Positions 1-57,791 of a stretch of DNA of 57,791 nt are shown one piece after another. Both the position numbers and the translations under genes were made by a program. The notes beneath the pieces are model-generated. The model was not told where the DNA came from. It ran no database searches and saw only the letters and a list, made by a program, of their open reading frames with translations. How positions within the stretch are numbered: position 1 is the stretch's first letter; every line of letters begins with the position of its first letter. This stretch comes from a virus, in the IMG/VR virus record IMGVR_UViG_3300003323_000218, positions 1 through 57,791 of that record; one strand, given 5' to 3'.

Positions 1-1226
1 AGGTCGCGCCGACCAACTACAAGCGCCCGACAGCGCTTATCACGCCACGTATGGTGCAAGACGCCATGGCGACTATCAAGGAACTCGGCCTCGAAGACGC
101 ACTGCAGCGCCGCTTCGCCAAGCTCTCTGATATGACCGTCAATAATGTGCTGTGGGCCGATGCGTCGGCGCAGAGCAAGATGAAGGGCGGCATCGAATCG
201 CTTCTCATGGAGGCTGCCGTTCAGCAAACCGCAGCGGATGCTGTGAAGGGTGCGGAAGAAATCACCATCGACGACTTCATGGCAAACATCCTGCCGAAAG
301 CCAAGGCGATGGAGGTGTTCGTCAAGAATACGCAGATGGGTAATTTCATGAGCATCACGGCCCCCATGCATGCAAGCGACCGCCGGCTGTTCAAGTGGGA
401 TAACGGTTTCGCATGGTCGTATGACGGCAATATCACCGACTCCATCAAAGAGCGCGTCAAGCGAGCTGGCGGGAACGTTTCGGCACCGCTGCGCGTATCG
501 CTCTCTTGGCACAACACGGATGACCTCGATCTGCATGTCATCGACCCGCACAACCATATCTATTACGGAGCCAAGCGTGGCCAGTATGGCGAACTCGACG
601 TAGACATGAACTGCTTCGGCAAGCTTGTCCGGGACGCGGTCGAAAACATCGTATGGCGACGACCGCAAGACGGCGTCTATCGCATCGCCGTGAACAACTT
701 CAACAAGCGCGAAACAGATGAGGTCGGCTTCGAAATTGAAATCGAGAACAACGGCAGCATCACGCAATTGTCGTGCATGCAATCTCCGCGCAACCGCGAA
801 AACATCGAAGTTGGCACGCTGACGGTAAAGGCTGGCGCGATCATCGAAGCCAAATTCAGCGCGCAGATGATGGGGGGCGGTATAAGTCACGAGAAATGGG
901 GCGTCAAGACCGAAGCATTCACCAAGGTCAACACGCTCATGCATAGCCCGAATTACTGGGACGAGAACGCCGTGGGCAACAAGCACTGGTTCTTCATCCT
1001 TGATGGATGCCGCAATCCTGAGTCGACGCGCGGCATCTACAACGAGTTCTTGCACTCGGCGATGGAGAAGCACCGCAAGGTCTTCGAGATCCTCGGCGAC
1101 AAGACGAAGTGCCAGCCAACGAACGAGCAATTGTCCGGAGTCGGTTTCTCGTCCACCAAAGGTGACTCGGTGCTGGTGTCGATTGCTGGCGACAAGCTGC
1201 GTAAGGTCTACAACGTCGTTTTCTAA
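1..1226 (+). CDS. C-terminal part of a 668-residue phage protein with a DUF2135-like section (gene split by the window ends)
   Basis: The frame is open from base 3 and has no start codon with a good ribosome site; the ATG at 51 is internal. Bases 57011-57791 join it in frame, giving 260 + 1 + 407 residues. About two thirds along the joined protein are SWHNTDDLDLHVIDP and GVYRIAVNNFN, the pattern of DUF2135/YfaP-like beta-sandwich domains. I recognise no catalytic motif. It heads the + strand accessory operon and follows the Erf/SSB/Gp157 genes, so a middle-gene role is likely. The exact function is unknown. Confidence 0.75.
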   Translation, partial: VAPTNYKRPTALITPRMVQDAMATIKELGLEDALQRRFAKLSDMTVNNVLWADASAQSKMKGGIESLLMEAAVQQTAADAVKGAEEITIDDFMANILPKAKAMEVFVKNTQMGNFMSITAPMHASDRRLFKWDNGFAWSYDGNITDSIKERVKRAGGNVSAPLRVSLSWHNTDDLDLHVIDPHNHIYYGAKRGQYGELDVDMNCFGKLVRDAVENIVWRRPQDGVYRIAVNNFNKRETDEVGFEIEIENNGSITQLSCMQSPRNRENIEVGTLTVKAGAIIEAKFSAQMMGGGISHEKWGVKTEAFTKVNTLMHSPNYWDENAVGNKHWFFILDGCRNPESTRGIYNEFLHSAMEKHRKVFEILGDKTKCQPTNEQLSGVGFSSTKGDSVLVSIAGDKLRKVYNVVF

Positions 1227-1243
1227 CCTGAAAGGAATTCAAA

Positions 1244-1651
1244 ATGACTACCAATCTCTTTGAAGCTGCAACCCGTCAGAAACTGCGCTTTCCATCTGGA
1301 CGTGGCGATCTATCGGCCGAGGATCTGTGGGACTTGCCGCTCACGGCGCGAAACGGCTTTGATCTCGACAACATCGCCAAGGCGGTGAACCGCGACTTGA
1401 AAGAAACCGCCGAGGAAAGCTTCGTCAATCCGGCACCGACTTCAGCCCAATCTATCCTGGCGATGAAGCTGGACATCGTCAAGCACATCATCGCCGTGAA
1501 GATCAAGGAAGCCGACGACGCGAAGCATGCTGCAGCGCGCGCCGCTGAACGCGCCCGACTGGTTGCCGCGCTGGATCAGAAAAACGAGCAGGAATTGCTC
1601 GGCATGTCGAAGGAAGACATCCAGAAGCGCTTGACTGAACTTGGTGCGTGA
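1244..1651 (+). CDS. Conserved-looking phage protein, helical, unknown function
   Basis: This is a 135-residue protein with a good ribosome site (aaaggaattcaaa before ATG), 17 bases after the split gene. The N-terminal half is mixed. Residues about 65-120 are rich in Ala, Glu, Lys and Arg (HAAARAAERARLVAALDQK) and are probably one long helix. It is likely co-transcribed with the gene before it. No family is recognised. Confidence 0.7.
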   Translation: MTTNLFEAATRQKLRFPSGRGDLSAEDLWDLPLTARNGFDLDNIAKAVNRDLKETAEESFVNPAPTSAQSILAMKLDIVKHIIAVKIKEADDAKHAAARAAERARLVAALDQKNEQELLGMSKEDIQKRLTELGA

Positions 1652-1738
1652 GTCAACGGAGCCGCCGCGCTGATGTCCGCCGCCGCGCTTGTCGCATAGG
1701 TGATGCGTGGTCGGTTCCACCAAATAGTGAGAGTGAAT

Positions 1739-1954
1739 ATGTCAAAGCAATCTGAAGCAAAAGAAAAGCAGGGTTATGTTCCGAAGGCGATTCCGCAAAC
1801 CTGCGGTAATTGCGCTCACTTCATGAGTGACAAGGTTGAGCGTGAAGGATACTTCGGCGGCTCATACGTGGACGAGAAGAGTATGCGCTGCGGCATCGGC
1901 GGATTTGCGGTGAAGAAGATGGGCACTTGCAACGAATGGAAGAGGAAAGTATGA
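1739..1954 (+). CDS. Small protein with a four-cysteine zinc-ribbon-like pattern
   Basis: This is a 71-residue protein. The start at 1739 is chosen because MSKQSEAKEK follows gagagtgaat; an upstream in-frame ATG at 1700 lacks a site. It has CGNC near residue 20, then RCG and TCNEW in the C-terminal third, so four Cys could bind zinc. The stop overlaps the next start as ATGA. It is a typical accessory phage gene of unknown role. Confidence 0.65.
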   Translation: MSKQSEAKEKQGYVPKAIPQTCGNCAHFMSDKVEREGYFGGSYVDEKSMRCGIGGFAVKKMGTCNEWKRKV

Positions 1955-2208
1955 CCTTCCAATCTACCTACGAATCCGCCCTGCGCACTCTTGGGCTTGC
2001 GCTTCCAGATGAAGCTTATCCGAAGCTGAAGGAAGCAATGCGCGGAGTGTGGAATGCGGCGCTAGGTGATGCGTATGAAATCGTACTGGCCGCTCCGCTT
2101 GAGTCGCGACACGATGCGGCGCCATATTCCACGCCCGAATGCGCGGCAATGGCGGTTGTTGCAGGAGCAAAGATTCGCGCCCTGATGGCGCAGGGAGAGA
2201 AGACGTGA
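1951..2208 (+). CDS. Small hypothetical phage protein
   Basis: This is an 85-residue protein. The start MTFQSTYESAL has gaggaaagt directly before it and overlaps the previous stop by four bases (ATGA), so translation is probably coupled. It is mostly helical and acidic, with no recognisable motif. Confidence 0.6.
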   Translation: MTFQSTYESALRTLGLALPDEAYPKLKEAMRGVWNAALGDAYEIVLAAPLESRHDAAPYSTPECAAMAVVAGAKIRALMAQGEKT

Positions 2209-2534
2209 AGCTCCAGCTAACAGACGCCGAAGTTACGCATCTACGCAAGACACTCGCATGGATGCGTTGCGAATACATGCTTGACGAAGAAATGCAGCGC
2301 GGGTCAGTGGAGGCAATCAAGACCCTTATGGAGCATGGCGATATCACGCAAGAAGAAGCTCACAACGCCCTTGCCAAGCGAGCGGATCAAATCCGGCAGG
2401 TTCCAAAGTATATAAGGCACGCGATCAAGATGCTAACCAAGGCCGTACACGAACATGACGGGACTAAGGGGGATGTTGTTGACGCGAGCATGCGAACGGT
2501 CCACCTAATTGAAGAACGGAAGATAGGCCAATGA
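2205..2534 (+). CDS. Hypothetical helical phage protein, GTG start
   Basis: A GTG at 2205 overlaps the previous stop (GTGA) and follows gggagagaagac, giving about 109 residues beginning VKLQLTDAEVTHLRKTL. The sequence is helix-rich throughout. The stop overlaps the next ATG. No family is recognised; an upstream ATG in the same frame would need a long overlap with the previous gene. Confidence 0.6.
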   Translation: MKLQLTDAEVTHLRKTLAWMRCEYMLDEEMQRGSVEAIKTLMEHGDITQEEAHNALAKRADQIRQVPKYIRHAIKMLTKAVHEHDGTKGDVVDASMRTVHLIEERKIGQ

Positions 2535-3925
2535 CCACCACACCCACCAGCGCACAAGGTGCGGATGAACTGCTGCCCATCATGTTTAACGGGAAAACTC
2601 CCATTGAAGATATGGATATTGGCCTGCTTTGCCAAATTTTGAAGAAGGACGGCCTTTTCGACGGCGACGGTCTTCAAGTCGCGTGGAATGACTTGGTGTG
2701 CTTTTACGTTGCGAACCGCCGCATCTCCACCCCAAGCACGCCGACAAACGCAAGGATCGAAGAGCTTGAAACGCTCTGCGCTGAAGCCTACCAAGTTGTT
2801 GGTGTGCTGGCAGCTGATGCGAGGCGCTTCGATGATGCCGCGGTCACAAAGGCATTAGATAACCTATATGCACAAAAGCTGGTTCATGCTGATGTGTTGC
2901 CGTTTCTGTCCGCTGAATTGAGCACACCACAGCCAGCGCAGGTGACGGACGAACCCGCGATTCGTGCGGAACTTGATCGGCTCATCAACAAGGTTGTCAA
3001 TCTAGGCTACGCATGCGGCGCTCATCCCATTCCAACGGGCGCAAATATGGCCAGTTATGACGAGCTATGCGAAAAAGCGGGCGCCGCCAACGACGAGCTT
3101 CGGGACTTCGTGCTATCCCTGCTCGCAGCTCAAGCGCCAACTGATTTGAACGGCATCGAACAATATCGCATGCAGATGGCGGGCATTTCGACTGCCGCGC
3201 TCGGCCACTGGAAGGCGGGCGATCCAATCCATCCCGATTACGACACACCGGCCCTGCGCGATGTGGCGAAGCTATACGCCAATTACGATGCGCTGCACAA
3301 GCAGGTCCACGCCGCCCAAGCAGATCAAGCAGATAGCCAGGATGCCGAGAAGGACGATCCGAGAACGGCGCATCTAGGCCATCAATCCGAGAAGCCTGGC
3401 AGCGAAACATGCGGCTTTTGCGGCGGCGACATGGCAAGCAACAAGCCATGCAGCGCTCGCGAGCACGCCCGCAACAAGGATATTCCCGACGCGGAGGTTG
3501 CTGTGTTCGGCTGTCAGATGGAAGCAGATGACGGAACAGAGCACGGCCACTGTGAGAAATGGTGCAAGCGCCCAGAGTGCCCTGTGTCGTTTAAATCTGC
3601 CGCCACCAAGGAAGCAGAGAATCTTGAACTACTGGTGGTCAATCCTAGCGGCGTCGAACTCGCGATCGAACGTCGCCCTGATGGCAAATGGCAGTTTCGT
3701 GCTAACGCTTTTGGCGACCGCCCGAGGATGCTTGATAAGGAAGTAGAGGCAGGCGGGAGCAAGGATGCGGTCGACAACATCATGAACTTGGCGGACGACT
3801 ATGCGCAAGACTTCCACGGCGCGAATGAAAGCTATTTCACCGACTCTGCCGCAAATCCTGACGCAAAGCGAAAAGCACTGGAAGCTGCTGTCCGCGCAGC
3901 CATCACATCGAAGGAACAACCATGA
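2531..3925 (+). CDS. Mosaic accessory phage protein (Ea22-like style), 464 residues
   Basis: The ATG overlaps the previous stop (ATGA). The protein looks modular: an N-terminal region to about residue 130, a helical middle (residues 140-270), a Cys-rich stretch (CGFCGGD, then CEKWCKRPEC around residues 295-350), and a C-terminal region that may be a separate DUF-type domain (LELLVVNPSGVELAIERR). Such patchwork proteins are common in accessory clusters of beta- and gammaproteobacterial phages. The function is unknown; the Cys cluster may bind zinc. Confidence 0.65.
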   Translation: MTTTPTSAQGADELLPIMFNGKTPIEDMDIGLLCQILKKDGLFDGDGLQVAWNDLVCFYVANRRISTPSTPTNARIEELETLCAEAYQVVGVLAADARRFDDAAVTKALDNLYAQKLVHADVLPFLSAELSTPQPAQVTDEPAIRAELDRLINKVVNLGYACGAHPIPTGANMASYDELCEKAGAANDELRDFVLSLLAAQAPTDLNGIEQYRMQMAGISTAALGHWKAGDPIHPDYDTPALRDVAKLYANYDALHKQVHAAQADQADSQDAEKDDPRTAHLGHQSEKPGSETCGFCGGDMASNKPCSAREHARNKDIPDAEVAVFGCQMEADDGTEHGHCEKWCKRPECPVSFKSAATKEAENLELLVVNPSGVELAIERRPDGKWQFRANAFGDRPRMLDKEVEAGGSKDAVDNIMNLADDYAQDFHGANESYFTDSAANPDAKRKALEAAVRAAITSKEQP

Positions 3926-4491
3926 GCCCAACTGAACAAGTGCGCGAGGCGCTGGAGTGCGCTAAATCGATATTGGAAGACTTGCATAATCCAGACGTTG
4001 AGTCCAACTGTCCCAAGTGCCAAGCATTGGCAAAAGTTGAATGTGCAATTACCGCCCTTGCCGCTCTCAGCCAGCAGGCAGCGGAGCCGAAGGATGGTGA
4101 GCCGGTGGCTGTTGTCATTGAGTATGGGCCAGCATCGTCGTTGGCGCTGAAACTGAAAAAAGATGTGCCGATTGGAACGCCGCTCTACGCCTCCCCTCAA
4201 GTGCGCGAGGTGAGCGAAGAGGAACTTTCATCAGCATGGAAAGAGGCCATGAAAGGCGACGAAAATATCAGCGTGCTACGCCTTTTTGCAAACGCCCTTC
4301 TCACCCGCGCCACCACACCGCCAGACCATATCGAGCCATCGCTCGGAATGGTACAAGACCATATTGATGGCACCGACAAAATGGTCCAGCCAGCACAGGA
4401 AGATGTGTTTGCAGCAGCGACATTTCAGCCGAATGTGTCGCTGAACAGCGAAAAGAGCGACACACCGCCAGCACAGGAGGATGCCAAATGA
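3922..4491 (+). CDS. Accessory phage protein with a GEPVAVV…LYASP segment
   Basis: This is a 189-residue protein coupled to its neighbours by ATGA overlaps on both sides. Residues about 55-90 read DGEPVAVVIEYGP then IGTPLYASP, a segment often seen in Ea22-like and related mosaic phage proteins. The early part has CPKC (possible half zinc site). The C-terminal third is low-complexity and Pro/Gln-rich. Function unknown. Confidence 0.6.
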   Translation: MSPTEQVREALECAKSILEDLHNPDVESNCPKCQALAKVECAITALAALSQQAAEPKDGEPVAVVIEYGPASSLALKLKKDVPIGTPLYASPQVREVSEEELSSAWKEAMKGDENISVLRLFANALLTRATTPPDHIEPSLGMVQDHIDGTDKMVQPAQEDVFAAATFQPNVSLNSEKSDTPPAQEDAK

Positions 4492-4703
4492 GCGACGAAA
4501 AACTACGCCCTTGCCCGTTTTGCCATTCAACGGATGTTCATGTTGAGAATCGCTACGGAAGCGGATTGTTTCTTGGTGCATGCGATAACTGCGGCGCAAC
4601 TGGTCCAAGTTACGCCGTTAGCAGGAAGGTCGGCAAGACGTGGCCGAGAGAGGCGGCGGCTCGTGCTTGGAACGGTTACGTCGTCAAGCAGGAGGAAATA
4701 TGA
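4488..4703 (+). CDS. Lar-family restriction alleviation-like protein
   Basis: This is a 71-residue protein of the Lar type: LRPCPFCHSTDV at the start, C-x2-CGATGP in the middle and AARAWNGYV near the end. These are the family's two zinc-ligand Cys pairs and its closing W-N. Rac-prophage Lar relieves type I restriction by acting on the host modification enzyme; many phage homologues are untested. It is coupled to both neighbours by four-base overlaps. Confidence 0.8.
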   Translation: MSDEKLRPCPFCHSTDVHVENRYGSGLFLGACDNCGATGPSYAVSRKVGKTWPREAAARAWNGYVVKQEEI

Positions 4704-4936
4704 ACATAAAGTCAGAACTGCACGGCTATGCATCGAATCCTGGATATAGCCATAACGACTATGCCGACTGCATGAGGCTCGCCGCCGACCGCATCGAAGA
4801 GTTGGAGCGCCAGAATGCTGAAGCGCAAGCCAACATCGAAACGCTTCGCAAGGCGCTGCAATTCTACGCCGATGGGTTGAGCGACGATGGAAGCGTGGCC
4901 AATGTCGCATTGCGAGCAATAAAGGGGGAATTATGA
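4700..4936 (+). CDS. Small hypothetical protein with a coiled-coil middle
   Basis: A strong site (aggaggaaat) precedes the ATG at 4700, which overlaps the Lar stop. The 78 residues include RIEELERQNAEAQANIETL, a probable short coiled coil. It ends by overlapping the next ATG (ATGA). Function unknown. Confidence 0.65.
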   Translation: MNIKSELHGYASNPGYSHNDYADCMRLAADRIEELERQNAEAQANIETLRKALQFYADGLSDDGSVANVALRAIKGEL

Positions 4937-5316
4937 CCGACGAATTGCGCGACTATGATTGCCCATACTGCGAAGGTACTGGATCAACCGGATATGCGGG
5001 ATTTAAATATCCTGAAGACGCACAGCCATTGAAAGACCGCATCGCCGAACTCGAAGCCAAGCTGGCAGAGGCGATGAAGGATGCGGAGATCCGGCAGCAT
5101 GAACTGATGGCGGCGCGCGAGAAAGCCGACCGTGTCGTCCAAATACTGTGCCGAATCCACGCGCTTACGACACCACGTCCGATCCAGGCGTCAGATGGGA
5201 AAACGTATCGCTTCAAAGATCCCAATGCAGCGGACACGCTAAACGCACTGTCAGACAGGATTCGCAGCATTCCAGATGATCTTGCCGCCATTGCGGCGCA
5301 AGGAGAGCGGAAGTGA
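4933..5316 (+). CDS. Small protein with a CPYCEGTG half zinc finger and coiled coil
   Basis: This is a 127-residue protein. The start has CPYCEGTGSTGY, like one repeat of the DnaJ zinc-finger module, followed by a coiled coil (IAELEAKLAEAMKDAEIRQ, about residues 37-60). The C-terminus is mixed. It overlaps both neighbours by four bases. It may bind zinc; role unknown. Confidence 0.65.
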   Translation: MTDELRDYDCPYCEGTGSTGYAGFKYPEDAQPLKDRIAELEAKLAEAMKDAEIRQHELMAAREKADRVVQILCRIHALTTPRPIQASDGKTYRFKDPNAADTLNALSDRIRSIPDDLAAIAAQGERK

Positions 5317-5570
5317 GCTATGAATATCAACGCGAACGCGAAAAGCTATTCACCGAGTCCGGTGCGGATATGTTGATCATTATTCGGGACAACGTCAATC
5401 GACTACTTAACACCGCAGGTGCATTCAGAGCGGATGCCTCTTGGAGGGGTGTTATTGGAGATACTTGGACGATGCTTGCCGCGCTTGATTATCTTGTTGA
5501 GCGAGGAGAAATCCGCGAGATTTCTTCTGGAACAGCTGGGCAGCACCGTGTATTTGTCCGCGCAGAATAA
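5313..5570 (+). CDS. Small hypothetical protein, GTG start
   Basis: This is an 85-residue protein. The GTG at 5313 overlaps the previous stop (GTGA) and has ggagagcggaa before it. The C-terminal half (LAALDYLVERGEIREISSG then a strand ending RVFVRAE) has the look of a winged-helix recognition helix plus wing, but this is only a pattern impression. Confidence 0.6.
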   Translation: MSYEYQREREKLFTESGADMLIIIRDNVNRLLNTAGAFRADASWRGVIGDTWTMLAALDYLVERGEIREISSGTAGQHRVFVRAE

Positions 5571-5579
5571 GGACTTGCC

Positions 5580-6458
5580 ATGACTCCATCCCAACAAATC
5601 GCCCTGCTGCGGGAAGCGCTGACGAAACTAAACAATGTCGTGGTCGCGAAGAATCGCGCCGGCACTGATTGGGGTGCTCAGTTTGCTGACATGATGGATG
5701 CATTGGCCTCTACGTCAACTGCGCTTGCGGCTACAGGATGCCAGCCAACTATTAAGGATTCCTTACAAGTTGACCTGCAAGAGCTGCGCAGGAAGGCGGA
5801 GGCGGCGAAACAATTCGGCAAGTGGTTTTATGCAACAGATCGCTTGATGCTGGAAACCGCTAGCAGCGAACGAGAGGCCCTTATTGCGGAAGATAGGGAA
5901 TACATCGCTGCCGCATCACCTGACGTCATCCTTGCGCTGATTGATCGGCTGGTAGAGGCGGAGGAACGAGCACATCAGTGGAAGGCGCTTTCGGAGATGC
6001 AGAAAGAAGCGCTCGACACCAGCACTGAAATCAATCGCCTGAAGGAAGAATTCGGGCTAGAGGCGAAGAGCTGCGCATTGCAAGAGGATGGCGCCCCGGA
6101 CTTCGATGATCGTCCTGATGCCTACATGTACAAAACCGGGGTGCCATGGGGCATTACTTTCAGCGATGCTGAATGCAAGAACGAAGCGCGCATTGTGCCA
6201 GTCTGGTTCGTTTCCAAAGAATGGAAGTCCAAGCATGCGATAACCAGCATCCCCGATGGGTTCGTGCTTGTGCCGAAGGAGCCGACGGCGGAGATGCTTC
6301 GATCTGCTGCGCTGGCTAGTCTGGGGATATTCCTCAATGGCGGACCTCCTGCAAACCATCGCGAACCATGTAGTGTTGAAATCGATGCTGCCAAGTCGGC
6401 TTACCGCGCCGCTATCGAAGCTGCACTGCCAGTAGCAGGAAAGGAGAAGAAGGAATGA
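5580..6458 (+). CDS. Ead/Ea22-like family protein
   Basis: This is a 292-residue protein. The section EYIAAASPDVILALIDRL followed by a coiled coil is the hallmark of Ead/Ea22-like phage proteins. The C-terminal IPDGFVLVPKEPTAEML then YRAAIEAAL is a second module that recurs in such mosaics. The start at 5580 follows ggacttgcc. The role of the family is unknown; lambda Ea22 is dispensable. The stop overlaps the next ATG. Confidence 0.7.
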   Translation: MTPSQQIALLREALTKLNNVVVAKNRAGTDWGAQFADMMDALASTSTALAATGCQPTIKDSLQVDLQELRRKAEAAKQFGKWFYATDRLMLETASSEREALIAEDREYIAAASPDVILALIDRLVEAEERAHQWKALSEMQKEALDTSTEINRLKEEFGLEAKSCALQEDGAPDFDDRPDAYMYKTGVPWGITFSDAECKNEARIVPVWFVSKEWKSKHAITSIPDGFVLVPKEPTAEMLRSAALASLGIFLNGGPPANHREPCSVEIDAAKSAYRAAIEAALPVAGKEKKE

Positions 6459-6883
6459 AGCACCTTTGGGAGGTCGAACATCCTTATTACTGCACTGAGG
6501 GCAATTTTTTCAGCAGTCAGTCGAATTACAAAACGATCCATGAGTTCAAGTCGTGGGCCGATTTCCTGTCTGAGATGGGCGATGCGGACAAGGACTATAA
6601 CTTCATGTTCCGGTGGGATTGGGATGAAACGGACGGCGACACTGGCGAGTCAACCTACACCGGAGATGACTACTACAGGAACGGTAGACTTGGCATGTTC
6701 TTCATGCATCAGCGGAAAGGATTCCACTCCACCAGCATTGTTGAGGTGTGCCGAGCTGACGAGCCTGCCGTGATCGAATATCTGCGCGGATACTGGCAGC
6801 ACATGCAAGCGATGTGGGAGCCATTCTCCACCGCAGGCAAGGACGATGGTGAGATGGCGGCAGCACCTGAGAAACAGGAGTAG
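6455..6883 (+). CDS. Hypothetical phage protein, aromatic-rich
   Basis: This is a 142-residue protein coupled to the gene before it (ATGA). It is unusually rich in Trp, Tyr and Phe (MFRWDWDETDGDTG, EYLRGYWQHMQAMW). No motif is recognised. It sits near the 3' end of the rightward accessory operon. Confidence 0.6.
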   Translation: MKHLWEVEHPYYCTEGNFFSSQSNYKTIHEFKSWADFLSEMGDADKDYNFMFRWDWDETDGDTGESTYTGDDYYRNGRLGMFFMHQRKGFHSTSIVEVCRADEPAVIEYLRGYWQHMQAMWEPFSTAGKDDGEMAAAPEKQE

Positions 6884-6885
6884 AG

Positions 6886-7020
6886 ATGCGCACTTTTGAG
6901 AACTTCCGCGCCTGGTTCCGGTTTTATCGTCAGGGGCAGCACATCATCCGCGATCTCGGCCGCTGGGAGTCGTTCTGGCGTGCCGCCGAATGGTGCTGGA
7001 GGAATTGGAGGAAGAGATGA
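6886..7020 (+). CDS. Small Trp/Arg-rich protein (44 residues)
   Basis: The reading frame begins MRTFENFRAWFRFYR and ends ESFWRAAEWCWRNWRKR. The site caggagtag lies six bases before ATG, and the stop overlaps the next start (ATGA). The spacing and chain of overlaps support translation although the product is very short. Confidence 0.5.
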   Translation: MRTFENFRAWFRFYRQGQHIIRDLGRWESFWRAAEWCWRNWRKR

Positions 7021-7139
7021 TCGTCGTGAAAGAATGGTATGGCAAAAGGGTGGATGGCCGCTGCTATTTCACTTACAAAGGATGGTTCCTGTTCGGCGCC
7101 ATCCCGTTGTTGATTATCCGGGAGGGAAGGAAGCAATGA
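7017..7139 (+). CDS. Small protein (40 residues) with a hydrophobic segment
   Basis: It starts inside the previous stop (ATGA) after gaggaagag and reads MIVVKEWYGKRVDGRCY… then GWFLFGAIPLLII, one short hydrophobic stretch that could touch a membrane. It ends overlapping another ATG. It is real mainly by context. Confidence 0.45.
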   Translation: MIVVKEWYGKRVDGRCYFTYKGWFLFGAIPLLIIREGRKQ

Positions 7140-7198
7140 AGCATATCTTTTTGAAAAAAGAAAACTGCACGCTGGCTGTACTATTTAGGCCAAGCTGA
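7136..7198 (+). CDS. Possible 20-residue terminal ORF of the accessory operon
   Basis: An ATG overlaps the previous stop and gggagggaagg lies just upstream, giving 20 codons. It overlaps the 3' end of the oppositely oriented spanin gene by 18 bases. It may only be the tail of the operon. No clear terminator is visible between the converging genes. Confidence 0.25.
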   Translation: MKHIFLKKENCTLAVLFRPS

Positions 7199-7654
7199 TA
7201 TCAATTTCCGCTTTTCTTCGTTGATGCTTTCAGTCTTTGCTGCCAGTTCATCTCGTCTTGCTGTGCACTCCCCAAGAATGTCCCGGTAGGTTCTGGCGAG
7301 GTCACGTAAGGCATCGGCGGAAAAGTCGGACAAGTGACTGTTGATATTTGCGGCCGTGTCGCGCAACCCATTAGCAGCAGCGACATTAGCAGCGGTAAGG
7401 CCGCGAATAATTTCTTGAGCTTTTGCATATGCATTTTGCGCCTCCTGTAGGCGTTGTTGGTCTGCTGCTTCCTTGATTCTTGCGGCTTTCTCGGCTTCCA
7501 GAGCCTTCGCCGTATATTCCGCCACAGCGCGCTGATAGCCGATGTTCTGCTCATATTCAAGGAACCGGTGAATGCCGAAGGTGATTGCGGCGAAGAGCGC
7601 CAATGCTGCGACGATCTCGGCAATCAGCTTCCAAGGCAGCGTAAGCGGATTCAC
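7181..7654 (-). CDS. Rz: i-spanin (Rz-like), inner-membrane lysis protein
   Basis: This is a 157-residue protein with an N-terminal membrane anchor (LIAEIVAALALFAAITFGI, residues about 10-28) followed by a long periplasmic coiled coil (AKALEAEKAARIKEAADQQ…), the plan of Rz i-spanins. The start is GTG and overlaps the previous stop (GTGA). A lipoprotein gene (Rz1) lies entirely inside it in another frame. The pair spans the periplasm and fuses the membranes at lysis. Confidence 0.85.
   Translation of the reverse strand: MNPLTLPWKLIAEIVAALALFAAITFGIHRFLEYEQNIGYQRAVAEYTAKALEAEKAARIKEAADQQRLQEAQNAYAKAQEIIRGLTAANVAAANGLRDTAANINSHLSDFSADALRDLARTYRDILGECTARRDELAAKTESINEEKRKLISAWPK
7201..7434 (-). 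CDS. Rz1: o-spanin (Rz1-like lipoprotein) embedded in the Rz gene
   Basis: It lies wholly within the Rz gene in another frame. An aggaggcgcaaa site precedes the ATG at 7434, giving MHMQKLKKLFAALPLLMSL then the lipobox LLMGC, so the mature lipoprotein starts at Cys. The mature part has a Pro cluster (CPTFPPMPYVTSPEPTG) as in Rz1. It pairs with the i-spanin to disrupt the outer membrane. Confidence 0.85.
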   Translation of the reverse strand: MHMQKLKKLFAALPLLMSLLLMGCATRPQISTVTCPTFPPMPYVTSPEPTGTFLGSAQQDEMNWQQRLKASTKKSGN

Positions 7655-7902
7655 GATTCAATCTCCTTCGGATGGCACTTCTTCTCCAAGGCATCGATGT
7701 ACCGCTGCATGTTCTGGAGCACGCGCAATGCTGTCGCTTTGTCCTTCTCGTCTTGCTCGATCTGAGCATCCATGCGCTGGAAATTTTCCAGCAGATTGGT
7801 GGCCTCTTCGCGCGTGAAGAGCACCGATCCGTCCGGATTGTCGGTGACGGCAATTGCGGAAATTGAAAGCGTCACCAGCACGCCGAGAATGAAATTACGC
7901 AT
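7651..7902 (-). CDS. Small exported coiled-coil protein in the lysis cassette
   Basis: The start at 7902 follows aaggaggtggtc, giving an 83-residue protein. MRNFILGVLVTLSISAIA is a signal peptide or membrane anchor, followed by an acidic helical region (TNLLENFQRMDAQIEQDEKD). It overlaps the Rz start by GTGA. It is probably periplasmic and part of the lysis operon. Function unknown. Confidence 0.6.
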   Translation of the reverse strand: MRNFILGVLVTLSISAIAVTDNPDGSVLFTREEATNLLENFQRMDAQIEQDEKDKATALRVLQNMQRYIDALEKKCHPKEIES

Positions 7903-7913
7903 GACCACCTCCT

Positions 7914-8111
7914 TCAATGAAGCAAAGCTCGCACAAAGAATACCGTGCAGATACAACTGAAAACAACGCATAAACCAGCCGCGATGAGCCCACCCAGCGC
8001 AATACTGCCTCCCCGGCCTTCCGGATCAGAGGCCACCCCTACGCTGAATACAAACAAGAAAATTGCCAAACCAAGAAATACAAGCGCAGCAATGATGAGA
8101 GCGATAGTCAT
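7914..8111 (-). CDS. Small two-span membrane protein
   Basis: This is a 65-residue protein with two hydrophobic segments: residues about 2-25 (IALIIAALVFLGLAIFLFVF) and about 40-62 (GGLIAAGLCVVFSCICTVFF). A Gly-rich acidic loop lies between. The site aggagaagtgta is before ATG. It lies in the lysis cluster and could modulate holin action, but that is guesswork. Confidence 0.6.
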   Translation of the reverse strand: MTIALIIAALVFLGLAIFLFVFSVGVASDPEGRGGSIALGGLIAAGLCVVFSCICTVFFVRALLH

Positions 8112-8189
8112 TACACTTCTCCTAAACAGATACGCCCTTCCCTTTTGGTCAGTCGCTAGGACAGCACGGCTGTGGTATTGCGAATCAGG

Positions 8190-8438
8190 TCAGCACTCGC
8201 GCCATACGCCGCGCTCAAGGTATCCGTGCCATTGTCCGACGTTTGGCTGTGTTATGAGTATTGATGGTGAAACGGTGATTGTTCCGTCATCATGTTCAAC
8301 TACGTCATGAGCGCGAAGGTTTCCATGCATACCATTCGGCGCAACACAGAACCAATGGCCGTCTCGCTCATCTTTGCCGTACTCGCCGGGATTCGGCAAA
8401 CCAATACCCGCATAGCCGTAGATTCGTTTTCCGTTCAT
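8190..8438 (-). CDS. DUF6527-like phage protein
   Basis: This is an 82-residue protein. The C-terminal half (DDGTITVSPSILI… then WHGYLERGVWREC) matches the usual W-HF-x-G-x-W ending of DUF6527-type phage proteins. The family's CxxC-type part is reduced here to one Cys (WFCVAPNGMHGNL). The site gaaaggattgtc precedes ATG. Function unknown. Confidence 0.6.
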   Translation of the reverse strand: MNGKRIYGYAGIGLPNPGEYGKDERDGHWFCVAPNGMHGNLRAHDVVEHDDGTITVSPSILITQPNVGQWHGYLERGVWREC

Positions 8439-8524
8439 GACAATCCTTTCAGGCAGATTTGCCGCTCGGCCTCCCGGCTCTTTACCAGCCCCGGCAGGGC
8501 GCCATTACGTCGTTAATGCTTGCC

Positions 8525-8553
8525 TTGAGTCCAGTTGGCTTTGTGCGTACAAT
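8525..8553 (+). promoter_or_regulatory. Candidate sigma-70 promoter of the HNH gene at 8581
   Basis: TTGAGT at 8525-8530 and TACAAT at 8548-8553 are separated by 17 bases. It points rightward, against the surrounding late genes, so the homing endonuclease seems to carry its own promoter. Confidence 0.5.
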
Positions 8554-8580
8554 TAACTAATTACACGCTAGGAGGTCAGC

Positions 8581-9201
8581 ATGCCTAAGAAGCACGGACA
8601 CACCACAAAAAATTCGCAAAGCCCAACCTATTCATCCTATCAAAGTATGCTTTCTAGGTGCCGGAGAAAGACTCATCCGAAATACCCCTCTTATGGAGGG
8701 AGGGGTATCACTGTCTGTGAGCGATGGATAGAATCATTTCAGAACTTCCTTTTCGATATGGGCGAACGTCCTGCTGGTACTACAATTGATAGAATCAATG
8801 GGGATCTTGGCTACACCAAAGAAAATTGTCGATGGGCCACCCCTAAAACCCAGCAATCGAACATACGCTCTAATGTCAATATCACCTTTCAGGGACGCAC
8901 CCAGAACGTCTCTGCATGGGCAAAAGAGGTTGGTCTTGATGCTAGCAATCTGGCGTGGCGCTTGCGAAACGGCTGGAGCGTAGAGCAGGCTATGAACACA
9001 ATCCCACGTGTTGGAAATAGGACCAGAAAAACTGGGCAAGTCCTTATTGAGTATGCGGGGAAGACTCAGTGCATATCGCATTGGGCAAAAGAATATGGAA
9101 TTTCTAATTCACTTTTACGCCTGAGACTTAGCAAAGGATGGACAATGGAATCTGCGCTCATGACACCAAAGGGTATTTGGGTAACAAAGAAAGATCATTA
9201 A
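8581..9201 (+). CDS. HNH homing endonuclease with C-terminal repeat DNA-binding modules
   Basis: This is a 206-residue protein. Residues about 35-100 carry YGGRGITVCERW, then F-DMGERP-GTTIDRINGDLGY and NCRWATPKTQQSN, the pattern of phage HNH endonucleases. Two related C-terminal blocks (VSAWAKEVGLD…RLRNGWSVEQAM and ISHWAKEYGIS…RLSKGWTMESAL) look like helix-turn-helix repeats for target binding. It has its own promoter and a strong aggaggtcagc site. It lies antisense to the late operon and its 3' end overlaps the lysozyme gene by four bases, so it is probably a mobile insertion. Confidence 0.85.
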   Translation: MPKKHGHTTKNSQSPTYSSYQSMLSRCRRKTHPKYPSYGGRGITVCERWIESFQNFLFDMGERPAGTTIDRINGDLGYTKENCRWATPKTQQSNIRSNVNITFQGRTQNVSAWAKEVGLDASNLAWRLRNGWSVEQAMNTIPRVGNRTRKTGQVLIEYAGKTQCISHWAKEYGISNSLLRLRLSKGWTMESALMTPKGIWVTKKDH

Positions 9202-9671
9202 CTCAACCCACGAATGCAAATATCTCTCTCAGTATTTCTACGTTTTATGAGGCCTGGCAGTTTTATGTATACTCCTCCAACATGCGCACCAGACCAATTT
9301 AAAAGCTCATTGCACGCATCTCTAAACCTGCCAGCCTGCAGGTATCGATGCGCCGTTGAATCACAGGCGACTTTCGGCCCCATGTTGTAGACGGCGTCAG
9401 AAAAAGCCGCCAACACATCATCGGGCAACGGAGGATTGCACCGCTCCACCTGGATCACAGCCAATTGCATATCGGCGTTTAGCCTCTGCCGGCATTCGTC
9501 CATGCTGTAACGCTTGCCGCGCTCAACATGCGTCGTGGAGCCATAGCACACCGTCAGCAGGCCGGTCGTATCGTCGTAGGCATATTGGCGCAGCCCTTCT
9601 GCCGGAATGGCGATTGCTGTTGCTATCGCTGCCGCAGCGGCCCGCTTGCGGTTCTGCTCACTCAGCGCCAT
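9198..9671 (-). CDS. Phage lysozyme (GH24 endolysin), SAR-type N-terminus
   Basis: The start at 9671 follows aggagcaggacc, giving 157 residues. An Ala-rich weakly hydrophobic segment (AAAAAIATAIAIPAEG) fits a signal-arrest-release domain. The GH24 pattern follows: E in PAEGLR, D in AYDDTTG and T in LLTVCYGST, the usual Glu-8-Asp-5-Thr spacing. It cuts the glycan strands of peptidoglycan. Several Cys residues could regulate it by disulfide exchange as in other SAR endolysins. Confidence 0.88.
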   Translation of the reverse strand: MALSEQNRKRAAAAAIATAIAIPAEGLRQYAYDDTTGLLTVCYGSTTHVERGKRYSMDECRQRLNADMQLAVIQVERCNPPLPDDVLAAFSDAVYNMGPKVACDSTAHRYLQAGRFRDACNELLNWSGAHVGGVYIKLPGLIKRRNTERDICIRGLS

Positions 9672-9858
9672 GGTCCTGCTCCTGAATCGCATGCAGGACG
9701 AGGATCACGCCGAAGATTCCGAGATACCACCATGTCGGCAATATGCCCTGCATGTTGGGGATGAACTCGTACGCGACGCCGCCAAGCAACCCAAGCAAGG
9801 AGGTCTTGTGGACACGCCGACTGATTTTTCGAATTCGTTTCATATTATTCATCCGCAT
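9658..9858 (-). CDS. Small membrane protein, possible second holin or antiholin
   Basis: It overlaps the end of the holin-like gene and the start of the lysozyme gene. The product begins MRMNNMKRIRKISRRVHK, strongly basic, and has one or two hydrophobic parts (LLGLLGGVAYEFI and WWYLGIFGVILVLHAI). Alternative starts at 9852 and 9843 are equally possible. A basic N-terminus plus a transmembrane helix next to a holin suggests a lysis regulator. Confidence 0.55.
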   Translation of the reverse strand: MRMNNMKRIRKISRRVHKTSLLGLLGGVAYEFIPNMQGILPTWWYLGIFGVILVLHAIQEQDHGAE

Positions 9859-10078
9859 CTGCGTGCATTGCCTTTTTAGCGAGCAGCAAGTGCTGACGCT
9901 TAAAATAGACATTCACGACAAATCCAAGAAAGGCGATGATCAGACCACCGATCACGCCAACCACCGACCATTCGGACGTGGACAGCCCGAAAATGACCGC
10001 TCCGGAAGATCCTGCATATGTTGCTGTGGTCGCTGCTTTGCTCACTGCCGCCTCCGTTCCGCGCTGTACGATGTCCAT
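9845..10078 (-). CDS. Holin-like protein
   Basis: This is a 77-residue protein with a hydrophobic stretch VVGVIGGLIIAFLGFVVNVYF (about residues 39-59) and a charged C-terminus (KRQHLLLAKKAMHADADE). A weaker hydrophobic part at residues 15-33 could be a second span. Size, tail and position directly upstream of the lysozyme in the lysis operon fit a phage holin that opens the inner membrane. Confidence 0.75.
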   Translation of the reverse strand: MDIVQRGTEAAVSKAATTATYAGSSGAVIFGLSTSEWSVVGVIGGLIIAFLGFVVNVYFKRQHLLLAKKAMHADADE

Positions 10079-10081
10079 TTT

Positions 10082-11377
10082 TTAGCCAAGTGAGTTGTAC
10101 AAATTCTGGTTTGCCACTGCAACGGAGGCGTACTGATCCGTTACCCCGATGAGTGCTACCTTGTCGATCGCGACGTTATCGGTGCCGTAGGTGACGGCCG
10201 CGTGCATGGCCACGTCAACCTTGTCGGCCAGCAGATCGCGGGAATGTCTACAATCTGCGTCGTAGGCGGGATTTGAGCCGTCTACGTAGGCTGCGGTAAT
10301 GGACAGGATCTCGGCCAGCGTGGCGCCGCGCGTGTGCGTGGCAGTAATGGAGTTGGTCCAGAATGCGCGGCCTTCAACGTCCGTTCCCGGAGCGCGTCCT
10401 AGGGCGTTGATATAGACATTGTCGATGAACTGCGCATTGCTGAGATTGCCGTAGATGGCCTGCTCTTCTGCGCTGGCCAGCAGATGGTCGTAGAGCGTCC
10501 CCGCTGGCAGATGCTGGTTGGCCCACCAGTCGAGGCCCGATGTATCGCAGGCACGGTTGAGCAGCGCCACGTAACCCTGCGTGACCGTCATCCTGTCAGC
10601 GGTCCAGACTAGGTTATGCTGCACGCCGTTGACCTCAATGCCGTCGATGACGTACATGCATAGTGAGAGATCGATGTGGCCATCTAGTTGCGGGCCGATG
10701 GCATCCCACGCAACCTCGTACAGGCCGTTCACTCCGGTCATGCCCCACGAGTTCTGCATGATGCCGCCGCCGTGGCTGCCGTTGACACCACCATACCCAT
10801 CGCCTAGAGCGTCGCTCGCAGCGATTAACAACGTCATGTGACCGCCGTAATTGACGCCATCATAGATGTGTCCAGTCTGGGCATCGAAGGTGTGTTGGCT
10901 GGCCTCATCCATGATGCCTTGGTGCGCCTCGAAACCAAACAGGATCGGACGACCTTGGTCCAGATACATCTTGGCATTCGCGGCAAGCATGGCCGGCGAG
11001 TGGATCGCCTCAACCATGTGCCAGCCGGTGATTTTGATAGTGGCAGCAGACTGCGCATCAGCAGTCGGACGCACGTACAAGTTGGACGGATCGTCGGACC
11101 ATGCCGATTGCGGTGCCATGCCGAGTTTCATCTGGTCCAGCATGATGCTCGGGACGGTTCCTGAATCCGTATCAAATGTCCCCTGCGCCGTGCGCGTGTT
11201 CGCATACAGGTACAGCGACGACAACTCCGGAATTGGCAGATGCATTTCCTTGCCAATCAGCGCCATGGCATCAACGGCCGTCTCTTCGGCGCATTCACCG
11301 ATCGCCCCTTGGTCGCGGATCGGGCCAATGAACTGCTGCAGCGATACGCTTGTGATGTTCAAGAGTCCTCCGGACAT
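10082..11377 (-). CDS. Papain-like (C1-type) cysteine peptidase fused to a DUF4214-like domain
   Basis: This is a 431-residue protein. The N-terminal domain has the papain signature: oxyanion Gln23 and nucleophile Cys29 in RDQGAIGECAEETA, His180 in NYGGHMTLLIA, and Asn209 in MQNSWG. Residues about 320-350 (FIDNVYINALGRAPG…FWTNSI) match DUF4214, found in surface and RTX-type proteins. It sits between the holin and tail-fibre genes, so it may be a virion-associated enzyme acting on host surface protein or trimming fibres. The start lies directly after a terminator-like hairpin whose 3' arm (aaggcgg) is the only ribosome-site candidate. Confidence 0.8.
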   Translation of the reverse strand: MSGGLLNITSVSLQQFIGPIRDQGAIGECAEETAVDAMALIGKEMHLPIPELSSLYLYANTRTAQGTFDTDSGTVPSIMLDQMKLGMAPQSAWSDDPSNLYVRPTADAQSAATIKITGWHMVEAIHSPAMLAANAKMYLDQGRPILFGFEAHQGIMDEASQHTFDAQTGHIYDGVNYGGHMTLLIAASDALGDGYGGVNGSHGGGIMQNSWGMTGVNGLYEVAWDAIGPQLDGHIDLSLCMYVIDGIEVNGVQHNLVWTADRMTVTQGYVALLNRACDTSGLDWWANQHLPAGTLYDHLLASAEEQAIYGNLSNAQFIDNVYINALGRAPGTDVEGRAFWTNSITATHTRGATLAEILSITAAYVDGSNPAYDADCRHSRDLLADKVDVAMHAAVTYGTDNVAIDKVALIGVTDQYASVAVANQNLYNSLG

Positions 11378-11378
11378 A

Positions 11379-11402
11379 AAAAAACCGCCTTGAAGGCGGT
11401 TC
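11379..11402 (-). terminator. Rho-independent terminator, leftward
   Basis: A stem of AACCGCC/GGCGGTT with a short loop is followed on the - strand by seven T. It lies between the membrane-protein gene at 11421 and the peptidase. The T-run touches the peptidase ATG and the 3' arm contains aaggcgg, so the hairpin may also gate its translation. Confidence 0.7.
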
Positions 11403-11420
11403 TAGTTGCATGAATATTCG

Positions 11421-11744
11421 TTATCGGCAGTGACAACCAGATGGGTCGAACGGATCGAGAAGTTGCTCGCACATCCAGATGGCGACGCGATTACCTTCTT
11501 TCTTCTTGCGTGAGACGCGATCCGTCACCAGCCACTCGCGAGGTATCTCAAGAAACAGAATCGTCATCCAGACGAGATTGCAGTACGCATCGAAGGCGAG
11601 CCCGGTGTACTTGATGACATAGGCAAGAAAGCGAACGATGCCGGTCAATTCCTGCCTGTCATTCGCACGTTTCAAGTTCATCGTGGCGAGGTACAGAATC
11701 CACAGGATCAGGATCGACAGTGGACTCAGAAGCACGGCAATCAT
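11421..11744 (-). CDS. Phage membrane protein, tail-fibre-adjacent
   Basis: This is a 107-residue protein with an N-terminal transmembrane segment (IAVLLSPLSILILWILYLA, residues 2-20). A second aromatic-rich part follows (FLAYVIKYTGLAFDAYCNL). The C-terminal region is basic then Cys-containing. It overlaps the stop of the gene before it. Function unknown. Confidence 0.6.
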   Translation of the reverse strand: MIAVLLSPLSILILWILYLATMNLKRANDRQELTGIVRFLAYVIKYTGLAFDAYCNLVWMTILFLEIPREWLVTDRVSRKKKEGNRVAIWMCEQLLDPFDPSGCHCR

Positions 11745-12100
11745 AGCTGCGCCCTGAGCGTGGCGATTTGATCGTCCAGTGCCTTTAGCTTCGCGTAATA
11801 CGGAACGCGTGCGAGAACCTGATCGGCTGTGACCAGTGCATCTGGTGTAGAAAGCGCAGCAGCTTCTGCTATCGCTTCACGCTCCATCAATCGCATATGC
11901 AATTCACGCGATCCGCGATTTTCCAACGCATTGCGCTCAAGATCATCAATCTGCGCGAGAATAATGTTTTTTGCCTCAATTGCCGCATTCGCAGCAGCGC
12001 TAGCTCTTCGCTCATCAATTTCTGCCTGCTCTTCCGGTGTAGCATCCCGCTCGCGCTGTTCTTCGGCCTCGTCATCCCAATAGCAAATTTTGTCTGTCAT
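11741..12100 (-). CDS. Probable tail-fibre assembly-type protein
   Basis: The start at 12100 (MTDKICYWDDE) follows gagatcaacc. This is a 119-residue acidic, helical protein directly downstream of the tail fibre gene, the usual place of fibre chaperones. A long Ala/Glu-rich helix (RRASAAANAAIEAKNIILA) is followed by a second helical part. Assignment rests on position and composition only. Confidence 0.5.
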   Translation of the reverse strand: MTDKICYWDDEAEEQRERDATPEEQAEIDERRASAAANAAIEAKNIILAQIDDLERNALENRGSRELHMRLMEREAIAEAAALSTPDALVTADQVLARVPYYAKLKALDDQIATLRAQL

Positions 12101-12108
12101 GGTTGATC

Positions 12109-13500
12109 TCACGAATTTTGATAGCCATAGATTCGGATCTTTCCAGTCGCGCTAAAGTTAGACCCCGAACCCCAAAGAAAGCCAATTCCCGAGACGGTAT
12201 TAGCTGCAAAATAAGCAAATGTTCTTGTGCTGGCCGTCCAGGCAGGAGTCGCAGCGCTTTGAGTGACGGTAGTTCGACTGACCATCTTCAAGTTGGTGGC
12301 GTCATTCGCATTGCATATATTGACGATAAAACTAGACCCCTTACCAGCAGTCGTTGTAACTGCTGTGTTAATAGCGACCTTTGTATCCGTCGTGGTTACG
12401 CTCGCAGCATCTGCGCCCAATGCAGAGTAGTTAGAGCCAGAATCGAGCGCGCCGCCAGTCGCCAATCGCAGCCACAATGTGTCATCCGCAGCCGGAAGAA
12501 TCCCATCCCCAAGAATCAAATAATTGTCATAAGTTGAGGAAAACGAATTAAGTGAATTCACGGCGGCTGCCGCAGTCGGCGTAAGCGTTGCCAGTAATGT
12601 CAGTCCGGATGCTGAGGTACTGGTGAGCGTTCCAGCGGATAAACTTAAGCCAGTACCGACAGTAATCTCTTCAATTGCTCCGCTCGATGCTGTTGTGCGC
12701 CCAAGCAGCCTGGACGTATTTTGGGTTAGCCCAGATGTCGTTATAGAGCCGCCAGCGACAAGTGTCCCGCTAGTCGGGAAAGTAACGTTAGTCGTATTCG
12801 TCATCGTGAAGGTCGATGCGAATGCGCCGGAGGTGGTGAGATTTCCGCCGAGGGTGATCGTCTTGCCTGTGTTAGCCACACCAGTGCCGCCGTATTGGCC
12901 AGCGATTACAGAGCCATTCCATGTGCCTGTGGTTACCGTGCCGAGCGTGGTAATGGACGTAGAGCCAGCGACAGGATAGCTATCAAGACGGAAGTTCGCG
13001 CCATCATGAAGCACACGAATGCGCGTGTTAGCCGGTAAATCACCGGCAACACAAGCCGAGCCATCCTTCCTCTTGAATGTGACGGCACCTACGCCACTAA
13101 CGTTGAGAGTGGGAGTTGTAGTGGCATTCGGAGAGGCGCCAGTAATGAATTCAAAACATTGCCCTGCGCCATATATCGTGATGGCGGGCGTGACCGTCAA
13201 CGTCAGCGCATCGGCCGTGCCACCGGCCGTACCGCCCCACATAAACGAGCCGTCCTGAACCTGCCCCGCTGCGGCGTAGTCCGTCCTGGCAACAGCATTC
13301 CCCACCCCCGTATGCCGATAGGTAGACATCGGCAAATTTGCTAGAATGGGCGTCTGGCCATCATTGGCGATGGACGCCGTCATGGCGGCCGCCAAGTCCC
13401 CTAATGTGTTGTTGGCCCATGCGCTAGTAATCGTAGTGCCGGTCACGCAAGGATTGACGCCGGGATAGAGGCTGTACGTTCCCGATCCATTTCTACTCAA
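12109..13500 (-). CDS. Tail fibre protein
   Basis: This is a 463-residue protein, Gly/Thr/Ser/Ala-rich and beta-repetitive (GTVTTGTWNGSVIAGQYGG, TLGGNLTTSGAFASTFTMT). The first type is the common 'GTWNG..I' fibre repeat of phage tail fibres. The N-terminal about 100 residues differ and probably attach to the virion; the C-terminal about 170 residues are likely the receptor-binding part. The only good start is TTG at 13500, preceded by gaggtgat. An HNH gene lies just upstream in the opposite orientation. Confidence 0.8.
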   Translation of the reverse strand: MSRNGSGTYSLYPGVNPCVTGTTITSAWANNTLGDLAAAMTASIANDGQTPILANLPMSTYRHTGVGNAVARTDYAAAGQVQDGSFMWGGTAGGTADALTLTVTPAITIYGAGQCFEFITGASPNATTTPTLNVSGVGAVTFKRKDGSACVAGDLPANTRIRVLHDGANFRLDSYPVAGSTSITTLGTVTTGTWNGSVIAGQYGGTGVANTGKTITLGGNLTTSGAFASTFTMTNTTNVTFPTSGTLVAGGSITTSGLTQNTSRLLGRTTASSGAIEEITVGTGLSLSAGTLTSTSASGLTLLATLTPTAAAAVNSLNSFSSTYDNYLILGDGILPAADDTLWLRLATGGALDSGSNYSALGADAASVTTTDTKVAINTAVTTTAGKGSSFIVNICNANDATNLKMVSRTTVTQSAATPAWTASTRTFAYFAANTVSGIGFLWGSGSNFSATGKIRIYGYQNS

Positions 13501-13591
13501 AATATCACCTCAAAATAAGTTCGCTTCATCACGTTTAATCCTGTTATTGCTGTTACAATCTGTCTTTCATGGACCATCTCAGGGTGCTTGT

Positions 13592-14107
13592 ATGGCTGAT
13601 AGAAACGTTCATCCTCTGTATTACACTTGGGCAAACATGATTCAACGCTGCGAAAATCCAAATCGCCCCGACTATAAAAATTGGGGCGGTCGAGGAATTT
13701 CGGTGTGTGAGCGCTGGAGAACGACAAATCCTCGCGGTGCAGGATTTGCGAATTTTTTGTCAGACATGGGGCCTCGCCCCGATGGCATGACCTTGGATCG
13801 CATAAACAACGATGGCAACTACGAACCATCTAACTGCAGGTGGTCTACTCGCCGCGAACAAACGCTGAATTCACGGTTCGATATATCAAAGGCAGTTAAT
13901 TCTCATGCTCAAATGAAGCGAAACATGACGCACTGCAAACGCGGTCATGAATACACACCCGAAAATACATACACATACAACGGCAATCGCACATGCAGAA
14001 CATGTAAAGCCGCTTGGGATCGGTATCTGTATCACGGCAAAAAAATACCGATTGAGGATCTTATCTACCCAATCGGCAAGCCCGGCAACCCGCACCGGAA
14101 TAAATAA
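13592..14107 (+). CDS. HNH homing endonuclease, inserted upstream of the tail fibre gene
   Basis: The start at 13592 follows agggtgcttgt; the product has 171 residues. It has the same HNH pattern as the gene at 8581 (WGGRGISVCERW, FLSDMGPRPDGMTLDRINNDG, NCRWSTRREQ), then a C-terminal Cys/His motif (HCKRGHEYTPENTY…CRTCKA) like zinc-binding DNA-recognition modules. It runs against the late genes and separates a conserved leader hairpin (14111-14130) from the fibre start. Confidence 0.85.
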   Translation: MADRNVHPLYYTWANMIQRCENPNRPDYKNWGGRGISVCERWRTTNPRGAGFANFLSDMGPRPDGMTLDRINNDGNYEPSNCRWSTRREQTLNSRFDISKAVNSHAQMKRNMTHCKRGHEYTPENTYTYNGNRTCRTCKAAWDRYLYHGKKIPIEDLIYPIGKPGNPHRNK

Positions 14108-14110
14108 TCT

Positions 14111-14130
14111 CCTAGCGTCTCACGACGTAT
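14111..14130 (-). repeat. Late-gene leader motif, copy A
   Basis: On the - strand it reads ATACGTCGTGAGACGCTAGG: a 4-bp stem CGTC/GACG closed by GTGA, followed by aggaga. It is one of five related copies (others at 23661, 28581, 28984 and 32669). Here it is cut off from the fibre gene by the HNH insertion. Confidence 0.6.
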
Positions 14131-14152
14131 GAAAAAAGCCGCTCTCGGCGGC
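14131..14152 (-). terminator. Rho-independent terminator, leftward
   Basis: On the - strand GCCGC-CGAGA-GCGGC is followed by six T. It lies about 75 bases after the stop of the ejection-type protein gene at 14227 and directly before leader motif copy A. Confidence 0.65.
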
Positions 14153-14226
14153 CCATGGGGTATTACATGGACAATAACGAAGCGTGGCGTATCGCTGCCG
14201 GCGGTTTCATTATCGGAATCTGGCCA

Positions 14227-16104
14227 TTAGTTCGACTGATCTTTCAGCGCTTGAAGCAGAAGTGGCGAGACGCCCGCGCCAACAAACGGAGCACCCGTTC
14301 TTACAGCATCGGCGATAGGAGCCGCGACATCGGGCCTTTTCGCAAGTAGAGCTGCAGCAATCTTTTGCCCCAATGTAGTGTACGGCGCACTCGCTGCCAG
14401 TACCCCAGTTCCTAGCAATGGAACCATAGCCGCTGCTTGAGGTGGTAATACAGAATGGCCAAGAAGTGCTGCGCCACCCGCTTGGATCGCATGCCGAAAT
14501 GGTGTTCCTGAATCTGGAACAGTATTCCCTAATACATTATTAGCTGCGCTAGCCAAATCCTGGTTCAGTGCATCGCCCTGAGCCAAATCATTCAATCTAC
14601 CGCTACGCTTGGCACCCCTCGCAACTGCAGCCATATATTCAGACGGAGTAACGATTCCATCACGTTTAAGTGCTGTTGCGCTTGTGGCCGCATTTCGATA
14701 TTGGGCGAATGAAGCAAATTGAGAATCCAAATCATTTAGGGCATCAGCCAAGCCGCCCTGATTTTGTCGCTTCAGACTATCGTTGAAAGCATCCCGAATA
14801 TCGCCGTAGGCTTGTCCTAGTCGCTGATCCATAGGATCTTGCGAACGTGAAAATGATTCCGAATTAATCCGAAGCTGACGGTCAAACGCTTTAATGTCAT
14901 TTCCAGACATCAACGCGCCATTTGGACCGTTTTGAAACTTGGGAACATACTGCTGCTTGATCGTCGCAAGGATGTCTTGCATTCCTTCCGGGGAAACTTG
15001 ATTATTTTGAGCTGCCGCGATTACATCGCGCTCAAATTGCTGGTCTGGAGAATGCGACATTTGACCCAACACGTTGTTATATTGGGTATTAAAATATTTT
15101 CGTGCTTCTGCAAGCCCTTCTTGACCGCCCTCTGCTACATTTACACCAGATCGATTCAATGCCGCAGTATTGAAGTCATTCAACGCGCGACGCTGGGCGT
15201 TTTTAACCATGTCTCCAAGCACCGGCACGCTTGTACTACCATCTTCCACACGCTTGAAGCCGCCGCCAAGAATTTGGCCAGGCGTGAGATTTACGCCTTC
15301 GTCCAGCAACAACTTTGCATCTGCCGATGTTTCGGGGTTAATGACTTTAGCGGCGACATTTCCAATCGCTTTTCCAGCCAATGCGGACAGAGAACCGGCG
15401 ATAGCCTGCTTTGTTTTGTCAGCATAAAAACTGTTGCTTCCATCGGGATTTTGAGTAACGTTTGTAGCAGGCTGAGTCAAAACACCATAAGCAGCCCCCT
15501 GACCAGCAGTTTTTGCGGCACCAAGCACTTTAGGGGCTATTCCAGTTGCAGCTACAACAGAAGATGCTTGGGGTGCTCCAGTTGCGCCAGCACTCAGCAA
15601 AAAAGGTGCAACGCCAGCCGCAACTCTACCAACTCCAGCCCCGGTATATCCTTTGGTGTCGGCCTGATATTGTTCCTCTTGCCTTTTAAGGTAGTCGTCA
15701 ATAGAGTTGATGGCATTATTTGAGGAGGTCTGCAGGTTCTTAATTGGGCCGACAGATGGCAGCCATTGAATAAGGGAATTAACACCATGGGCGGCAAGTT
15801 GCGCCGGAGCTTGGACTAGATCAGCCGCTCCTTTTGCAGCGCCATAAACCATATTTCCTATGTTATCAGTTGCCCAATTCATACCTCTACGCGACTCTTC
15901 ATCGCGAGCAGCCTGCGACCCTGGCGCGGAACTTATCGCCAGTGCGTGTAATTGAGTGTCTGGCATTGAGCGCAAGTCAATTGCGGCGCCTGAGGCTGTT
16001 GGCTTTGTTGTTATTTGCGAGTCTGCGGCAAATTGATCTGCGACTGAAGATCGCCCCATTTTTGGCTGCGCTGCATCTTGCAAAAATTGATCTGCGATGC
16101 CCAT
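14227..16104 (-). CDS. Large virion (DNA-ejection type) protein
   Basis: This is a 625-residue protein. The N-terminal 100 residues are polar and Ala/Ser-rich. Hydrophobic Gly/Ala stretches follow (GVGRVAAGVAPFLLSAGATGA, about residues 155-175, and further ones near the C-terminus), with helical parts between (RKYFNTQYNNVLGQM). This composition is typical of podovirus internal/ejection proteins that insert into the host envelope. It is in the block between the tail hub and fibre genes. Start and previous stop overlap (TAATG). Confidence 0.65.
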   Translation of the reverse strand: MGIADQFLQDAAQPKMGRSSVADQFAADSQITTKPTASGAAIDLRSMPDTQLHALAISSAPGSQAARDEESRRGMNWATDNIGNMVYGAAKGAADLVQAPAQLAAHGVNSLIQWLPSVGPIKNLQTSSNNAINSIDDYLKRQEEQYQADTKGYTGAGVGRVAAGVAPFLLSAGATGAPQASSVVAATGIAPKVLGAAKTAGQGAAYGVLTQPATNVTQNPDGSNSFYADKTKQAIAGSLSALAGKAIGNVAAKVINPETSADAKLLLDEGVNLTPGQILGGGFKRVEDGSTSVPVLGDMVKNAQRRALNDFNTAALNRSGVNVAEGGQEGLAEARKYFNTQYNNVLGQMSHSPDQQFERDVIAAAQNNQVSPEGMQDILATIKQQYVPKFQNGPNGALMSGNDIKAFDRQLRINSESFSRSQDPMDQRLGQAYGDIRDAFNDSLKRQNQGGLADALNDLDSQFASFAQYRNAATSATALKRDGIVTPSEYMAAVARGAKRSGRLNDLAQGDALNQDLASAANNVLGNTVPDSGTPFRHAIQAGGAALLGHSVLPPQAAAMVPLLGTGVLAASAPYTTLGQKIAAALLAKRPDVAAPIADAVRTGAPFVGAGVSPLLLQALKDQSN

Positions 16105-17942
16105 TACAGCGCTCCAATTCCCTCAAGTGCCTTGATCTTCTGTACAAATTCTGGATCTTGCTTCATCACAGACGATGCAAATGCTTTTGCTTGCGGTGAA
16201 CCCGGAACAAGATTCTTGTACTGCCAAATACGCGGATCAGCATTTTGATCAAAGATAAGTTCCTTTTGCGAATAGGCTTGCGGATCACGCGCCATATAAG
16301 ATGGTTGAAGTAGCTTGGCCTTTGCCTTCACCATCTCGTTAGCGCCAATGAGATTGTCCGCAGCTTCGTTGATGGCCTCTTTGGTCATATGGGCATTCGG
16401 ATAAGCGGATTGCAAAATGGCGCGTGCGGCATCAGTTCCAAGACCACCAGTTCCAAGGCGCGACACGATTTGATTTGAATATTTGTCCAGCAAATCGTTT
16501 GCAGTGACGGCATCCTTGGCGCGATCACTAATGCCTGCAACTGTAAGCAATCCGTTCACGTAATCGATCTTGTCTGACATTGGGCCAACAGCGGCCTTAT
16601 TTGCAAGGCCCTTGATGTTTTGGAGATAGGAACTTGTGACTTGAGCCTGCGAATTCAACTCATTGAGCGGCTTCCACTTTTGAGTAAGATCACCCTGCAA
16701 ATCCTCTTGGCCCTTCACGTAACCTGGTACCGGAGCTGGTCGAACAGCCCCGACATTGACTGCGCTCGATGTTGAATTTTTAGGTGTGCCATCAGGCGAA
16801 TTGAGGTCGATATCTCCGACAATGCGCTGGCCGTTCGGCAGTTGGTAATTCAGCGAGAACTTACCACTTGGATCGGCCTTGGCGCTTTCGAGAATACCAG
16901 CGCGCACGTTCGGCGGAAGCTGCGCGAGCAGATTTGCGCCTTTGAACGGCTCCGCATTCTGTTGAGATGCATTGCCGGACGCAGGACCACGCGCAATTGC
17001 TCCTGCGGTAGTAAAGATGGGATTGCCATTGGCGTCTACACCGGCTTGCACTTGGTAATTAGCCTTAGCACCAGCCTTTGCCTCTTCTGTTGCGCCAATC
17101 GCTTCAGCCGCGCCTGGAATCTGTCTGGCAGATGCGTTGCCATTCCCGTCAAACGTGTACTGGAAACCCTCCTTGTTCGGGGCATTGAAAATAGGGAGGT
17201 TAGTACGCGGATCAAGGATCGTGCTGCCTTCGCGGGCATTGATCGGCGCAATGTAATTCGTCTTGGCGATGTTACCTTGCAGGATCTGCTGACCTTGTGG
17301 CGATCGCGGGTCAACACCAGCCGCCATCATCGTCTTGATGAGATCGGTCGGCTCCATGGCTTTCGCATTCGTCTGCAATTTCACCATAGTGATTTTGCCG
17401 AGAGCACTATCAGGCGCTTGCAAGAAACTCGCCAATTCTTGCGGCGCGACGCCCCTGAAAAGAGGATTGGTTACGGGTTGTGGCGCAGGCTGCTGTTGCG
17501 GCAATTGCTGATTAATCGCATCCATGCGGGCAGCGTTGTCCACTGTCGGGCCTACGCTTCCATTTTTTGCACCAATTGACAAAGCGGCATTTGAAACGTC
17601 GCCTTGCGTTGGTTGCGGATTCACTTGAGGCTGACCACCACCAATCAGTGACTGCGCCAATCCCATAAGATTATTGTTGTACTGACGTGCGACATCCATT
17701 TGCTTCTGGTCGAGTTCGCCCTGTTGGTTCTTTCCGATCAAACCAGCCGCGAGTTTGGCAAGATATTGGGTCGGGCTCGGCGCGACATAATGGCCGCTGA
17801 CCATCTGGCCTTCCGGCGATTGCAGCGACGACTGCTGCAAGTATTGCGCAATCTGGCGCTGCCTATCGATGGCTTGCTGCGCGATTTGCAACTCCATCGG
17901 GGACATGGGAGAACCATCTTGAAGAAAATCCGCCATGATCAT
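16104..17942 (-). CDS. Large virion (ejection/internal) protein, Gln-rich
   Basis: This is a 612-residue protein, mostly polar, with Gln/Asn-rich N-terminal regions (IAQQAIDRQRQIAQYLQQS) and a helical C-terminal 180 residues. No enzyme motif is seen. ATGA overlap with the gene before it and TAATG with the gene after it show tight coupling of the three ejection-type genes. An ATG at 17936 is an alternative start. Role inferred from position. Confidence 0.65.
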   Translation of the reverse strand: MIMADFLQDGSPMSPMELQIAQQAIDRQRQIAQYLQQSSLQSPEGQMVSGHYVAPSPTQYLAKLAAGLIGKNQQGELDQKQMDVARQYNNNLMGLAQSLIGGGQPQVNPQPTQGDVSNAALSIGAKNGSVGPTVDNAARMDAINQQLPQQQPAPQPVTNPLFRGVAPQELASFLQAPDSALGKITMVKLQTNAKAMEPTDLIKTMMAAGVDPRSPQGQQILQGNIAKTNYIAPINAREGSTILDPRTNLPIFNAPNKEGFQYTFDGNGNASARQIPGAAEAIGATEEAKAGAKANYQVQAGVDANGNPIFTTAGAIARGPASGNASQQNAEPFKGANLLAQLPPNVRAGILESAKADPSGKFSLNYQLPNGQRIVGDIDLNSPDGTPKNSTSSAVNVGAVRPAPVPGYVKGQEDLQGDLTQKWKPLNELNSQAQVTSSYLQNIKGLANKAAVGPMSDKIDYVNGLLTVAGISDRAKDAVTANDLLDKYSNQIVSRLGTGGLGTDAARAILQSAYPNAHMTKEAINEAADNLIGANEMVKAKAKLLQPSYMARDPQAYSQKELIFDQNADPRIWQYKNLVPGSPQAKAFASSVMKQDPEFVQKIKALEGIGAL

Positions 17943-18898
17943 GTGTCCTGTAGCGCCTGTGCAAGCTTGTACATTGGAGAAAATTCTACTTGACTAAATT
18001 TAGGCTGCGAATCGCCAAGAAGGAGCGCTTGCGCGATCTGCTGTTGCTGCGCGGATTGTGGCTGCGCAGCAGGCGCAATCATGCCGGGAGTTTCGTTGGC
18101 GGCCTGATTGAACACGCCACCTACCCCGCCGCCGCCGCCAGCAATCGAAAGACCGCCTCCAGACTGCCCGCCACTCCCCTTTAGTGCCGTCACAAGTTTG
18201 GCGATATTGCTAGGAGTTACAGCAGACTTAAAAAAATCAGATATGCCGGGAGAAAGCGCGCCATCAAGTCCTGCGTATCCTAAATCTGTATAGGCGCCCG
18301 AACCGAGCGCCTCAGCCACAGAGGATGCGGCACCAATTCCCCCAGCGCCGGTTAGACCTACCCCAGTGCCATCACCAAAACCAGCCGCCGCCAACTCTTC
18401 TGATGTTGGGATTGCATAGCCTGCTGTCTCAGCAGCTCCAGCGCCAGCATCTGCTCCGGCAGCTCCAGTGCCACTAAAAGCAGTAGACAAACCCTGACCA
18501 GCCAAAACAGCGCCCAAGATCGGCACGATGTTTGAGAAAATTCCACCATGATCTCCGGTGGAGTTCATTTGCTGCCATTGCTGCGTCGGCTTGCCATTAG
18601 CATCAAGCGTGACGGTATCGTAACGGCCATTTCCATCAGTCGCGCCACTTTGGTTGCTTGCAAAGCGCGTCAGTTGCGTGAGGCCATTGCCTGGTTGGTA
18701 TTCATCCATGACCCAGCCGCCGGCACCGGGAGCGGACATGCCGAATCCAGGAACCTGCACGCCTCCTGGTACGATGCCGCCATCATATTGATCTGGGTTG
18801 AATCCTTGAATCGCCTTGAGAATGGCATTCCAATCCTGATTCTGGAAATCGTTGCCTCCATATTTCTGGAGCATCGCCAATTCGTCTGCGGTCGGCAT
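17939..18898 (-). CDS. Virion protein, Gly/Ala-rich, unknown function
   Basis: This is a 319-residue protein with repeated Gly-Ala stretches (GTGAAGADAGAGAAETAGYA) around residues 140-215 and a Gly-rich patch (GLSIAGGGGGVGG). The C-terminus is Gln-rich. It probably belongs to the internal/ejection set together with its two downstream neighbours. The start at 18898 follows aggaaatatc. Confidence 0.6.
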   Translation of the reverse strand: MPTADELAMLQKYGGNDFQNQDWNAILKAIQGFNPDQYDGGIVPGGVQVPGFGMSAPGAGGWVMDEYQPGNGLTQLTRFASNQSGATDGNGRYDTVTLDANGKPTQQWQQMNSTGDHGGIFSNIVPILGAVLAGQGLSTAFSGTGAAGADAGAGAAETAGYAIPTSEELAAAGFGDGTGVGLTGAGGIGAASSVAEALGSGAYTDLGYAGLDGALSPGISDFFKSAVTPSNIAKLVTALKGSGGQSGGGLSIAGGGGGVGGVFNQAANETPGMIAPAAQPQSAQQQQIAQALLLGDSQPKFSQVEFSPMYKLAQALQDT

Positions 18899-18907
18899 GA
18901 TATTTCC

Positions 18908-20170
18908 TTAGAACGCTGAGGCCAAATCGTTAGGCGATAGGCCAGTAGAATTCAACACGCCAGCGTTATTCCCAAGCCAGTTGTTGTATCCACTGGTGCC
19001 GCTAAACAAGTTTCCTAGGTTGTTAAATAAGCCACCCTGTAGCGCTGCCGAGCCCAATCCAAATAGACCATTTGTGAAATTCGTGCTCTTTGCATTATTC
19101 GCGTTCTGCTGCGCGAGGTTAGAGTTGTAGCCAAGATTGGCGGCGTTCATGTAATCGACGCCCGGAATGCTTGTTCCGATTTGGCCGGGAAAACTCGGTA
19201 GCGTCACTTGCGGACCACCACGCAAAACCGACAGATCATTAAGCGGCGCATTGTGAAGTGCGGTGGCTTCCGCGACGCCCTCTTGCCGTCCTTGCATACC
19301 CGTATTAAAGCCTGCGATGGCATTGTTCATGCCAGCTTGGTTTGCGTTCAAACCGAGACCGAAAAGACGCGACTGCTCTTGGCCTCCAGCCTGAATAGCG
19401 CTGTCGCGAGCATCGCCATAAGCCTTTTGCTTCGCAAGATTGAAATTGTTCATCTCGCGGTCGTAGGCTTCCGAACCAGGCATGATGCCCTGATTGGCAA
19501 GCTGGCTCTTCAGGTCGCTTTCACGTTGCTGAAATTGTGGATCTAGATATTGCGTTTCCTGCCGATAGACGGAATCTCGAACGGTATTCAGATCATTGGC
19601 GTCCGGTGTTGGCAGGCCAGGAACATGGCTGGTATCAAACGTCGGTGCTGCTGGCGCGCCTCCGAAATTCAGCGTATTTCCTGCCAAGCTTCCAGCTCGA
19701 TCCAATAATTGCCCTTGCAGCCGGTTCTGCGCATCGTAGTTCTGCTGCAACTGCGGATTGAGCGTTTGAGTGACGCTATACGTCCCATCAGGATTCATTG
19801 TCCTGACTTGAGATCCGGCCGGCGTATAGTAATTGGGATTATTAAGGTTGCTTTGCGTCTGTGCGTTTTGCAGATTGGCCTGTGCCTGCTTGTCCGCCAA
19901 TGCCGCATAATCTGGTATTCCATTGCTTCCCATGGGGAAGCTGCCAATACCGAAAAGCCTCGACCCGCCATAGTTTGTCGTGCCACTCTGATATGGGCTT
20001 TGAACGGCATTCCCCGTATATGCATCGGTGAGTACGGGCGCGCCAAGTCCTTCTGCCGAGGCGAATTGATTTGCGGATGATTGAAGGGCGCTTTGTGGCG
20101 CATTCGTGAAGTTTTGGCGCTGGAAGAAATCAGCGTATGGATTGCCGGTTTGATAGTATTGGTCTGCCAT
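18908..20170 (-). CDS. Virion protein of the podovirus ejection/tail block
   Basis: This is a 420-residue protein, Asn/Gln/Ala/Gly-rich. The segment FQQRESDLKSQLANQGIMPG followed by SEAYDREMNNF is a recurring motif in podophage structural proteins of this location. The N-terminal part is disordered-looking; helical parts lie at residues 120-260. The exact role is unknown. Start has aggaacagtc before ATG. Confidence 0.65.
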   Translation of the reverse strand: MADQYYQTGNPYADFFQRQNFTNAPQSALQSSANQFASAEGLGAPVLTDAYTGNAVQSPYQSGTTNYGGSRLFGIGSFPMGSNGIPDYAALADKQAQANLQNAQTQSNLNNPNYYTPAGSQVRTMNPDGTYSVTQTLNPQLQQNYDAQNRLQGQLLDRAGSLAGNTLNFGGAPAAPTFDTSHVPGLPTPDANDLNTVRDSVYRQETQYLDPQFQQRESDLKSQLANQGIMPGSEAYDREMNNFNLAKQKAYGDARDSAIQAGGQEQSRLFGLGLNANQAGMNNAIAGFNTGMQGRQEGVAEATALHNAPLNDLSVLRGGPQVTLPSFPGQIGTSIPGVDYMNAANLGYNSNLAQQNANNAKSTNFTNGLFGLGSAALQGGLFNNLGNLFSGTSGYNNWLGNNAGVLNSTGLSPNDLASAF

Positions 20171-20178
20171 GACTGTTC

Positions 20179-21726
20179 CTAGAGAATGCCGCCCTTTTCC
20201 ATAACCAATTCTGTGTTAATCCACTCAATCTGAATATTCATCGACCCGGTTTTGATACGCGGGGAAACACAATTGCCCATCCCGTTCACGCCCTGCCAAT
20301 TCCGGATGATGCTTAAGTCGCCGCCCCACACTGCCGTGTCCCACTGAGAACTCGCTCCCGCACCGTCCCATGTGGCGTAAGACGCGCCAGAGAATTGCAG
20401 CGCGCCAGTCGGGTCAATATCCTGAAAATCAACATCAATGGTGTAGAGCGCAGTTGGCGAGCCATTCGACAAAAGCATTGGTCGCATCAGCGTCCAGCGC
20501 TTGTAAGCGTTCGGATCGCCGCAATAATTGAATGCCTGCTTCCCGTTTGTTTGAATGGAACTGCCGTTATCCGAAAGACCGTTCCACGCTTGGCCTATGA
20601 ATCCATTCCCACCAAAAAACAGGTTGTCGTTATACAGTTCAAAGCAGTTGGCCTCCCAGCCGGTGAAGTTGCACCAGGATTTGGTGATGGTATTCATCAC
20701 GTATTGCTGCTGAGATCCGCCAGTAGTGAGCGGGACGTTCAAGTAAAGCTGATTTTGTTTTGGAAAGGCGATCAATTGCCATCCGAAGTTGCTGCCGTAA
20801 TTCGTGACGGCATCCGAGATTGCCTTTTGAATCTTGTTGGTCAATTCCGCTCGTTGGTCCAATCGGTCGGACTGGAGTGCTGTTGACATTGGGGACACGC
20901 CGTCCTGCGTAATCAACAAAAGATCGCCGCCGAACTTGCACATGCAGCGGCGCCCAATCGGCGAACCGAGATGCCACACGCCGACGAGTGACCATGTCGA
21001 CGCATTGGATGGGTCGGTCCCGGCATAAACAATTACCTCGCCGCGACTCGTGACAAATGCGGCCATGTCATCCACGCCATAGCCGGCGTCCATGGTCCAT
21101 GTGCCCATAGCTACCAGATAGCCGCCAAGTCGCGCAACTCCTTGCAAAGGAAATGCCGCCGCCGCTCCAGCAATGGAAGAAGTCGGTAAGTAATAAGCGT
21201 TGAGCGAATTATTTGGAATCAGCCAAACGCGATTTTTGTGCAGGTTAATACCCGCAATCGTTGATGTGTCGAGGCTGGTGATGTCGTGTGTACCATCTCC
21301 ATCTGCGTACCACGCCGCCCCCGTATAACCGCGCAACTTGTCCGCACCATTCACGCACAGCATGAAATTGCCACCGCTTGTGGCGACATTGATGTACTGA
21401 AAGCGCGAATTAGTCAGCCCGCTTACCGATGCCGCGCCTACCGCTCCGCCTGCGGTGCAGTCGTAAATACTACCGCCCGCAACGCCGAACATTTTGATTG
21501 TCGAGCCGCCAGCGTAGGAGAATATCGACTCAACCTGTCGCCCAAATCCTGTTGCATACTGCGTATATCCATACCGCTGAACTACCGATGATGTGCCTGG
21601 GAACCAGTTCGTTAGATAGACAGCATCGGTTTCTGCCATGGCAGACAACGAATCACGCGCATTCCACCCGCCGATCGGCGCCGGAAAGGTCACCGCATAA
21701 GAACGACCCGCTTGAGCCGGTTTCAT
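20179..21726 (-). CDS. Tail-hub / packaged-DNA stabilisation protein (P22 gp10-like)
   Basis: This is a 515-residue, beta-rich protein. The opening APIGGWNARDSLSAM and TNWFPGTSSVVQRYGY is the usual start of phage 'stabilisation protein / tail nozzle' homologues, followed by repeated sheet motifs suggesting a beta-propeller. P22 gp10 and T7 gp12 form the tail hub. It overlaps the adaptor-like gene by four bases (ATGA). Confidence 0.8.
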   Translation of the reverse strand: MKPAQAGRSYAVTFPAPIGGWNARDSLSAMAETDAVYLTNWFPGTSSVVQRYGYTQYATGFGRQVESIFSYAGGSTIKMFGVAGGSIYDCTAGGAVGAASVSGLTNSRFQYINVATSGGNFMLCVNGADKLRGYTGAAWYADGDGTHDITSLDTSTIAGINLHKNRVWLIPNNSLNAYYLPTSSIAGAAAAFPLQGVARLGGYLVAMGTWTMDAGYGVDDMAAFVTSRGEVIVYAGTDPSNASTWSLVGVWHLGSPIGRRCMCKFGGDLLLITQDGVSPMSTALQSDRLDQRAELTNKIQKAISDAVTNYGSNFGWQLIAFPKQNQLYLNVPLTTGGSQQQYVMNTITKSWCNFTGWEANCFELYNDNLFFGGNGFIGQAWNGLSDNGSSIQTNGKQAFNYCGDPNAYKRWTLMRPMLLSNGSPTALYTIDVDFQDIDPTGALQFSGASYATWDGAGASSQWDTAVWGGDLSIIRNWQGVNGMGNCVSPRIKTGSMNIQIEWINTELVMEKGGIL

Positions 21727-22640
21727 TGCGTTGTGCCACCGTAACCCGTATCAGGCAGTTGATCCGGGCCGATCAGGATCGTATTGATGCGCGGAGCAAA
21801 TGACAGCGTGGGTGCCCCCTTATTGGCAGCCTTTGCGTTACTCAATTCCTTCGTGAAATCACGATTAAGAGCCGTCGTTTCAAATCCCTTAGTCTCGAAG
21901 TATTTGAGCTTTAGTCCCAGAACCATCAAGCGGTCAGGATAGACACAAGTATCGGTGTCGGCCGTGAGCGAGCTTTTGGCCACGCCGTTGGAGTCATATG
22001 CCCAATTCTTGGACATGTACTCAAAACCAAGGTATTCGCTTGATGCTGTGGCGGGCCAAATCTGAAAATACCCGCCCATCAGGCGAAAGCTGATCCTCGG
22101 GCCGGTCGCTATGTAACCTGACTTCAAAAACTGCCACTGTTGGGAGGTGACCGGACCAAGCATTTCCCAATGCTTGCTTTTGTCCCATTGCGTCTTGTTG
22201 ATCGGCCGATCAAAATCGCTCGGCATGGAGTATTTCGTCTTGCAGAAATTGATCGAAATTCCCGTATTCGTCGCCGTGCAGTTCTGCGAAAGCGTCACTT
22301 GCGTCAGCGAGTCGACGCTTTGTATATAGGTATCGGAGTTGATGCCAGTCCCGACAGCCATGTACGTTCCAGCCGACAAACCTGATGTTGACGGGATATT
22401 GGTGATGACAGCCGATTCGCTTGTGGTGTTGCCGGTCGTGGTTGTAAATGCCGTAGTGAAGCGGTATTCAGTAAGCGCGTGCTCCCAATCGAAATCCTGC
22501 TGCAACTCATAGCCAACCGCATTCAAGAGCGCGAGCTGTTGAATCGTATCGGTAGCGACATTTCCTGCCACATAGGTAGGAACGGACAGCCCGAGTTCTC
22601 CAGTCGCTTGCTGGATAAGTTGCAGCATCGTGGAGGACAT
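21723..22640 (-). CDS. Head-to-tail adaptor (P22 gp4 / T7 gp11-like)
   Basis: The start at 22640 (MSSTMLQLIQQATGELG) overlaps the previous stop (TAATG), giving 305 residues. The N-terminal helical part and FDWEHALTEYRF, then YSMPSDFDRPI and WPATASSEYLGFEYMS, follow the common pattern of podovirus head completion/adaptor proteins. It would sit between portal and hub. Good confidence from order (coat … adaptor … hub). Confidence 0.75.
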   Translation of the reverse strand: MSSTMLQLIQQATGELGLSVPTYVAGNVATDTIQQLALLNAVGYELQQDFDWEHALTEYRFTTAFTTTTGNTTSESAVITNIPSTSGLSAGTYMAVGTGINSDTYIQSVDSLTQVTLSQNCTATNTGISINFCKTKYSMPSDFDRPINKTQWDKSKHWEMLGPVTSQQWQFLKSGYIATGPRISFRLMGGYFQIWPATASSEYLGFEYMSKNWAYDSNGVAKSSLTADTDTCVYPDRLMVLGLKLKYFETKGFETTALNRDFTKELSNAKAANKGAPTLSFAPRINTILIGPDQLPDTGYGGTTQ

Positions 22641-22954
22641 TACTGCTCCAGAAGTCGAGTAAGATGCGGAGGGCCGTAGCGAAGCGATGGCGGATTTTCC
22701 CCATCCCATTCGCCCAGGATCTCAATCACGCAAAGCGCTTTGCAGCGCTGCCAGCCGATCAATTCATCTCCGGGCGTGTCTCCAAATCGAATGAATTGGC
22801 CGGATTGACTGATCTTGTCGGGGTCAATCGTGACTTGGTAGTACTCACCCGGGCGAAAGCCATCAGTCTCAAATCCAGACGGCCCAAAACGAACCAGCGC
22901 AACACATCGCTTTTCAATTTCGTCCGGATGGGTCATTGCCTCTGACATTTCCAT
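22640..22954 (-). CDS. Small virion-cluster protein, unknown function
   Basis: An aggaggcagcgtg site precedes ATG at 22954, which overlaps the previous stop; the product has 104 residues. It is beta-type with no hydrophobic helix (GEYYQVTIDPDKISQ, GDELIGWQRCKALCVIEIL). It overlaps the adaptor-like gene by one base, so it may be a head-completion or assembly factor. No family recognised. Confidence 0.6.
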   Translation of the reverse strand: MEMSEAMTHPDEIEKRCVALVRFGPSGFETDGFRPGEYYQVTIDPDKISQSGQFIRFGDTPGDELIGWQRCKALCVIEILGEWDGENPPSLRYGPPHLTRLLEQ

Positions 22955-23634
22955 CACGCTGCCTCCTGCTCGCCCTTGGGTGGACGGCCGCGCTTCTTGG
23001 CCTCTTGCGTCATGGTTGCCATGAACTCGGCCATTTGTTTACGCAGTTCTTCCATCTCCTGCGAATGCTTGGCCGCTTGGGCTGCAAGATCCTCTTTGGC
23101 CTTGGCCAGGCTATCGTCGGCCTCTTTCTGCTTGCGTTCGGCTTCGCTGAGTTGCGCAGCAGCTTCCGCAACCATCAGGAAGCGCTTGGCTTCGTCGCGG
23201 AAGGTGAAAGCGGATGTTCCGGCAATCATGCCAATGCCCTGCAGTTGTGCATCAGATGCGCCCGCGATGGACTCAACCGTAAAGAACTTGAGGCCTTTCA
23301 GTTCCTCGGCCTGAGCCATGTTCACGCGTGGCCATTCGGTAATCGGCGTGCCAACAAACTTTCCGCCGCCATCCTGACGATTCTGGAATGCCGCCCATTG
23401 CTTGGGAAAGCGTTGCTTGTGTTCGTCGCGAGCGATCGTGTCAATCACGCTCAGCTTATCGCCGGGGATGAAAATCTTGACGAAGACAACGTTTTCATAG
23501 ATCGGCCGCTTTTGAAGATTGCTCTGGAATTCGTTTTCAAGCGGACGTTCGTAAAACTGAACGGCAAGACGTGCGTCAGGATCATGCGCCCCAACGAAAT
23601 TGGGATTTTGCGCATCAGATGCGAGGAAAGTCAT
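22954..23634 (-). CDS. Phage protein with C-terminal coiled coil and AT-hook-like tail
   Basis: This is a 226-residue protein. Residues 1-130 are globular (HDPDARLAVQFYERP, NVVFVKIFIPGD). Residues 140-205 form a long coiled coil (EAERKQKEADDSLAKAKED). The tail has KKRGRPPKGE, the classical AT-hook core for minor-groove binding. It lies among virion genes and is preceded by leader motif copy B. It might link capsid assembly to DNA. Function unknown. Confidence 0.65.
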   Translation of the reverse strand: MTFLASDAQNPNFVGAHDPDARLAVQFYERPLENEFQSNLQKRPIYENVVFVKIFIPGDKLSVIDTIARDEHKQRFPKQWAAFQNRQDGGGKFVGTPITEWPRVNMAQAEELKGLKFFTVESIAGASDAQLQGIGMIAGTSAFTFRDEAKRFLMVAEAAAQLSEAERKQKEADDSLAKAKEDLAAQAAKHSQEMEELRKQMAEFMATMTQEAKKRGRPPKGEQEAA

Positions 23635-23660
23635 AGGTCGGTCTCCAAGTGGTTGGAAGA

Positions 23661-23680
23661 ACAGCGCCTCACGGCGTTAA
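23661..23680 (-). repeat. Late-gene leader motif, copy B
   Basis: On the - strand it reads TTAACGCCGTGAGGCGCTGT: stem CGCC/GGCG around GTGA, 26 bases before the ATG at 23634. A terminator-like CTCC-GCAA-GGAG hairpin with five T lies directly upstream. Confidence 0.6.
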
Positions 23681-23699
23681 AAATCTCCTTGCGGAGGGC

Positions 23700-23861
23700 T
23701 TACTGCGTCACTGTTTGAGACGCGGTATTCGGTTGCAACTCAAGGAACGCAGCGACTACGCGCTCCACATATACGTCTGTATTGTCCGGCTCATCCGACT
23801 CCGGATTGCGCGTGGCGTGTGCAATAGCCGTAGCCAACAGGCGGACATCATCAACTGTCAT
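23700..23861 (-). CDS. Small acidic protein (53 residues)
   Basis: The reading frame MTVDDVRLLATAIAHATRN… ends LELQPNTASQTVTQ. The site aaggagtga precedes the ATG at 23861 and the start touches the stop of the gene before it; an ATG three bases upstream is possible. It is helical and acidic. It sits between the DUF115 fusion and the AT-hook protein. Confidence 0.55.
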   Translation of the reverse strand: MTVDDVRLLATAIAHATRNPESDEPDNTDVYVERVVAAFLELQPNTASQTVTQ

Positions 23862-25201
23862 CATTCACTCCTTGAGATGTAAAACAATGCGGATTCGCCG
23901 CGATCCTGAGCCCATTCGATAACATGGCCGAACGATTCAAATTTTCGCTTCCACCAATCGAATGAATGCACGGATAGGTGCAACGGTTGCCCGATCAGCA
24001 CGCCGCATGCATCGTCAACGAGGCTGATCTGAAAAAACACTCGTTCTGCGGCCTGCATGATGTTGGTGATGACAGAATCAACCTGCCCTGCTGGAATATG
24101 CTCCATGACATCGGTGCAATATCCTTTTTCTGCGCCGATATCAAGTGACATGGACAGGTCACGGATGACCCTCGTATGCCAACTGATATCGGATGAAACA
24201 GACTCATCAAGCGAGTTTTCTGCGAAGTCCACCAAAATGAATTCACAGCCAGTCAGGTCATGCACACGCTTGGCGCCACGGCCTGTGCCGCAACCGAAAT
24301 CAATGACAACATCCCCCGCTTTGATGCCGGCAATATCGACAAACAACTGCGCGACTTCTTCCCCTGGTGCGGTTTCGCGATATTCGGCCATGGTCCACAT
24401 GGCTTCGTATTTCTCGCGTTCTGTTCTCGGGTTCAGGGCAGCCCTGCGCGCAATTTCACGCGTCATGAACGGCAATAGACCATCGCCATCTACGGTGATG
24501 ATGCAGCCAAGATCAATTAACTGATCGCACAACTGCGGGAAGAACTCGGCCTGTTTGGCCATCGTCCATGAGGTGCGGAACGTCTTGCCGAACATCGTGA
24601 CCTTGCAGATCGGCTCGCCGGTATTCATCGTCTGTTCATATGCATGACTGCCGTTGTCGTGACTGGAGTCGTAGCCGAACAGATGCATCTTCCGGTACCC
24701 CATCGTGTAGGCAAGACACATCGCGGACAGTCCTACCGTCGTGCCGCCGCCAATCAGCGTCAGTGATTCCCGCTTATCAGGCATATGGTCTTCAATACCG
24801 TCGATCTTCGGGTGCCAAACCATCACCTCAGCGAATTCTTCGGCCTTTTCGAATACAGACTTGTCGCACTGCGAGGCGAGCAAGCAAATGCAATTTGAAT
24901 CCGTTGTAACGAATGCGGAATTCTGCGGCCTCGCATCAAGAATCACTTGATAGTCCGCTCGAATGCCGTTGTCGAAAAGGTATTCGTACGCGCCATTCAG
25001 CGCAAAAACCTTCTGTCCAAGGCTTTGGCGCCAGCGGATCGTCTCAATGCAATTTTTCAGGCTAGGCCCACCACCGACAATCACAGCATGTCCATCATGC
25101 GCTTGAACCTCGGTAATCCATTCCAAATCGCGGCGCGAGTTGATCGCTACGTTTTGGAATAGAACCTCGTCCTCTGTATTGCATACAACTTCGATTTTCA
25201 T
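23861..25201 (-). CDS. DUF115-like domain fused to a SAM-dependent methyltransferase
   Basis: This is a 446-residue protein. Residues about 35-250 match DUF115/MAF-type proteins: AVIVGGGPSLKNCIETI, FALNGAYEYLFDNGI, and LTLIGGGTTVGLSAM then LFGYDSSHDNG. Residues about 280-445 are a class I methyltransferase with motif I VVIDFGCGTGRGAK and a later CTDVMEHIP. DUF115 proteins are linked to surface glycan synthesis or transfer. In the structural operon it may modify virion or host glycans. Substrates cannot be told from sequence. Confidence 0.75.
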   Translation of the reverse strand: MKIEVVCNTEDEVLFQNVAINSRRDLEWITEVQAHDGHAVIVGGGPSLKNCIETIRWRQSLGQKVFALNGAYEYLFDNGIRADYQVILDARPQNSAFVTTDSNCICLLASQCDKSVFEKAEEFAEVMVWHPKIDGIEDHMPDKRESLTLIGGGTTVGLSAMCLAYTMGYRKMHLFGYDSSHDNGSHAYEQTMNTGEPICKVTMFGKTFRTSWTMAKQAEFFPQLCDQLIDLGCIITVDGDGLLPFMTREIARRAALNPRTEREKYEAMWTMAEYRETAPGEEVAQLFVDIAGIKAGDVVIDFGCGTGRGAKRVHDLTGCEFILVDFAENSLDESVSSDISWHTRVIRDLSMSLDIGAEKGYCTDVMEHIPAGQVDSVITNIMQAAERVFFQISLVDDACGVLIGQPLHLSVHSFDWWKRKFESFGHVIEWAQDRGESALFYISRSE

Positions 25202-25223
25202 TGAGTACCCAAGTAGTTAGGTT

Positions 25224-25259
25224 CAAAGAAAAAGCCCTCGCCTTGTGAGCGAGGGCTTT
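25224..25259 (-). terminator. Rho-independent terminator, leftward, after the decoration-type gene
   Basis: On the - strand AAAGCCCTCGC and GCGAGGGCTTT pair over 11 bp around a short loop. They are followed by TTTTTCTTT. It lies between the gene at 25278 and the DUF115 fusion. Confidence 0.8.
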
Positions 25260-25277
25260 GCATGGGCAGAACGCCTA

Positions 25278-25814
25278 TTAAGTGACGCGGCCTTGGAGAT
25301 GGGGTCTATCGATCACGACGTTGATGGTCGTGGTTGCCGAAGCCACGGTTGCAGCATTGGCGGTACGAGCACCGAGAACCTGCTTGCCGGATGCCGAGGC
25401 GCCGATTTTCGCAGTCGAATTGATGCCCAAGGCGACGTTCGGGGCGATTGCAATACCGGTCGACTTGGCGACAACAGCAACCCCGCTGATCTGGTACCAA
25501 CCCCAGTTGCTGGAGCTGGTATTGGCGGCCATCGCCACAGCCACCGGCTGCCCAAGGTTGGCCGTCACCGGGCAAAGGGTCGTGGTATAGCTGGAGGTGT
25601 TGTAGGTCACCAGAGAACCGACAGCCGTAGAAGCGACGCCCTTCAACAGGATGAATTCACCCATGCCGAAGGTCGGATCTTGAGCCTGCACGACCATCCC
25701 GGGATACATAGGGGAAGTCGGGACCGCAGACGATGCATTCGCCGGCGTATAGCCTGCGTCGGTGTTCGCAATCTGCATCACGCCAATGTGCGGAGAAACA
25801 ATAGTGTATGCCAT
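25278..25814 (-). CDS. Candidate capsid cement/decoration protein
   Basis: This is a 178-residue, beta-rich Ala/Thr/Ser/Val protein with no hydrophobic helix (GMVVQAQDPTFGMGEFILL, GQPVAVAMAANTSSSNWGW). It is separated from the coat protein gene only by an HNH gene and a terminator and lies between two terminators, suggesting high separate expression. Size and position fit capsid cement proteins of BPP-1-like phages, though no motif proves it. Confidence 0.6.
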   Translation of the reverse strand: MAYTIVSPHIGVMQIANTDAGYTPANASSAVPTSPMYPGMVVQAQDPTFGMGEFILLKGVASTAVGSLVTYNTSSYTTTLCPVTANLGQPVAVAMAANTSSSNWGWYQISGVAVVAKSTGIAIAPNVALGINSTAKIGASASGKQVLGARTANAATVASATTTINVVIDRPHLQGRVT

Positions 25815-25830
25815 GATATTTCCTTTAAAT

Positions 25831-25860
25831 AAAAAAACCCGCCGAAGCGGGTTAATTTTT
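25831..25860. terminator. Bidirectional rho-independent terminator
   Basis: The stem AACCCGC/GCGGGTT surrounds a 4-base loop (UUCG on the - strand). It has seven T on the - strand side and TTTTT on the + side. It lies just upstream of the decoration-type gene and so separates it from the coat/HNH transcript. Confidence 0.75.
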
Positions 25861-25869
25861 ACCTCTTTT

Positions 25870-26325
25870 CTAATCTCGTCTCAGATATTTGCCTCTCACG
25901 AAGCGACTCACGGATGTCTGCTCAATTTGCATATGGTCAGCTATTTTCTGCTGAGTCCAACCTTGCGAATACAAATCAATGCATTTCTTTATTTGTTCAG
26001 TCGTATATTTCATTCGCCCCCACAGACCATTAAATCTGTTCATTTTATCGGCGGTATTCTGCTGATGATTTCCTAGATAAAGATGGTCTGGATTCACACA
26101 TTTGCGGTTATCGCATTTGTGTAAAACAAGCTTTCCTTTCGGAATAGCACCAACGAATAATAGGTAAGCTACCCGATGGGCTTGGGCTTGGTTGCCATGA
26201 TAGTAAAACTTCCCATAACCGCTCCAATGGAGCGTTGATTGCCATTCATGACACCCGCTTTCTACAACTTTCACAAACTTCAGAAAACGCTGCTTTGGAT
26301 CAGACGGTGGCCTTCCCCCCGGCAT
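25870..26325 (-). CDS. HNH homing endonuclease with C-terminal helix-turn-helix
   Basis: This is a 151-residue protein. Residues 25-95 carry CHEWQSTLHWSGYGKF, AHRVAYLLFVG and LVLHKCDNRKCVNPDHLYLG (HNH_3-type with Cys ligands). Residues about 105-145 (WTQQKIADHMQIEQTSVSRFV) form a helix-turn-helix. Unlike the other two HNH genes it is co-oriented with the late operon. It sits directly behind the coat gene, a favoured site for free-standing homing genes. Confidence 0.85.
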   Translation of the reverse strand: MPGGRPPSDPKQRFLKFVKVVESGCHEWQSTLHWSGYGKFYYHGNQAQAHRVAYLLFVGAIPKGKLVLHKCDNRKCVNPDHLYLGNHQQNTADKMNRFNGLWGRMKYTTEQIKKCIDLYSQGWTQQKIADHMQIEQTSVSRFVRGKYLRRD

Positions 26326-26388
26326 ACAAATCTCCTCTCATAAAAGAGATTCATGATACCAGGAAGTGCGTCGCTTAAGCAATACAGA

Positions 26389-27390
26389 TCACGCTATTAG
26401 CACACCCTGGAACTGCGATCCAGAGCAAGTCAGGTTACCGGCCCAGCCGTACAGTTTGACGATGGCGTCTTGGTTGACAGCCTGACGCTCGCCGCCGATC
26501 GGCACGAAGTTACGGTCCTTGTGCGGACGGAAGAAGATGTACTTCGTGTTGAGTGCCCACATGTGGCTAGCGGTCGCGTTAGAACCGATACCACCATCCA
26601 TCACCACGTCAGCCGAAATGCCGCCGCCATAGAACTTCAGCGAGGCGAAACCGGCGCCGGCAGTACCGTCACCCTCAGACTGCACGCGCTGGATTGCCTG
26701 CAGAGCGTTGACGTAGTAACCGAAGTACGTACCATCGGCGACATACAGATCAGGCTTGTCCGGACCACGAACGAGCTTGAGCGACAGTGCCGTCATGTAA
26801 TTGACGATGTTGGCAGACGATACTGCTGCGCCGCCATCAGTCGTACCCGAATACTTCGAGGTGCGCCAGAAGGTCCACGTCGAACGGTCGATGCCGCCAT
26901 AGGTGCCGGTCGTCGGAACATCGGGAACTGCTGCCGCGAGTCCGGTGATGTTCTTACCGCCATTGCCGGTACCATCCAGATAGATGTCCGAGGCGATGCG
27001 GTTCAGAAGACGCGCTTCCGACACTTTCATGCGGCCTTCGAGCAGGTCGATGATCTGTTCCTTGCCCGAGTTTTGCAGCATTTCCAGGCCGCTCATCGTC
27101 ACGCTATCGGCATACTGAACGATGCTGAATTGCGCGGCGCTGATCGGGCTGTCCGGGGCAATCGAGATTGCCTCGTAACCCGAATAACTGTTGGCGCTGT
27201 TGGTGTTCGGGTCGTTGTACATGATCTCTTCGAAGATCACATTACCGCCCGAGAAGGGACGCACATTGCCGCGCTCACGGAGCTTGCGCAAAAGTGCGTT
27301 GTTATTGGTCAGGTTGTCTGCGAGTTCGCCGCTACGGGATTGGATGGTGGTAGCGATGACGTCGGAGACAGAAGAGTTGGCAAATGCCAT
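26389..27390 (-). CDS. Major capsid protein
   Basis: This is a 333-residue protein similar in size and layout to HK97-fold coat proteins of P22/BPP-1-like podophages. Features are an N-terminal helix (VSDVIATTIQSRSGELADN), an extended segment with GGNVIFEEIMYND, a spine helix (EQIIDLLEGRMKVSEARLL), ASDIYLDGTGNGGKNITGL, and a C-terminal P-domain-like end. It follows the scaffold gene. The site caggagataaatc precedes ATG. Confidence 0.85.
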   Translation of the reverse strand: MAFANSSVSDVIATTIQSRSGELADNLTNNNALLRKLRERGNVRPFSGGNVIFEEIMYNDPNTNSANSYSGYEAISIAPDSPISAAQFSIVQYADSVTMSGLEMLQNSGKEQIIDLLEGRMKVSEARLLNRIASDIYLDGTGNGGKNITGLAAAVPDVPTTGTYGGIDRSTWTFWRTSKYSGTTDGGAAVSSANIVNYMTALSLKLVRGPDKPDLYVADGTYFGYYVNALQAIQRVQSEGDGTAGAGFASLKFYGGGISADVVMDGGIGSNATASHMWALNTKYIFFRPHKDRNFVPIGGERQAVNQDAIVKLYGWAGNLTCSGSQFQGVLIA

Positions 27391-27415
27391 GATTTATCTC
27401 CTGTGAATATCGATG

Positions 27416-28540
27416 TCAAAACCGGCTGTTAGTGAGCGATTCAAAATTGCTCTCCAATACAGACCGAAGATCCTTTGCGTTCACAGGCTTCGTCGTTCCG
27501 GTAGGTGTTGCGGATTTGACGCTGACTGCTTTCGCTTTGGCCGTTGCCGCTGCCGCCGCCTTGTCCTGAGCCGGCACGACAGGTTGAGAAGGCGACGCTT
27601 GACGCGTCATTTCTTCCTGCCATACGTCGTCATGCATGCGTACTGCCTTGGCATAAGCCGTATCAAGGTCTTGGGCTAGTCCGGATTCGAGTAGTCGACC
27701 CATCGTCCCGCGTACCGTCTCGAAGTGCGGATAATCCTGTGGGTTATTCGCGAACTTCGATATTTGCTGCTGAATTTCCTGTTGCTCTTGCTGTTCCCGC
27801 CAATTCGATACGTTGCTGACCTGGCTTTTCAACTCCTGAATGTGCTGCATGAGTTGCGGAACAATCGGATCAAGCTGACCGCCCTGAGATTGGGCGATCG
27901 CATGAAGTGGGATTCCAACGCTTTGGGCCAATTGAGCAAATGCCTGAAGCTTTTGCTGCGGGTTGCCCTCAACGAGAAATTGGTAAGTTGAGCCCAGGTT
28001 CTTGATCAGATCCTGTGGCTGCATGTTTTGGCGCTGCATTAGCGGCGCAAACGGAGCTAATGCCTCGTTTAGATGACGGGCATTTAGCGCTTCCTGCTTG
28101 TAGGTAGATACGCCAGTGGCATACTCGCGCTCCCGCTGTACCGTGTAGGCCGCAAGCTTCTTTGCCTCATCTGGCGTGAGAGATTGACCTGTGGCGATCT
28201 TGTCGTAGATCGGCAGGTATTCTTTCTTCCACGTAGACGGGCGCTGAATTTCTGGCGTGGCCGTGACGGCGCTTTCAGCCGTTACCTGCTGTGCCTCCGG
28301 TGGCTTTTGCTCTTCGGCCTTTTGCGGTGGCTCGTCCTTTGCCTTTGCAGCAAAGCGCCCCTGCTCATCTCGTGGCCTGCCATCATCTGTGTTGTTATTT
28401 GCCTCGACAACTTGCGATTCATCTGGCGTTGGTTCGGTAATCGGTGGAGCGTCTTGAATCGTTGCCGCTGCGCCGCCTTCAACCGCGTCCATGCTCGCAC
28501 TCAGCATGTCACGCAGAGTAGTCCGCTGTGCATCTGCCAT
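27416..28540 (-). CDS. Scaffolding-type head assembly protein
   Basis: This is a 374-residue, highly charged and Gln/Ala-rich protein directly before the coat gene. The N-terminus is disordered (Pro/Glu/Asn-rich, with DEQGRFAAKAKDEPP). The centre has amphipathic helices (NWREQQEQQEIQQQISKFA) and the C-terminus is basic and helical (AVSVKSATPTGTTKPVNAK), as in scaffolds that bind the coat. Leader motif copy C lies upstream. Confidence 0.7.
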   Translation of the reverse strand: MADAQRTTLRDMLSASMDAVEGGAAATIQDAPPITEPTPDESQVVEANNNTDDGRPRDEQGRFAAKAKDEPPQKAEEQKPPEAQQVTAESAVTATPEIQRPSTWKKEYLPIYDKIATGQSLTPDEAKKLAAYTVQREREYATGVSTYKQEALNARHLNEALAPFAPLMQRQNMQPQDLIKNLGSTYQFLVEGNPQQKLQAFAQLAQSVGIPLHAIAQSQGGQLDPIVPQLMQHIQELKSQVSNVSNWREQQEQQEIQQQISKFANNPQDYPHFETVRGTMGRLLESGLAQDLDTAYAKAVRMHDDVWQEEMTRQASPSQPVVPAQDKAAAAATAKAKAVSVKSATPTGTTKPVNAKDLRSVLESNFESLTNSRF

Positions 28541-28580
28541 GTTGTTTCCTTAAAGTCTGTGCCGGCCATCGAGTGACCGG

Positions 28581-28602
28581 CCCTGCGCCTCGCGGCGTTA
28601 GG
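28581..28602 (-). repeat. Late-gene leader motif, copy C
   Basis: On the - strand TAACGCCGCGAGGCGCAGG: stem CGCC/GGCG around GCGA. It lies 43 bases upstream of the scaffold ATG and directly behind the gene at 28612. Confidence 0.6.
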
Positions 28603-28611
28603 TGTTGGTGA

Positions 28612-28977
28612 TTACGCCGACAGAGAGGCGGCGAAATTGATGCTGTCCAGGCACTGAAATTGGGCAGTCTTGGTGGCAGCTACGCTGAAAGCGGCATTAG
28701 CCGAGCCGTTGGCGATCTTTCCACCGGTCGGCGGATATACCTTCAGCGTGTTGGCGCCGTGATTGACCACGGTGATCCAATCACATGTCGAACTGGTCGG
28801 AAGAATTGCGCCCGTGTTGGCCGCAACCGTAGTAAATACATTGAAGTCGGAAGGAAGAGCGAGCGCATCGGTTTGCGTCGTTCCGGTAGCCGTCAGACTA
28901 GTCGACGGCATGCCAACAGCAGCTTGCGCGGCCTGGCCAGATGAGCCAGTCCCCATCAGATTACGGATAGTTGTCAT
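28612..28977 (-). CDS. Small beta-rich head protein
   Basis: This is a 121-residue, Thr/Ala/Ser-rich protein (SLTATGTTQTDALALPSDF, DWITVVNHGANTLKVYPPT). The segment 'NHGANTLKVYPPTGG' recurs in small phage head proteins encoded near portal and coat genes. It may decorate or plug the head. Leader motif copy D with ggagatgtaa lies just before ATG. Confidence 0.6.
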   Translation of the reverse strand: MTTIRNLMGTGSSGQAAQAAVGMPSTSLTATGTTQTDALALPSDFNVFTTVAANTGAILPTSSTCDWITVVNHGANTLKVYPPTGGKIANGSANAAFSVAATKTAQFQCLDSINFAASLSA

Positions 28978-28983
28978 TTACAT

Positions 28984-29006
28984 CTCCAGCGCCTCGCGGC
29001 GTTTAG
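28984..29006 (-). repeat. Late-gene leader motif, copy D
   Basis: On the - strand TAAACGCCGCGAGGCGCTGG: stem CGCC/GGCG around GCGA, followed at once by the ribosome site of the gene at 28612-28977. Upstream lies a CTTCG…CGAAG hairpin with CTTTT. Confidence 0.6.
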
Positions 29007-29022
29007 GTATAAAAGGACTTCG

Positions 29023-29358
29023 CTATTTCGAACGAAGCTTTGCGTTTGCCACCTCAATGAGCGTTTGCTTCAGCCCCGAAGGTGGCGCAAGGGGCTTCGA
29101 TTGCTTCACAAGATGATTTACCTCGTTCCCGACTTCGATGCATCGGTGCTGCTTGAGATGCGAACGATGCTGGGAGCGCGAAGTGATCATCGATCCGTCG
29201 ATTTGCGATTGATATGGCTGGATGTCATTCATGACGACAGGCGCATTTACGTCAGTTGGCGTATAGAACTCGTCCGAATGCCACACCAATTCTCCATCCT
29301 TGAACTCGGCCATCTTCTTGCCGGTTACATGCGAATAGATAATCCTAGTTCGAGCCAT
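29023..29358 (-). CDS. Small virion-cluster protein downstream of the portal
   Basis: The start at 29358 (MARTRIIYSHVTGKKM) gives 111 residues and overlaps the end of the portal gene. It has DGSMITSRSQHRSHLKQHRC then IEVGNE, a His/Arg/Ser motif that I have seen as a recurring small gene beside podophage portals, but without known function. The C-terminus is basic. Confidence 0.6.
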   Translation of the reverse strand: MARTRIIYSHVTGKKMAEFKDGELVWHSDEFYTPTDVNAPVVMNDIQPYQSQIDGSMITSRSQHRSHLKQHRCIEVGNEVNHLVKQSKPLAPPSGLKQTLIEVANAKLRSK

Positions 29359-31594
29359 CGTCATTCACCGTTGTTGAGTCATCCTGCGACCCGCGATTTG
29401 CGGCGGCAATTTGTGCTGCTTCCAACGTCGTTGATTTACTCACTTCCGCAACGTCAATTTTGTTGGCGTTGTTCAGACGAGTAATCAGCAATTCAAACTG
29501 TTCCCGCATTTGCTCGCGCAGATCCTCACGTTCCTGGCGCATCATCTCCATCATGCGATCATTCTTGGCGTCCAGTTCGGCGCGCTGCGCTTCCAACTGA
29601 TTCTGATGTGCCACTTGCTGCGCCTGCATGGCTTGCGTCCATTGCTGGACGCGCATGTCGTTTTCTGCTTCCTTGTCCCGCGCAGCCTGTTCCAAAGCTA
29701 GCTTTTGCTGCTCGAACCAAAGCCGCTGCTGCTCCTTAGCTGCCTCGGCCTGCTGTTCAGCCTGGAACTTCTGCGCATCCATCTGACCCTGAGCCTGAAT
29801 ACGCTGCATTTCGCCCTGCTGCTTGACTTGCTCAAGCTGAATCTGCGGAGGTGGCGCCGGCGGCTGCGCGGCCTTTTGCTCGACCATCGTCTTGATGTTG
29901 TCGACCGCCTTATCGAACTCGCCTTCCAGCCCCTTGCCGACCTTGAATGCGGTCACGCCGAATTTCATCAGCGAGACGGCTACTGGCATTAATTGGGGAG
30001 CCGCTGGAGACTGTGAAAGCTGAACAAGGTTTTGCAAGAATCCACCTGCAGCCTGCAGGAATTCCATGCGATCAGCTTTTTCCTGCGTCTCGTCCAACTG
30101 AACGAGCGAATCCGCCGATATCTCGATACGGAAATTCCTCATCGGGCGGTTTCGCAACAACTCCAGCGCCTGCGGGATCAGCATTTGATCCTCTGGCGAC
30201 ATTTCCTCTACAGCGGCAGTCTTGAGCAGCGTCTCCGGCTGATACAAGGTGCACATGATCTGCGCCTTGATCTGCAGAATCTCGGCCGCGTACTGCGCCA
30301 CGTCAGACTGCATGGCTCGAAGACGAAGGCTGCCGAATTGACCCTTCAATCGCTGGGCGGTGGCCGTTTCACCAGGATCGGAAGCGCCTCTGACGATGTC
30401 CGCAATCCCGATGATTTCGTAAATCTCGTTTTTGATTTCGGCAAGCGCCTCATAGGCTGCCTGGAGTGCTGTCACAATAGGCTGTAGATCAACCAGATCA
30501 ATCGCACCTTTGAGGCCACTTTTCTCTGCAAACGCAGCCCAATTGCCGACCGGGATAAGATCAGTGTTGCCAGCCTCGCTAAATAGCCGGCTCAGTTCCG
30601 GAATCGAGGCGTCATGCACGCCCTTCAGTTGAAGAGCCTGGATCAGTTTGTCGATCTTCTCGCTGATCGCATCCAGAGCAAGCGCTTGGTCCTGATAAAG
30701 CAGGTAATCCGGCACCGGAACGAGCGAATCATTGCCGAGCGTCGAATACAGCGGCCTCGGGCACGGCCAGAACGATTCAAGCTTGAGCGGATCATCCTGA
30801 ATATCCAGCGTCTCCGGCCAGGATTTCGAGACCCACAGCGCCTTGTTCGTTACCTTGTCCCAAATCTCGTAGATCGCAGCTTGGTAAAGGTCATCGCTAG
30901 AGCCGCCAACCGATGACTTTTCCTTTTCGGGGCGCGTGTCAAGCGGAATGCGGTTGCCGACCTCTTCGCCGAACCGCTCTATCAAAGCCTCGCGACCCAT
31001 GAAAACACGTCGCCAAACTCCGCCGACCTCTTCCCATGTCCTCGCGTGCGTATGGCCGAAGTCTTTCCAGTGGACGTAATCTACAGGCGCGCACTCGTAA
31101 TCGATCTCTTCGGGTATTTCCTCGCGCGCTTCATTCTCAACGTCTTCGGTGACTTGCGGTCCGTCTTCAGGGTTGTCGACAAGCCCTTCAATCGGCTTGG
31201 TGTGCGGCTCGTAACGCACCCACGCCACACCTCGACCACCAAGAAATCGGTCGAGGACCGAATTTTTCATCGCCGAGCGATAGTCTTGGTAGTGGTCAAT
31301 CTCGAACTCAAGCCCGCGCTCGATAATCAGCGACGCAACACGACCGATAGGATCGTTATCGCGGAATCTGCGCGTTACGGAAGGCTTCGGCACCCTCGCA
31401 AAAACGGCTGGCATGATCGTCTGGACGTTCGACCAGAGGATATTGAACTGCGCCGTCTTGGTGGTTGTCGGGCGCACCTCTGATCGATACTTCTGGATGA
31501 TCTTTTCGACCTTGGATTCCCACTCCTTGAACTCGCGTTCATAGGCGGCGATCTGCCCAATCCAAAACTGAGCAGAGGTGCGATCCTGTTTCAT
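29345..31594 (-). CDS. Portal protein
   Basis: This is a 749-residue protein, the length of P22/Bcep-type portals. The N-terminal KEWESKVEKIIQKYRSE and FNILWSNVQTIMPAVFARVP and the middle (DYVHWKDFGHTHARTWEE, TATAQRLKGQFGSLRLRAMQ) match the usual podophage portal layout. The C-terminal 170 residues are a long Gln/Ala/Glu coiled coil (MQRIQAQGQMDAQKFQAEQ…) like the P22 barrel. It forms the dodecameric DNA channel. Confidence 0.85.
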   Translation of the reverse strand: MKQDRTSAQFWIGQIAAYEREFKEWESKVEKIIQKYRSEVRPTTTKTAQFNILWSNVQTIMPAVFARVPKPSVTRRFRDNDPIGRVASLIIERGLEFEIDHYQDYRSAMKNSVLDRFLGGRGVAWVRYEPHTKPIEGLVDNPEDGPQVTEDVENEAREEIPEEIDYECAPVDYVHWKDFGHTHARTWEEVGGVWRRVFMGREALIERFGEEVGNRIPLDTRPEKEKSSVGGSSDDLYQAAIYEIWDKVTNKALWVSKSWPETLDIQDDPLKLESFWPCPRPLYSTLGNDSLVPVPDYLLYQDQALALDAISEKIDKLIQALQLKGVHDASIPELSRLFSEAGNTDLIPVGNWAAFAEKSGLKGAIDLVDLQPIVTALQAAYEALAEIKNEIYEIIGIADIVRGASDPGETATAQRLKGQFGSLRLRAMQSDVAQYAAEILQIKAQIMCTLYQPETLLKTAAVEEMSPEDQMLIPQALELLRNRPMRNFRIEISADSLVQLDETQEKADRMEFLQAAGGFLQNLVQLSQSPAAPQLMPVAVSLMKFGVTAFKVGKGLEGEFDKAVDNIKTMVEQKAAQPPAPPPQIQLEQVKQQGEMQRIQAQGQMDAQKFQAEQQAEAAKEQQRLWFEQQKLALEQAARDKEAENDMRVQQWTQAMQAQQVAHQNQLEAQRAELDAKNDRMMEMMRQEREDLREQMREQFELLITRLNNANKIDVAEVSKSTTLEAAQIAAANRGSQDDSTTVNDDGSN

Positions 31595-31926
31595 CAGCTA
31601 AACGATCCAATCGCCACCGCCGACACACCGGCCCCGCAACGCACAGACCACGGCCCATAGACCGAATAAATGCCAAGCTCAAACTGCATCGGACCTGGTG
31701 TGACAAGCGCAGACGGCACAATGAGCGGGTATTCAACGTTTCCATCCAAGATGGAAAGATTGGCCACCGATGGATTAGCGATGTTGACAATTAGGCGCTG
31801 GATGCGGTCGCCGATCGAACCAGCCGCGCCAACCGCATTCCCGAACATTGGCTGCACCGCACCGGGCGCCGCATTGCGGATCTGGAACCCGGCTTGCGAG
31901 ACCGGGTTCTTTTCATTGATCGCCAT
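31594..31926 (-). CDS. Small virion-cluster protein, beta-rich
   Basis: This is a 110-residue protein whose stop overlaps the portal ATG. It is composed of short strands (FQIRNAAPGAVQPMFG, PLIVPSALVTPGPMQFELG) with no charged coil. It lies between terminase and portal. The role is unknown; it may be a minor head protein. Confidence 0.55.
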   Translation of the reverse strand: MAINEKNPVSQAGFQIRNAAPGAVQPMFGNAVGAAGSIGDRIQRLIVNIANPSVANLSILDGNVEYPLIVPSALVTPGPMQFELGIYSVYGPWSVRCGAGVSAVAIGSFS

Positions 31927-31928
31927 GA

Positions 31929-32660
31929 TTAGCGCTCAATCCAGCCCATCTCAAGCTGATAGGTGGCAGCAGTCGCAGCATTACCGGTGCCGAAGAGCGA
32001 CAAGCAGAATGTGCTGTTCTGCGTCAGCACCGCCGGCGGGCAGTTAAACGTCATGACTTGGGCATTTGCGCCGTTTGTTATCATGCCGCCGCTTGGCTTA
32101 TCAATGCCGCCGAAAGTGAAGATATACGTATCAAGCGTCACCGGAATTGCAGAGCGGATGATGCCTCGGCTCAGAGTGCGGCCATTGGCAGAGAGCGCAA
32201 CCGTCGTCAGCGCTCCAACGTTTAGCGAGGCGATTGAGCTATTGTTCGCGCCCATGTTGGAGTTGGCCGGGGTAATGGCAGTGCCGCCAGACGTGAAGCG
32301 CGTCAATACGTTGTCAACGTCGATCACGAAGCGCCAATCAGTAGCAGATGCCGGCACCGTCTTGGCAATCAACTTGATGTAGTCCAAGATGATGCGCTTG
32401 CCGCTGCCGGAGTCCGGATTGGAATCCTTGTTCTGCAGCGAGATGAAGGTCGACGCAGTCCCCGAATAGGCAGTCGCGATGCTCGCCGTGATAGCGGTGT
32501 TGTCCGTGGCATTGACTGCGGTGTAATAAGTGCCCTCATCACACGCCTGCTGCATCACCGTTAGCGGCCCGGTAAGCACGTTGCCGTATGGATCAACACG
32601 CGTATCGGTAAAAAGTCCGTTTGCTACTTTACTAGGTAGCGAACGATTTACTGTCGTCAT
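31929..32660 (-). CDS. Virion-cluster protein, beta-rich, 243 residues
   Basis: This is an Ala/Thr/Ser-rich, beta-type protein with few charged residues (LTTVALSANGRTLSRGIIR, YQLEMGWIER at the end). No signal peptide. It is directly behind terminase and its leader contains motif copy E plus aggaga. It may be a decoration or head-fibre protein. Function unknown. Confidence 0.6.
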   Translation of the reverse strand: MTTVNRSLPSKVANGLFTDTRVDPYGNVLTGPLTVMQQACDEGTYYTAVNATDNTAITASIATAYSGTASTFISLQNKDSNPDSGSGKRIILDYIKLIAKTVPASATDWRFVIDVDNVLTRFTSGGTAITPANSNMGANNSSIASLNVGALTTVALSANGRTLSRGIIRSAIPVTLDTYIFTFGGIDKPSGGMITNGANAQVMTFNCPPAVLTQNSTFCLSLFGTGNAATAATYQLEMGWIER

Positions 32661-32668
32661 TGCAATCT

Positions 32669-32689
32669 CCTGCGTCTCTCGACGTTAGG
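32669..32689 (-). repeat. Late-gene leader motif, copy E
   Basis: On the - strand TAACGTCGAGAGACGCAGG followed by agattgca and ATG: stem CGTC/GACG around GAGA, then the ribosome site. The stem bases differ from copies B-D but still pair (CGTC/GACG versus CGCC/GGCG). Confidence 0.65.
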
Positions 32690-32690
32690 T

Positions 32691-32710
32691 TAAAAATCCG
32701 CTATATGCGG
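32691..32710 (-). terminator. Weak terminator after the large terminase gene
   Basis: On the - strand CCGC-ATATA-GCGG is followed by ATTTTT. The stem is only 4 bp, so read-through is likely. Confidence 0.4.
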
Positions 32711-32714
32711 GGAA

Positions 32715-34139
32715 CTAAATCCTTCGGTTGTCGCGTTTTGGCGTTGATCGCCACAACTCTTCAAGCGTCACCGTGTTGTTGCCCACCGTGATGCCGCGCA
32801 TTGCTTCCGGGCCTGGTGGAGGGGGCTGCAACTGCTGCATGATCAGGCAGCCATACGAGTAACCATCACCATCGTGTGATGCCCAATCGTGCTTAGGCTC
32901 ACTCCCGAAGATTTTCTTTTCCTCGTCATATTCATACGACCATGCGCGCAGCCCGTTTAAGCCTTGACCGCAATTCGTTGCGTTGAACTCGACGCGAGGC
33001 GTAAGAACTCGGGCAGCGTTCACGCGATCCGCGATCCGCGATGGCGGAGTAATGCGTACTCTGTCTGCACCAAACACAGAAATGAAGATTTCGACCGCCG
33101 ATCGTTTTGCTGCGAACGTCTTAGCGCGCGCATCATGTGGCAGCCAGATATGACCTAGCGCAGACTGTCCATCGTAGCGAACGTACTTATTAATGCGCTC
33201 TTTAAGCCTGATGCACCACTCTTCAGCGTCAATGCCCCATCCGCCGTCATAATCGACAACAGCATAACCGCCCATCTTGGGCTGCCAGAACCACCATGTG
33301 GAACTGTCGCGATGGCCTATGTCAGCCGATATCTCTAGCGGCGCGCCGAACTCATCGAACACAACCTCGTCAGAGATGAGCCCATTTTTCTCATTGATGC
33401 CAAGCTGACGAGCCAGGATGGCGCCGAGATTCGCCGCCTCGAACGAGCACAGATATTCTTGCTCGAACTTTGAGCGGCCATAATCCTCGCCAAAGTCATC
33501 TATATATGCGGCCAGCTCAGCATCAAGCTGCTCTGGCGTGAACACTCCGCTCTGCCGTGCATCGATAATTTCTGCGTATGCATCGCCACCAGACCGCATG
33601 AGTTTCTCTGCGGCTTTGTAAGTGGTGTATGCGTGATTCCTTCCGCGCGGCGTGGTGATAAAAAACTGCCAGCCATTGTTTTCCGCAATGATCGGACGCA
33701 GGTAAGCGCGCGCATTCGGATTAGCGAGCGCCCATTCCGAGTAGACAATCCCAGCCGGCGCAGATCCTACCAAGCTATTGAAATTGTCCGATCCAACCAC
33801 CTGCCATGATGACCCGTTCTTGAACGTGATCAGCATTTCAGTGTCGTTCGTGGACGCCCTCAACTCATCCGGGAATGCCTCGTCAATCCGCCGAATGCCG
33901 GTATGAGGGTTGATCGCCTTCCAAATGGCCTTACGAGCCTGCGCTGCCTCTGGCAACATATGCCAGTACGACGCCCTACGCTCAAATGCGGCGCATGCAG
34001 TCCTGTGCAGCGCAATTTCATCCTTGCCGAACCGGCGATGCGCGATTAGCTCAGCGTGCCGGCCGCCGTTTTCCAGATAGGTCCATACGCCCATCTGAGA
34101 TTGGCGTGGCTTCCAGTTATTTGGAAGGCGGATTTTCAT
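32715..34139 (-). CDS. terL: Terminase large subunit
   Basis: This is a 474-residue protein. The ATPase has a Walker A variant LIAHRRFGKDE (about residues 31-41), Walker B-like AGIVYSEWALANP (about residues 128-140) and FFITTPRGRNH as coupling motif. The nuclease half starts at EISADIGHRDSSTWWFW (Asp likely metal ligand) and includes a later Asp near KHDWASHDGDG. It packages DNA into the prohead through the portal. The paired small subunit lies upstream. Confidence 0.92.
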   Translation of the reverse strand: MKIRLPNNWKPRQSQMGVWTYLENGGRHAELIAHRRFGKDEIALHRTACAAFERRASYWHMLPEAAQARKAIWKAINPHTGIRRIDEAFPDELRASTNDTEMLITFKNGSSWQVVGSDNFNSLVGSAPAGIVYSEWALANPNARAYLRPIIAENNGWQFFITTPRGRNHAYTTYKAAEKLMRSGGDAYAEIIDARQSGVFTPEQLDAELAAYIDDFGEDYGRSKFEQEYLCSFEAANLGAILARQLGINEKNGLISDEVVFDEFGAPLEISADIGHRDSSTWWFWQPKMGGYAVVDYDGGWGIDAEEWCIRLKERINKYVRYDGQSALGHIWLPHDARAKTFAAKRSAVEIFISVFGADRVRITPPSRIADRVNAARVLTPRVEFNATNCGQGLNGLRAWSYEYDEEKKIFGSEPKHDWASHDGDGYSYGCLIMQQLQPPPPGPEAMRGITVGNNTVTLEELWRSTPKRDNRRI

Positions 34140-34203
34140 TTGTGCGCCGCGTCAATCACTGCGATACAACACCGATATTTTCGGCACTCATCATAGTGTG
34201 TTG

Positions 34204-34638
34204 CTACGCACCAAATTTAACTATTTCGACCACCAGCGGACCACCGTCTGCGCCGCTTACTTCTTGCTGAATCTTGTCACCGTACTTTTTAGGGGCCATC
34301 TTTGAAGCAAGCCACTTGCGGGCGTCCACCCGCAGCCTTGAGCGCGCCACAACCTCTTGATTCGTGCGCTCATTGCCGTTTTCATCGGTATAGGTATCGT
34401 TCGAACCGTCGTCGGCAATCTCAAGGATCTCTTCGGCCAACCTATCAGCCTGGGCCTCGCGCGCGCGCACGTATTGGTCGCAGAATGCTTGATGATTCTC
34501 ATCCGCCAGCCAGCGCATTACAGTCGCTTTGTTTGGCATATCGGCGGATTCACAGATCGATCGCAGGCTCTCACCATCTGCGAGTCGTTCGCAAATCCTA
34601 TCTGCTAATGGTTGTGTGAACTTGCTTGGGCGAGCCAT
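34204..34638 (-). CDS. terS: Terminase small subunit
   Basis: This is a 144-residue protein. The helix-turn-helix region (RICERLADGESLRSICESAD, then NKATVMRWLADE) binds packaging sites. It is followed by FCDQYVRAREAQADRLAEEI and DARKWLASKMAPKKYGDK, both typical of small terminase proteins. It is directly upstream of terL. Start preceded by gatgagag. A small hairpin (34647-34662) lies just before the gene. Confidence 0.85.
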   Translation of the reverse strand: MARPSKFTQPLADRICERLADGESLRSICESADMPNKATVMRWLADENHQAFCDQYVRAREAQADRLAEEILEIADDGSNDTYTDENGNERTNQEVVARSRLRVDARKWLASKMAPKKYGDKIQQEVSGADGGPLVVEIVKFGA

Positions 34639-34646
34639 CTCTCATC

Positions 34647-34662
34647 ATTGGAGTAGTCCAAT
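34647..34662 (-). other. Perfect 6-bp hairpin upstream of terS
   Basis: ATTGGA-GTAG-TCCAAT, 9 bases before the terS ATG. It could affect terS translation or be a protein site; there is no T-run. Confidence 0.4.
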
Positions 34663-34679
34663 GCCTCGATTAGTTATGT

Positions 34680-34898
34680 TTATGATTGCCGTTTGGAAAT
34701 CAGTCTTTGGAAAAGTTGATTGTTATTTGCTATGTTTTTTGCTAGAACCTCAGCAACGGTGAGGCCGCCACGAATTGGATACCTGTGAATTGCCCATCCA
34801 TATCGGCCGCCAACCAGTCTTTGTTGAGGCTCTACTCGCTTGCCAGATAAAGTGCGCTCAAGCAAATCTGAGAGCGACAACTTTTCATTAGTCTTCAC
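34680..34898 (-). CDS. Small hypothetical protein
   Basis: This is a 72-residue protein beginning MKTNEKLSLSDLLERTLSG. ATGA overlap with the gene before it. The C-terminal part is LTVAEVLAKNIANNNQLFQR. Basic. No family recognised. It lies just upstream of terS, so it belongs to the late transcript. Confidence 0.6.
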   Translation of the reverse strand: MKTNEKLSLSDLLERTLSGKRVEPQQRLVGGRYGWAIHRYPIRGGLTVAEVLAKNIANNNQLFQRLISKRQS

Positions 34899-35098
34899 TT
34901 GCCAAGTTTCCTGTTTGCTTTTGCGTCGATTTCAGCCTTTTGGCTGGCAGTCAGATTGCCGGCGTTGTATTGTTGAGTTGCCCGAGCCTTCGCGTTCGCC
35001 GCGTGGCTTTGGTCGGGCATCGGATACTTGCGCTCACCAGGAAGCCCGTACAGGGCACTCGCCAGCTTCTTGCGCTTTTCGACGGTCAGTACGGCCAT
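34895..35098 (-). CDS. DUF6582-like small phage protein
   Basis: This is a 67-residue protein: KRKKLASALYGLPGERKYPM, then PDQSHAANAKARATQQYNAG and LTASQKAEIDAKANRKLGK. This 'LP..KYPm.d..HA..A..R' pattern is common in short phage proteins encoded near terminase and virion genes. Function unknown. Confidence 0.65.
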   Translation of the reverse strand: MAVLTVEKRKKLASALYGLPGERKYPMPDQSHAANAKARATQQYNAGNLTASQKAEIDAKANRKLGK

Positions 35099-35106
35099 GA
35101 CGGTTC

Positions 35107-35337
35107 CTATACATCCAGAAATGCGCGAGCCCTAGCTACGAGGCTCATGAACTCAGTCTCGATCTCGCCACCGTACTTCTTGGCGGTGGCTTCGACTTCC
35201 TGCCACATGGACAGATGCGGCTGGGCGGCGTCAAGTGCCGCTTGATCCTGCGCCAGCTTGACGTTTGCAGCATCCAGAGCCGCTTGCGCGTCTGCCACAG
35301 CCTGTTGGTCGGCCGCGATCTGATCTGTAAGGGACAT
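35107..35337 (-). CDS. Small coiled-coil protein
   Basis: This is a 76-residue protein. Residues 1-45 are an Ala/Asp/Gln heptad-like repeat (DQQAVADAQAALDAANVKLA). The C-terminus is VEATAKKYGGEIETEFMSL. It is the first gene of the terminase transcript after the control region. Function unknown. Confidence 0.6.
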   Translation of the reverse strand: MSLTDQIAADQQAVADAQAALDAANVKLAQDQAALDAAQPHLSMWQEVEATAKKYGGEIETEFMSLVARARAFLDV

Positions 35338-35352
35338 GCTTGCCTCTATATA

Positions 35353-35387
35353 GAAAAATGGCCGTCCGGCAACTAAGCGGGACGGCC
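35353..35387 (-). terminator. Rho-independent terminator, leftward, before the terminase operon
   Basis: On the - strand GGCCGTCC and GGACGGCC pair over 8 bp around a 12-base loop. ATTTTTCTAT follows. It would stop transcripts from the replication side unless they are antiterminated, which fits the Q-like gene upstream. Confidence 0.75.
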
Positions 35388-35583
35388 TAAAACACCACTA
35401 GGGAGGAGAGGTGATGTATCTGAAAAGGTGATGGCGCAAGGAACCTACCTGCTAGCGCGGAAAGGGGATGCTCTGTCAAAACTCAGATAGTCCTGCGCCA
35501 TCAAGGGAGTTGACTGTGGTTTCCCTTGCCGGTCTGTTCTACGATGCGCGGCATTAGCGCACCCATCCGACAATCAACTCACT
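35388..35583. promoter_or_regulatory. Non-coding control region with inverted repeats upstream of the terminase operon
   Basis: No gene is seen. GATGGCGCAAGGA (near 35432) and TCCTGCGCCATC (near 35491) form an inverted repeat of about 12 bp. GAGTTGACTGT (35507-35517) and ACAATCAACTC (35570-35580) form another (10 of 11). AAGGGA…TCCCTT adds a third. On the - strand TTGACA occurs near 35474, but the -10 is poor. Candidate roles are packaging site, late control region or structured RNA. Confidence 0.5.
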
Positions 35584-35784
35584 TCATGCCGCTTTCTTGC
35601 TTTCCGCCAATATCTCGCCTACACGCTCAACATCCGCCTGCATCGCGAGAATCGGTCCGACCGTATGCTCCGATAGCGCCAGCCGAACCAGCGCCTCCAG
35701 CGAAGCTATAACCACATCGCGCGGCATTTTCGGGCTGGTGAAGCAGTCAGCCAGAGTCACGATTGCGGCAGCGGTCTGCTTCAT
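35584..35784 (-). CDS. Small hypothetical protein
   Basis: This is a 66-residue helical protein (MKQTAAAIVTLADCFTSPKM… ERVGEILAESKKAA). It lies 4 bases from the gene before it and is the last gene before the control region. No family recognised. Confidence 0.55.
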   Translation of the reverse strand: MKQTAAAIVTLADCFTSPKMPRDVVIASLEALVRLALSEHTVGPILAMQADVERVGEILAESKKAA

Positions 35785-35788
35785 GGGC

Positions 35789-36013
35789 CTATTCGTCCCA
35801 TATCAATTCATATGTCTGCACCTCGCCATCCCTGATGATGAGCTTGACCGGTACACCAAACAGGTTCTTGAAGCCGTTTTTCGTCTCGCCGGGCTGGCAG
35901 ATCACCTCGCCGCGAATGACCCTTGACGTGCAGATGGTCTCCGTCATGTCGTTCTTGCCGGCAGGCAGATCCATGCCGAGTTGACGGCGGATGCGGTCGT
36001 TCTCTGCGCTCAT
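35789..36013 (-). CDS. Small hypothetical protein
   Basis: The start at 36013 (MSAENDRIRRQLGMD) overlaps the previous stop (ATGA), giving 74 residues. The second half is beta-like (GVPVKLIIRDGEVQTYELIW) with two Cys in ETICTSRVIRGEVICQPGE. Function unknown. Confidence 0.6.
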   Translation of the reverse strand: MSAENDRIRRQLGMDLPAGKNDMTETICTSRVIRGEVICQPGETKNGFKNLFGVPVKLIIRDGEVQTYELIWDE

Positions 36014-36174
36014 TTCTGGCCCGCGTGACTCAGAATGAACTGACGCATTTCCTCGCGGCTTAGGCCCGATGGCACTATTACAATGCCAGATGAAAGTGCA
36101 TCCTGCATGCGCTTTATAAATGCATCCTGCTGGGCAGGCGTGAGAAACACCGGCCATTCGCGCGGGTCGTTCAT
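36010..36174 (-). CDS. Small hypothetical protein (54 residues)
   Basis: It reads MNDPREWPVFLTPAQQDAF… SREEMRQFILSHAGQK. ATGA overlaps on both sides show translational coupling. Helical. No family recognised. Confidence 0.55.
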   Translation of the reverse strand: MNDPREWPVFLTPAQQDAFIKRMQDALSSGIVIVPSGLSREEMRQFILSHAGQK

Positions 36175-36308
36175 GTCAGCAGCGCTTTCCGCGTGATCCA
36201 GAAATCACGCACCCAATCCGGCGACCGGTGGTCAGGCGTCTTGCGCTCGCGCTTTTCCTGTAGCTTCGGCATCAGTTTGCGCTCATCGCGCAGCTTGAAT
36301 CGACGCAT
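36171..36308 (-). CDS. Small basic protein (45 residues)
   Basis: It reads MRRFKLRDERKLMPKLQEK… then WVRDFWITRKALLT. The site ggaggctgcc precedes ATG. Strongly basic; it may bind nucleic acid. It is coupled to the next gene by ATGA. Confidence 0.5.
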   Translation of the reverse strand: MRRFKLRDERKLMPKLQEKRERKTPDHRSPDWVRDFWITRKALLT

Positions 36309-36463
36309 GGCAGCCTCCGAAATGCGAAGGCCCCGCCGCAGCTAAATATCCCAAGTGGTACTTGAGACTTCGCTAACGGAAGGGCCTTTGAACTCGCGTA
36401 ACACCTGCGAGGATACAAAAAACATGGTACTTGGTGCATGACACTTTTCATAGCGCTAAATTG
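36309..36463. promoter_or_regulatory. Short non-coding region with repeats
   Basis: No gene is seen. AAGGCCC and GGGCCTT (36327 and 36382) could pair at a distance, CAAGT-GGT-ACTTG forms a local hairpin (36352-36364), and CATGACACTT occurs twice (36437 and 36465), the second at the end of the next gene. A control or processing role is possible. Confidence 0.35.
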
Positions 36464-36706
36464 TCATGACACTTCCGGCATCCATTCAACTCTTGGAATG
36501 TAGTCCAGCTTCGCCGAGAAGTAGTCGCGCTGATTGTCGCGGACTCGATACACCTCCAACTCATCCTTCGGAATCTGGGTTTCTTTACTCGTATATCTCG
36601 CAAGCCAAGAAAGCATCTCGTGCTTCACTGTAAATGCACGCACAAATCCAACGCTGGCGTATTGATGCGGATGCTCAACGATATAGATATAGCTGCTTCT
36701 TGCCAT
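36464..36706 (-). CDS. Small hypothetical protein
   Basis: The start at 36706 (MARSSYIYIVEHPHQYASV) follows ggagggtgag, giving 80 residues. It is a mixed fold with LARYTSKETQIPKDELEVY. It follows the Q-like gene at one base distance. Proteins with this 'YIYIVEHP…AFTVKHEM' start are small phage orphans. Function unknown. Confidence 0.6.
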   Translation of the reverse strand: MARSSYIYIVEHPHQYASVGFVRAFTVKHEMLSWLARYTSKETQIPKDELEVYRVRDNQRDYFSAKLDYIPRVEWMPEVS

Positions 36707-36707
36707 C

Positions 36708-37076
36708 TCACCCTCCAAACATCGCAAAGTTAAGCTGCTCGTGGCACCACAGAAGGCGCGCAGAGAACACTTGCCGTGGAATGCCTAATACAGCCGCTTT
36801 CGTCTTCTGCGGCCGGCGATCAAGATATTCCAAGGCAATGATTCTCTTAAATCCAGGCGCCAGCTTGGCAATCTCGCCGTTCAGCTTGATGATCTCTTCC
36901 GGCGCGTCGTCGTAAAAGGTTTCCGTGCTGCGGTTACAGTTATCGACCCGTTCAGTGGCGAATGCCGCTTGGCGCGGATATCCACCAACGTTATCGATAC
37001 TGAGTGCCGCCCATTCGTGCAATAGCGTCTTGATCCGATCAAGTTGCTTTGGCGGATTTAGTGTTCCATTTATCAC
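36708..37076 (-). CDS. Candidate late antiterminator (Q-like) protein
   Basis: This is a 122-residue protein: LLHEWAALSIDNVGGYPRQ, then PEEIIKLNGEIAKLAPGFKR, then IIALEYLDRRPQKTKAAVLG and a final helix. This order (HEW…Y-P, acidic linker, then a sigma region 4-like helix-turn-helix) matches Q-type antiterminators of many lambdoid and Burkholderia phages. It lies upstream of a terminator (35353) that guards the terminase operon. Could instead be a simple DNA-binding regulator. Confidence 0.6.
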   Translation of the reverse strand: MINGTLNPPKQLDRIKTLLHEWAALSIDNVGGYPRQAAFATERVDNCNRSTETFYDDAPEEIIKLNGEIAKLAPGFKRIIALEYLDRRPQKTKAAVLGIPRQVFSARLLWCHEQLNFAMFGG

Positions 37077-37121
37077 AAGCAGCCCTTTCCCTGTTAAAAT
37101 TTGAGCCGCACGATCCTATTC

Positions 37122-37150
37122 GGCCGCTTCTTGGAGCGGCCTTTTCTTTT
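37122..37150 (+). terminator. Terminator facing rightward inside the leftward operon
   Basis: GGCCGCT-TCTTGG-AGCGGCC is followed by TTTTCTTTT on the + strand. On the - strand the stem is followed by GAATAGG, so it should stop only antisense transcripts. It lies between the genes at 36708 and 37149. Confidence 0.65.
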
Positions 37151-38036
37151 AGCTGATAGCTTTTTCCGCGCCTTCGCGCTGCTCGCGGGCAACCTTGCCG
37201 ACGTATGCAATTCGGTAGTTTCGGTATTTCGAGCGATGGTCTTGCTCGCAATAGCGTCGGAACGCTTCCTCATGCATTTCGTTCGGAAGCATTTCAATGC
37301 TGTGCCCGACCGTTCCGCCTTTCCATGAGCCCTTTTCTGGGCCGACTTCTTCAGAAAATGAAAGATCCAAACAGCGCTTAATCTTCGGGGCGCGGAAAAG
37401 TGAGAGCCATCTAAACCAACCGATGCCAAGCCGCCACTCGCGCTCTTCAATTTTTGTGGTCGCTCGAATGCGCTTGCCGTCGTAATCATCAAACTCAAAA
37501 ATCTCAGTCGGGCACGCATCCTCTACGGCTTTTGTGGCCAACCATGAATTACGAAATGGATCGCCACGCCGCTGGCTCCACTCAGTCCAGAAATGCGCGC
37601 CGCAAGTGTCATACGCGGTTTTTCGGATAAACCTCCAATTCATCCACGGAATCCAATACACCTTGGATTTTGTTGTTTTGCTATCCCACGTCTGCGGTCC
37701 GTAATGAACGTGCACATTGCCATCGCTAATCGTGAAGCCAAACTCGCGCGGAAAGACTTCGTAGTAGTAGTTTCGACCAAGACGCGCAATCGTTGCTGCA
37801 TCCCATTCCGGAATATGCTTGATCCGGAAATCGGGAATAATTCTTGGCAATTCGAGAATCAACGTATGCCCCAAGGCATGCAGCTTCAAGTTACACCCCT
37901 TTGAACCTCCGTCCTCGTTATCTCCACCAGAATCCAACATGATCCCCACCGGCCGCCAGCAACTATCGCTATGCTTACTGAGCGTGAAAGGCCCCCAATG
38001 CTTATCATTGCCGCTATATCGCCTCAAATTCCTCAT
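37149..38036 (-). CDS. Conserved-looking phage protein, 295 residues, unknown function
   Basis: The start at 38036 (MRNLRRYSGNDKHWGPFTL) overlaps the previous stop by one base; a GTG one codon upstream is an alternative. Trp/Tyr-rich, globular, with no signal peptide (NYYYEVFPREFGFTISDGN, GWFRWLSLFRAPKIKRCLD). It ends basic. Such proteins occur as uncharacterised genes in replication clusters of Burkholderiales phages. No motif recognised. Confidence 0.65.
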   Translation of the reverse strand: MRNLRRYSGNDKHWGPFTLSKHSDSCWRPVGIMLDSGGDNEDGGSKGCNLKLHALGHTLILELPRIIPDFRIKHIPEWDAATIARLGRNYYYEVFPREFGFTISDGNVHVHYGPQTWDSKTTKSKVYWIPWMNWRFIRKTAYDTCGAHFWTEWSQRRGDPFRNSWLATKAVEDACPTEIFEFDDYDGKRIRATTKIEEREWRLGIGWFRWLSLFRAPKIKRCLDLSFSEEVGPEKGSWKGGTVGHSIEMLPNEMHEEAFRRYCEQDHRSKYRNYRIAYVGKVAREQREGAEKAIS

Positions 38037-38209
38037 CACTTCCTCCGTTTAGATTTCTTAACCTTCTTCAGCTTCTTCTCGCGCTCGAACTTGACCGTTT
38101 GGGCTGGATCTTTATATGCAGACTGCCGAAACGCACGCGACTTCTCTCCGTTGTTTCTTCCACCCGCAGTGAGGATTGCCAGCATCTCTTCGAGGACGTT
38201 GTTTTTCAT
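38036..38209 (-). CDS. Small basic protein (57 residues)
   Basis: The start at 38209 overlaps the previous stop (ATGA). The C-terminus KFEREKKLKKVKKSKRRK is nearly all basic, so RNA or DNA binding is likely. The rest is helical (NNVLEEMLAILTAGG). Confidence 0.55.
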   Translation of the reverse strand: MKNNVLEEMLAILTAGGRNNGEKSRAFRQSAYKDPAQTVKFEREKKLKKVKKSKRRK

Positions 38210-38550
38210 TTCAGCCACAGGAACACGATAAATACCCATGCCACCTTACACAGGCCATGGAGCGCCTGATCCACAAACATGCCGAACCATCCCTCGCATT
38301 TCGCCAAGTCGATGACAGCGTGGGCGACGACCTCAGCAAGGCATAGCCAAACACTTCCAGTAATCAGCCATACCGCACCGCCATGGATCAATCCATGCGC
38401 CGACAGCGCATAAGGCCAGAATTGACGGCCAAGTGGCGTATTTGGATTCTTGGCCTCGGAGAGGAATGATCCTTGGAGCGGATAGTCGGCCAGCGCATGC
38501 ATCACAAGCAGCGCGACGAACATTTCGAAAAGCGAAAATTGCGCGATCAT
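38206..38550 (-). CDS. DUF3307-family membrane protein
   Basis: This is a 114-residue protein with three or four hydrophobic spans. The pattern MHALADYPLQGSFL, then HGLIHGGAVWL, EVVAHAVIDLAKC and a final span (ALHGLCKVAWVFIVFL) fits DUF3307. It is an inner-membrane protein of unknown function found in bacteria and phages. It overlaps both neighbours by four bases. Confidence 0.75.
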   Translation of the reverse strand: MIAQFSLFEMFVALLVMHALADYPLQGSFLSEAKNPNTPLGRQFWPYALSAHGLIHGGAVWLITGSVWLCLAEVVAHAVIDLAKCEGWFGMFVDQALHGLCKVAWVFIVFLWLK

Positions 38551-38891
38551 ACGAACACCGCTACGTCAGGGACTTCAGCGCCGAATACAGAGCCAACTGT
38601 CGCGCGGCAAGCAGCTTCAAGGAACGACGATCCATATATCTTTGTGAAATCGCGCGCAATTGCGTAAGCCGAACAGATGCCCTTCATGCGCAATTCAATA
38701 ATGTTCCCGTCGATGACCTCCATCCCCTTAACCGGATTGGTCGACGGGTCATATCGCACAATCCCGTTATAGACGCATATCAGGTCATTGGAACGCTGTG
38801 CGCGGCGGATGGACATCCTGTCGGCTGGCTTGCCCATAGCTAGACCAGTCCAGTAATCGAGGTATGCGCCGGTAAGTTCGGATGTCTTCAT
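38547..38891 (-). CDS. NinX-like (DUF2591) phage protein
   Basis: This is a 114-residue protein opening MKTSELTGAYLDYWTGLAMG, the near-invariant DUF2591/NinX start, and ending SFLEAACRATVGSVFGAEV then PDVAVFV, the family ending. The middle holds NGIVRYDPSTNPVKG. NinX is part of lambdoid nin regions; its function is unknown. Confidence 0.8.
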   Translation of the reverse strand: MKTSELTGAYLDYWTGLAMGKPADRMSIRRAQRSNDLICVYNGIVRYDPSTNPVKGMEVIDGNIIELRMKGICSAYAIARDFTKIYGSSFLEAACRATVGSVFGAEVPDVAVFV

Positions 38892-39094
38892 TTTTCATCC
38901 CCTTGGTATAGGTCCAATACCATCAACACATATTGGGCCGTGTCCGCCTCGCGCATTGGATATTCGCTCCGCGCCCTCCCGTTGCGAAGCGCCTGCGACT
39001 TCTTGCTACGAATATAGGCGTGTGCTGTATTTAATTGATCAGCATATGCCCAAGCGAAGAACTTGGATGCCAACGGTTGCAGGAGCCATTTCAT
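38888..39094 (-). CDS. Small hypothetical protein
   Basis: The start at 39094 (MKWLLQPLASKFFAWAYAD) follows gaggtcatc and gives 68 residues. An amphipathic N-terminus is followed by a basic helix (RSKKSQALRNGRARSEYPM). It overlaps the NinX-like ATG. Function unknown. Confidence 0.55.
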   Translation of the reverse strand: MKWLLQPLASKFFAWAYADQLNTAHAYIRSKKSQALRNGRARSEYPMREADTAQYVLMVLDLYQGDEK

Positions 39095-39101
39095 GATGAC
39101 C

Positions 39102-39512
39102 TCAGTCGAAGTTAGAGCAAGAAGATGAGCCGCTATCAGATGACCAACTCGAACTGGATGATCCTGAGTCACTGGAACTTGAAGAATATGAAGACCAATC
39201 GCTGCTGCTTGATGAGCCAGAATCGCACGAAGAACTACTGCTCGATTCGTGTGATTGGCTATGGGAGTTGCTTTGGCTTAGCGATTCGCCTACCAAGCCG
39301 CCAAGTAGACTGCCGCCGACCGCATAGCCCATGACTGAGCTTCCAGTGGCCGCTCCGACCGCCATACTGGTGCCGAAGTCACCATCAGAAGATTTTCCAG
39401 ATTCACCAATCGCATAACTCGACACCGCACCCTTGTTGCGCTCAATCCGCTCTGCCAGTTTCCGCTCGCGGCGCTCATTAAGTTTGCTCATCAGCTTTTT
39501 GATTCCAAACAT
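39102..39512 (-). CDS. Serine-repeat protein
   Basis: This is a 136-residue protein. The N-terminus is basic and helical (KKLMSKLNERRERKLAERI), the middle is Gly-rich and weakly hydrophobic (GYAVGGSLLGGLVGES), and residues about 80-135 are mostly Ser with Asp, Trp and Tyr (SSYSSSSSDSGSSSSSWSS). Low-complexity Ser tails suggest a flexible or surface part. No family recognised. Confidence 0.6.
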   Translation of the reverse strand: MFGIKKLMSKLNERRERKLAERIERNKGAVSSYAIGESGKSSDGDFGTSMAVGAATGSSVMGYAVGGSLLGGLVGESLSQSNSHSQSHESSSSSSCDSGSSSSSDWSSYSSSSSDSGSSSSSWSSDSGSSSCSNFD

Positions 39513-39571
39513 GTCAGTCTCCCTAAAAAAGCAGTTGTGAAGCTATATTGAACGCATCGAATATGGTCATC

Positions 39572-39724
39572 TCAAAACTCCTTCCTGACGATGATCGAGC
39601 GACCGCGAATGCCGATCGACACGCCATCCTTTTCCGCAAGTCCTAGCTCTCGCTTATTGCCGTATTGCGCAGGCTTGATGCCAGCGCAGCCGGATAGCAG
39701 GAGGATCAGGATTAAGGGGCGCAT
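39572..39724 (-). CDS. Small lipoprotein (50 residues)
   Basis: It reads MRPLILILLLSGCAGIKPAQ: a hydrophobic signal with lipobox LLSGC and no basic spacer. The mature part is about 38 residues, ending SIGIRGRSIIVRKEF. Probably a periplasmic lipoprotein, for example an exclusion factor, but there is no direct evidence for that. Confidence 0.6.
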   Translation of the reverse strand: MRPLILILLLSGCAGIKPAQYGNKRELGLAEKDGVSIGIRGRSIIVRKEF

Positions 39725-39726
39725 GG

Positions 39727-40011
39727 CTAGACGAACATCGCCAACGAATCAACATCGTCGTCGTAGCGCACCCCACAACGAATCAGGTCGCGAATGTCAG
39801 CCTCCGTTGCATTGAAGGCCAATACCTCCAAATCGACATCAAGCCAAATCTCATCATGCTCGGCAGCAGATACCATGTCGCCGTTTCCCGGAGCTAGTTT
39901 CTCAAGCAATATAAACGCGTGAATATCTGGGCGAGCACTGAGTTTGACTTCGACGGCTTCAAAATCCAGGTAGTCACCGCCGTATGTTTCGAATATCTTT
40001 TTCAGATCCAT
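39727..40011 (-). CDS. Small acidic protein
   Basis: This is a 94-residue acidic protein (ETYGGDYLDFEAVEVKLSA, IWLDVDLEVLAFNATEADI). The C-terminus DLIRCGVRYDDDVDSLAMF is strongly acidic. Compact and soluble-looking. It may be a protein-binding or DNA-mimic type, but that is only from charge. No family recognised. Confidence 0.55.
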   Translation of the reverse strand: MDLKKIFETYGGDYLDFEAVEVKLSARPDIHAFILLEKLAPGNGDMVSAAEHDEIWLDVDLEVLAFNATEADIRDLIRCGVRYDDDVDSLAMFV

Positions 40012-40023
40012 ATCCCCTCCCTG

Positions 40024-40413
40024 TTAAAGCCAAAGCACCGCGCAGGCAACCAAGGTGCCGACCACAACGACGATATACACCGCCACCATTTCCACCCGCC
40101 GAAAGAAATGCCACCACCGCAACGGCCGCAGGCGGATAATCGAGCCGCGAACCGACTGCACCTCCGATTTCTGCTTCAGCCCGGACCGCAGGTGGCAAAT
40201 TTTGATGACATCCCCAGGCTCCACGTGCTGAGCCTGCGTCAGGACCACCGTCTGCTCGATGTCGCCTGCCATTGATCGCATGGCGCGCTCGATCTTCTCC
40301 AGAATCCAGATTGTCAGCGCCGTGAGAACCGGCACCGCAAACAGGATCAGGATGATCGCCGCCAGTCGTTGCTCGGGCGTCATCTTTACGATTGCTTCGG
40401 CAAATTCGTGCAT
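40024..40413 (-). CDS. Membrane protein with two spans and a cytoplasmic middle
   Basis: The start at 40413 follows caggaggagcc; 129 residues. Span 1 is RLAAIILILFAVPVLTALTIW. The middle is basic and beta-like (GDVIKICHLRSGLKQKSEV). Span 2 at the C-terminus is MVAVYIVVVVGTLVACAVL. It overlaps the gene before it. Function unknown. Confidence 0.6.
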   Translation of the reverse strand: MHEFAEAIVKMTPEQRLAAIILILFAVPVLTALTIWILEKIERAMRSMAGDIEQTVVLTQAQHVEPGDVIKICHLRSGLKQKSEVQSVRGSIIRLRPLRWWHFFRRVEMVAVYIVVVVGTLVACAVLWL

Positions 40414-40910
40414 GGCTCCTCCTGCGTGGTAACTGTCCAAAATCCATCCTCAAGTTTCACGATGCCCAACATGCGAGAGTGCTGCAGGATGGACGATGGA
40501 TGCTGCGGCGAGCGGCTACCAATGACCTTGCTCAGATCCGCGTGGTTGACGCGGCCGTGCGCCCGAATGTATTGCACGCAGTCCCGCGCGATGCTCGTCT
40601 TCGAATTCCTGCCGCGCCGAATTCCCTTGCTTCCCTTTCGCTGTTTCGGTGCAGGGGCTGGCGGAGCTGGTGGCGGCAAAACCATGATCGGCACCATTTC
40701 GATCTGCGACTTGATGAAGTACCTGTACACCTTGAGATGCTTCGATACCAGCGATTCGCGCATGATCACATCACCATCGTGGATAGCATCCCGCAGCGCA
40801 CCTTCGATGATCACAGGATCGCAATCCGCGAGTTCCGCTAATTCGGCCTCGGCAATGCCAGGATGGCTTTCAATGATCTCGATAAGATGATCGGTGTAGG
40901 GCGTCTTCAT
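40386..40910 (-). CDS. DNA-binding-type protein with two winged-helix-like halves
   Basis: This is a 174-residue protein. N-terminal half: HLIEIIESHPGIAEAELAE, DPVIIEGALRDAIHDGDVI (helix-turn-helix then wing). A Pro/Ala linker (LPPPAPPAPAPKQRKG) and a basic stretch follow. C-terminal half: CVQYIRAHGRVNHADLSKV, SSILQHSRMLGIVKLEDGF, again winged-helix-like. A regulatory or replication role is plausible. No named family. Confidence 0.6.
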   Translation of the reverse strand: MKTPYTDHLIEIIESHPGIAEAELAELADCDPVIIEGALRDAIHDGDVIMRESLVSKHLKVYRYFIKSQIEMVPIMVLPPPAPPAPAPKQRKGSKGIRRGRNSKTSIARDCVQYIRAHGRVNHADLSKVIGSRSPQHPSSILQHSRMLGIVKLEDGFWTVTTQEEPCTNLPKQS

Positions 40911-41077
40911 TTTTTAGCCTTCCATCCAAGTTCGATCGGCTTCGCTGGATTCCTACGTTCGGCATTGGCGCGATTGGCAGCAATAGCACCTTTGCGCTGC
41001 CCTGCCTTCGTTGGCATTAACATGAGCGGACCACCGCTTCTCAGATGCCCTGTTTCGGCTTTCTCTGGGCTTTTCAT
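40907..41077 (-). CDS. Small basic protein (56 residues)
   Basis: The start at 41077 (MKSPEKAETGHLRSGGPLM) overlaps the previous stop (ATGA). The product is basic, with GQRKGAIAANRANAERRNP. Longer upstream extensions would overlap the previous gene completely. Function unknown. Confidence 0.5.
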   Translation of the reverse strand: MKSPEKAETGHLRSGGPLMLMPTKAGQRKGAIAANRANAERRNPAKPIELGWKAKK

Positions 41078-41280
41078 TTCCAGCATCCTTTTTCGCCGCG
41101 ATTGCCGCGCTCCCATTGCTTCGTGCAGGCATCCAGCAGAATATCGGCAGCATCGTTGCCGCGACGATCGCGGACCAGTTGCAAGTAGTTCTGCGCCCTG
41201 AACTGGCTTTCGGCGCGCATTGCCAAAACTCGTCGCACTTCGCAACGAAATCTGTGCTTTTCGGTTTCTTTCGGCGTCAT
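41074..41280 (-). CDS. DUF7696-like small phage protein
   Basis: This is a 68-residue protein: EKHRFRCEVRRVLAMRAES, then YLQLVRDRRGNDAADILL and TKQWERGNRGEKGCW. This 'HRFRCEVR…RG…QW..GNRG' string is a recurrent phage protein family of unknown function. Coupled to its downstream neighbour by ATGA. Confidence 0.65.
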   Translation of the reverse strand: MTPKETEKHRFRCEVRRVLAMRAESQFRAQNYLQLVRDRRGNDAADILLDACTKQWERGNRGEKGCWK

Positions 41281-41283
41281 GAC

Positions 41284-41940
41284 TCACTCCGGAAGCATTT
41301 TCGGTTTGAGTGTCGCAAGAAGCGCTTTGACCTTTTCGCGTCCTTGGGTGTCCGGTGCAGCCAACAGCGGGTGATTGGTCACGCCAAGCGACAGCAACAT
41401 GTCTTGCCTCTCCTGGCCGCTTAGCAGTGCAAGCCCATGATCGAGGGTCAGCCGATTCAATCGCACCGCTTCCGTGATGACCGGTTGCCGGCCGTCCGGA
41501 TCATGGCCAAACGACGGCGTCCACCTTGGTGCCACGCCGCGCTCGCGCGCCTGCGTCACCAGTCGCTGGTAAGCCTCCTTGAACGCCATTCGAGCGCCGA
41601 TCTTGTCCCCAGCCGACAATAGCAGCAGCGCAATACCCCACGCTTGCGCCATCTCTTCGGTCCATACAACGGATTGATCTTCAGTCGCCGGCAGCATGGC
41701 CCACGCCTCCTCGACGCCAGGGCGCCCGTCTTCGATGCGCGAGATCACGTCCTGCAGCGACAGAATGCCCTTGACCTCCTTGCGACAACGCGACAGTGCC
41801 GCCAGCACGGCCTGCTCAGGATAGTCGGCAAGATCCTCGGCAAAGACCCGCGCAGATGCGTCGGAAAAGGTCTTGCCGCACAGCTCTGCCGTCACGGCGA
41901 TCGCTTGCAACAGCGCCTTGGTCGGCCCCTTAGTTGCCAT
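41284..41940 (-). CDS. Possible replication-partner protein downstream of the DUF1376 gene
   Basis: This is a 218-residue protein that overlaps the end of the DUF1376 gene by 11 bases. Parts such as AVTAELCGKTFSDASARVF, YPEQAVLAALSRCRKEVKG and LSLQDVISRIEDGRPGVEE resemble helical phage proteins found beside O-like initiators, where a helicase loader would sit. No ATP-binding motif is seen, so a loader function is only inferred from position. Confidence 0.6.
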   Translation of the reverse strand: MATKGPTKALLQAIAVTAELCGKTFSDASARVFAEDLADYPEQAVLAALSRCRKEVKGILSLQDVISRIEDGRPGVEEAWAMLPATEDQSVVWTEEMAQAWGIALLLLSAGDKIGARMAFKEAYQRLVTQARERGVAPRWTPSFGHDPDGRQPVITEAVRLNRLTLDHGLALLSGQERQDMLLSLGVTNHPLLAAPDTQGREKVKALLATLKPKMLPE

Positions 41941-42997
41941 GTGCTGCCTCCCTTGCCTCAGCCTCGGCGATGAGGTTGCTGAAAACGTCCCCGTTGGTCT
42001 GCGTTCTATCCGCCTGCTGCGCCTTGGTCGCCGTCACGCGCTGGCCGGTCGCCCATTGCGTGCGCAACGATTCGGCATCCGACAGCATCGGCCCGACGCC
42101 GTGCGACTGCTGCACGTACCAGGCCTTGTTGTGGGCAACGTAGAACTCCGCGACATCAGGCGCCTCGGCGCCAAGCCTGCGGACAAAATTCGCCATCTGC
42201 GCGTTGGTCGTTGCGTTGCGCACCGGGCTCACTCCGCCGTAGCGCTGCCGGTAAGCCGCCGTGTACGCATCCCATGCTGGAGCGGTGTCGGTTTCGGGTT
42301 TTGGCTTTGGCGTTTTTTTCGGCGGCGAGTCGGCCGGAACCGATCCGGAAGGATCGGAAGGTTTTAAAAGAAAGTCTCCCTCTCCGTTCTTTTCCGTTCC
42401 CTCTCCGTTCTGTTCTTTTCCCTCTCTTTTCCCTCTAAGAGGGTTTTCCGCAGGAATTCCTCCGGAATCATCATTTCTTTCCGGTGGATTTTTGTGGCTT
42501 TCCGGCGGAATTCCATTCAGGTACTCGCCGGAATTCCATTGCTCAAACGTCGGAATTCCGAGCGGTTGTTGTTGTTCCTTCGCGCGCCGGGAGTTCTCTT
42601 TCCGCAGGCGATCGACAAACTTGTCGTAGGCATGCTTGAGCTTGGCGCCAAAGGCGGCAAGGGCCTTCTCAGCGATGATGGCGTGATACAGGCGGCCGTC
42701 CGAGCACTTCACAAAGCCGTAAAGCGCCTCGGCGCGGACCTTTTTCCATTCCTTCACGGACACCGGCATGCGGCCGAAACCAGCAAGGTTTGCCAGTTCC
42801 ACGTCGTCATCTGGAAGCGAGGCTGCAGGAACCTGATGCCAAGCCGCACACCACAGCATCACACCGGCCCGAAACGCATCGGAGTTCGGTGTCGCAGCGA
42901 ATTTCGAGTCGCGCAGCCGGCGCACATCGAGCTCCATGTATTGGAAGTCAGTCAGGTCGCACTCAGGAGGCGTCAAAGGATTCGGAAGTTCGTTCAT
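41930..42997 (-). CDS. DUF1376-type replication initiation protein
   Basis: This is a 355-residue protein. Residues 1-125 are DUF1376: DLTDFQYMELDVRRLRDSK, FRAGVMLWCAAWHQVPAAS, LPDDDVELANLAGFGRM and LYHAIIAEKALAAF. The middle (residues 140-230) is Pro/Gly/Glu-rich and coincides with repeated DNA elements. The C-terminus is helical (YGGVSPVRNATTNAQMANF). DUF1376 proteins resemble lambda O-type initiators. ATGA overlap with the VRR-NUC gene. Confidence 0.75.
   Translation of the reverse strand: MNELPNPLTPPECDLTDFQYMELDVRRLRDSKFAATPNSDAFRAGVMLWCAAWHQVPAASLPDDDVELANLAGFGRMPVSVKEWKKVRAEALYGFVKCSDGRLYHAIIAEKALAAFGAKLKHAYDKFVDRLRKENSRRAKEQQQPLGIPTFEQWNSGEYLNGIPPESHKNPPERNDDSGGIPAENPLRGKREGKEQNGEGTEKNGEGDFLLKPSDPSGSVPADSPPKKTPKPKPETDTAPAWDAYTAAYRQRYGGVSPVRNATTNAQMANFVRRLGAEAPDVAEFYVAHNKAWYVQQSHGVGPMLSDAESLRTQWATGQRVTATKAQQADRTQTNGDVFSNLIAEAEAREAAHGN
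42361..42560. repeat. Iteron-like repeats inside the replication gene (candidate origin)
   Basis: GGAATTCC occurs four times at 42453, 42507, 42530 and 42552 (spacing 54, 23, 22), with related CCGGAATC and TTTCCGG between. On one side is a polypyrimidine tract of about 75 bases (42366-42440). Lambda has its origin as iterons plus an AT-rich tract inside gene O; the arrangement here is similar. Confidence 0.6.
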
Positions 42998-43353
42998 GTT
43001 CTCGCCTGCAGTTCGCGCATCACGTCCTCCGCACTGCGCGCCACGAATGCCACGCAGCCGGCCCGCTGCGCAGCTTGGATAAATTCCGCTTGTTCTGGAG
43101 TGACAACGCCAGAGGGGCGCTTCACTTCACAAAAGATGGCGCGACCGTCGGCCATGTAGCCGCAGATATCTGACAAGCCGGGGAATCCGAACTTGATCCA
43201 TTGCGAGGCGCCGCTTTTACGCACAAGCTGGCCAGATCCGGTATTCATGCGCCAAACCTTGGCGACGGCCGGATGAAGTTCCAGCGCGCGCAGCACGGCG
43301 CGAAGGACTTGCGCCTCTTTTGGCTCAGGACGAGTAAGACGCAGCGGTTTCAT
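42994..43353 (-). CDS. VRR-NUC domain nuclease
   Basis: This is a 119-residue single-domain protein: the PD-(D/E)XK core has SDICGYMADGRAIFCEVKR (Asp, then Glu-x-Lys) after a conserved KFGFPGLSD. The early part ALELHPAVAKVWRMNTGSG is typical too. Stand-alone VRR-NUC proteins of phages cut structured DNA, such as junctions or flaps. Next to replication and Ref genes it may act in recombination. Confidence 0.85.
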   Translation of the reverse strand: MKPLRLTRPEPKEAQVLRAVLRALELHPAVAKVWRMNTGSGQLVRKSGASQWIKFGFPGLSDICGYMADGRAIFCEVKRPSGVVTPEQAEFIQAAQRAGCVAFVARSAEDVMRELQART

Positions 43354-43652
43354 CGGCCGATCCTTTCCATCACCATGGCTAACATCTCCATCTGCGTGCC
43401 GTATTTCGCCTCAAAGCGGGCCTTATTCGGATGCACAGCGATGCGCCTGAGAGGGTCGGTATCGTCCTGCTGATGATGAGGACCGCACAGCGGCAAAACG
43501 AGCTTATGGGCGCCAGGCTTCGTGCGACCATCGATGTGATGGATGGATACGAACGGATTGGTTATGCCGTCAAGCAGGCAGGCGATACAGCCGATGCCGG
43601 CCATGTCGTGCCAGAGTGCCTTTTCGGCTTTCGTTGGAGCGCGGCCTTTCAT
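43350..43652 (-). CDS. Ref-type HNH nuclease (recombination-enhancement family)
   Basis: The start at 43652 (MKGRAPTKAEKALWHDMAG) gives 100 residues. It carries IGCIACLLDG, SIHHIDGRTKPGAHKLV, LPLCGPHHQ and VHPNKARFEAKYG, the pattern of P1 Ref C-terminal domain proteins, which are RecA-dependent HNH nucleases. Position with VRR-NUC fits recombination. A TnpB element has inserted just upstream. Confidence 0.85.
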   Translation of the reverse strand: MKGRAPTKAEKALWHDMAGIGCIACLLDGITNPFVSIHHIDGRTKPGAHKLVLPLCGPHHQQDDTDPLRRIAVHPNKARFEAKYGTQMEMLAMVMERIGR

Positions 43653-43690
43653 GCGGCTACCCTCACCGCAATTGGGAGAGCCGCATTCGA

Positions 43691-43720
43691 TTGAATGTGG
43701 TCGTAAAGTGAGGATATAAT
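43691..43720 (+). promoter_or_regulatory. Sigma-70 promoter of the RHH-TnpB cassette
   Basis: TTGAAT (43691-43696), 18 bases, TATAAT (43715-43720, perfect). Transcription would begin at about 43727, at or next to the RHH ATG (43728), so the mRNA may be leaderless. Confidence 0.7.
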
Positions 43721-43741
43721 TGTGTGCATGAAGCGCACACA
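43721..43741 (+). promoter_or_regulatory. Perfect inverted repeat over the RHH start codon
   Basis: TGTGTGC (43721-43727) and GCACACA (43735-43741) surround ATGAAGC. It covers the expected start point of transcription and the ATG. It could be the RHH protein's own operator, or an RNA hairpin hiding the start codon. Confidence 0.55.
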
Positions 43742-43859
43742 TATATTCCTTCCAGAGCCGGTCATAAATAGACTAAAGGCTCTTTCCGAAAAAACTGGAC
43801 TGCCCGTCGCCGAACTGATTCGGCGCGCCATTGATGAATATCTGAAAAAGCAAAAGTGA
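43728..43859 (+). CDS. Ribbon-helix-helix (CopG-type) regulator, 43 residues
   Basis: It reads MKRTHIFLPEPVINRLKALS then EKTGLPVAELIRRAIDEYL: a short beta strand, helix, turn (TGLPVAE), helix, the minimal RHH fold that binds DNA as a dimer through the paired strands. Its TGA overlaps the GTG of tnpB (GTGA), so the two are translationally coupled. Probably represses the shared promoter or cooperates with TnpB. Confidence 0.75.
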   Translation: MKRTHIFLPEPVINRLKALSEKTGLPVAELIRRAIDEYLKKQK

Positions 43860-44917
43860 TTCTTGTCTATCGTTACCGCGTGAAGTCGCTTAACGGCTTG
43901 CTGAACAAGCAGGCTCGCGCGTGTAACTACGTCTGGAATTTCTGTAACGACACACAGAAGCACGCGATTAAATGGGGAAGGCTTTGGCCGAGTTGTTTTG
44001 ACCTGAATAATCTGACAGCCGGAAGTAGTAAGGAACTGAGCCTGAATGCAAACACAATCAATCAAATTTGCAGGCAATATACGAGTTCGCGAAATCAGAA
44101 TAAACGGCCATACCTTCGATATCGTGGCAAAAGGTCTCTTGGTTGGATTCCGATTAAAGGCTGCGATCTGAGGCGCGAGGGAGATGCATTCCGCTTCTAC
44201 GGAAACACTTTCCGCGTCTTCAATAGCCGCCTGCTCCCTGACGGTAAGATCAAGGATGGCACGAACTTCTCTCAAGACAGTCGTGGAAACTGGTTTTTGA
44301 ACATAGTTATTGATGTTGCGGAAGCTGAGCGGCGCGAACCCGTTCGCGGTATTGGCATTGACTTGGGCCTGAAAGATTTCGCAACGCTGTCCACTGGCGA
44401 GAAGATTGGGAATCCGCATCACTTCCGCGAACTTGAGGAAAAGTTGGCGACGGCACAGCGCGCCCATAAGCGCCGCCAAGTCACCAATATCAATTCCCGT
44501 ATTGCCAATGCGCGGCGCGACTTCCACCACAAGCTCTCGACCCGCATCATTCGAGAGTTCGATTACATCGCCGTGGGCAACGTGAACGCGGCAAGACTCG
44601 CCAAAACCAGCATGGCGAAGTCCGTTCTTGATGCAGGCTGGTCGTCCTTCCGAGACATGCTCCGCTATAAAGCGATTGCGCACGGCGCTTGGTTTGAAGA
44701 GGTGAATGAGCGATTTACCACGCAGGCGTGCTCGTGCTGTGGAGTTATCTCCGACAGTAGTCCGAAAGGTAGGGCCGACCTGAATAAGAGGCTTTGGACT
44801 TGTGGCGAATGTGGCGTTACGCATGATAGGGATCAGAATGCTGCTCTCAATATCTTGAAAAAGTTCAGTCTCGGCTGCGGACATGCAGCCCCTGCTCAGG
44901 GAGTCCTAGCCCTTTAG
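43856..44917 (+). CDS. tnpB: TnpB-family RNA-guided nuclease homologue (copy 1)
   Basis: This is a 353-residue protein with GTG start. N-terminal part: VYRYRVKSLNGLLNKQARAC and YLRYRGKRSLGWIPIKG. RuvC-I has Asp in GIGIDLGLKDFATLSTG; RuvC-II region reads FDYIAVGNVNAARLAKTSM, with Gly where Glu is normal; RuvC-III has HDRDQNAALNILKK with Asp. The zinc ribbon is CSCCG…CGECG. TnpB is guided by an RNA from the element's right end. Whether this protein cuts is uncertain because of the missing Glu. A copy sits at 52863. Confidence 0.85.
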   Translation: MILVYRYRVKSLNGLLNKQARACNYVWNFCNDTQKHAIKWGRLWPSCFDLNNLTAGSSKELSLNANTINQICRQYTSSRNQNKRPYLRYRGKRSLGWIPIKGCDLRREGDAFRFYGNTFRVFNSRLLPDGKIKDGTNFSQDSRGNWFLNIVIDVAEAERREPVRGIGIDLGLKDFATLSTGEKIGNPHHFRELEEKLATAQRAHKRRQVTNINSRIANARRDFHHKLSTRIIREFDYIAVGNVNAARLAKTSMAKSVLDAGWSSFRDMLRYKAIAHGAWFEEVNERFTTQACSCCGVISDSSPKGRADLNKRLWTCGECGVTHDRDQNAALNILKKFSLGCGHAAPAQGVLAL

Positions 44918-45167
44918 GGCTGGAAGATGTCAACCGCTCGCCCTGGTCGACAATACGAATGCCGCGAGATACGCCACGAGCCACCTTGATGTATCCCTTG
45001 CGCTTGATGGCTTGGACATGAACTTGAGCCGCATTCCACGATGTCCAGCCGAAGTGCGTAGAAATCTCATCGCGAGTCGGCGGAAAGCCTTTTTCGGCGA
45101 GGTGTTCGCGAATGAAGTCGAGGACGGCCTGCTGCTTGGCGGTCAATGGGGCAGAGTAATTTCTCAT
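44865..45167 (-). CDS. LexA-like DNA-binding protein with a chimaeric C-terminus
   Basis: The start at 45167 (MRNYSAPLTAKQQAVLDFI) overlaps the previous stop (ATGA). Residues 1-78 are the LexA winged helix (EKGFPPTRDEISTHFGWTS, VHVQAIKRKGYIKVARGVS, RGIRIVDQGERL); there is no peptidase domain. After ERL the frame runs into the TnpB element and adds 21 foreign residues (TSSSPKGLGLPEQ…). Before insertion it would have ended GERLR. The protein may still bind DNA. Confidence 0.75.
   Translation of the reverse strand: MRNYSAPLTAKQQAVLDFIREHLAEKGFPPTRDEISTHFGWTSWNAAQVHVQAIKRKGYIKVARGVSRGIRIVDQGERLTSSSPKGLGLPEQGLHVRSRD
44880..44933 (+). ncRNA. Right end / probable guide (omega) RNA scaffold of TnpB copy 1
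   Basis: The end of tnpB and the next 16 bases share GCTGC, CTGCTCAGGGAGTC, an AGCCC-TTTA-GGGCT hairpin and GAAGATGTCAA with copy 2. In TnpB systems this part, with the adjoining flank, forms the guide RNA. The guide would start at 44934: CCGCTCGCCCTGGTCGACAA. Confidence 0.55.
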
Positions 45168-45631
45168 GCGGCGCTCCGCTGATCTCGCCACGCCATGAAA
45201 GGCTTGCGATAGAGTTGATGGAATAAATCAGCCGCGGCATTATTCGTGTCGAGTTCGCGGCGCGATGCAATATCGCAACCATTTAAAATCTCTTGCCTTG
45301 CCTCTTCTTCCGTAAACGGCGGCCAATCACCGGGGGTGAGCGAGGAAAGCCATTCTTGAAACATCGGATCGGCGCAAAATTGCACCGCCAGCCTGCAAAG
45401 CGGCCCGATAGGTTCCTTCGGTTGATCTTTAATGGTTTCTTGCTGAGCTGCCTGTAGTGATGCTTCCTGAGTCAACGCGGCAATAGCGCAGGACGTGCCG
45501 CGCGCACCAAACAGCGCGTAAGCGTCCTTGGCAAAGCGCGGATCGAACTCGAATGTGATTCGAAGCGAACCGTCCGCCATATCTTTAACGCCGGCACTAG
45601 TGGCTTGAATGATTGCGGCTTCTTGACTCAT
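45164..45631 (-). CDS. Phage replication-region protein, unknown function
   Basis: The start at 45631 (MSQEAAIIQATSAGVKDMA) follows aaggattgagccc; 155 residues. The opening DGSLRITFEFDPRFAKDAY is followed by a helical part. The rest is acidic and helical (PFTEEEARQEILNGCDIAS, NNAAADLFHQLYRKPFM). It is coupled to the LexA-like gene. No family recognised. Confidence 0.6.
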   Translation of the reverse strand: MSQEAAIIQATSAGVKDMADGSLRITFEFDPRFAKDAYALFGARGTSCAIAALTQEASLQAAQQETIKDQPKEPIGPLCRLAVQFCADPMFQEWLSSLTPGDWPPFTEEEARQEILNGCDIASRRELDTNNAAADLFHQLYRKPFMAWRDQRSAA

Positions 45632-45730
45632 GGGCTCAATCCTTCTGATGCAACGCAATGTGGGATTGCTCCATTTCGACACACTCATGGATGCTGGGAG
45701 ATAGAGTGCCTCTGTGGAGGGTGGAAGAAA

Positions 45731-46735
45731 TCATGCTGCGGCCTCGACACCAAGCAAATCAAGCTGGCTTTCCACGGCTACCGTCTCAGCGTCCTGACAG
45801 TTGTTGATCGCCACCCGGAAATACGATGGCTTGAGTTCGCTGCCAATCGCGCGCCGGCCCATCTTAAGCGCGCAATATGCTTCACTGCCAATACCGAGGA
45901 ACGGCGTATAGACCAGATCGCCAGGGGCAGACCACATTTCGAGCGAGCGCTCGATAACGTCCAATTGCAACGGCGAGATATGGCGTTCGTCGTCGGTTTC
46001 GCGAGCGCTGCGATATTGGAGCGTGCGCGTCTGGTTGATGTCCATCCAGACGGGGGAGGCATAGCGCTGCCAGATCAGCACGGATCGCCACATTTCAAAA
46101 GGCCACGGCTTACCACCATCGGCGATCACATCGCGGGAATGCTGCTTGTAGGCGTCGCGCGAAACGTCTAATTCGCCATCGGTGCCGATAAATCGTTCAA
46201 GATAACCGGCAATCTCTTCCTCGTTCTCGCCCGGCTTGCGCATTACGACCAGATAGTCAGGGATGCCCATGCGGCTCATGGAGCGATCCTTAATCAGTTG
46301 CTTGTGGAGCAGCCCAATCGCCTTGGTGCGCTGCTGCGCAATGACCGGGTCTTTCCAGATGCAGACTTCCGAGTGATAGATAAACCCTGCTTCCTGGTGC
46401 GCGCGGATGATATCGCCGCGAAAGTCCTTGATGCCGATGTATCCCTCGCGCGCCTTCGCGGTCGGCAGATTCATGCAATGAATTGCGACCAGCCGGCCCG
46501 GCTTCGTGATGCGGTAATGCTCGGCAATCAGATACTTGTAGTGCTGCCAGAACGTCGCATCGTCGGCATTGTTGCCCATGTCGCGCTCGGAATTCGAAAA
46601 CACATACAGGCTGATAAAAGGCGGCGAGTAGACGCTGAAATCGACGCTATTGTCGGGCATCGATCGTGCGAGTTCCACGCAATCGCAGTTGTAGAGCGCC
46701 GAGCGATCGGTGATGTGCTGGTCGATGACGTTCAT
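45731..46735 (-). CDS. DNA methyltransferase (N4/N6 type)
   Basis: The start at 46735 (MNVIDQHITDRSALYNCDC) overlaps the helicase stop (ATGA); 334 residues. Catalytic motif IV is FSVYSPPFISLYVF (SPPF, residues about 51-54), followed by the target region in the middle, and a late motif I-like GDLVYTPFLGIGSEAYCAL then RRAIGSELKPSYF. The order IV then I is the beta class. The usual DPF-x-GSGT is altered to TPFLGIGS. It may protect phage DNA. The pair with a helicase is notable. Confidence 0.8.
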   Translation of the reverse strand: MNVIDQHITDRSALYNCDCVELARSMPDNSVDFSVYSPPFISLYVFSNSERDMGNNADDATFWQHYKYLIAEHYRITKPGRLVAIHCMNLPTAKAREGYIGIKDFRGDIIRAHQEAGFIYHSEVCIWKDPVIAQQRTKAIGLLHKQLIKDRSMSRMGIPDYLVVMRKPGENEEEIAGYLERFIGTDGELDVSRDAYKQHSRDVIADGGKPWPFEMWRSVLIWQRYASPVWMDINQTRTLQYRSARETDDERHISPLQLDVIERSLEMWSAPGDLVYTPFLGIGSEAYCALKMGRRAIGSELKPSYFRVAINNCQDAETVAVESQLDLLGVEAAA

Positions 46736-48117
46736 TGAGCGGCCTCGGAAAGCCAAGACGGAATCTGCATCGGCTTGGTAGGGTTATAGGATTCGGTATT
46801 AGATGTCGCGCCGTGAATCTGCTTGCGCGTCAGGTCGCGCATGAAGGCGACCATCTGCTCCGACATCTCGTCGTGCTGGCGCTGCTTGCGCTCGATGTTC
46901 GCCTTGACAGCGCCTTCGGATTCGGACGTGATCAGGTGAACATTGACCGGTCGTGTTTGGCCGAAACGATGGCAGCGGCGCACCGCCTGGTAATAGGACT
47001 CGAACGAATCGTCCATGCCGGCGAATGTCATGTTGGCGCAGTGCTGCCAATTCAAGCCGTAACCGGCGATCGATGGCTTCGTCACGATCACGCGCGCATC
47101 GCCATGCGTAAAGGCCATGATGCGGCGCTCCTTCTCTTCCGGAGACATGGAGCCCGTGACCTCGACGGCATCGGGAATGGCCTTCGCGAGCGCGGTCGAC
47201 TCATCGTTCAGGTGGCACCACACGATATGCGGTTCGCGGTCAGCGTTCACGATCTCTGCAGCGAGCGCCACGCGCTTTTCCACGCTGGCGCGCTTGGCTT
47301 CGCGGCGCTCAGCAAGTGTCTGAGCCGGCATCGCAAAGAGTTGGCCGAAAAGCGGCTCGTTGCCGTCGACCACATGCTCGTGCAACTGCAAGGCCGGGAG
47401 GTTGAAGCGTGAGCCGTCGAAGCCAAGATCGGCGGGATTCCGGATGCAAATAGCCCACGTCGCCATCCACTCCCAAAACTTCGTGCGGCCGTGGCCTTTC
47501 AAACGCCAGTTCGATGTGTCGCCGCCGTCGTGGGTAAAGAACGTCGCCAGCATTTCCTGCTGGCTCATCACGCCCAAGAACTGCGATTGGTTGCCGAGTT
47601 CGATGAAGTCGTTCGGCGACGGCGTTGCGGTGCAGGAAAGGCGATATGGCGTGAACTTGAAAGCATTGATCAGCGCATTGCGCGTGGAACTCGTATGCGA
47701 CTTGAGAATGCTCGACTCGTCCAGCACAACGCCAACAAACGCGGACGGATCGAAGTGATCCAGCATTTCGTAATTCGTGATGCTGATGCCCTTGCGGACT
47801 TGCTCCTGGTTGCGGCAATAGCGCACTTCAAAGCCGAACTTAGCCGCTTCCTCGACGGTCTGTTGTGCCACGCACAGCGGCGCGAATATCAGAACATCCT
47901 TGCTCGTGTGCTCATGGACGCGCTGTGCCCAAGTCACCTGCTGCACGGTCTTGCCAAGGCCTGTATCTTCGAACAGCGCTGCGCGGCCGCGCTTGAGCGC
48001 CCATCCGGTGCATGCCGATTGGAAGTCAATCAGATGATCGCCAATATCGGCGCAATCAAAGCCGGTCGCGATGTGCGCGACGAACTTGGACTGAATGAAT
48101 GACTCATAGTCGCTCAC
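46732..48117 (-). CDS. SF2 (SNF2/DEAD-like) helicase
   Basis: This is a 461-residue protein with GTG start. Motif I ALFEDTGLGKTVQQVTW, motif II VVLDESSILKS, motif III LSCTATPSPND, then in the second RecA-like domain IVTKPSIAGYGLNWQ and motif VI YQAVRRCHRFGQTRPVNVH. This is the usual phage SNF2-like helicase layout. It is coupled to the methyltransferase by ATGA. Likely works in replication or recombination. Confidence 0.88.
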   Translation of the reverse strand: MSDYESFIQSKFVAHIATGFDCADIGDHLIDFQSACTGWALKRGRAALFEDTGLGKTVQQVTWAQRVHEHTSKDVLIFAPLCVAQQTVEEAAKFGFEVRYCRNQEQVRKGISITNYEMLDHFDPSAFVGVVLDESSILKSHTSSTRNALINAFKFTPYRLSCTATPSPNDFIELGNQSQFLGVMSQQEMLATFFTHDGGDTSNWRLKGHGRTKFWEWMATWAICIRNPADLGFDGSRFNLPALQLHEHVVDGNEPLFGQLFAMPAQTLAERREAKRASVEKRVALAAEIVNADREPHIVWCHLNDESTALAKAIPDAVEVTGSMSPEEKERRIMAFTHGDARVIVTKPSIAGYGLNWQHCANMTFAGMDDSFESYYQAVRRCHRFGQTRPVNVHLITSESEGAVKANIERKQRQHDEMSEQMVAFMRDLTRKQIHGATSNTESYNPTKPMQIPSWLSEAAQ

Positions 48118-48281
48118 GCTGCCTCCCGCTGCTTCTCATTCGCCCGCAGGAACGAAACGAGCTTGTGCCAGTCGCGCGCTGCCGCAGAGTTTTGCGGGAA
48201 CGGGCATTCTGTTTTGCCAAGCGCATAGGCTTCCTCGGCTTTGCGCTCGACGTATTCACGCGATACGATCGGTTCAGTCAC
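48114..48281 (-). CDS. Small hypothetical protein, GTG start (55 residues)
   Basis: It reads VTEPIVSREYVERKAEEAYA… then AARDWHKLVSFLRANEKQRE. GTG at 48281 overlaps the gene before it, and its stop overlaps the helicase GTG. Helical and acidic-basic mixed. Supported by the overlap chain. Confidence 0.5.
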   Translation of the reverse strand: MTEPIVSREYVERKAEEAYALGKTECPFPQNSAAARDWHKLVSFLRANEKQREAA

Positions 48282-48474
48282 GTTGCGCCTTCGCTTGTGC
48301 TACTTGCCATCCATCCTTCAGATGGCCAAAATCACGCGGCTCAGTCACACTCGCAGTGATACAGCAGATATCGCATGTGCCCATGTGCCAGCAAGTGACG
48401 CGATCAAGCATGCGGTTTCCATGTTTGGCACCGCAGGATGAGCAGATCCATTCGGGGTATTGGTCGATCGCCAT
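48274..48474 (-). CDS. Small zinc-finger-like protein
   Basis: This is a 66-residue protein: YPEWICSSCGAKHGNRM, TCWHMGTCDICC. Two CxxC groups plus His residues could form one zinc site. The 3' end overlaps the next gene by eight bases. Such Cys-rich small proteins are common in this region of Burkholderiales phages. Function unknown. Confidence 0.6.
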   Translation of the reverse strand: MAIDQYPEWICSSCGAKHGNRMLDRVTCWHMGTCDICCITASVTEPRDFGHLKDGWQVAQAKAQRD

Positions 48475-48476
48475 GA

Positions 48477-48839
48477 TTACCTCGTCAGCATCGTGACAAA
48501 CGACATCGGCTTGCGGCCGTCCTCGAAGCGCATGGCGCGCTGCATGGCTGAGATGTAGTTCAGCGAAAGCGGCTTGAACGGACGCGCCTCGCGAACAAAC
48601 GGAGCCGGCGCGGGCTCGTAGAACTTGCGCACCTTCGCACCATGACGGAACGTGGCGCCGAACTCTTCGATGTAACCCATCGTGACCAGCCGCTTTAGAT
48701 TGTCGTTCTCGCGACCGCGACCGTAGCCAATGGACTGCATCAGCCGGTGCATGTGCGACCTCGAAACGCCCTTATCCTTCGGCATGGCTTCGATCAGCTT
48801 GCGGGCGTTCGAGCCTTTTTGCGGCAATGCATCGCTCAT
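48477..48839 (-). CDS. Probable winged-helix DNA-binding protein
   Basis: This is a 120-residue protein: ARKLIEAMPKDKGVSRSHM, HRLMQSIGYGRGRENDNLK, RLVTMGYIEEFGATFRHG. It is a winged-helix-like arrangement with two aligned helices and a wing. The C-terminus is basic. Probably a regulator near the start of the leftward operon. Confidence 0.6.
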   Translation of the reverse strand: MSDALPQKGSNARKLIEAMPKDKGVSRSHMHRLMQSIGYGRGRENDNLKRLVTMGYIEEFGATFRHGAKVRKFYEPAPAPFVREARPFKPLSLNYISAMQRAMRFEDGRKPMSFVTMLTR

Positions 48840-48850
48840 GTTTCCCTCCC

Positions 48851-48949
48851 CTATTTCAGTAACAGGCCAGCGATCACGCCGGCAATGAATGCAAACAAAG
48901 AGGCTGCAAATAGCAGGACGCGTACAGCCTCTTGCGGGTAATCCCGCAT
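48851..48949 (-). CDS. Tiny single-span membrane protein (32 residues)
   Basis: It reads MRDYPQEAVRVLLFAASLFA then FIAGVIAGLLLK: one transmembrane span after a short charged start. The spacing (3 bases from the gene before it) and composition support it. Function unknown. Confidence 0.45.
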   Translation of the reverse strand: MRDYPQEAVRVLLFAASLFAFIAGVIAGLLLK

Positions 48950-48951
48950 GA

Positions 48952-49092
48952 TCAGTGCGGCTTGCTCGCCAAATACCAACCCAACTGACGCCGGACCTGC
49001 TCAGGCGTCGGAATCGGCTTGTGTTCCTTGATCTGATCCGCCAGCCAATGTCTGACTTGCTCTTTGGTTGGCGATGGTATTGACGTTTTCAT
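48952..49092 (-). CDS. Small hypothetical protein (46 residues)
   Basis: It reads MKTSIPSPTKEQVRHWLADQ… then TPEQVRRQLGWYLASKPH. ATGA overlap with the Cro-like gene and aagggataagtt before ATG support it. Two similar 'P(S/T)(K/P)EQVR' halves hint at an internal repeat. Function unknown. Confidence 0.55.
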   Translation of the reverse strand: MKTSIPSPTKEQVRHWLADQIKEHKPIPTPEQVRRQLGWYLASKPH

Positions 49093-49307
49093 AACTTATC
49101 CCTTCGCTTTAGTTTTGGCAGGACGTGGCGCTTATGAAACGCTACAATTTCCGCACCAGGGTGATAAAGCGGCATCAAACGTTTTCCGCTCTTCAGTTCA
49201 CTCAACATGGGCTGAGTACAGCCATGCCCAATAATCTCTGCTGCGCGGGTAAATGTGTAGCCGGCGGCGAGAATGTCCTCTGCGATAATTTTGAATTCAT
49301 CATTCAT
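49089..49307 (-). CDS. Cro-like helix-turn-helix regulator
   Basis: The start at 49307 (MNDEFKIIAEDILAAGYTF) gives 72 residues. The helix-turn-helix is TRAAEIIGHGCTQPMLSEL, and the C-terminus is basic (HKRHVLPKLKRRDKL). It is the first gene of the leftward operon and stands back-to-back with the rightward operon, the classical cro position. Binding to the intervening operators is likely. Confidence 0.7.
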   Translation of the reverse strand: MNDEFKIIAEDILAAGYTFTRAAEIIGHGCTQPMLSELKSGKRLMPLYHPGAEIVAFHKRHVLPKLKRRDKL

Positions 49308-49429
49308 ATCGAGTATGTTAATCTTTGATCGGATAATACGCAAGAAAAATATTCCCAAAAATTGCTTGACATCGCATATCCTAAATCAGATAATCATCTC
49401 AACGCAACACAAACCAACCAAGGGCAGCC
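49308..49429. promoter_or_regulatory. Divergent control region
   Basis: No gene is seen. Rightward: TTGACA (49366-49371), 17 bases, GATAAT (49389-49394), a strong promoter for the gene at 49430. Leftward: TTGCGT, 17 bases, TAACAT (49343-49315), a weaker promoter ending at the Cro-like ATG. CATA-TCGAG-TATG near 49305 could be an operator. Confidence 0.6.
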
Positions 49430-49756
49430 ATGAACGCATATCACAAGCAGGCCGGCAAGGAATCGAAGTGCGGAGAGGTGGAAGTGAAACGTGCCGTGAC
49501 GCTGTATCGCCGAATCAAGGCACGGGCGGATGCGATGAAGGAAGCAGGAACCGTCTGCTTCGCCGAATTCAGCAGTGGCAAATACTTCGTTGTGCTGGTG
49601 CCGACATGGATTAATGGGCGCATGTATTACCGCGAAATTGCGTGGACTCCGTTCCATGAACGCGTCGGTTTGGGCGTCACGTCCAACACACGCCATTCCG
49701 CAGATTGTGGCTTGCCGCGCATCTTTGCACGCGCTCGCTCTGCCCTTATCAATTAA
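49430..49756 (+). CDS. First rightward gene, hypothetical
   Basis: This is a 108-residue protein, MNAYHKQAGKESKCGEVEV. The centre is YFVVLVPTWINGRMYYREI, a beta-type block; ends basic. Site agggcagcc before ATG; it follows the strong promoter at 49366. Early function is likely from position only. No family recognised. Confidence 0.6.
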   Translation: MNAYHKQAGKESKCGEVEVKRAVTLYRRIKARADAMKEAGTVCFAEFSSGKYFVVLVPTWINGRMYYREIAWTPFHERVGLGVTSNTRHSADCGLPRIFARARSALIN

Positions 49757-49904
49757 ATCACAACCGTCCCGCACTACTCCGCAAACCCGACGGGATGAAC
49801 AGTTTCAAAAGATCGGATCGAAGCGACCTAAGGCGCAGAGATAAAGATGCCGGTTCTATTCACGGTCTCCGGCAAGTAACTGGCAACTATTCAGGGGGAT
49901 GAAG
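49757..49904. other. Non-coding gap
   Basis: About 150 bases with no gene, no clear promoter and no strong hairpin that I can see. The 3' end holds the ribosome site (aggggga) of the next gene. Confidence 0.3.
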
Positions 49905-50153
49905 ATGGCAATCGACCTTTACGAACAACACGACCAAGAGCGCCGAGAAGAGGCGGCACGCGCATACCGCGAGGCGCCAGAATTCCCAGCTCTGGAGGCA
50001 GAGGCTGCGCGGCGAGGCTATCGCAAAGCAACCATCAGCGAAATCAATGCAAGCGCGAATAGTGCTCGTTTTGCGATTGATCTGTTTTGCTGGCGTGGCG
50101 GTCTGTGGGTTGCCACTGGCGAATCACTCCCCTCCATGCCGCACTGCGAGTAA
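49905..50153 (+). CDS. Small hypothetical protein
   Basis: The ATG at 49905 is chosen because aggggga is at the right distance; ATG at 49899 is too close. The 82 residues begin MAIDLYEQHDQERREEAAR, very polar, then LFCWRGGLWVATG. Function unknown. Confidence 0.55.
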   Translation: MAIDLYEQHDQERREEAARAYREAPEFPALEAEAARRGYRKATISEINASANSARFAIDLFCWRGGLWVATGESLPSMPHCE

Positions 50154-50156
50154 GCC

Positions 50157-50360
50157 ATGAGCACGATCCACACCACCACGCTAACGCGCGAACTCGAACT
50201 GTCTGTGCGCTACATCGTTGAGCCTGCCGAGCCTGATGTCGGCGCCGCAGCTGACGTGGAGATTCTGAGCGTGCATGTGTGTGGAGTGCAGATTCCGCCT
50301 TCGGTGAAGTTGTACGACGCGATACGGGCGGATCTGCGCGAGATGGAAGCGATGAATTGA
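50157..50360 (+). CDS. Small hypothetical protein
   Basis: This is a 67-residue beta-type protein (LELSVRYIVEPAEPDVGAA, VEILSVHVCGVQIPPSVKL). It ends with a short acidic helix. Such small proteins are found beside early genes of phages. Function unknown. Confidence 0.55.
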   Translation: MSTIHTTTLTRELELSVRYIVEPAEPDVGAAADVEILSVHVCGVQIPPSVKLYDAIRADLREMEAMN

Positions 50361-50543
50361 ATTGCAGTAGTAAAGAGCAGCGGGCAAAACGGTGATTGTC
50401 CAGCGTGAGCCGAAACACCTATTCCCCGGCCGGGCGTAGATGGGCAAGTAAGCAAGCAATAGCGCTAAAGGTCACAGCACCGTGACAGCCGGAGAGACGG
50501 CGCCGGTCCCTGCCCCGGTAGCAGTAAAGGCAGGGCCAACATT
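50361..50543. other. Non-coding gap before tRNA-Tyr
   Basis: About 180 bases without a convincing gene. It contains GTCAC-AGCACC-GTGAC and CCCCGGCCGGG, small hairpins, and the start of the long tRNA leader stem. A frame from about 50482 runs through the tRNA but is probably not a gene. Confidence 0.35.
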
Positions 50544-50628
50544 GGAGCCTTGGGGGAATTGGTTAACCCACGGGACTGTAAATCCCGAGTCGTGGCTGCA
50601 CGTCCAGGTTCGAATCCTGGGGGCTCCA
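50544..50628 (+). tRNA. tRNA-Tyr (anticodon GTA)
   Basis: An 85-base tRNA with long variable arm: acceptor GGAGCCT/GGGCTCC, D arm TGGGG…CCCA, anticodon arm CGGGA-CTGTAAA-TCCCG with GTA, and T arm CCAGG-TTCGAAT-CCTGG. Discriminator A at 50628; CCA is not encoded. The flanks extend the acceptor helix (see finding). Tyr codon supply or a host-like tRNA for phage use is likely. Confidence 0.92.
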
Positions 50629-50727
50629 GTGTTGGCCGAAGTACGGATGCCTGACGGCTGGGAGTGCCCCGCCGACGCGCAACAGGAAGCAGTCTCGGCC
50701 AACTTCAATTTATAGGGAGAACTCACG

Positions 50728-51633
50728 ATGTATATCAGCCTGACCGAACGCCGCACCATCACCGCCACCCTGCCCGATCGCACGATCACCGACATGGAGA
50801 TCGAAGACGAGTGGAACGGCCTGACAAAGCTGGTCCACCCGGCATCTGGCCTGTACCTGATCGTGATGCGCGAGGAAGGTCTGATCATCGACGGCTCGAA
50901 GTCGCTTATCGATGATCTGCTGCGTCCCGCAGCGCCGACCGCCGAGCCCGGCTACGTCGTCTTCCCCGAATCGAAGTTGCCGTGCGGACTGGTCGTTCCG
51001 GCGTTCCAGGTGGCGCAGTACATGAACTGCGTCGGCGATGACGGCAAGGCGTACGTCTCGGGCACCGAAGTTCCGTGCGTGAACATCAATTTCGCTACTG
51101 CGATTCAGGCATGCAAGAACGCCGGCGGCGGTCTGATCACCGGCAGCCAGCATCTTGCTCTCGCCTGGGACATCGTGAACCAGCCGGCGAACTGGACCGG
51201 CGGCGAAGTCGGCAAGGGTCACGTCTACCGTGGCCTGCACAAGGGGACCCTGTCATGCGCGCAGCGCAACGACTACGAGCCGAGCGATCCGGAAGAGCGC
51301 CGCTGGCATGTGCTGTCGACCGGCGACCGTATCTATGACTTCGCCGGGCATCTCTGGAGCTGGATGATCAACGACCTCGCCGGAAATGTCGACGGCCTCG
51401 CCGGAAAGATCCCTGCCGACTCTCCCTATCTCACGACCGCATCTCAATACAGCCAGGCGCAAGGCATGGGCTATCGCCCTGACGGGGCACGTGATTGGTC
51501 CAGCTATGCGCTCATCCGCAGCGGCTGCTGGGGCTCCGGCTCGTGTGCCGGCGTGTTCTTTCTCGGCTGCGACTGGCCGGTCAACTGCTACGACTACATC
51601 GGGTTCCGCTGCACCAAGCCAGTAGGTCTCTGA
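50728..51633 (+). CDS. C-type-lectin/FGE-fold protein resembling a DGR variable protein
   Basis: This is a 301-residue protein. Residues 1-75 are a distinct N-terminal domain. Residues about 85-300 are formylglycine-generating-enzyme/CLec fold: HVYRGLHKG, RWHVLSTGDRIYDFAGHLW, then GYRPDGARDWSSYALIRSG. The last 44 residues (51499-51630), with GVFFLGCDWPV and YIGFRCTKP, have the form of a DGR variable region: conserved frame residues separated by NNC codons (TGC, GGC, TCC, CTC, GAC, GTC, AAC, TAC). A hairpin follows the stop. No reverse transcriptase or template is visible. It may bind variable ligands. Confidence 0.75.
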   Translation: MYISLTERRTITATLPDRTITDMEIEDEWNGLTKLVHPASGLYLIVMREEGLIIDGSKSLIDDLLRPAAPTAEPGYVVFPESKLPCGLVVPAFQVAQYMNCVGDDGKAYVSGTEVPCVNINFATAIQACKNAGGGLITGSQHLALAWDIVNQPANWTGGEVGKGHVYRGLHKGTLSCAQRNDYEPSDPEERRWHVLSTGDRIYDFAGHLWSWMINDLAGNVDGLAGKIPADSPYLTTASQYSQAQGMGYRPDGARDWSSYALIRSGCWGSGSCAGVFFLGCDWPVNCYDYIGFRCTKPVGL

Positions 51634-51646
51634 TCTCGGGTCACGG

Positions 51647-51665
51647 GTCGCCGCGAAGCGGTGAC
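51647..51665 (+). other. Hairpin/cruciform just after the variable-type gene
   Basis: GTCGCCGC-GAA-GCGGTGAC: 8 pairs with one G-T and a 3-base loop, 13 bases after the stop at 51633. DGR target genes often have such a hairpin behind the variable repeat, where it aids retrohoming. Confidence 0.5.
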
Positions 51666-51693
51666 GAGCTGAATTTACAAGGAGTGAGTGCGA

Positions 51694-52041
51694 ATGGAAA
51701 CGATCACGCAGGAAGTAACAGTCTGGATTCCGACGTATTGCAATTGGATCGGTCCCGACGACTTCGCAAAGCCTGACTTCGATGTTACTCAATTGTTCTT
51801 CTGCCGCGAGGATAGCGACTACCCGAAGAACGAAGGATATACCTACGTCGGCAAAGCGACCATCACGATGGCAATCCCGGAAAGGCAGGCGCTCATCGAT
51901 GGCAAGGTGGCTGCGCTCCGCGAAGAGCTGAAATCGGTTCGCGCCAACTCTCAGCGCAAGATCAATGCGATCGAAGACAAGATCGCGAAGCTGCTGGCGA
52001 TCACGTACGAGCCGAAGGCCGAGGACGATCATGCCATCTAA
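51694..52041 (+). CDS. Hypothetical protein with C-terminal coiled coil
   Basis: The start at 51694 follows aaggagtgagtgcga; 115 residues. Mixed fold N-terminus (TVWIPTYCNWIGPDDFAKP), then a long helix (REELKSVRANSQRKINAIE). It overlaps the next gene. Function unknown. Confidence 0.6.
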   Translation: METITQEVTVWIPTYCNWIGPDDFAKPDFDVTQLFFCREDSDYPKNEGYTYVGKATITMAIPERQALIDGKVAALREELKSVRANSQRKINAIEDKIAKLLAITYEPKAEDDHAI

Positions 52042-52240
52042 AGCCGATCGCGACTGGCCTGTCAACGACGCCGATATCCAGGCTGTCAAGGACGAAGCCC
52101 GCGCATGGGACGCCTACAAATCCATCCTGCAAGGCGCAGTGATGGGCAATCGAATCGACTACGCATCGCCAGAGCCTGACATCGCGCGGTGCGTGAAGCT
52201 GGCAAAGATGGCGTCTGAGGCTTGGGAGGCGCAATCGTGA
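52031..52240 (+). CDS. Small hypothetical protein
   Basis: The start at 52031 (MPSKADRDWPVNDADIQAV) follows gaggacgatc; 69 residues, helical. Its stop overlaps the next GTG. No family recognised. Confidence 0.55.
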   Translation: MPSKADRDWPVNDADIQAVKDEARAWDAYKSILQGAVMGNRIDYASPEPDIARCVKLAKMASEAWEAQS

Positions 52241-52530
52241 GCGATGAAAAATTGCAGGCAGCACCTCCGCAAACTGGAACGTGGACTCTCATTGCGCCAG
52301 ATGGCCGCACTTGGACTGCAGAGTCTCCGCTGAAAGTATGTGCGGCAGAACAGAGAGACCGCATTCCAGCGGAAATCATGTTGCAGCGCATTTTTGAAGC
52401 GGTCGATAAGTATGAAAAGTCTGCGATGGATGATTGCCTGTCGCCCGCAAGAGATCCAAGCAAATGCTACCGAGTGCGCTGCAATCTCGGGAAAAAATGT
52501 GTCGCGAATGGCTCCTGCGAGGATGACTAA
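52237..52530 (+). CDS. Small hypothetical protein with a Cys-rich C-terminus, GTG start
   Basis: The GTG at 52237 overlaps the previous stop (GTGA) after gggaggcgcaatc; 97 residues. Beta-type opening (TWTLIAPDGRTWTAESPLK), then CNLGKKCVANGSCEDD. Four or more Cys may bind metal. Function unknown. Confidence 0.6.
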   Translation: MSDEKLQAAPPQTGTWTLIAPDGRTWTAESPLKVCAAEQRDRIPAEIMLQRIFEAVDKYEKSAMDDCLSPARDPSKCYRVRCNLGKKCVANGSCEDD

Positions 52531-52790
52531 TGAATATCGCCCACGAAAATCGATTCGAGCGCATCCAGGCTGTTGAGAGAGCCGCTACCGAGTGTCTGCA
52601 AGGCTGTCCCGTGGTTGACGCGTCAGGCAAAAAATTGGGAAGCGTTGACTCGTTATTGATCGACCGGAAGAAGCGCGAACTGCGTTACATCCTGCTTGGG
52701 AAGGTGGCTATTCCGTGGAGGGCAATGTATTTCGATTGCGCGTTGAAACGTCTCGTTTATTACACGCATAGGAGCAATCATGGCATTTGA
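52530..52790 (+). CDS. PRC-barrel-like small protein
   Basis: This is an 86-residue protein: CPVVDASGKKLGSVDSLLID, RKKRELRYILLGKVAIPWRA, MYFDCALKRLVYY. The alternating beta pattern and 'V-D-x-x-G-x-x-LGSV-x-x-x-x-ID' match PRC-barrel domains, which act in protein interaction. TAATG-type overlap with the gene before it. It overlaps the start of the next, disrupted gene. Confidence 0.65.
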   Translation: MNIAHENRFERIQAVERAATECLQGCPVVDASGKKLGSVDSLLIDRKKRELRYILLGKVAIPWRAMYFDCALKRLVYYTHRSNHGI

Positions 52791-52866
52791 CCGCGACTCT
52801 TTCGTAACGCTGGCGTGTTTCCTGTGCGCTGCTGCTGGATTGTATTTTGACATCTTCCCACCCTAA
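52780..52866 (+). pseudogene. Small membrane-protein gene split by TnpB copy 2 (5' part)
   Basis: It begins MAFDRDSFVTLACFLCAAAG then LYF. At 52849 it enters the TnpB element and stops soon. Joining 52848 to 53937 gives a 42-residue frame ending …YEMDKAFFLIAILPLLLKA, with two hydrophobic parts and in-frame stop at 53996. The 3' remnant is at 53937-53996. Confidence 0.65.
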
Positions 52867-53936
52867 AGGGGCGGGACTCCCTGAGCAGGGGCTGCATGTC
52901 CGCAACCGAGACTGAAACTTTTCAAGATATTGAGAGCAGCATTCTGATCCCTATCATGTATAGCGCCACATTCGCTACAAGTCCAAAGTCTCTTATTCAG
53001 GTCGGCCCGACCTTTTGGACTGCTGTCGGAGATAGCTCCGCAGCACGAGCACGCCTGCGTGGTAAATCGTTCATCCACCTCCTCAAACCAAGCCCCGTGC
53101 GCAATCGCTTTGTAGCGGAGCATGTCTCGGAAGGACGACCAGCCAGCATCAAGAACAGACTTCGCCATGCTGGTTTTGGCGAGTCCGGCCGCGTTCACGT
53201 TGCCCACGGCGATGTAATCAAACTCTCGGACGATGCGCGTGGAGAGCTTATGGTGGAAATCGCGCCGCGCATTGGCAATGCGGGCGTGAATATTGGCAGC
53301 CTGGCGCTTCTTTCTGGCGCGCTGCGCAATTGCGAGCCTTTCCTTAAGTTCGTAGAAATGGCGCGGGTTGGCGATCTTCTCGCCCGTGGACATGGCGGCG
53401 AAGTCCTTCAATCCGAGATCAATACCGACGCCTTGTATGGGCTCGCGGCGATCAGCCTCTGCAACCTCAATGACGATGTTGAGAAACCAATTGCCGCGAC
53501 TGTCTCGGGAAAAGTTCGTGCCGTCCTTGATCTTGCCTTCCGGCAGGGGGCGGCTGTTGAACACGCGGAAGGTATTACCGGCAAAGCGGAAGGCATCACC
53601 TTCGCGCTTCAGGTCGCAACCCCTAATTGGAATCCATCCAAGGGACTTTTTGCCACGATAACGAAGGTACGGCTTTTTGTGCTGGCTTCTAGACTTTGCA
53701 TACCGCAAGCAAATTTGTCCAATTGTGTTTGCATTCAAACCAAGTTCTTTGCCGCTCCCTGCGGTCAGGTAGCTAAGGTCAAATCCAGTCAACCATTTTC
53801 GGTTCCATCGCAGAGCATCCTTTTGTCTGTCATTGCAATAGTTCCAGACAAAGTTGACCGCACGCGCCTGCTTATTCAGCAAGCCGTTCAGAGACTTCAC
53901 GCGGTAACGATAGACAAAGATCACTTTTCGAATCAC
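52849..53936 (-). mobile_element. Minimal TnpB element, copy 2 (tnpB plus right end)
   Basis: Removing these 1,088 bases restores an in-frame small membrane protein gene. On the - strand it starts exactly at the tnpB GTG and ends at GAAGATGTC. It has no RHH gene, no promoter and no TnpA. The right end shares the hairpin and GTC(AA) end with copy 1. The guide would start AAAATACAATCCAGC. Ends may shift by a few bases. Confidence 0.65.
52863..53936 (-). CDS. tnpB: TnpB-family RNA-guided nuclease homologue (copy 2)
   Basis: This is a 357-residue protein, close to copy 1 along its whole length (same GIGVDLGLKDFA-like RuvC-I block, here GVGIDLGLKDFAAMSTG). It has FDYIAVGNVNAAGLAKTSM again with Gly at the RuvC-II Glu site, CSCCG…CSECG ribbon and HDRDQNAALNILKSF with the RuvC-III Asp. 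It lacks the upstream RHH gene. A GTG further in (after IRK) aligns with the start of copy 1. No own promoter is seen; it runs against the surrounding genes. Confidence 0.8.
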   Translation of the reverse strand: MIRKVIFVYRYRVKSLNGLLNKQARAVNFVWNYCNDRQKDALRWNRKWLTGFDLSYLTAGSGKELGLNANTIGQICLRYAKSRSQHKKPYLRYRGKKSLGWIPIRGCDLKREGDAFRFAGNTFRVFNSRPLPEGKIKDGTNFSRDSRGNWFLNIVIEVAEADRREPIQGVGIDLGLKDFAAMSTGEKIANPRHFYELKERLAIAQRARKKRQAANIHARIANARRDFHHKLSTRIVREFDYIAVGNVNAAGLAKTSMAKSVLDAGWSSFRDMLRYKAIAHGAWFEEVDERFTTQACSCCGAISDSSPKGRADLNKRLWTCSECGAIHDRDQNAALNILKSFSLGCGHAAPAQGVPPL

Positions 53937-53996
53937 TACGAAATGGATAAGGCGTTCTTTCTGATAGCAATTTTACCTCTGCTATTAAAGGCATAG
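53937..53996 (+). pseudogene. 3' remnant of the small membrane-protein gene
   Basis: In frame with the 5' part when the TnpB element is removed: TAC GAA ATG GAT … AAG GCA TAG, giving YEMDKAFFLIAILPLLLKA. It is hydrophobic and ends the original gene. Confidence 0.55.
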
Positions 53997-54007
53997 GAAG
54001 GGGAAAA

Positions 54008-54175
54008 ATGAAGAGACTCCACAGCAAGCAATACGCCGGCACTCGGCACATATGCAATCCGGATCGCGAATACGTCCACTCAACGAAGACAGACATTCGC
54101 GTGACGCTGGATCGCGTGCGGGCAGAGTTGGCGACGGATACGAAGAAGCAGCCCAAAGTTAGGCGCATCAGATGA
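54008..54175 (+). CDS. Small basic protein (55 residues)
   Basis: It begins MKRLHSKQYAGTRHICNPD and ends KKQPKVRRIR, strongly basic. aggaaggggaaaa gives a very strong ribosome site. It is probably a nucleic-acid-binding small phage protein. The next tiny frame overlaps its stop. Confidence 0.55.
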   Translation: MKRLHSKQYAGTRHICNPDREYVHSTKTDIRVTLDRVRAELATDTKKQPKVRRIR

Positions 54176-54243
54176 CCCGCCATCAAACATGCCTCGCTGG
54201 CCGCCTACTGGCGATGTTGCGCCGCATTTGGAGGCGGTCATGA
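54172..54243 (+). CDS. Possible 23-residue frame
   Basis: ATGA overlap with the gene before it gives MTRHQTCLAGRLLAMLRRIW. It ends overlapping another short frame (54240-54287). Too short to be certain. Confidence 0.25.
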   Translation: MTRHQTCLAGRLLAMLRRIWRRS

Positions 54244-54261
54244 CGAATGTCAACAAAGTGC

Positions 54262-54290
54262 TTGACGGAAATCAGAATGATTGCTAAATT
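54262..54290 (+). promoter_or_regulatory. Sigma-70 promoter of the structured RNA
   Basis: TTGACG (54262-54267), 17 bases, TAAATT (54285-54290). Transcription would start at about 54297, just before the first helix arm. Confidence 0.6.
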
Positions 54291-54296
54291 GAGCGT

Positions 54297-54416
54297 GTCT
54301 AGCTTTGGTCGGCGGACAGTATGCAAGCAGAGGCCGATTCGGTTTCTGCGCTCCAAGGAAGAAATTCCACCGTCCGCCGACCAAGCGAGGAGCGCAGAAA
54401 ACCCAATCGGCTTTTT
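54297..54416 (+). ncRNA. Structured RNA with two interleaved helices and a terminal T-run
   Basis: Arm 1a (54305-54317) pairs perfectly with 1b (54372-54384) over 13 bp: TTGGTCGGCGGAC. Arm 2a (54333-54354) pairs with 2b (54389-54411) over about 22 bp with one bulge: GCCGAT…TGCGCTCC. The order is 1a-2a-1b-2b, so both can coexist only as a pseudoknot, or they switch. TTTTT (54412-54416) follows 2b like a terminator. It precedes the HNH gene at 54453. Confidence 0.6.
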
Positions 54417-54452
54417 GCGTTTCAATTAACTGAAATTGATTGGAATCGCAAG

Positions 54453-55046
54453 ATGTCGAAGATAGCCAAAAAACACGCCGTTGCTTATATTCTTGATGCC
54501 GGTCTTTACCCTCAGGATATTTATCTTAAGCGCGGAATTACGCCGAGAAAAATAGTGGTGTTAATTGGCATTCGATATATCGATGGATGCCACATCAAAA
54601 AGTTTGATCTTGAAAAAGCCATTGAGCATTGGCACGACACTGGAAGCATCTATTATCCAATTATTCCAACGCAAAAAGATAACGCGTCTTTGCGGGCGAT
54701 GCGTGATATGCGATTGCTAAAATCAGCCACCAATGCAGCGGCAAGAAATCTAAAAAATAAACATGAGGTAGTTGACGATTTTTACTCCAGCAAAGAATGG
54801 AGAAATCTCCGGTATCTCGCCTTGTCTCTTTGCGAGGGGAAATGCACGTGTTGCGGTCGAAGTGCGGCAGAGCATGGAATTGTTTTGCATGTTGACCATA
54901 TCAAGCCGAGAAGCTTATATCCAGAATTGTCTCTTCAATTGAAAAACCTGCAGATCCTGTGCGAAGACTGCAATATCGGGAAAAGCAATCTTGACGATTT
55001 TGATTTCAGATCGGCGCAAGCAAAAAAAGCCCTGAGCGAAGCTTAG
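54453..55046 (+). CDS. HNH endonuclease behind the structured RNA
   Basis: The start at 54453 (MSKIAKKHAVAYILDAGLY) gives 197 residues; a frame extends upstream through the RNA but is unlikely to be translated. C-terminal HNH: CEGKCTCCGRSAAEHGIV, LHVDHIKPRSLYPELSLQL and LQILCEDCNIGKSN, with zinc Cys and H-D-H. N-terminal part is a helix-turn-helix-like module (YLKRGITPRKIVVLIGIRY). It is clearly A+T-richer than its neighbours, suggesting recent gain. Confidence 0.8.
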   Translation: MSKIAKKHAVAYILDAGLYPQDIYLKRGITPRKIVVLIGIRYIDGCHIKKFDLEKAIEHWHDTGSIYYPIIPTQKDNASLRAMRDMRLLKSATNAAARNLKNKHEVVDDFYSSKEWRNLRYLALSLCEGKCTCCGRSAAEHGIVLHVDHIKPRSLYPELSLQLKNLQILCEDCNIGKSNLDDFDFRSAQAKKALSEA

Positions 55047-55105
55047 TATTCGCCTGAAGCACTCAGACTTCACGCAAACGGCAGACATGTAAAAGATGGG
55101 AAATC

Positions 55106-55357
55106 ATGGGAATGGGTGAAAGATTGGTCGATGCGCAGGACCGTGCAGAGCGTAATTACCTAAGTCTTGATGAACTCAGAGCCAAGCTACAAGCACGGTT
55201 CCAGAATGTTGAGAGGCGAGTGAGTACGGAGGAAGAGCGCCTTGCGTACCTGGCGTCACGTCCTACGCCTGCGGTGACATCGGTCAAGTTTGAGTTGGGC
55301 GAAGAAGAGAAGCGCGAGCGGGAAGAGTATATCAAGAGGCACAATCTGCCATTTTAA
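55106..55357 (+). CDS. Small helical protein before Erf
   Basis: This is an 83-residue protein; ATG at 55106 or 55112. It is mostly a charged helix (ELRAKLQARFQNVERRVST, EEKREREEYIKRHNLPF). It precedes the recombination genes. Function unknown. Confidence 0.55.
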   Translation: MGMGERLVDAQDRAERNYLSLDELRAKLQARFQNVERRVSTEEERLAYLASRPTPAVTSVKFELGEEEKREREEYIKRHNLPF

Positions 55358-55376
55358 CCAGAAGAGGCGAGAAATC

Positions 55377-56009
55377 ATGACGACAGCAAAGGTATATCAA
55401 GCAATAGCGGAAATAACGCAGCAAATCGGCGAGCAAGGTATCGCCAAGGATCGAAAGAATCAACAGCAAGGCTATTCGTTCCGTGGCATTGACGACATAT
55501 TCAATGCGCTTTCGCCTCTGCTGGCAACCAACAAGTTGTGCATCTTGCCACGCGTTTTGAGCCGCGAGCAGACTGAACGGCAGACAGCTAAGGGCGGTGC
55601 ATTGTTCTATACCGTGGTTGAAGTCGAATTTGATTTCGTGTCGGCGGAAGATGGCTCGAAGCATACGATCAAGACATATGGCGAGGCCATGGATTCGGCT
55701 GACAAATCCACGAATAAGGCCATGTCAGCCGCATACAAATATGCCGTCATGCAGTCGTTCTGCATCCCGACCGAGGGCGATAACGATGCTGATTTGACTA
55801 CTCACGAACCAATCCCACGATCGCGGCCACAAGGTCTGACGGATGACGACATGGACACGGTAGGTTTTGCCATGGAAGAGGCAAGTGACTTTGATGCATT
55901 GAAATCCATCTTCGGACCCGCTTTCTCAAAGGCTAATGATTCTCAGAAAACAGCCCTGAAAAAGCAGTACGAGGGTATCAAGTCAAAAAACAAGTGGGGG
56001 TTGATATGA
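55377..56009 (+). CDS. erf: Erf-family single-strand annealing protein
   Basis: The start at 55377 (MTTAKVYQAIAEITQQIGE) follows gaggcgagaaatc; 210 residues. The Erf core is QQGYSFRGIDDIFNALSPL, LCILPRVLSREQTER, GALFYTVVEVEFDF and GEAMDSADKSTNKAMSAA followed by YKYAVMQSFCIPTEG. It anneals complementary single strands in phage recombination. Coupled to SSB by overlap. Confidence 0.9.
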   Translation: MTTAKVYQAIAEITQQIGEQGIAKDRKNQQQGYSFRGIDDIFNALSPLLATNKLCILPRVLSREQTERQTAKGGALFYTVVEVEFDFVSAEDGSKHTIKTYGEAMDSADKSTNKAMSAAYKYAVMQSFCIPTEGDNDADLTTHEPIPRSRPQGLTDDDMDTVGFAMEEASDFDALKSIFGPAFSKANDSQKTALKKQYEGIKSKNKWGLI

Positions 56010-56446
56010 ACAAGATTACATTGACTGGCCGACTCGCAGCAGATGCGGAAGTTCGCTATACGCCATCTGGTGATGCGATTGCTAACTTCCGCGTTGCTTC
56101 AGATGTCGGCTTTGGCAACAATAAAACGACAAACTGGTTTGCATGCTCATTGTTCGGGAAGCGCGGCGAATCGCTTGCGCCGCATCTGACAAAGGGGCTA
56201 CCAGTTACGGTATTTGGCATGCTGACGTTGCGCGAATGGACCGACAAAAACGGCGGCAAGCAGATCAGTCCGGACGTACGCGTTGACGAAATCGAGATGC
56301 ATGGTAGTAAGCAGGCTGCAGCAGATTCCGCGCCAGCACAACGAGCCGAAAAGCCGCGAAAAGGATATTCGACGCCAGACAGTTTTGATAGTTCTGACAT
56401 CCCCTTCGCGAATCCCTATCGTGGCAAATATTCCTACGGGGTGTAA
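56006..56446 (+). CDS. ssb: Single-stranded DNA-binding protein
   Basis: The start at 56006 overlaps the Erf stop (ATGA); 146 residues. OB-fold: MNKITLTGRLAADAEVRYT, FRVASDVGFGNNKTTNWF, KGLPVTVFGMLTLREWTDK. A late DSSDIPF motif, as in SSB tips, lies before the end. It works with Erf in recombination and replication. Confidence 0.9.
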   Translation: MNKITLTGRLAADAEVRYTPSGDAIANFRVASDVGFGNNKTTNWFACSLFGKRGESLAPHLTKGLPVTVFGMLTLREWTDKNGGKQISPDVRVDEIEMHGSKQAAADSAPAQRAEKPRKGYSTPDSFDSSDIPFANPYRGKYSYGV

Positions 56447-56448
56447 CC

Positions 56449-56955
56449 ATGTCCGGACTGACTCTCTACAAAGTCGCTAATGACCTCTTGCCTCTACTTG
56501 AGACCGGCTTAGATCCGGAGACGGGCGAGATGTCGGAAGAACTCGGCACTGCGCTGGCGAAGTTCGAAGGCAAAGGCCAAGCCGTAGCGGCTTTCATCCT
56601 CAACGAGGAGGCCACGGCCGCAGCGATCCGTACCGCACTCAAGCAACTGGACGCCAAGGCCTGCGCACACGAAAAGCGCGCAGAACGACTGCGGGATTAC
56701 ATGCGCATCGCCATGAAACAGACCGGCATCACACAAATCCGCTCAGACGATGGAACGATCGACGTGAAGCTCTATATCGAGCGCGAGGCATCCGTGGACG
56801 TGTTCGATGCCAATCAAGTGCCGAAAGAGTATTGGAGCACACCGAAGCCACCTGAGCCGAAGCCGGATAAGAAAGCGATCGGCGCAGCGATCAAGGAAGG
56901 CAAGGACGTGCCGGGAGCCAGGATCGTGAAATCGGATCGCCTGACGATCGGCTGA
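56449..56955 (+). CDS. Gp157-family phage protein
   Basis: This is a 168-residue protein of the siphovirus Gp157 family: LTLYKVANDLLPLLETG, KGQAVAAFILNEEATAAAI, LKQLDAKACAHEKRAERLR, GTIDVKLYIEREASVDVFD and VPKEYW. The family is linked to phage resistance in streptococci; its biochemical role is unknown. It follows SSB by two bases. Confidence 0.8.
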   Translation: MSGLTLYKVANDLLPLLETGLDPETGEMSEELGTALAKFEGKGQAVAAFILNEEATAAAIRTALKQLDAKACAHEKRAERLRDYMRIAMKQTGITQIRSDDGTIDVKLYIEREASVDVFDANQVPKEYWSTPKPPEPKPDKKAIGAAIKEGKDVPGARIVKSDRLTIG

Positions 56956-57010
56956 CACGCAAGCGAACCGCAGCGCCAGGCTGCATAACTGAATTACAGG
57001 GAGAAGAGCA

Positions 57011-57791
57011 ATGTCAGATTTCCATCCGTTTGCCACGGTTATCAAGGCTAATTTTGACCGTATGTCCAAGCATGAACTGTTCACCGTCGCGATGTCTGGC
57101 GACGACGTTTGGGCGCAGTATCTGGCCGCTTTCCCCGCCGGCACGAATCCAATTTTCCGCGAACGCACGGAGCACGACTGCTCTTGTTGCAAGAACTTCG
57201 TGCGCAATATCGGCAACGTGGTTGCCATCGTCGACGGCAAAATGGTATCGGTGTGGGATGCGGCTGGCCTTGAGCAACCATATGATGTCGTCGCCGGATC
57301 TCTGTCGGAGTCGGTAAAGGCGCATCCAGTTACCGGCCTGTTCCGGACCAAGGAAGGTGCCTATGGTGCCATCACCACTGTCGAGCGTCTCGGCGACGGT
57401 AATACGCGTCGCTGGAACCATTTTCATGCAGCCGTCGCTTCCAAACATCTTACGGCCAGTCCGGCTGAGAAAAAAGGCGAGTATGCATCGTCAGCCCAAG
57501 TGTTCAAGCGAGGGCTGGACGAGTTGTCGGCAGATGCCTTCCAGACAGTTCTCGACCTGATCGGCAACAAGTCACTCTATCGCGGCGAAGAGCATCTGTC
57601 GGCCATTCGCGAATTTCAAAAGTTGCAACAGCAATACCAAGAATTGGCGAACAGCGGTGATCGCAATGTCTTTGTCTGGCTCAACGCGAGTCATCACGCC
57701 GCACGCTTCCGCAATACGGTGATCGGCACCTTGATTCAGGATCTGTCGGCCGGCGTCGATCTCGAAGCCGCCGTGCGCAGTTTTGAAACGA
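57011..57791 (+). CDS. N-terminal part of the split 668-residue phage protein
   Basis: It begins MSDFHPFATVIKANFDRMSK after gggagaagagca and runs 260 codons plus one base to the window end; base 1-2 complete the next codon. The N-terminal part has DCSCCKNFVRNIGNVVAIV, a Cys cluster that may bind metal, and mixed alpha/beta sections. Continued at 1-1226. Function unknown. Confidence 0.75.
   Translation, partial: MSDFHPFATVIKANFDRMSKHELFTVAMSGDDVWAQYLAAFPAGTNPIFRERTEHDCSCCKNFVRNIGNVVAIVDGKMVSVWDAAGLEQPYDVVAGSLSESVKAHPVTGLFRTKEGAYGAITTVERLGDGNTRRWNHFHAAVASKHLTASPAEKKGEYASSAQVFKRGLDELSADAFQTVLDLIGNKSLYRGEEHLSAIREFQKLQQQYQELANSGDRNVFVWLNASHHAARFRNTVIGTLIQDLSAGVDLEAAVRSFET

What the first reader, a model, noticed from the sequence alone, without database searches (positions are those of the whole stretch)
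43691..44933. RHH-TnpB cassette with shared promoter and coupled translation
A 43-residue ribbon-helix-helix protein overlaps tnpB by GTGA, with a near-consensus promoter and a perfect 7-bp inverted repeat placed over the transcription start and start codon. This looks like a self-regulated RHH-TnpB unit in a phage without TnpA, so it may be kept for a job other than transposition (for example defence against competing phages or control of gene expression).
Basis: partly seen in the sequence, partly recalled or inferred. Interest (0 to 1): 0.75.

Follow-up and report, generated by a model that had tools for sequence, protein, structure and literature searches.

The report
Self-regulated RHH header on TnpB transposon
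A tiny DNA-binding protein gene sits in front of, and overlaps, an RNA-guided DNA-cutting enzyme gene in a jumping element carried by a bacterial virus; the same small gene recurs in front of related and quite different DNA-cutting genes elsewhere, which suggests a portable off-switch for selfish genes.

Summary
A 43-aa ribbon-helix-helix (RHH) gene (43728-43859) overlaps tnpB (43856-44917) by GTGA, behind a TATAAT placed for a leaderless start. The pairing is not chance: 15 distinct loci (window included) in phages and Betaproteobacteria keep RHH + tnpB, all with the same 4-base ATGA/GTGA overlap. RHH is under purifying selection (median dN/dS 0.17). The 7-bp inverted repeat is real but only marginally beyond chance and mostly not conserved as a palindrome.

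The unit is a TnpA-less IS200/IS605-type element: sharp right end at 44933, strongly covarying omega-RNA scaffold, relatives with left ends and a TCATC junction motif at unrelated sites, and an intact alternative RuvC triad (D169, E285, D326). The window's own left end is divergent and only inferred.

New here: RHH is scattered on the TnpB tree (10 changes), does not co-vary with TnpB, and the same RHH family heads other cassettes (three other TnpB types, GIY-YIG and HNH/endonuclease VII genes, small cargo). Best explanation: a portable autorepressor header limiting nuclease expression. DNA binding and repression are untested. Closest precedents: Arc/CvkR regulators of V-K CAST, and I-TevI autorepression.

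The parts
43663..43703 (+). inferred, divergent left end: TCACC (variant of the TCATC junction motif) then a hairpin CCGCATTC-GATT-GAATGTGG
   Evidence: Not found by the left-end profile built from relatives. Inferred by eye from spacing and a predicted 8-bp stem. Relatives carry TCATC 9-14 nt before the left-end anchor in 63 of 69.
43691..43720 (+). promoter TTGAAT-18-TATAAT, placed for a leaderless transcript
   Evidence: -10 position conserved in 26 of 35 RHH loci, 15 of 17 of those with TnpB cargo
43721..43741 (.). 7-bp inverted repeat over the presumed transcription start and start codon; candidate RHH operator
   Evidence: shuffle fraction 0.015; mostly not conserved as a palindrome
43728..43859 (+). 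43-aa ribbon-helix-helix gene
   Evidence: Pfam RHH_3 E 1.6e-11; homologues; pN<pS in 90 of 91 pairs
43856..43859 (+). GTGA overlap of RHH stop and tnpB start (translational coupling, inferred)
   Evidence: ATGA/GTGA in 15 of 15 distinct main-clade RHH-TnpB loci
43856..44917 (+). tnpB, 353 aa, RuvC triad D169, E285 (alternative position), D326
   Evidence: predicted fold matches TnpB/Cas12f
44871..44933 (+). 3' scaffold of the omega-RNA and right end of the element (GATGTCAA)
   Evidence: three covarying hairpins in 22 sequences; right-end motif in 98 of 106 relatives; end coordinate
44934..44953 (+). presumed guide (flanking phage sequence, the end of a LexA-like gene)
   Evidence: sequence directly after the right end; guide use inferred from known TnpB biology; 20-nt length assumed

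Best explanation
It is a TnpA-less IS200/IS605-type element inserted between two phage genes. A leaderless promoter near its left end drives one transcript: RHH, then tnpB by stop-start coupling, then the omega-RNA at the 3' end. The RHH dimer binds DNA around the -10 box and start codon and shuts off its own promoter, so TnpB stays low in a resident element. In a new cell without RHH there is a brief burst of TnpB, which cuts element-free target sites and favours copying and retention. The promoter-plus-RHH unit is a header that is gained, lost and swapped between TnpB elements and other selfish or accessory genes. Shown: gene order, overlap, promoter position, selection on RHH, element ends, RNA covariation, intact catalytic residues, scattered RHH distribution. 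Inferred: DNA binding, autorepression, burst on entry, guide use, movement in trans.
For: RHH+tnpB at 15 distinct loci with ATGA/GTGA in 15 of 15. -10 at the leaderless position. In RHH-less relatives the -10 sits instead before tnpB itself (65 of 82; 19 of 26 after collapsing similar upstreams), against 0 of 16 before tnpB in the RHH set, so tnpB there depends on the RHH promoter. Left-end anchor to tnpB is 208-234 nt with RHH (7 loci) and mostly 79, range 54-146, without (62 loci): RHH adds about its own length. RHH selection: median dN/dS 0.17 (41 of 91 pairs with finite dS), pN<pS in 90 of 91. RHH label needs 10 changes on the TnpB tree, at least 6 forced by supported branches; RHH and TnpB distances uncorrelated, Mantel r -0.10, n=13. 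The same RHH family heads other cargo. Right end and omega-RNA. Active site.
Against: No binding, transcript or repression data. The palindrome is marginal (1.5% of shuffles) and mostly not conserved. The window's left end is not recognised by the relatives' profile, and no empty site was found. Nearly all close TnpB relatives lack RHH (92 of 112 examined have none upstream, 3 cut short), so RHH is dispensable. The second TnpB copy in the same window (52872-53921) has no intact RHH yet an open tnpB.
Confidence: 0.62

Rival explanations
1. RHH is a protein partner of TnpB (or of a TnpA supplied in trans), helping it find or protect DNA rather than acting on the promoter.
For: Conserved adjacency and coupled translation at 15 loci would suit a complex.
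Against: RHH and TnpB distances do not co-vary (Mantel r -0.10, n=13). The same RHH family heads unrelated cargo. RHH is absent from most close TnpB relatives.
Confidence: 0.12
2. A toxin-antitoxin-like addiction pair: TnpB is the harmful part, RHH the regulator whose loss releases it.
For: RHH antitoxins autorepress short operons (recalled); weak NCBIfam similarity to a RelB-type antitoxin (23.5 bits, cut-off 50).
Against: RHH is the bare 43-aa DNA-binding domain with no toxin-binding tail; the second tnpB copy persists without intact RHH.
Confidence: 0.1
3. The phage has domesticated the pair for defence against other phages or for control of genes in trans.
For: Kept open in a phage; phage TnpB relatives with regulatory roles (TldR) exist (PMC13418256, abstract start seen in the listing).
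Against: The presumed guide is simply the flanking phage DNA, and its first 10 nt occur once in the record, at that place. The catalytic triad is intact, unlike TldR. The same units sit at unrelated sites in bacteria and phages.
Confidence: 0.08
4. RHH is a chance passenger caught between the promoter and tnpB, without regulatory effect.
For: Most close relatives do without it.
Against: Purifying selection, repeated association and an invariant overlap.
Confidence: 0.08

Closest known systems
IS200/IS605-family TnpB-only elements (IS1341-type; name recalled)
   Same: tnpB, right end ending in TCAA-type sequence, 3' omega-RNA overlapping the gene end, TAM-like motif beside the left end of relatives, no tnpA
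   Different: 43-aa RHH gene inserted between promoter and tnpB; alternative RuvC-II glutamate
Arc_1/Arc_2 (RHH) and CvkR regulators of type V-K CAST (PMC9938897, passages read)
   Same: small RHH proteins beside a TnpB-descended effector (cas12k) in a transposon; CvkR and cas12k are leaderless; CvkR represses cas12k
   Different: There the regulators lie in reverse orientation upstream of cas12k; here RHH is in the same operon and overlaps tnpB by 4 bases
I-TevI autorepression in phage T4 (PMC2988022, passages read)
   Same: a selfish nuclease of a phage is kept low by repression at its own promoter
   Different: There the nuclease itself is the repressor; here a separate upstream protein is proposed
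TnpBs with alternative RuvC-II glutamate (Ealt; PMC10711439, passages read)
   Same: E six residues before the first zinc-finger CxxC (ERFTTQACSCC)
   Different: D-L-G rather than the D-P-G of the Fanzor-related group; here with an RHH header

Membership tests
IS200/IS605-type TnpB element | TnpB protein with RuvC and zinc-finger domains | tested here: met
IS200/IS605-type TnpB element | structured right end with omega-RNA scaffold ending at the element boundary | tested here: met
   98 of 106 relatives have the right-end motif; covariation in 22 sequences; window matches
IS200/IS605-type TnpB element | left end with hairpin 3' of a TAM-like motif | tested here: inconclusive
   clear in relatives (90 hits; TCATC 63 of 69 at 9-14 nt); window's own left end not found by profile, only a divergent candidate
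IS200/IS605-type TnpB element | Y1 TnpA for autonomous movement | tested here: not met
   no PF01797 match in the record; so at most a non-autonomous element
IS200/IS605-type TnpB element | empty site in a relative | tested here: inconclusive
   36 Ref-nuclease loci fetched; none held the LexA-like neighbour; LexA-like query found no relative
RHH (MetJ/Arc/CopG-type) DNA-binding proteins | RHH domain by profile | tested here: met
   PF12651 E 1.6e-11, above its cut-off
RHH (MetJ/Arc/CopG-type) DNA-binding proteins | binding to an operator | not testable with these tools
   needs an in vitro or reporter assay
TldR (nuclease-dead TnpB regulators) | lost RuvC catalytic residues | tested here: not met
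   D169, E285 (alternative site), D326 invariant in 35 aligned TnpBs
V-K CAST with Arc regulator | cas12k and Tn7-like genes; regulator in reverse orientation | tested here: not met
   RHH and tnpB are in the same orientation in the window and overlap by 4 bases; Tn7-like genes themselves were not searched for
type II toxin-antitoxin | antitoxin with toxin-binding region and a toxin partner | tested here: not met
   43-aa bare RHH domain; partner is TnpB; weak sub-cut-off RelB-like hit

The most novel reading that the evidence does not exclude
A portable regulatory header, made of a leaderless promoter plus a 43-aa RHH autorepressor ending in ATGA, has been attached many times independently to selfish nucleases of phages and transposons (several TnpB types, GIY-YIG and HNH/endonuclease VII genes) and to phage accessory genes. 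It gives each the same behaviour: off when resident, on when entering a new cell.
Probability: 0.45. Interest if true: 0.72.

Novelty: new variant of a known kind. Interest (0 to 1): 0.55.

Why it matters
How TnpB, the ancestor of Cas12, is kept from harming its host is not well understood. A separate, swappable repressor gene in the same operon would give a directly testable answer, link TnpB elements to homing endonucleases and CAST regulators, and offer a ready-made switch. In the held papers I found no report of RHH-TnpB operons (searches; subscription papers and preprints are largely missing).

Tried and rejected
Empty site: searched with the Ref-like and LexA-like neighbours. The LexA-like query found nothing and none of the 36 Ref loci held it. 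Rfam search of 43600-45000 gave only sub-threshold matches. PADLOC gave Cas12f-type matches for TnpB, as expected of relatives, and nothing for RHH. Blast of RHH against phages: no match; plasmids: 2 weak matches. Exact junction pattern in 399 genomes of the order: only the genome already known, 2 places. RHH profile in 398 genomes of the phylum at E<=1e-9: only that genome, so the unit is rare. L143 matched the junction pattern by chance. Nuclease-dead TldR-like role rejected on the active site. RHH remnant before the second copy: only a weak hit (E 2.9e-4) and no convincing DNA alignment; left open. The tree is a quick one without bootstrap, and 7 loci that were partial or duplicate were left out of it. 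Rows dropped elsewhere: 2 of 37 RHH loci (no upstream, or duplicate). In one search a second peak (64 of 82, and 9 of 16 in the RHH set), 10 nt inside the gene, comes from the coding ATGAT and was not counted.

Full report
What is there. The window is a 57,791-base virus record. At 43728-43859 (+) lies a 43-aa RHH gene whose stop overlaps the GTG start of tnpB (43856-44917) by GTGA. Pfam assigns RHH_3 (E 1.6e-11) to the first and Cas12f1-like_TNB plus OrfB_IS605 to the second.

Is the pairing more than chance? Relatives of TnpB were fetched from viral contigs (23 loci) and bacterial genomes (the best 80 of 114); others came from a junction pattern and RHH searches. Fifteen distinct main-clade loci, the window included, carry RHH directly before tnpB, and 15 of 15 overlap by ATGA or GTGA. 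A further locus, L032, is cut just upstream. An RHH-only search of 299 genomes of one family gave 13 matches in 9 genomes: of 5 strong ones (E<1e-19), 4 are followed by tnpB and 1 by what looks by eye like a partition gene; none of the 8 weaker ones is. RHH is under purifying selection: median dN/dS 0.17 over the 41 of 91 pairs with finite dS, and pN<pS in 90 of 91, the exception being an identical pair.

Promoter and coupling. A -10-like hexamer 5-9 nt before the RHH ATG occurs in 26 of 35 RHH loci, against 1-8 of 35 at 13 other offsets. That spacing would put the start of transcription at or next to the AUG, so the message is probably leaderless (inferred). In RHH-less relatives the -10 stands before tnpB (65 of 82; 19 of 26 collapsed), and in the RHH set before tnpB in 0 of 16 (see the caveat in Tried and rejected). 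Thus RHH has been set between promoter and tnpB.

The inverted repeat. It is perfect, and 1.5% of dinucleotide shuffles equal it. A TGTG/CACA repeat across the start codon recurs in a few loci (L174, L175, L034, L159) but most of 35 show nothing comparable. It is a candidate operator, not a demonstrated one.

The element. The right end at 44933 is shared by both TnpB copies of the window and by relatives: 98 of 106 have the motif, 77 exactly 20 nt after the stop; 4 of the 98 lie inside the gene and are spurious. The last 62 nt fold into three hairpins with pairs kept through many changes in 22 sequences. Left ends were found in 90 relatives, 12 of 16 RHH-bearing ones among them, but not in the window, L145, L146 or L158. 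In 63 of 69 anchored left ends a TCATC lies 9-14 nt upstream, with no conservation further out, the mark of an insertion junction. The window has TCACC and a divergent hairpin at 43663-43703, which I read as a drifted left end. There is no TnpA in the record, but 5 of the 6 bacterial genomes searched have Y1-type genes.

Active site. The canonical RuvC-II glutamate is replaced by glycine (aligned to ISDra2 TnpB). E285, six residues before the first CxxC, fits the alternative site described in PMC10711439 (passages). D169, E285 and D326 are invariant in 35 sequences. The AlphaFold model (mean pLDDT 82.6) matches TnpB and Cas12f structures first. The enzyme is probably active.

Distribution of RHH. 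On a quick tree of 105 TnpBs the RHH label needs 10 changes, at least 6 forced by supported branches; shuffled labels need 14.2 on average. RHH and TnpB distances do not correlate (Mantel r -0.10, p 0.71, n=13). In 69 viral RHH loci, which include near duplicates, 11 are directly followed by tnpB, among them three of other types (L184, broken by a stop; L218; L234). Two are followed by GIY-YIG genes overlapping by ATGA (L185, L188), and three by HNH or endonuclease VII genes (L229, L230, L238). Others are followed by beta-barrel, pentapeptide or unassigned genes. The next genes of 20 of the 69 loci were searched in Pfam; the rest were only read by eye, and no background rate for phage RHH genes is known.

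Mechanism. I commit to an autorepressed, leaderless RHH-tnpB-omega-RNA operon in a non-autonomous IS200/IS605-type element. RHH would limit the nuclease in a resident element and allow a pulse on entry to a new cell. The precedents are the CAST regulators, which include small RHH proteins and leaderless expression (PMC9938897), and I-TevI autorepression (PMC2988022). Binding, repression and the pulse are inferences.

Novelty. No held paper found describes RHH-TnpB operons. Given the CAST precedent I rate it a new variant of a known kind. The wider portable-header reading is the more interesting possibility.

Noticed in passing
52872-53921 (-): Second tnpB copy, 83% identical to the first, with the same right end but a different presumed guide and no intact RHH upstream (only a weak remnant-like hit); its 3' part is much closer to the first copy than its 5' part, as after recombination.
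   Followed up: partly
L185:2629-3378, L188:2638-3228: Phage GIY-YIG genes headed by the same RHH family with a 4-base ATGA overlap.
   Followed up: partly
L171, L173: RHH relatives heading a lipoprotein-like gene, with a long TATGTGCTA...TAGCACATA inverted repeat around the promoter; a better operator candidate than the window's.
   Followed up: no
L159: RHH of this family upstream of what looks by eye like a ParA-type partition gene, without TnpB.
   Followed up: no
43350-43652 (-) and 44940-45191 (-): The element lies between a Ref-like RecA-dependent nuclease gene and a LexA-like DNA-binding gene whose end it appears to alter.
   Followed up: partly

Follow-up and report, generated by a model that had tools for sequence, protein, structure and literature searches.

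The window analysed here is the whole of a 57,791-nucleotide IMG/VR virus record (IMGVR_UViG_3300003323_000218), in which the plus-strand open reading frame at 50728–51633 was confirmed to encode a protein of 301 amino acids ending in WSSYALIRSGCWGSGSCAGVFFLGCDWPVNCYDYIGFRCTKPVGL. The gene is annotated as the target of a diversity-generating retroelement (DGR) with a CLec/FGE fold on the basis of the reading frame itself, the presence of its relatives in DGR cassettes and the structural matches of its product. An AlphaFold2 model derived from a 34-sequence alignment (mean pLDDT 80) matched, over residues 70–301, TaqVP (Z 15.7), TvpA (14.1) and Mtd (12.8), and FGE-type proteins also matched with Z of about 12–14. 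The best matches, TaqVP and TvpA, are DGR variable proteins with an FGE-like CLec fold, but they are bacterial, and the match does not reach into the N-terminal part of the protein encoded in the window. In the model, the variable repeat (VR) is predicted to form the C-terminal part of a C-type-lectin/FGE-like fold, in a region where pLDDT is low; the original prediction of a CLec/FGE-fold protein with a variable C-terminus is borne out by the reading frame and these matches. Residues 1–66 (50728–50925, plus strand) constitute a predicted beta-rich region, delimited by the model and by the ranges over which relatives match; it is common to only part of the family, because the matches begin, depending on the locus, either at residue 1 or at about residues 60–76.

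The VR comprises 117 nt (51499–51615, plus strand), as defined by gapless alignment to 29 distinct templates (TRs) of relatives. Its 3' end (51604–51615, plus strand) is IMH-like, with TTCCGCTGCACC where the templates have TTCCGCTGACCC, as judged from the TR/VR pairs of the relatives, and is followed by a hairpin, GTCGCCGC GAA GCGGTGAC (51647–51665, plus strand), which we annotate as a target-site element from the relatives' motif and DNA folding. RT-bearing relatives carry a hairpin in the same place with the same motif, several of them with 3-nt loops; the folding energy of the window hairpin is unexceptional and was discarded as evidence, so that the argument is the kept place and motif. 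A hairpin or cruciform 3' of the VR is thus present in the window, and homing in phage BPP-1 needs a hairpin of this kind (PMC3240598). The target of Bordetella phage BPP-1, Mtd, resembles that of the window in its CLec fold, A-to-N VR and 3' hairpin; however, the engine of BPP-1 lies beside mtd, whose product is a tail tropism protein, while the window target is located near recombination genes (Erf, SSB, Gam). A tRNA-Tyr (GTA) gene directly precedes the target (50543–50629), and a DUF3800-VIII RNA (RF03075; scoring 58.7 bits, with the gathering score at 40.2) lies on the minus strand at 36327–36388; at the target itself, Rfam yielded nothing.

Relatives of the target and their DGR cassettes

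A search of viral contigs with a four-sequence profile identified 65 loci of the family, and RVT_1 was detected in 34 of the 50 family records searched. The usual order of the cassette is target - MSL - TR - RT, with the TR about 1–7 kb downstream of the target at most RT-bearing loci. The MSL gene (261–285 aa), an accessory type named in PMC10053308, lies just upstream of the TR and encodes a protein with MutS domain I and a C-terminus that weakly resembles bAvd; the Magia-type Avd was considered as the accessory protein of the family and rejected, since only one locus (L046) has one and MSL is usual. At most RT-bearing loci, the phage's own TR explains its own VR, with 1–2 non-A positions among 8–26 differences. 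The leftover non-A difference is mostly found at the 3' end, where the VR reads TGCACC and the TR TGACCC, as expected of IMH/IMH*. The MSL-type phage cassettes on IMG/VR contigs such as L011–L017, L030, L031 and L059 encode a homologous target (44–48% identity) and have the VR register, hairpin and template signature in common with the window, which however lacks the MSL, TR and RT.

The closest relative, and the sole close one, is a sister phage represented by a 58.9 kb contig (L002/L009) with 67% amino acid identity in the target; among cultured phages, tblastn and blastn with the target returned no match. Comparison with the sister reveals an unusual codon pattern in the VR. The third codon positions differ at 4 of 40 codons in the VR against 134 of 253 elsewhere in the gene (Fisher p about 1e-7), while differences at the first and second positions are no rarer in the VR than in the rest, and only 2 of 20,000 random codon sets matched the skew of the VR score. 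The NNC bias that had been noted near the C-terminus is recovered as 29 NNC codons among the 40 at positions 257–296 versus 123 of 256 in the remaining codons. That the two phages conserve third positions is nevertheless weakened as proof that they share an active DGR, because VRs keep their third positions across the whole family, the TRs themselves being conserved; comparison with real TRs is the stronger test.

Completeness of the genome and the missing engine

No terminal repeat was found in the record. The frame left open on the right (57011–57790) matches positions 1–264 of phrog_1735 and the left-end frame matches positions 283–673, both parts lying in one frame, so that a single phrog_1735 gene runs over the junction (57011–57791 and 1–1226). 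We conclude that the window represents an essentially complete genome in circularly permuted form, as had been supposed, and the absence of genes from it is meaningful. None of the components of a complete DGR (RT, TR and an accessory protein, MSL or Avd) is present, nor is a remnant of the RT, MSL or TR. Neither RVT_1 nor an HMM built from the family's own RTs detected an RT or RT remnant in the window; searches for MSL and for a Magia-type Avd were likewise negative, and an A-to-N scan of both strands with the ends joined found no TR. The earlier reading of the locus as devoid of RT, accessory protein and template holds under all of these searches. Two kinds of apparent RT signal were rejected: an HMM match at 51367, which arose from the VR matching read-through TR translations in an untrimmed HMM and vanished with trimmed RTs, and tblastn matches of RTs at 45547 and 41565, which were short and, with E values from 0.003 upwards, weak. 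The place held in relatives by MSL - TR - RT, directly downstream of the target, is occupied by a phrog_2479-like gene (51688–52041, plus strand), and an HNH endonuclease gene follows farther downstream (54321–55046, plus strand).

The variable repeat and the templates of relatives

As the window has no TR of its own, its VR was evaluated against the real TRs of relatives rather than an assumed NNC rule. Over the 29 distinct TRs, 20 template columns are A and 45 are invariant and non-A. The window VR shows no mismatch at the 45 invariant non-A columns and is changed at 13 of the 20 template-A columns; the sister VR behaves in the same manner (0/45 and 14/20). VRs of RT-bearing phages have on average 0.5 mismatches in 45 and at most 3, and the untemplated homologues from Janthinobacterium plasmids have 12 and 15. 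The VR of the engine-less phage locus L066 has 7 mismatches in 45, and this drifted repeat shows what an abandoned VR turns into. The window VR is, we are nearly certain, of template origin and the gene a genuine DGR target. Because its VR is without drift against real templates, the sequence requires templating that ended recently or still goes on; with only 13 third positions among the invariant non-A columns, "recent" sets no more than a loose bound.

According to the original prediction, related phages with the same residues at all suspected variable positions, together with the lack of a template in any host, would speak against it; the sister does not fit this, as 11 of the 20 columns with a template A differ between it and the window. 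The residual third-position differences between the two (TCC/TCG, TCG/GAC, GGG/GGC) fall where TRs vary among themselves, which suggests that the window and the sister had different templates.

Probable loss of the engine or possible diversification in trans

The reading that we consider probable, with appreciable reservation, is that the engine was lost recently or the target acquired without it, and that the VR is a frozen, undecayed last variant. The ancestor of the window target would have resided in a target-MSL-TR-RT cassette, where mutagenic retrohoming would have rewritten its VR, the RT copying TR RNA with adenines turned into random bases and the cDNA replacing the VR. Measured by the divergence of target genes, the deletion of the engine, or the gain of the target without it, would be a recent event, and the present VR would be the last variant, maintained as a single fixed surface for ligand binding. 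Since hardly any neighbours of the target are common to the window and the RT-bearing relatives, a transfer that moved only the target is no less possible than deletion in place. The window bears no scar of its own, and the case for loss in its lineage is therefore drawn from relatives.

Scars are found in three RT-less relatives (the sister, L060 and L069) and favour loss by deletion of the engine. The sister retains only the last ~50 aa of an RT (L009, 13746–13916), and the median similarity of this remnant to intact RTs, 67%, equals that of intact RTs among themselves. A truncated second target (the N-terminus of phrog_9572), an HNH endonuclease gene and the RT C-terminal scar adjoin at 13154–13916 of L009; their standing together suggests an HNH-linked replacement of the sister engine. 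By parallel with the sister, whose HNH gene abuts the RT scar, the HNH endonuclease of the window may possibly have been an agent of engine loss. At L060 (8001–8800), the first 67 aa of MSL and the RT C-terminus form an out-of-frame fusion, and comparison with L031 defines a clean ~2 kb deletion of the 3' part of MSL, the TR and the RT core, upstream of which two pristine VRs are retained. L069 carries a short RT C-terminal scar. No engine parts were found on the L064 and L066 contigs, which include 13 and 19 kb of downstream sequence, respectively. The relatives thus show repeated deletion of the engine with retention of the scrambled protein.

We regard as rather unlikely, although a serious competitor, the alternative of continuing diversification in trans, with RT, accessory protein and template RNA supplied by a host chromosome, prophage, plasmid or co-infecting DGR phage and the window contributing just the VR and hairpin. 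The undecayed VR and the retained hairpin are compatible with it, as zero drift is also expected under ongoing service in trans. The VR of L050 lies about 15 kb from the TR and RT of its own phage and yet fits that TR with 1 non-A mismatch of 25, which shows that remote VRs are within reach of this DGR type. L050 and L109 belong to the same 84 kb contig, on which the remote target lies within one phage genome and which carries, at about 3.4–4.3 kb of L109 on the plus strand, a second, divergent RT. In Thiohalocapsa, targets at engine-less loci are described as being rewritten in trans (PMC10907252), and a separate reporter has been rewritten by DGR components from another plasmid (PMC12875486). 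The degenerate and remote-target loci of Thiohalocapsa PB-PSB1 (PMC10907252) resemble the window in having targets without local machinery; for some of them, however, a matching TR and RT are located elsewhere in the same bacterial genome, whereas the complete phage genome of the window has none. Against diversification in trans, no TR fitting the window VR was found among 2.9 million viral contigs, the nearest known TR having 9 non-A mismatches, and the scars of relatives are those of plain engine deletion. A scan of bacterial genomes is uninformative because its pattern fixed TGT where templates have AAT, which leaves room for a host template. A further extension, which we hold doubtful, is a class of phages that keep only a VR and hairpin as a landing site and whose binding protein is rewritten by engines of hosts, prophages or co-infecting phages, a satellite-like use of another element's mutator. 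The original description of an orphan target, either diversified by a DGR located elsewhere or fixed once its engine was gone, keeps both of its options; the relatives' RT scars favour recent loss over service in trans, and the lack of drift leaves the latter standing.

Far less probable is an incomplete or misassembled window from which the RT cassette is missing: the record has no end repeats and TR/VR repeats can break assemblies, but the gene in frame across both ends leaves no room there, and the window is continuous over the 1–7 kb downstream of the target where most relatives have their engine. An ordinary lectin/FGE-fold protein, target-like by descent and never templated in the window lineage, has next to no probability and is refuted by the template comparison: such homologues do exist on the Janthinobacterium lividum plasmids L007 and L008 (sharing the domain, with about 39% identity across residues 87–299), but these lack the template signature, show ordinary third-position divergence and miss 12–15 of the 45 invariant non-A columns, all of which, 13 third positions included, fit in the window VR, and the codon-position asymmetry with the sister also speaks against this explanation. 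These untemplated homologues (L007, 7716–8651; L008, 7836–8645) reside on megaplasmids that are entirely devoid of an RT.

The target type is already known, and what is notable is the recurrence of pristine engine-less targets in phages. Such targets are invisible to DGR surveys that start from the RT, and Roux et al. (2021) placed remote targets beyond the reach of their own survey (PMC8144416). The VR can serve as a clock for the end of templating. Undecayed targets without an engine, together with the relatives' deletion scars, suggest either a gain and later loss of the mutator by phages that keep one variant, or a sharing of mutators between elements.

Follow-up and report, generated by a model that had tools for sequence, protein, structure and literature searches.

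At positions 54262–54416 of IMG/VR record IMGVR_UViG_3300003323_000218, a viral sequence of 57,791 nt analysed over its whole length (hereafter, the window), a promoter is followed by four arms that pair in an interleaved manner, and an HNH endonuclease gene lies downstream. Is this locus a regulatory leader of the HNH gene, a gene for an RNA in its own right, a site that acts as DNA, or a product of chance? From its sequence, the locus is likely to be a gene for a small phage RNA of about 110–120 nt. Its parts, and other features of the window, are listed in Table 1.

Table 1. Features of the RNA locus and of the surrounding phage genome (window coordinates).
Feature	Position	Strand	Remarks
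Sigma-70-like promoter, TTGACG-17-TAAATT	54262..54290	+	9/12 consensus matches; hexamers TTGACG (54262–54267) and TAAATT (54285–54290), 17 nt spacer
Predicted transcript start	~54297	+
Arm 1a, TTGGTCGGCGGAC	54305..54317	+	RNA 5′ segment; perfect complement of 1b
Arm 2a	54333..54354	+	perfect core TTTCTGCGCTCC (54343–54354)
Small hairpin, GGAA-GAAA-TTCC	54357..54368	+	between 2a and 1b; from sequence and MFE fold
Arm 1b	54372..54384	+	inside 2a:2b hairpin loop
Arm 2b	54389..54411	+	perfect core 54389–54400
T-run, TTTTT	54412..54416	+	directly after 2b
Helix 1	54305–54317 : 54372–54384	+	13 perfect bp
Helix 2, core	54343–54354 : 54389–54400	+	12 perfect bp
Helix 2, extension	54333–54339 : 54405–54411	+	GCCGATT : AATCGGC, beyond a small asymmetric internal mismatch
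HNH endonuclease gene	54453..55046	+	197 aa; probable start ATG 54453; downstream neighbour
DUF3800-VIII RNA	36327–36388	−	Rfam RF03075, 58.7 bits
TnpB-like gene	43856–44917	+	OrfB_IS605 / Cas12f1-like
TnpB-like gene	52866–53936	−	OrfB_IS605 / Cas12f1-like
Protein with sulfatase-modifying-factor-like region	50728–51633
HNH-endonuclease-like ORFs	8581–9201; 13547–14107; 25870–26325; 43350–43742		by eye

The preliminary description, made from the letters of the window, had reported a sigma-70-like promoter, arms in the order 1a-2a-1b-2b, a perfect helix of 13 bp, a near-perfect helix of 22 bp and a closing TTTTT, and all of these were recovered. The promoter also has a TG before its -10 element, which sits 14 nt upstream of 1a. 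Helix 2, with its 12-bp core and the extension past the internal mismatch, comes to about 21 pairs in all, and in sequence 2a:2b with its T-run resembles a long-loop intrinsic terminator. The protein encoded downstream matches Pfam HNH (1.1e-8) and PHROG 144; its gene probably lies outside the RNA unit, as a neighbour.

Interleaving of such long stems had been judged improbable by chance, and the statistics bear this out. In the window, 1a:1b and 2a:2b are the sole interleaved pair of perfect stems of at least 9 bp. The null models were first-order Markov; in 150 windows generated in this way the smaller interleaved stem reached 10 bp five times, 11 bp once and 12 bp never (12+12 bp in 0/150), against 13+12 bp, interleaved and behind a promoter, in the observed window. 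The 169-nt strand gave a folding z-score of −5.6.

Neither blastn against phages and plasmids nor an exact-pattern scan of viral contigs detected a relative of the window RNA, and Rfam searches at relaxed thresholds (of the window, locus L035 and the class members described below) returned matches at chance level only. Copies of either arm elsewhere in the window also occur at chance level, and no trans target was found there. The covariation check proposed at the outset gave a divided result: arms with differing letters still pair in other phages, whereas for the window RNA itself no relative was found among phages, plasmids and viral contigs. With no sequence match to start from, loci for comparison were gathered via neighbouring proteins instead.

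Elsewhere in the window, the DUF3800-VIII RNA is a second structured RNA in this phage. The two TnpB-like genes are similar to each other, and uncultivated phages commonly carry relatives of them at ~70% identity. The protein with the sulfatase-modifying-factor-like region has a C-terminus that resembles, by eye, the variable region of a diversity-generating retroelement. Given the further HNH-like ORFs recognised by eye, the window phage seems rich in them.

Architecture and neighbouring genes in other phages

Loci were collected by their neighbouring proteins (HNH, ERF and TnpB) and then scanned for interleaved stems, so that sampling partly began from HNH genes. Over 1.9 Mb, in which a few contigs are duplicated, interleaved stems that were both at least 10 bp long were found 12 times, against 1.2 expected. 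A common layout was seen in the strong matches: a promoter, 1a close to or at the predicted start of transcription, then 2a, 1b and 2b, where 2b mostly closes an intrinsic terminator and 1b lies within the 2a:2b loop. The terminator loop is thus complementary to the RNA's 5′ portion. The class was defined by the arm order 1a-2a-1b-2b, a helix 1 of at least 7 bp, a 2a:2b hairpin with a T-run, and 1b in the loop. A detector of this strict layout gave 24 distinct matches against 1 in shuffled sequences, and 15 against 0 when the promoter score also had to be 9 or higher.

Measured from the first base of 1a to the last of 2b, the RNAs are 89–132 nt long (n = 16 members). Many members terminate in a classical terminator, and in those outside the window the spacing between the -10 element and the RNA that follows it is nearly constant. 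The window locus (54305–54416) has the architecture that defines the class, together with a sigma-70-like promoter whose -10 is shortly upstream of 1a; as its RNA has no sequence relative, its membership rests on architecture and not on descent. The layout may be convergent, with more than one origin.

Some interleaved stems were rejected. The pair GGCGATTATCTG of L035 was tried as 1a:1b; the promoter falls between those arms, and the true element begins TGTCGAGTCC. The stems in L122 and L128 lie within coding sequence and those in L125 come after a tRNA gene, and these were regarded as chance. Two other arrangements were noted. In a Chitinophagaceae genome (L120, 4232–4308), interleaved stems of 12+11 bp lacking a T-run lie directly downstream of an HNH-repeat gene and are convergent with a gene reading like an XRE-type regulator. 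In L017 (878–985), a member RNA is followed immediately by an apparent tRNA gene.

Carriers among isolates include Vibrio phages 1.276.O, 1.178.O and vB_VnaS-L3, Xanthomonas phage Kintu and Stenotrophomonas phage S72, of which 1.276.O, 1.178.O and Kintu were reached via HNH relatives in isolates. When the 1.276.O region was used as a query, 317 phage records matched, many by a 53-nt promoter segment only, and the RNAs fetched behind that segment were of several types. The strict threshold was passed by 13 of the 22 isolate loci, against 0 in five shuffled sets, and two loci fetched once the rule was fixed (L326 and L327, from 1.265.O and 1.029.O) both carry the element. Vibrio phages K44, K62 and K11 (L320, L322 and L323) share this promoter and layout, their helix 1 being 11 bp long (TCTTGACGGGA/TCCCGTCAAGA), and their long 2a:2b hairpin has no T-run.

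The next gene encodes an HNH protein in the window, 1.276.O, 1.178.O and Kintu. Phages jenny 12G5 and vB_VnaS-L3 have a DNA methylase gene in this place, 1.054.O has one for a calcineurin-like phosphoesterase, 1.067.O a tailspike gene and S72 one for a pyrophosphohydrolase-like protein. Other members precede genes of unknown function, and in several uncultivated phages the neighbouring gene is convergent with the RNA. HNH genes are frequent neighbours, in a sampling biased toward HNH. Since the neighbours vary or converge, the RNA would be a gene of its own and not an HNH leader; its independence of HNH, like the shared architecture, is established by comparison of the sequences. Between the RNA terminator and the HNH gene, phages 1.276.O and 1.178.O have ~300 nt of nearly identical noncoding DNA (3385–3680 in both L301 and L302), which is possibly a second structured RNA.

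Hypervariability and co-replacement of the matched arms

The GTGTGGC family (n = 10) was retrieved from viral contigs by the pattern TGTGGCA..CGGCAG and aligned (alignment A3). Its RNAs are ~94% alike outside the arms, and divergence within 1a and 1b is 7.7 times that of the remaining RNA (0.472 vs 0.062). Pairing between a 1a and the 1b of the same RNA always extends over 7–9 bp, against mostly 3–5 with the 1b of other members. For example, L082 has GCTGAGT/ACTCAGC where L090 has GAACGAAGA/TCTTCGTTC, and the rest of both RNAs is almost identical. The arms diverge, yet each 1a matches its own 1b, so that helix 1 behaves as a hypervariable, co-varying module. Helix 2 also shows co-variation (TTTTGTTGGGGC with GCCCCAACAAAG in L296, TTTAGGTGGGGC with GCCCCTCCTAAG in the others) and tolerates G-U pairs. 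A covariance model of the family (R1) matched L304 (2e-13) and L226 (6e-11), and the window gave no match to it at E ≤ 5. In A3 members such as L279, a short inverted repeat (GTCGGTG ... CACCGAC) encloses the whole RNA unit, extending beyond the terminator.

Among the Vibrio phages, the own 1a:1b pairings of seven RNA types sum to 55 bp, a value that, out of 5040 permutations, only the true assignment attains. A compensated pair distinguishes 1.276.O (GTCGAGT/ACTCGAC) from F89 g1, 199E37-1 and vB_VnaS-L3 (GTCGTGT/ACACGAC). Phages 1.276.O and 1.178.O have the promoter and downstream flank in common and carry different RNA sequences between them, with both helices kept. Conservation of both helices, and hypervariability and co-replacement of 1a/1b, are established in this way in two families. 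The arm pattern may reflect diversifying selection, and part of it could be explained if template switching between inverted repeats had homogenised the arms.

Proposed mechanism and alternatives

The preferred explanation, given a probability of roughly 0.55, is that the locus encodes an independent small RNA of the phage whose recognition pair, 1a/1b, can be exchanged. Members of the class are predicted to be transcribed from individual promoters, and most of them to end at an intrinsic terminator belonging to the same unit. The 2a:2b hairpin of this terminator would expose a loop segment, 1b, complementary to the 5′-end segment 1a, and phage lineages would repeatedly swap this recognition module with its self-complementarity retained. 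Arm 1b may then serve as an antisense element on 1a, either in cis, by pseudoknot formation, or in trans, where the target would be this same RNA made by a sibling or co-infecting phage. In the latter case, phages with the same pair would recognise each other and those with different pairs would not; such recognition between phages is suggested as the use of the RNA with low confidence. More doubtful than the preferred explanation is the full proposal of an undescribed, widespread class of phage small RNAs in which the swappable self-complementary pair provides a protein-independent self/non-self system, acting in trans between co-infecting phages.

Helices 1 and 2 can be present together in cis only as a pseudoknot. 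By estimated geometry, the linkers suffice for this in A3 and are strained in the 1.276.O type (L301), where 11 nt would run along a 25-bp hairpin, which makes trans pairing between RNA copies a real option. A purely structural pseudoknot would shield the 5′ end and stabilise the RNA against decay, its arms drifting neutrally because pairing alone counts. This is possible, if rather unlikely: pairing is indeed retained despite sequence change, and the loop lengths of several members permit the cis form, but the wholesale replacement of arms in RNAs that are otherwise so alike goes beyond what neutral pair drift would lead one to expect, and the strained L301-type linker is a further difficulty.

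A switch between a terminator (2a:2b) and an alternative helix (1a:1b), controlling the HNH gene, had been put forward in the preliminary description. In such a leader, 1a:1b would first block 2a:2b, and 1b once freed would allow the terminator to form and turn HNH off. In HNH loci where the RNA is found, it does lie upstream on the same strand, and the HNH start follows 36 nt past the T-run in the window and ~14 nt (L035) and ~18 nt (L025) past the hairpin. Near-balanced folds were found only in the window (−61.1 vs −55.9), L237 (−33.4 vs −31.9) and L199 (−31.4 vs −32.7), whereas in 9 of the 11 members tested 2a:2b is stabler than 1a:1b by more than 9 kcal/mol, and a balanced switch is therefore not a common principle. 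Many phages, moreover, have the RNA before other genes or convergent to their neighbour, and no ligand-binding or leader-peptide element was seen. The switch is improbable as an account of the locus and fails as a general rule; the near-balanced folds of the window leave room for a local switch there.

It is decidedly improbable that the element works as DNA, with the inverted repeats as sites for protein binding, recombination or homing and the RNA fold as a by-product. HNH homing-type genes often adjoin it and some members (A3) have the extra enclosing repeat, but the near-fixed -10 distance, the T-run on one strand and the tolerance of G-U pairs in helix 2 indicate RNA. An IS605 end or TnpB guide RNA was rejected, as tnpB runs on the opposite strand and ends (3′) ~1.4 kb from the RNA, and none of 65 TnpB loci gave a strict detector match. 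Chance pairing in the window, unconnected to the phage RNA class, is very unlikely: its RNA has no sequence homologue and large data do yield long arms somewhere by chance, but the probability of 12+12 bp is well below 1% per window, and the locus also has a promoter, a T-run and the layout seen at independent loci.

Known systems and significance

In the CI immunity of P4 (seqA/seqB), a promoter-proximal segment is complementary to a hairpin-loop segment of an RNA from the same transcript, and this pair sets specificity; CI is released by processing of a longer leader, and its target is the operon that lies downstream. The phage RNA described here also has a 5′ segment matching a loop segment, but 1b is located in the hairpin of a terminator, and many members lack a downstream gene in the same orientation. 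The c4 antisense RNA of P1/P7 has loop segments complementary to the same transcription unit, with heteroimmune variants (PMC12197685). The loop segment here is likewise complementary to its own transcription unit; it differs in forming one pair, not two, and no ant/icd genes were seen. The Rfam C4 covariance model matched neither the window nor the members. By analogy, the window-class RNA may possibly act in trans as P4 CI or P1 c4 RNA do.

Other comparisons are more distant. RydC-type sRNAs (PMC4337610) are also short, with a terminator and a pseudoknot involving the 5′ region, but RydC is chromosomal, has a conserved seed and a different layout, and lacks hypervariable matched arms. The type III antitoxin ToxI (PMC5086642) resembles the locus in its promoter, pseudoknotted RNA, terminator and nuclease gene. 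Here, in contrast, there are no tandem repeats (the direct repeats sought as the mark of a type III toxin–antitoxin system were not found in window 52700–54500), and the downstream gene varies and is not a ToxN-type endoribonuclease. The HEARO/IscB omega RNA is similarly a structured RNA upstream of an HNH-containing gene, but the neighbouring HNH protein has the HNH domain alone in Pfam, not RuvC plus HNH, and Rfam HEARO gave no match to the window or the members. The interleaved-helix phage RNA fits no RNA family found in Rfam or the open-access literature, in agreement with the initial view that no known family has this layout; searches of open-access papers yielded no account of it, and one may exist elsewhere.

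If the preferred explanation is true, an unannotated small RNA gene would be common to phages of Vibrio, Xanthomonas and Stenotrophomonas and to many uncultivated phages, and it would account for part of the blank, long noncoding gaps beside phage HNH genes. One short arm pair would change much more quickly than the remaining RNA with complementarity kept, a pattern that often marks a recognition code, and the natural variants present in cultured phages (1.276.O vs 1.178.O; 1.276.O vs F89 g1) would allow this code to be tested directly.
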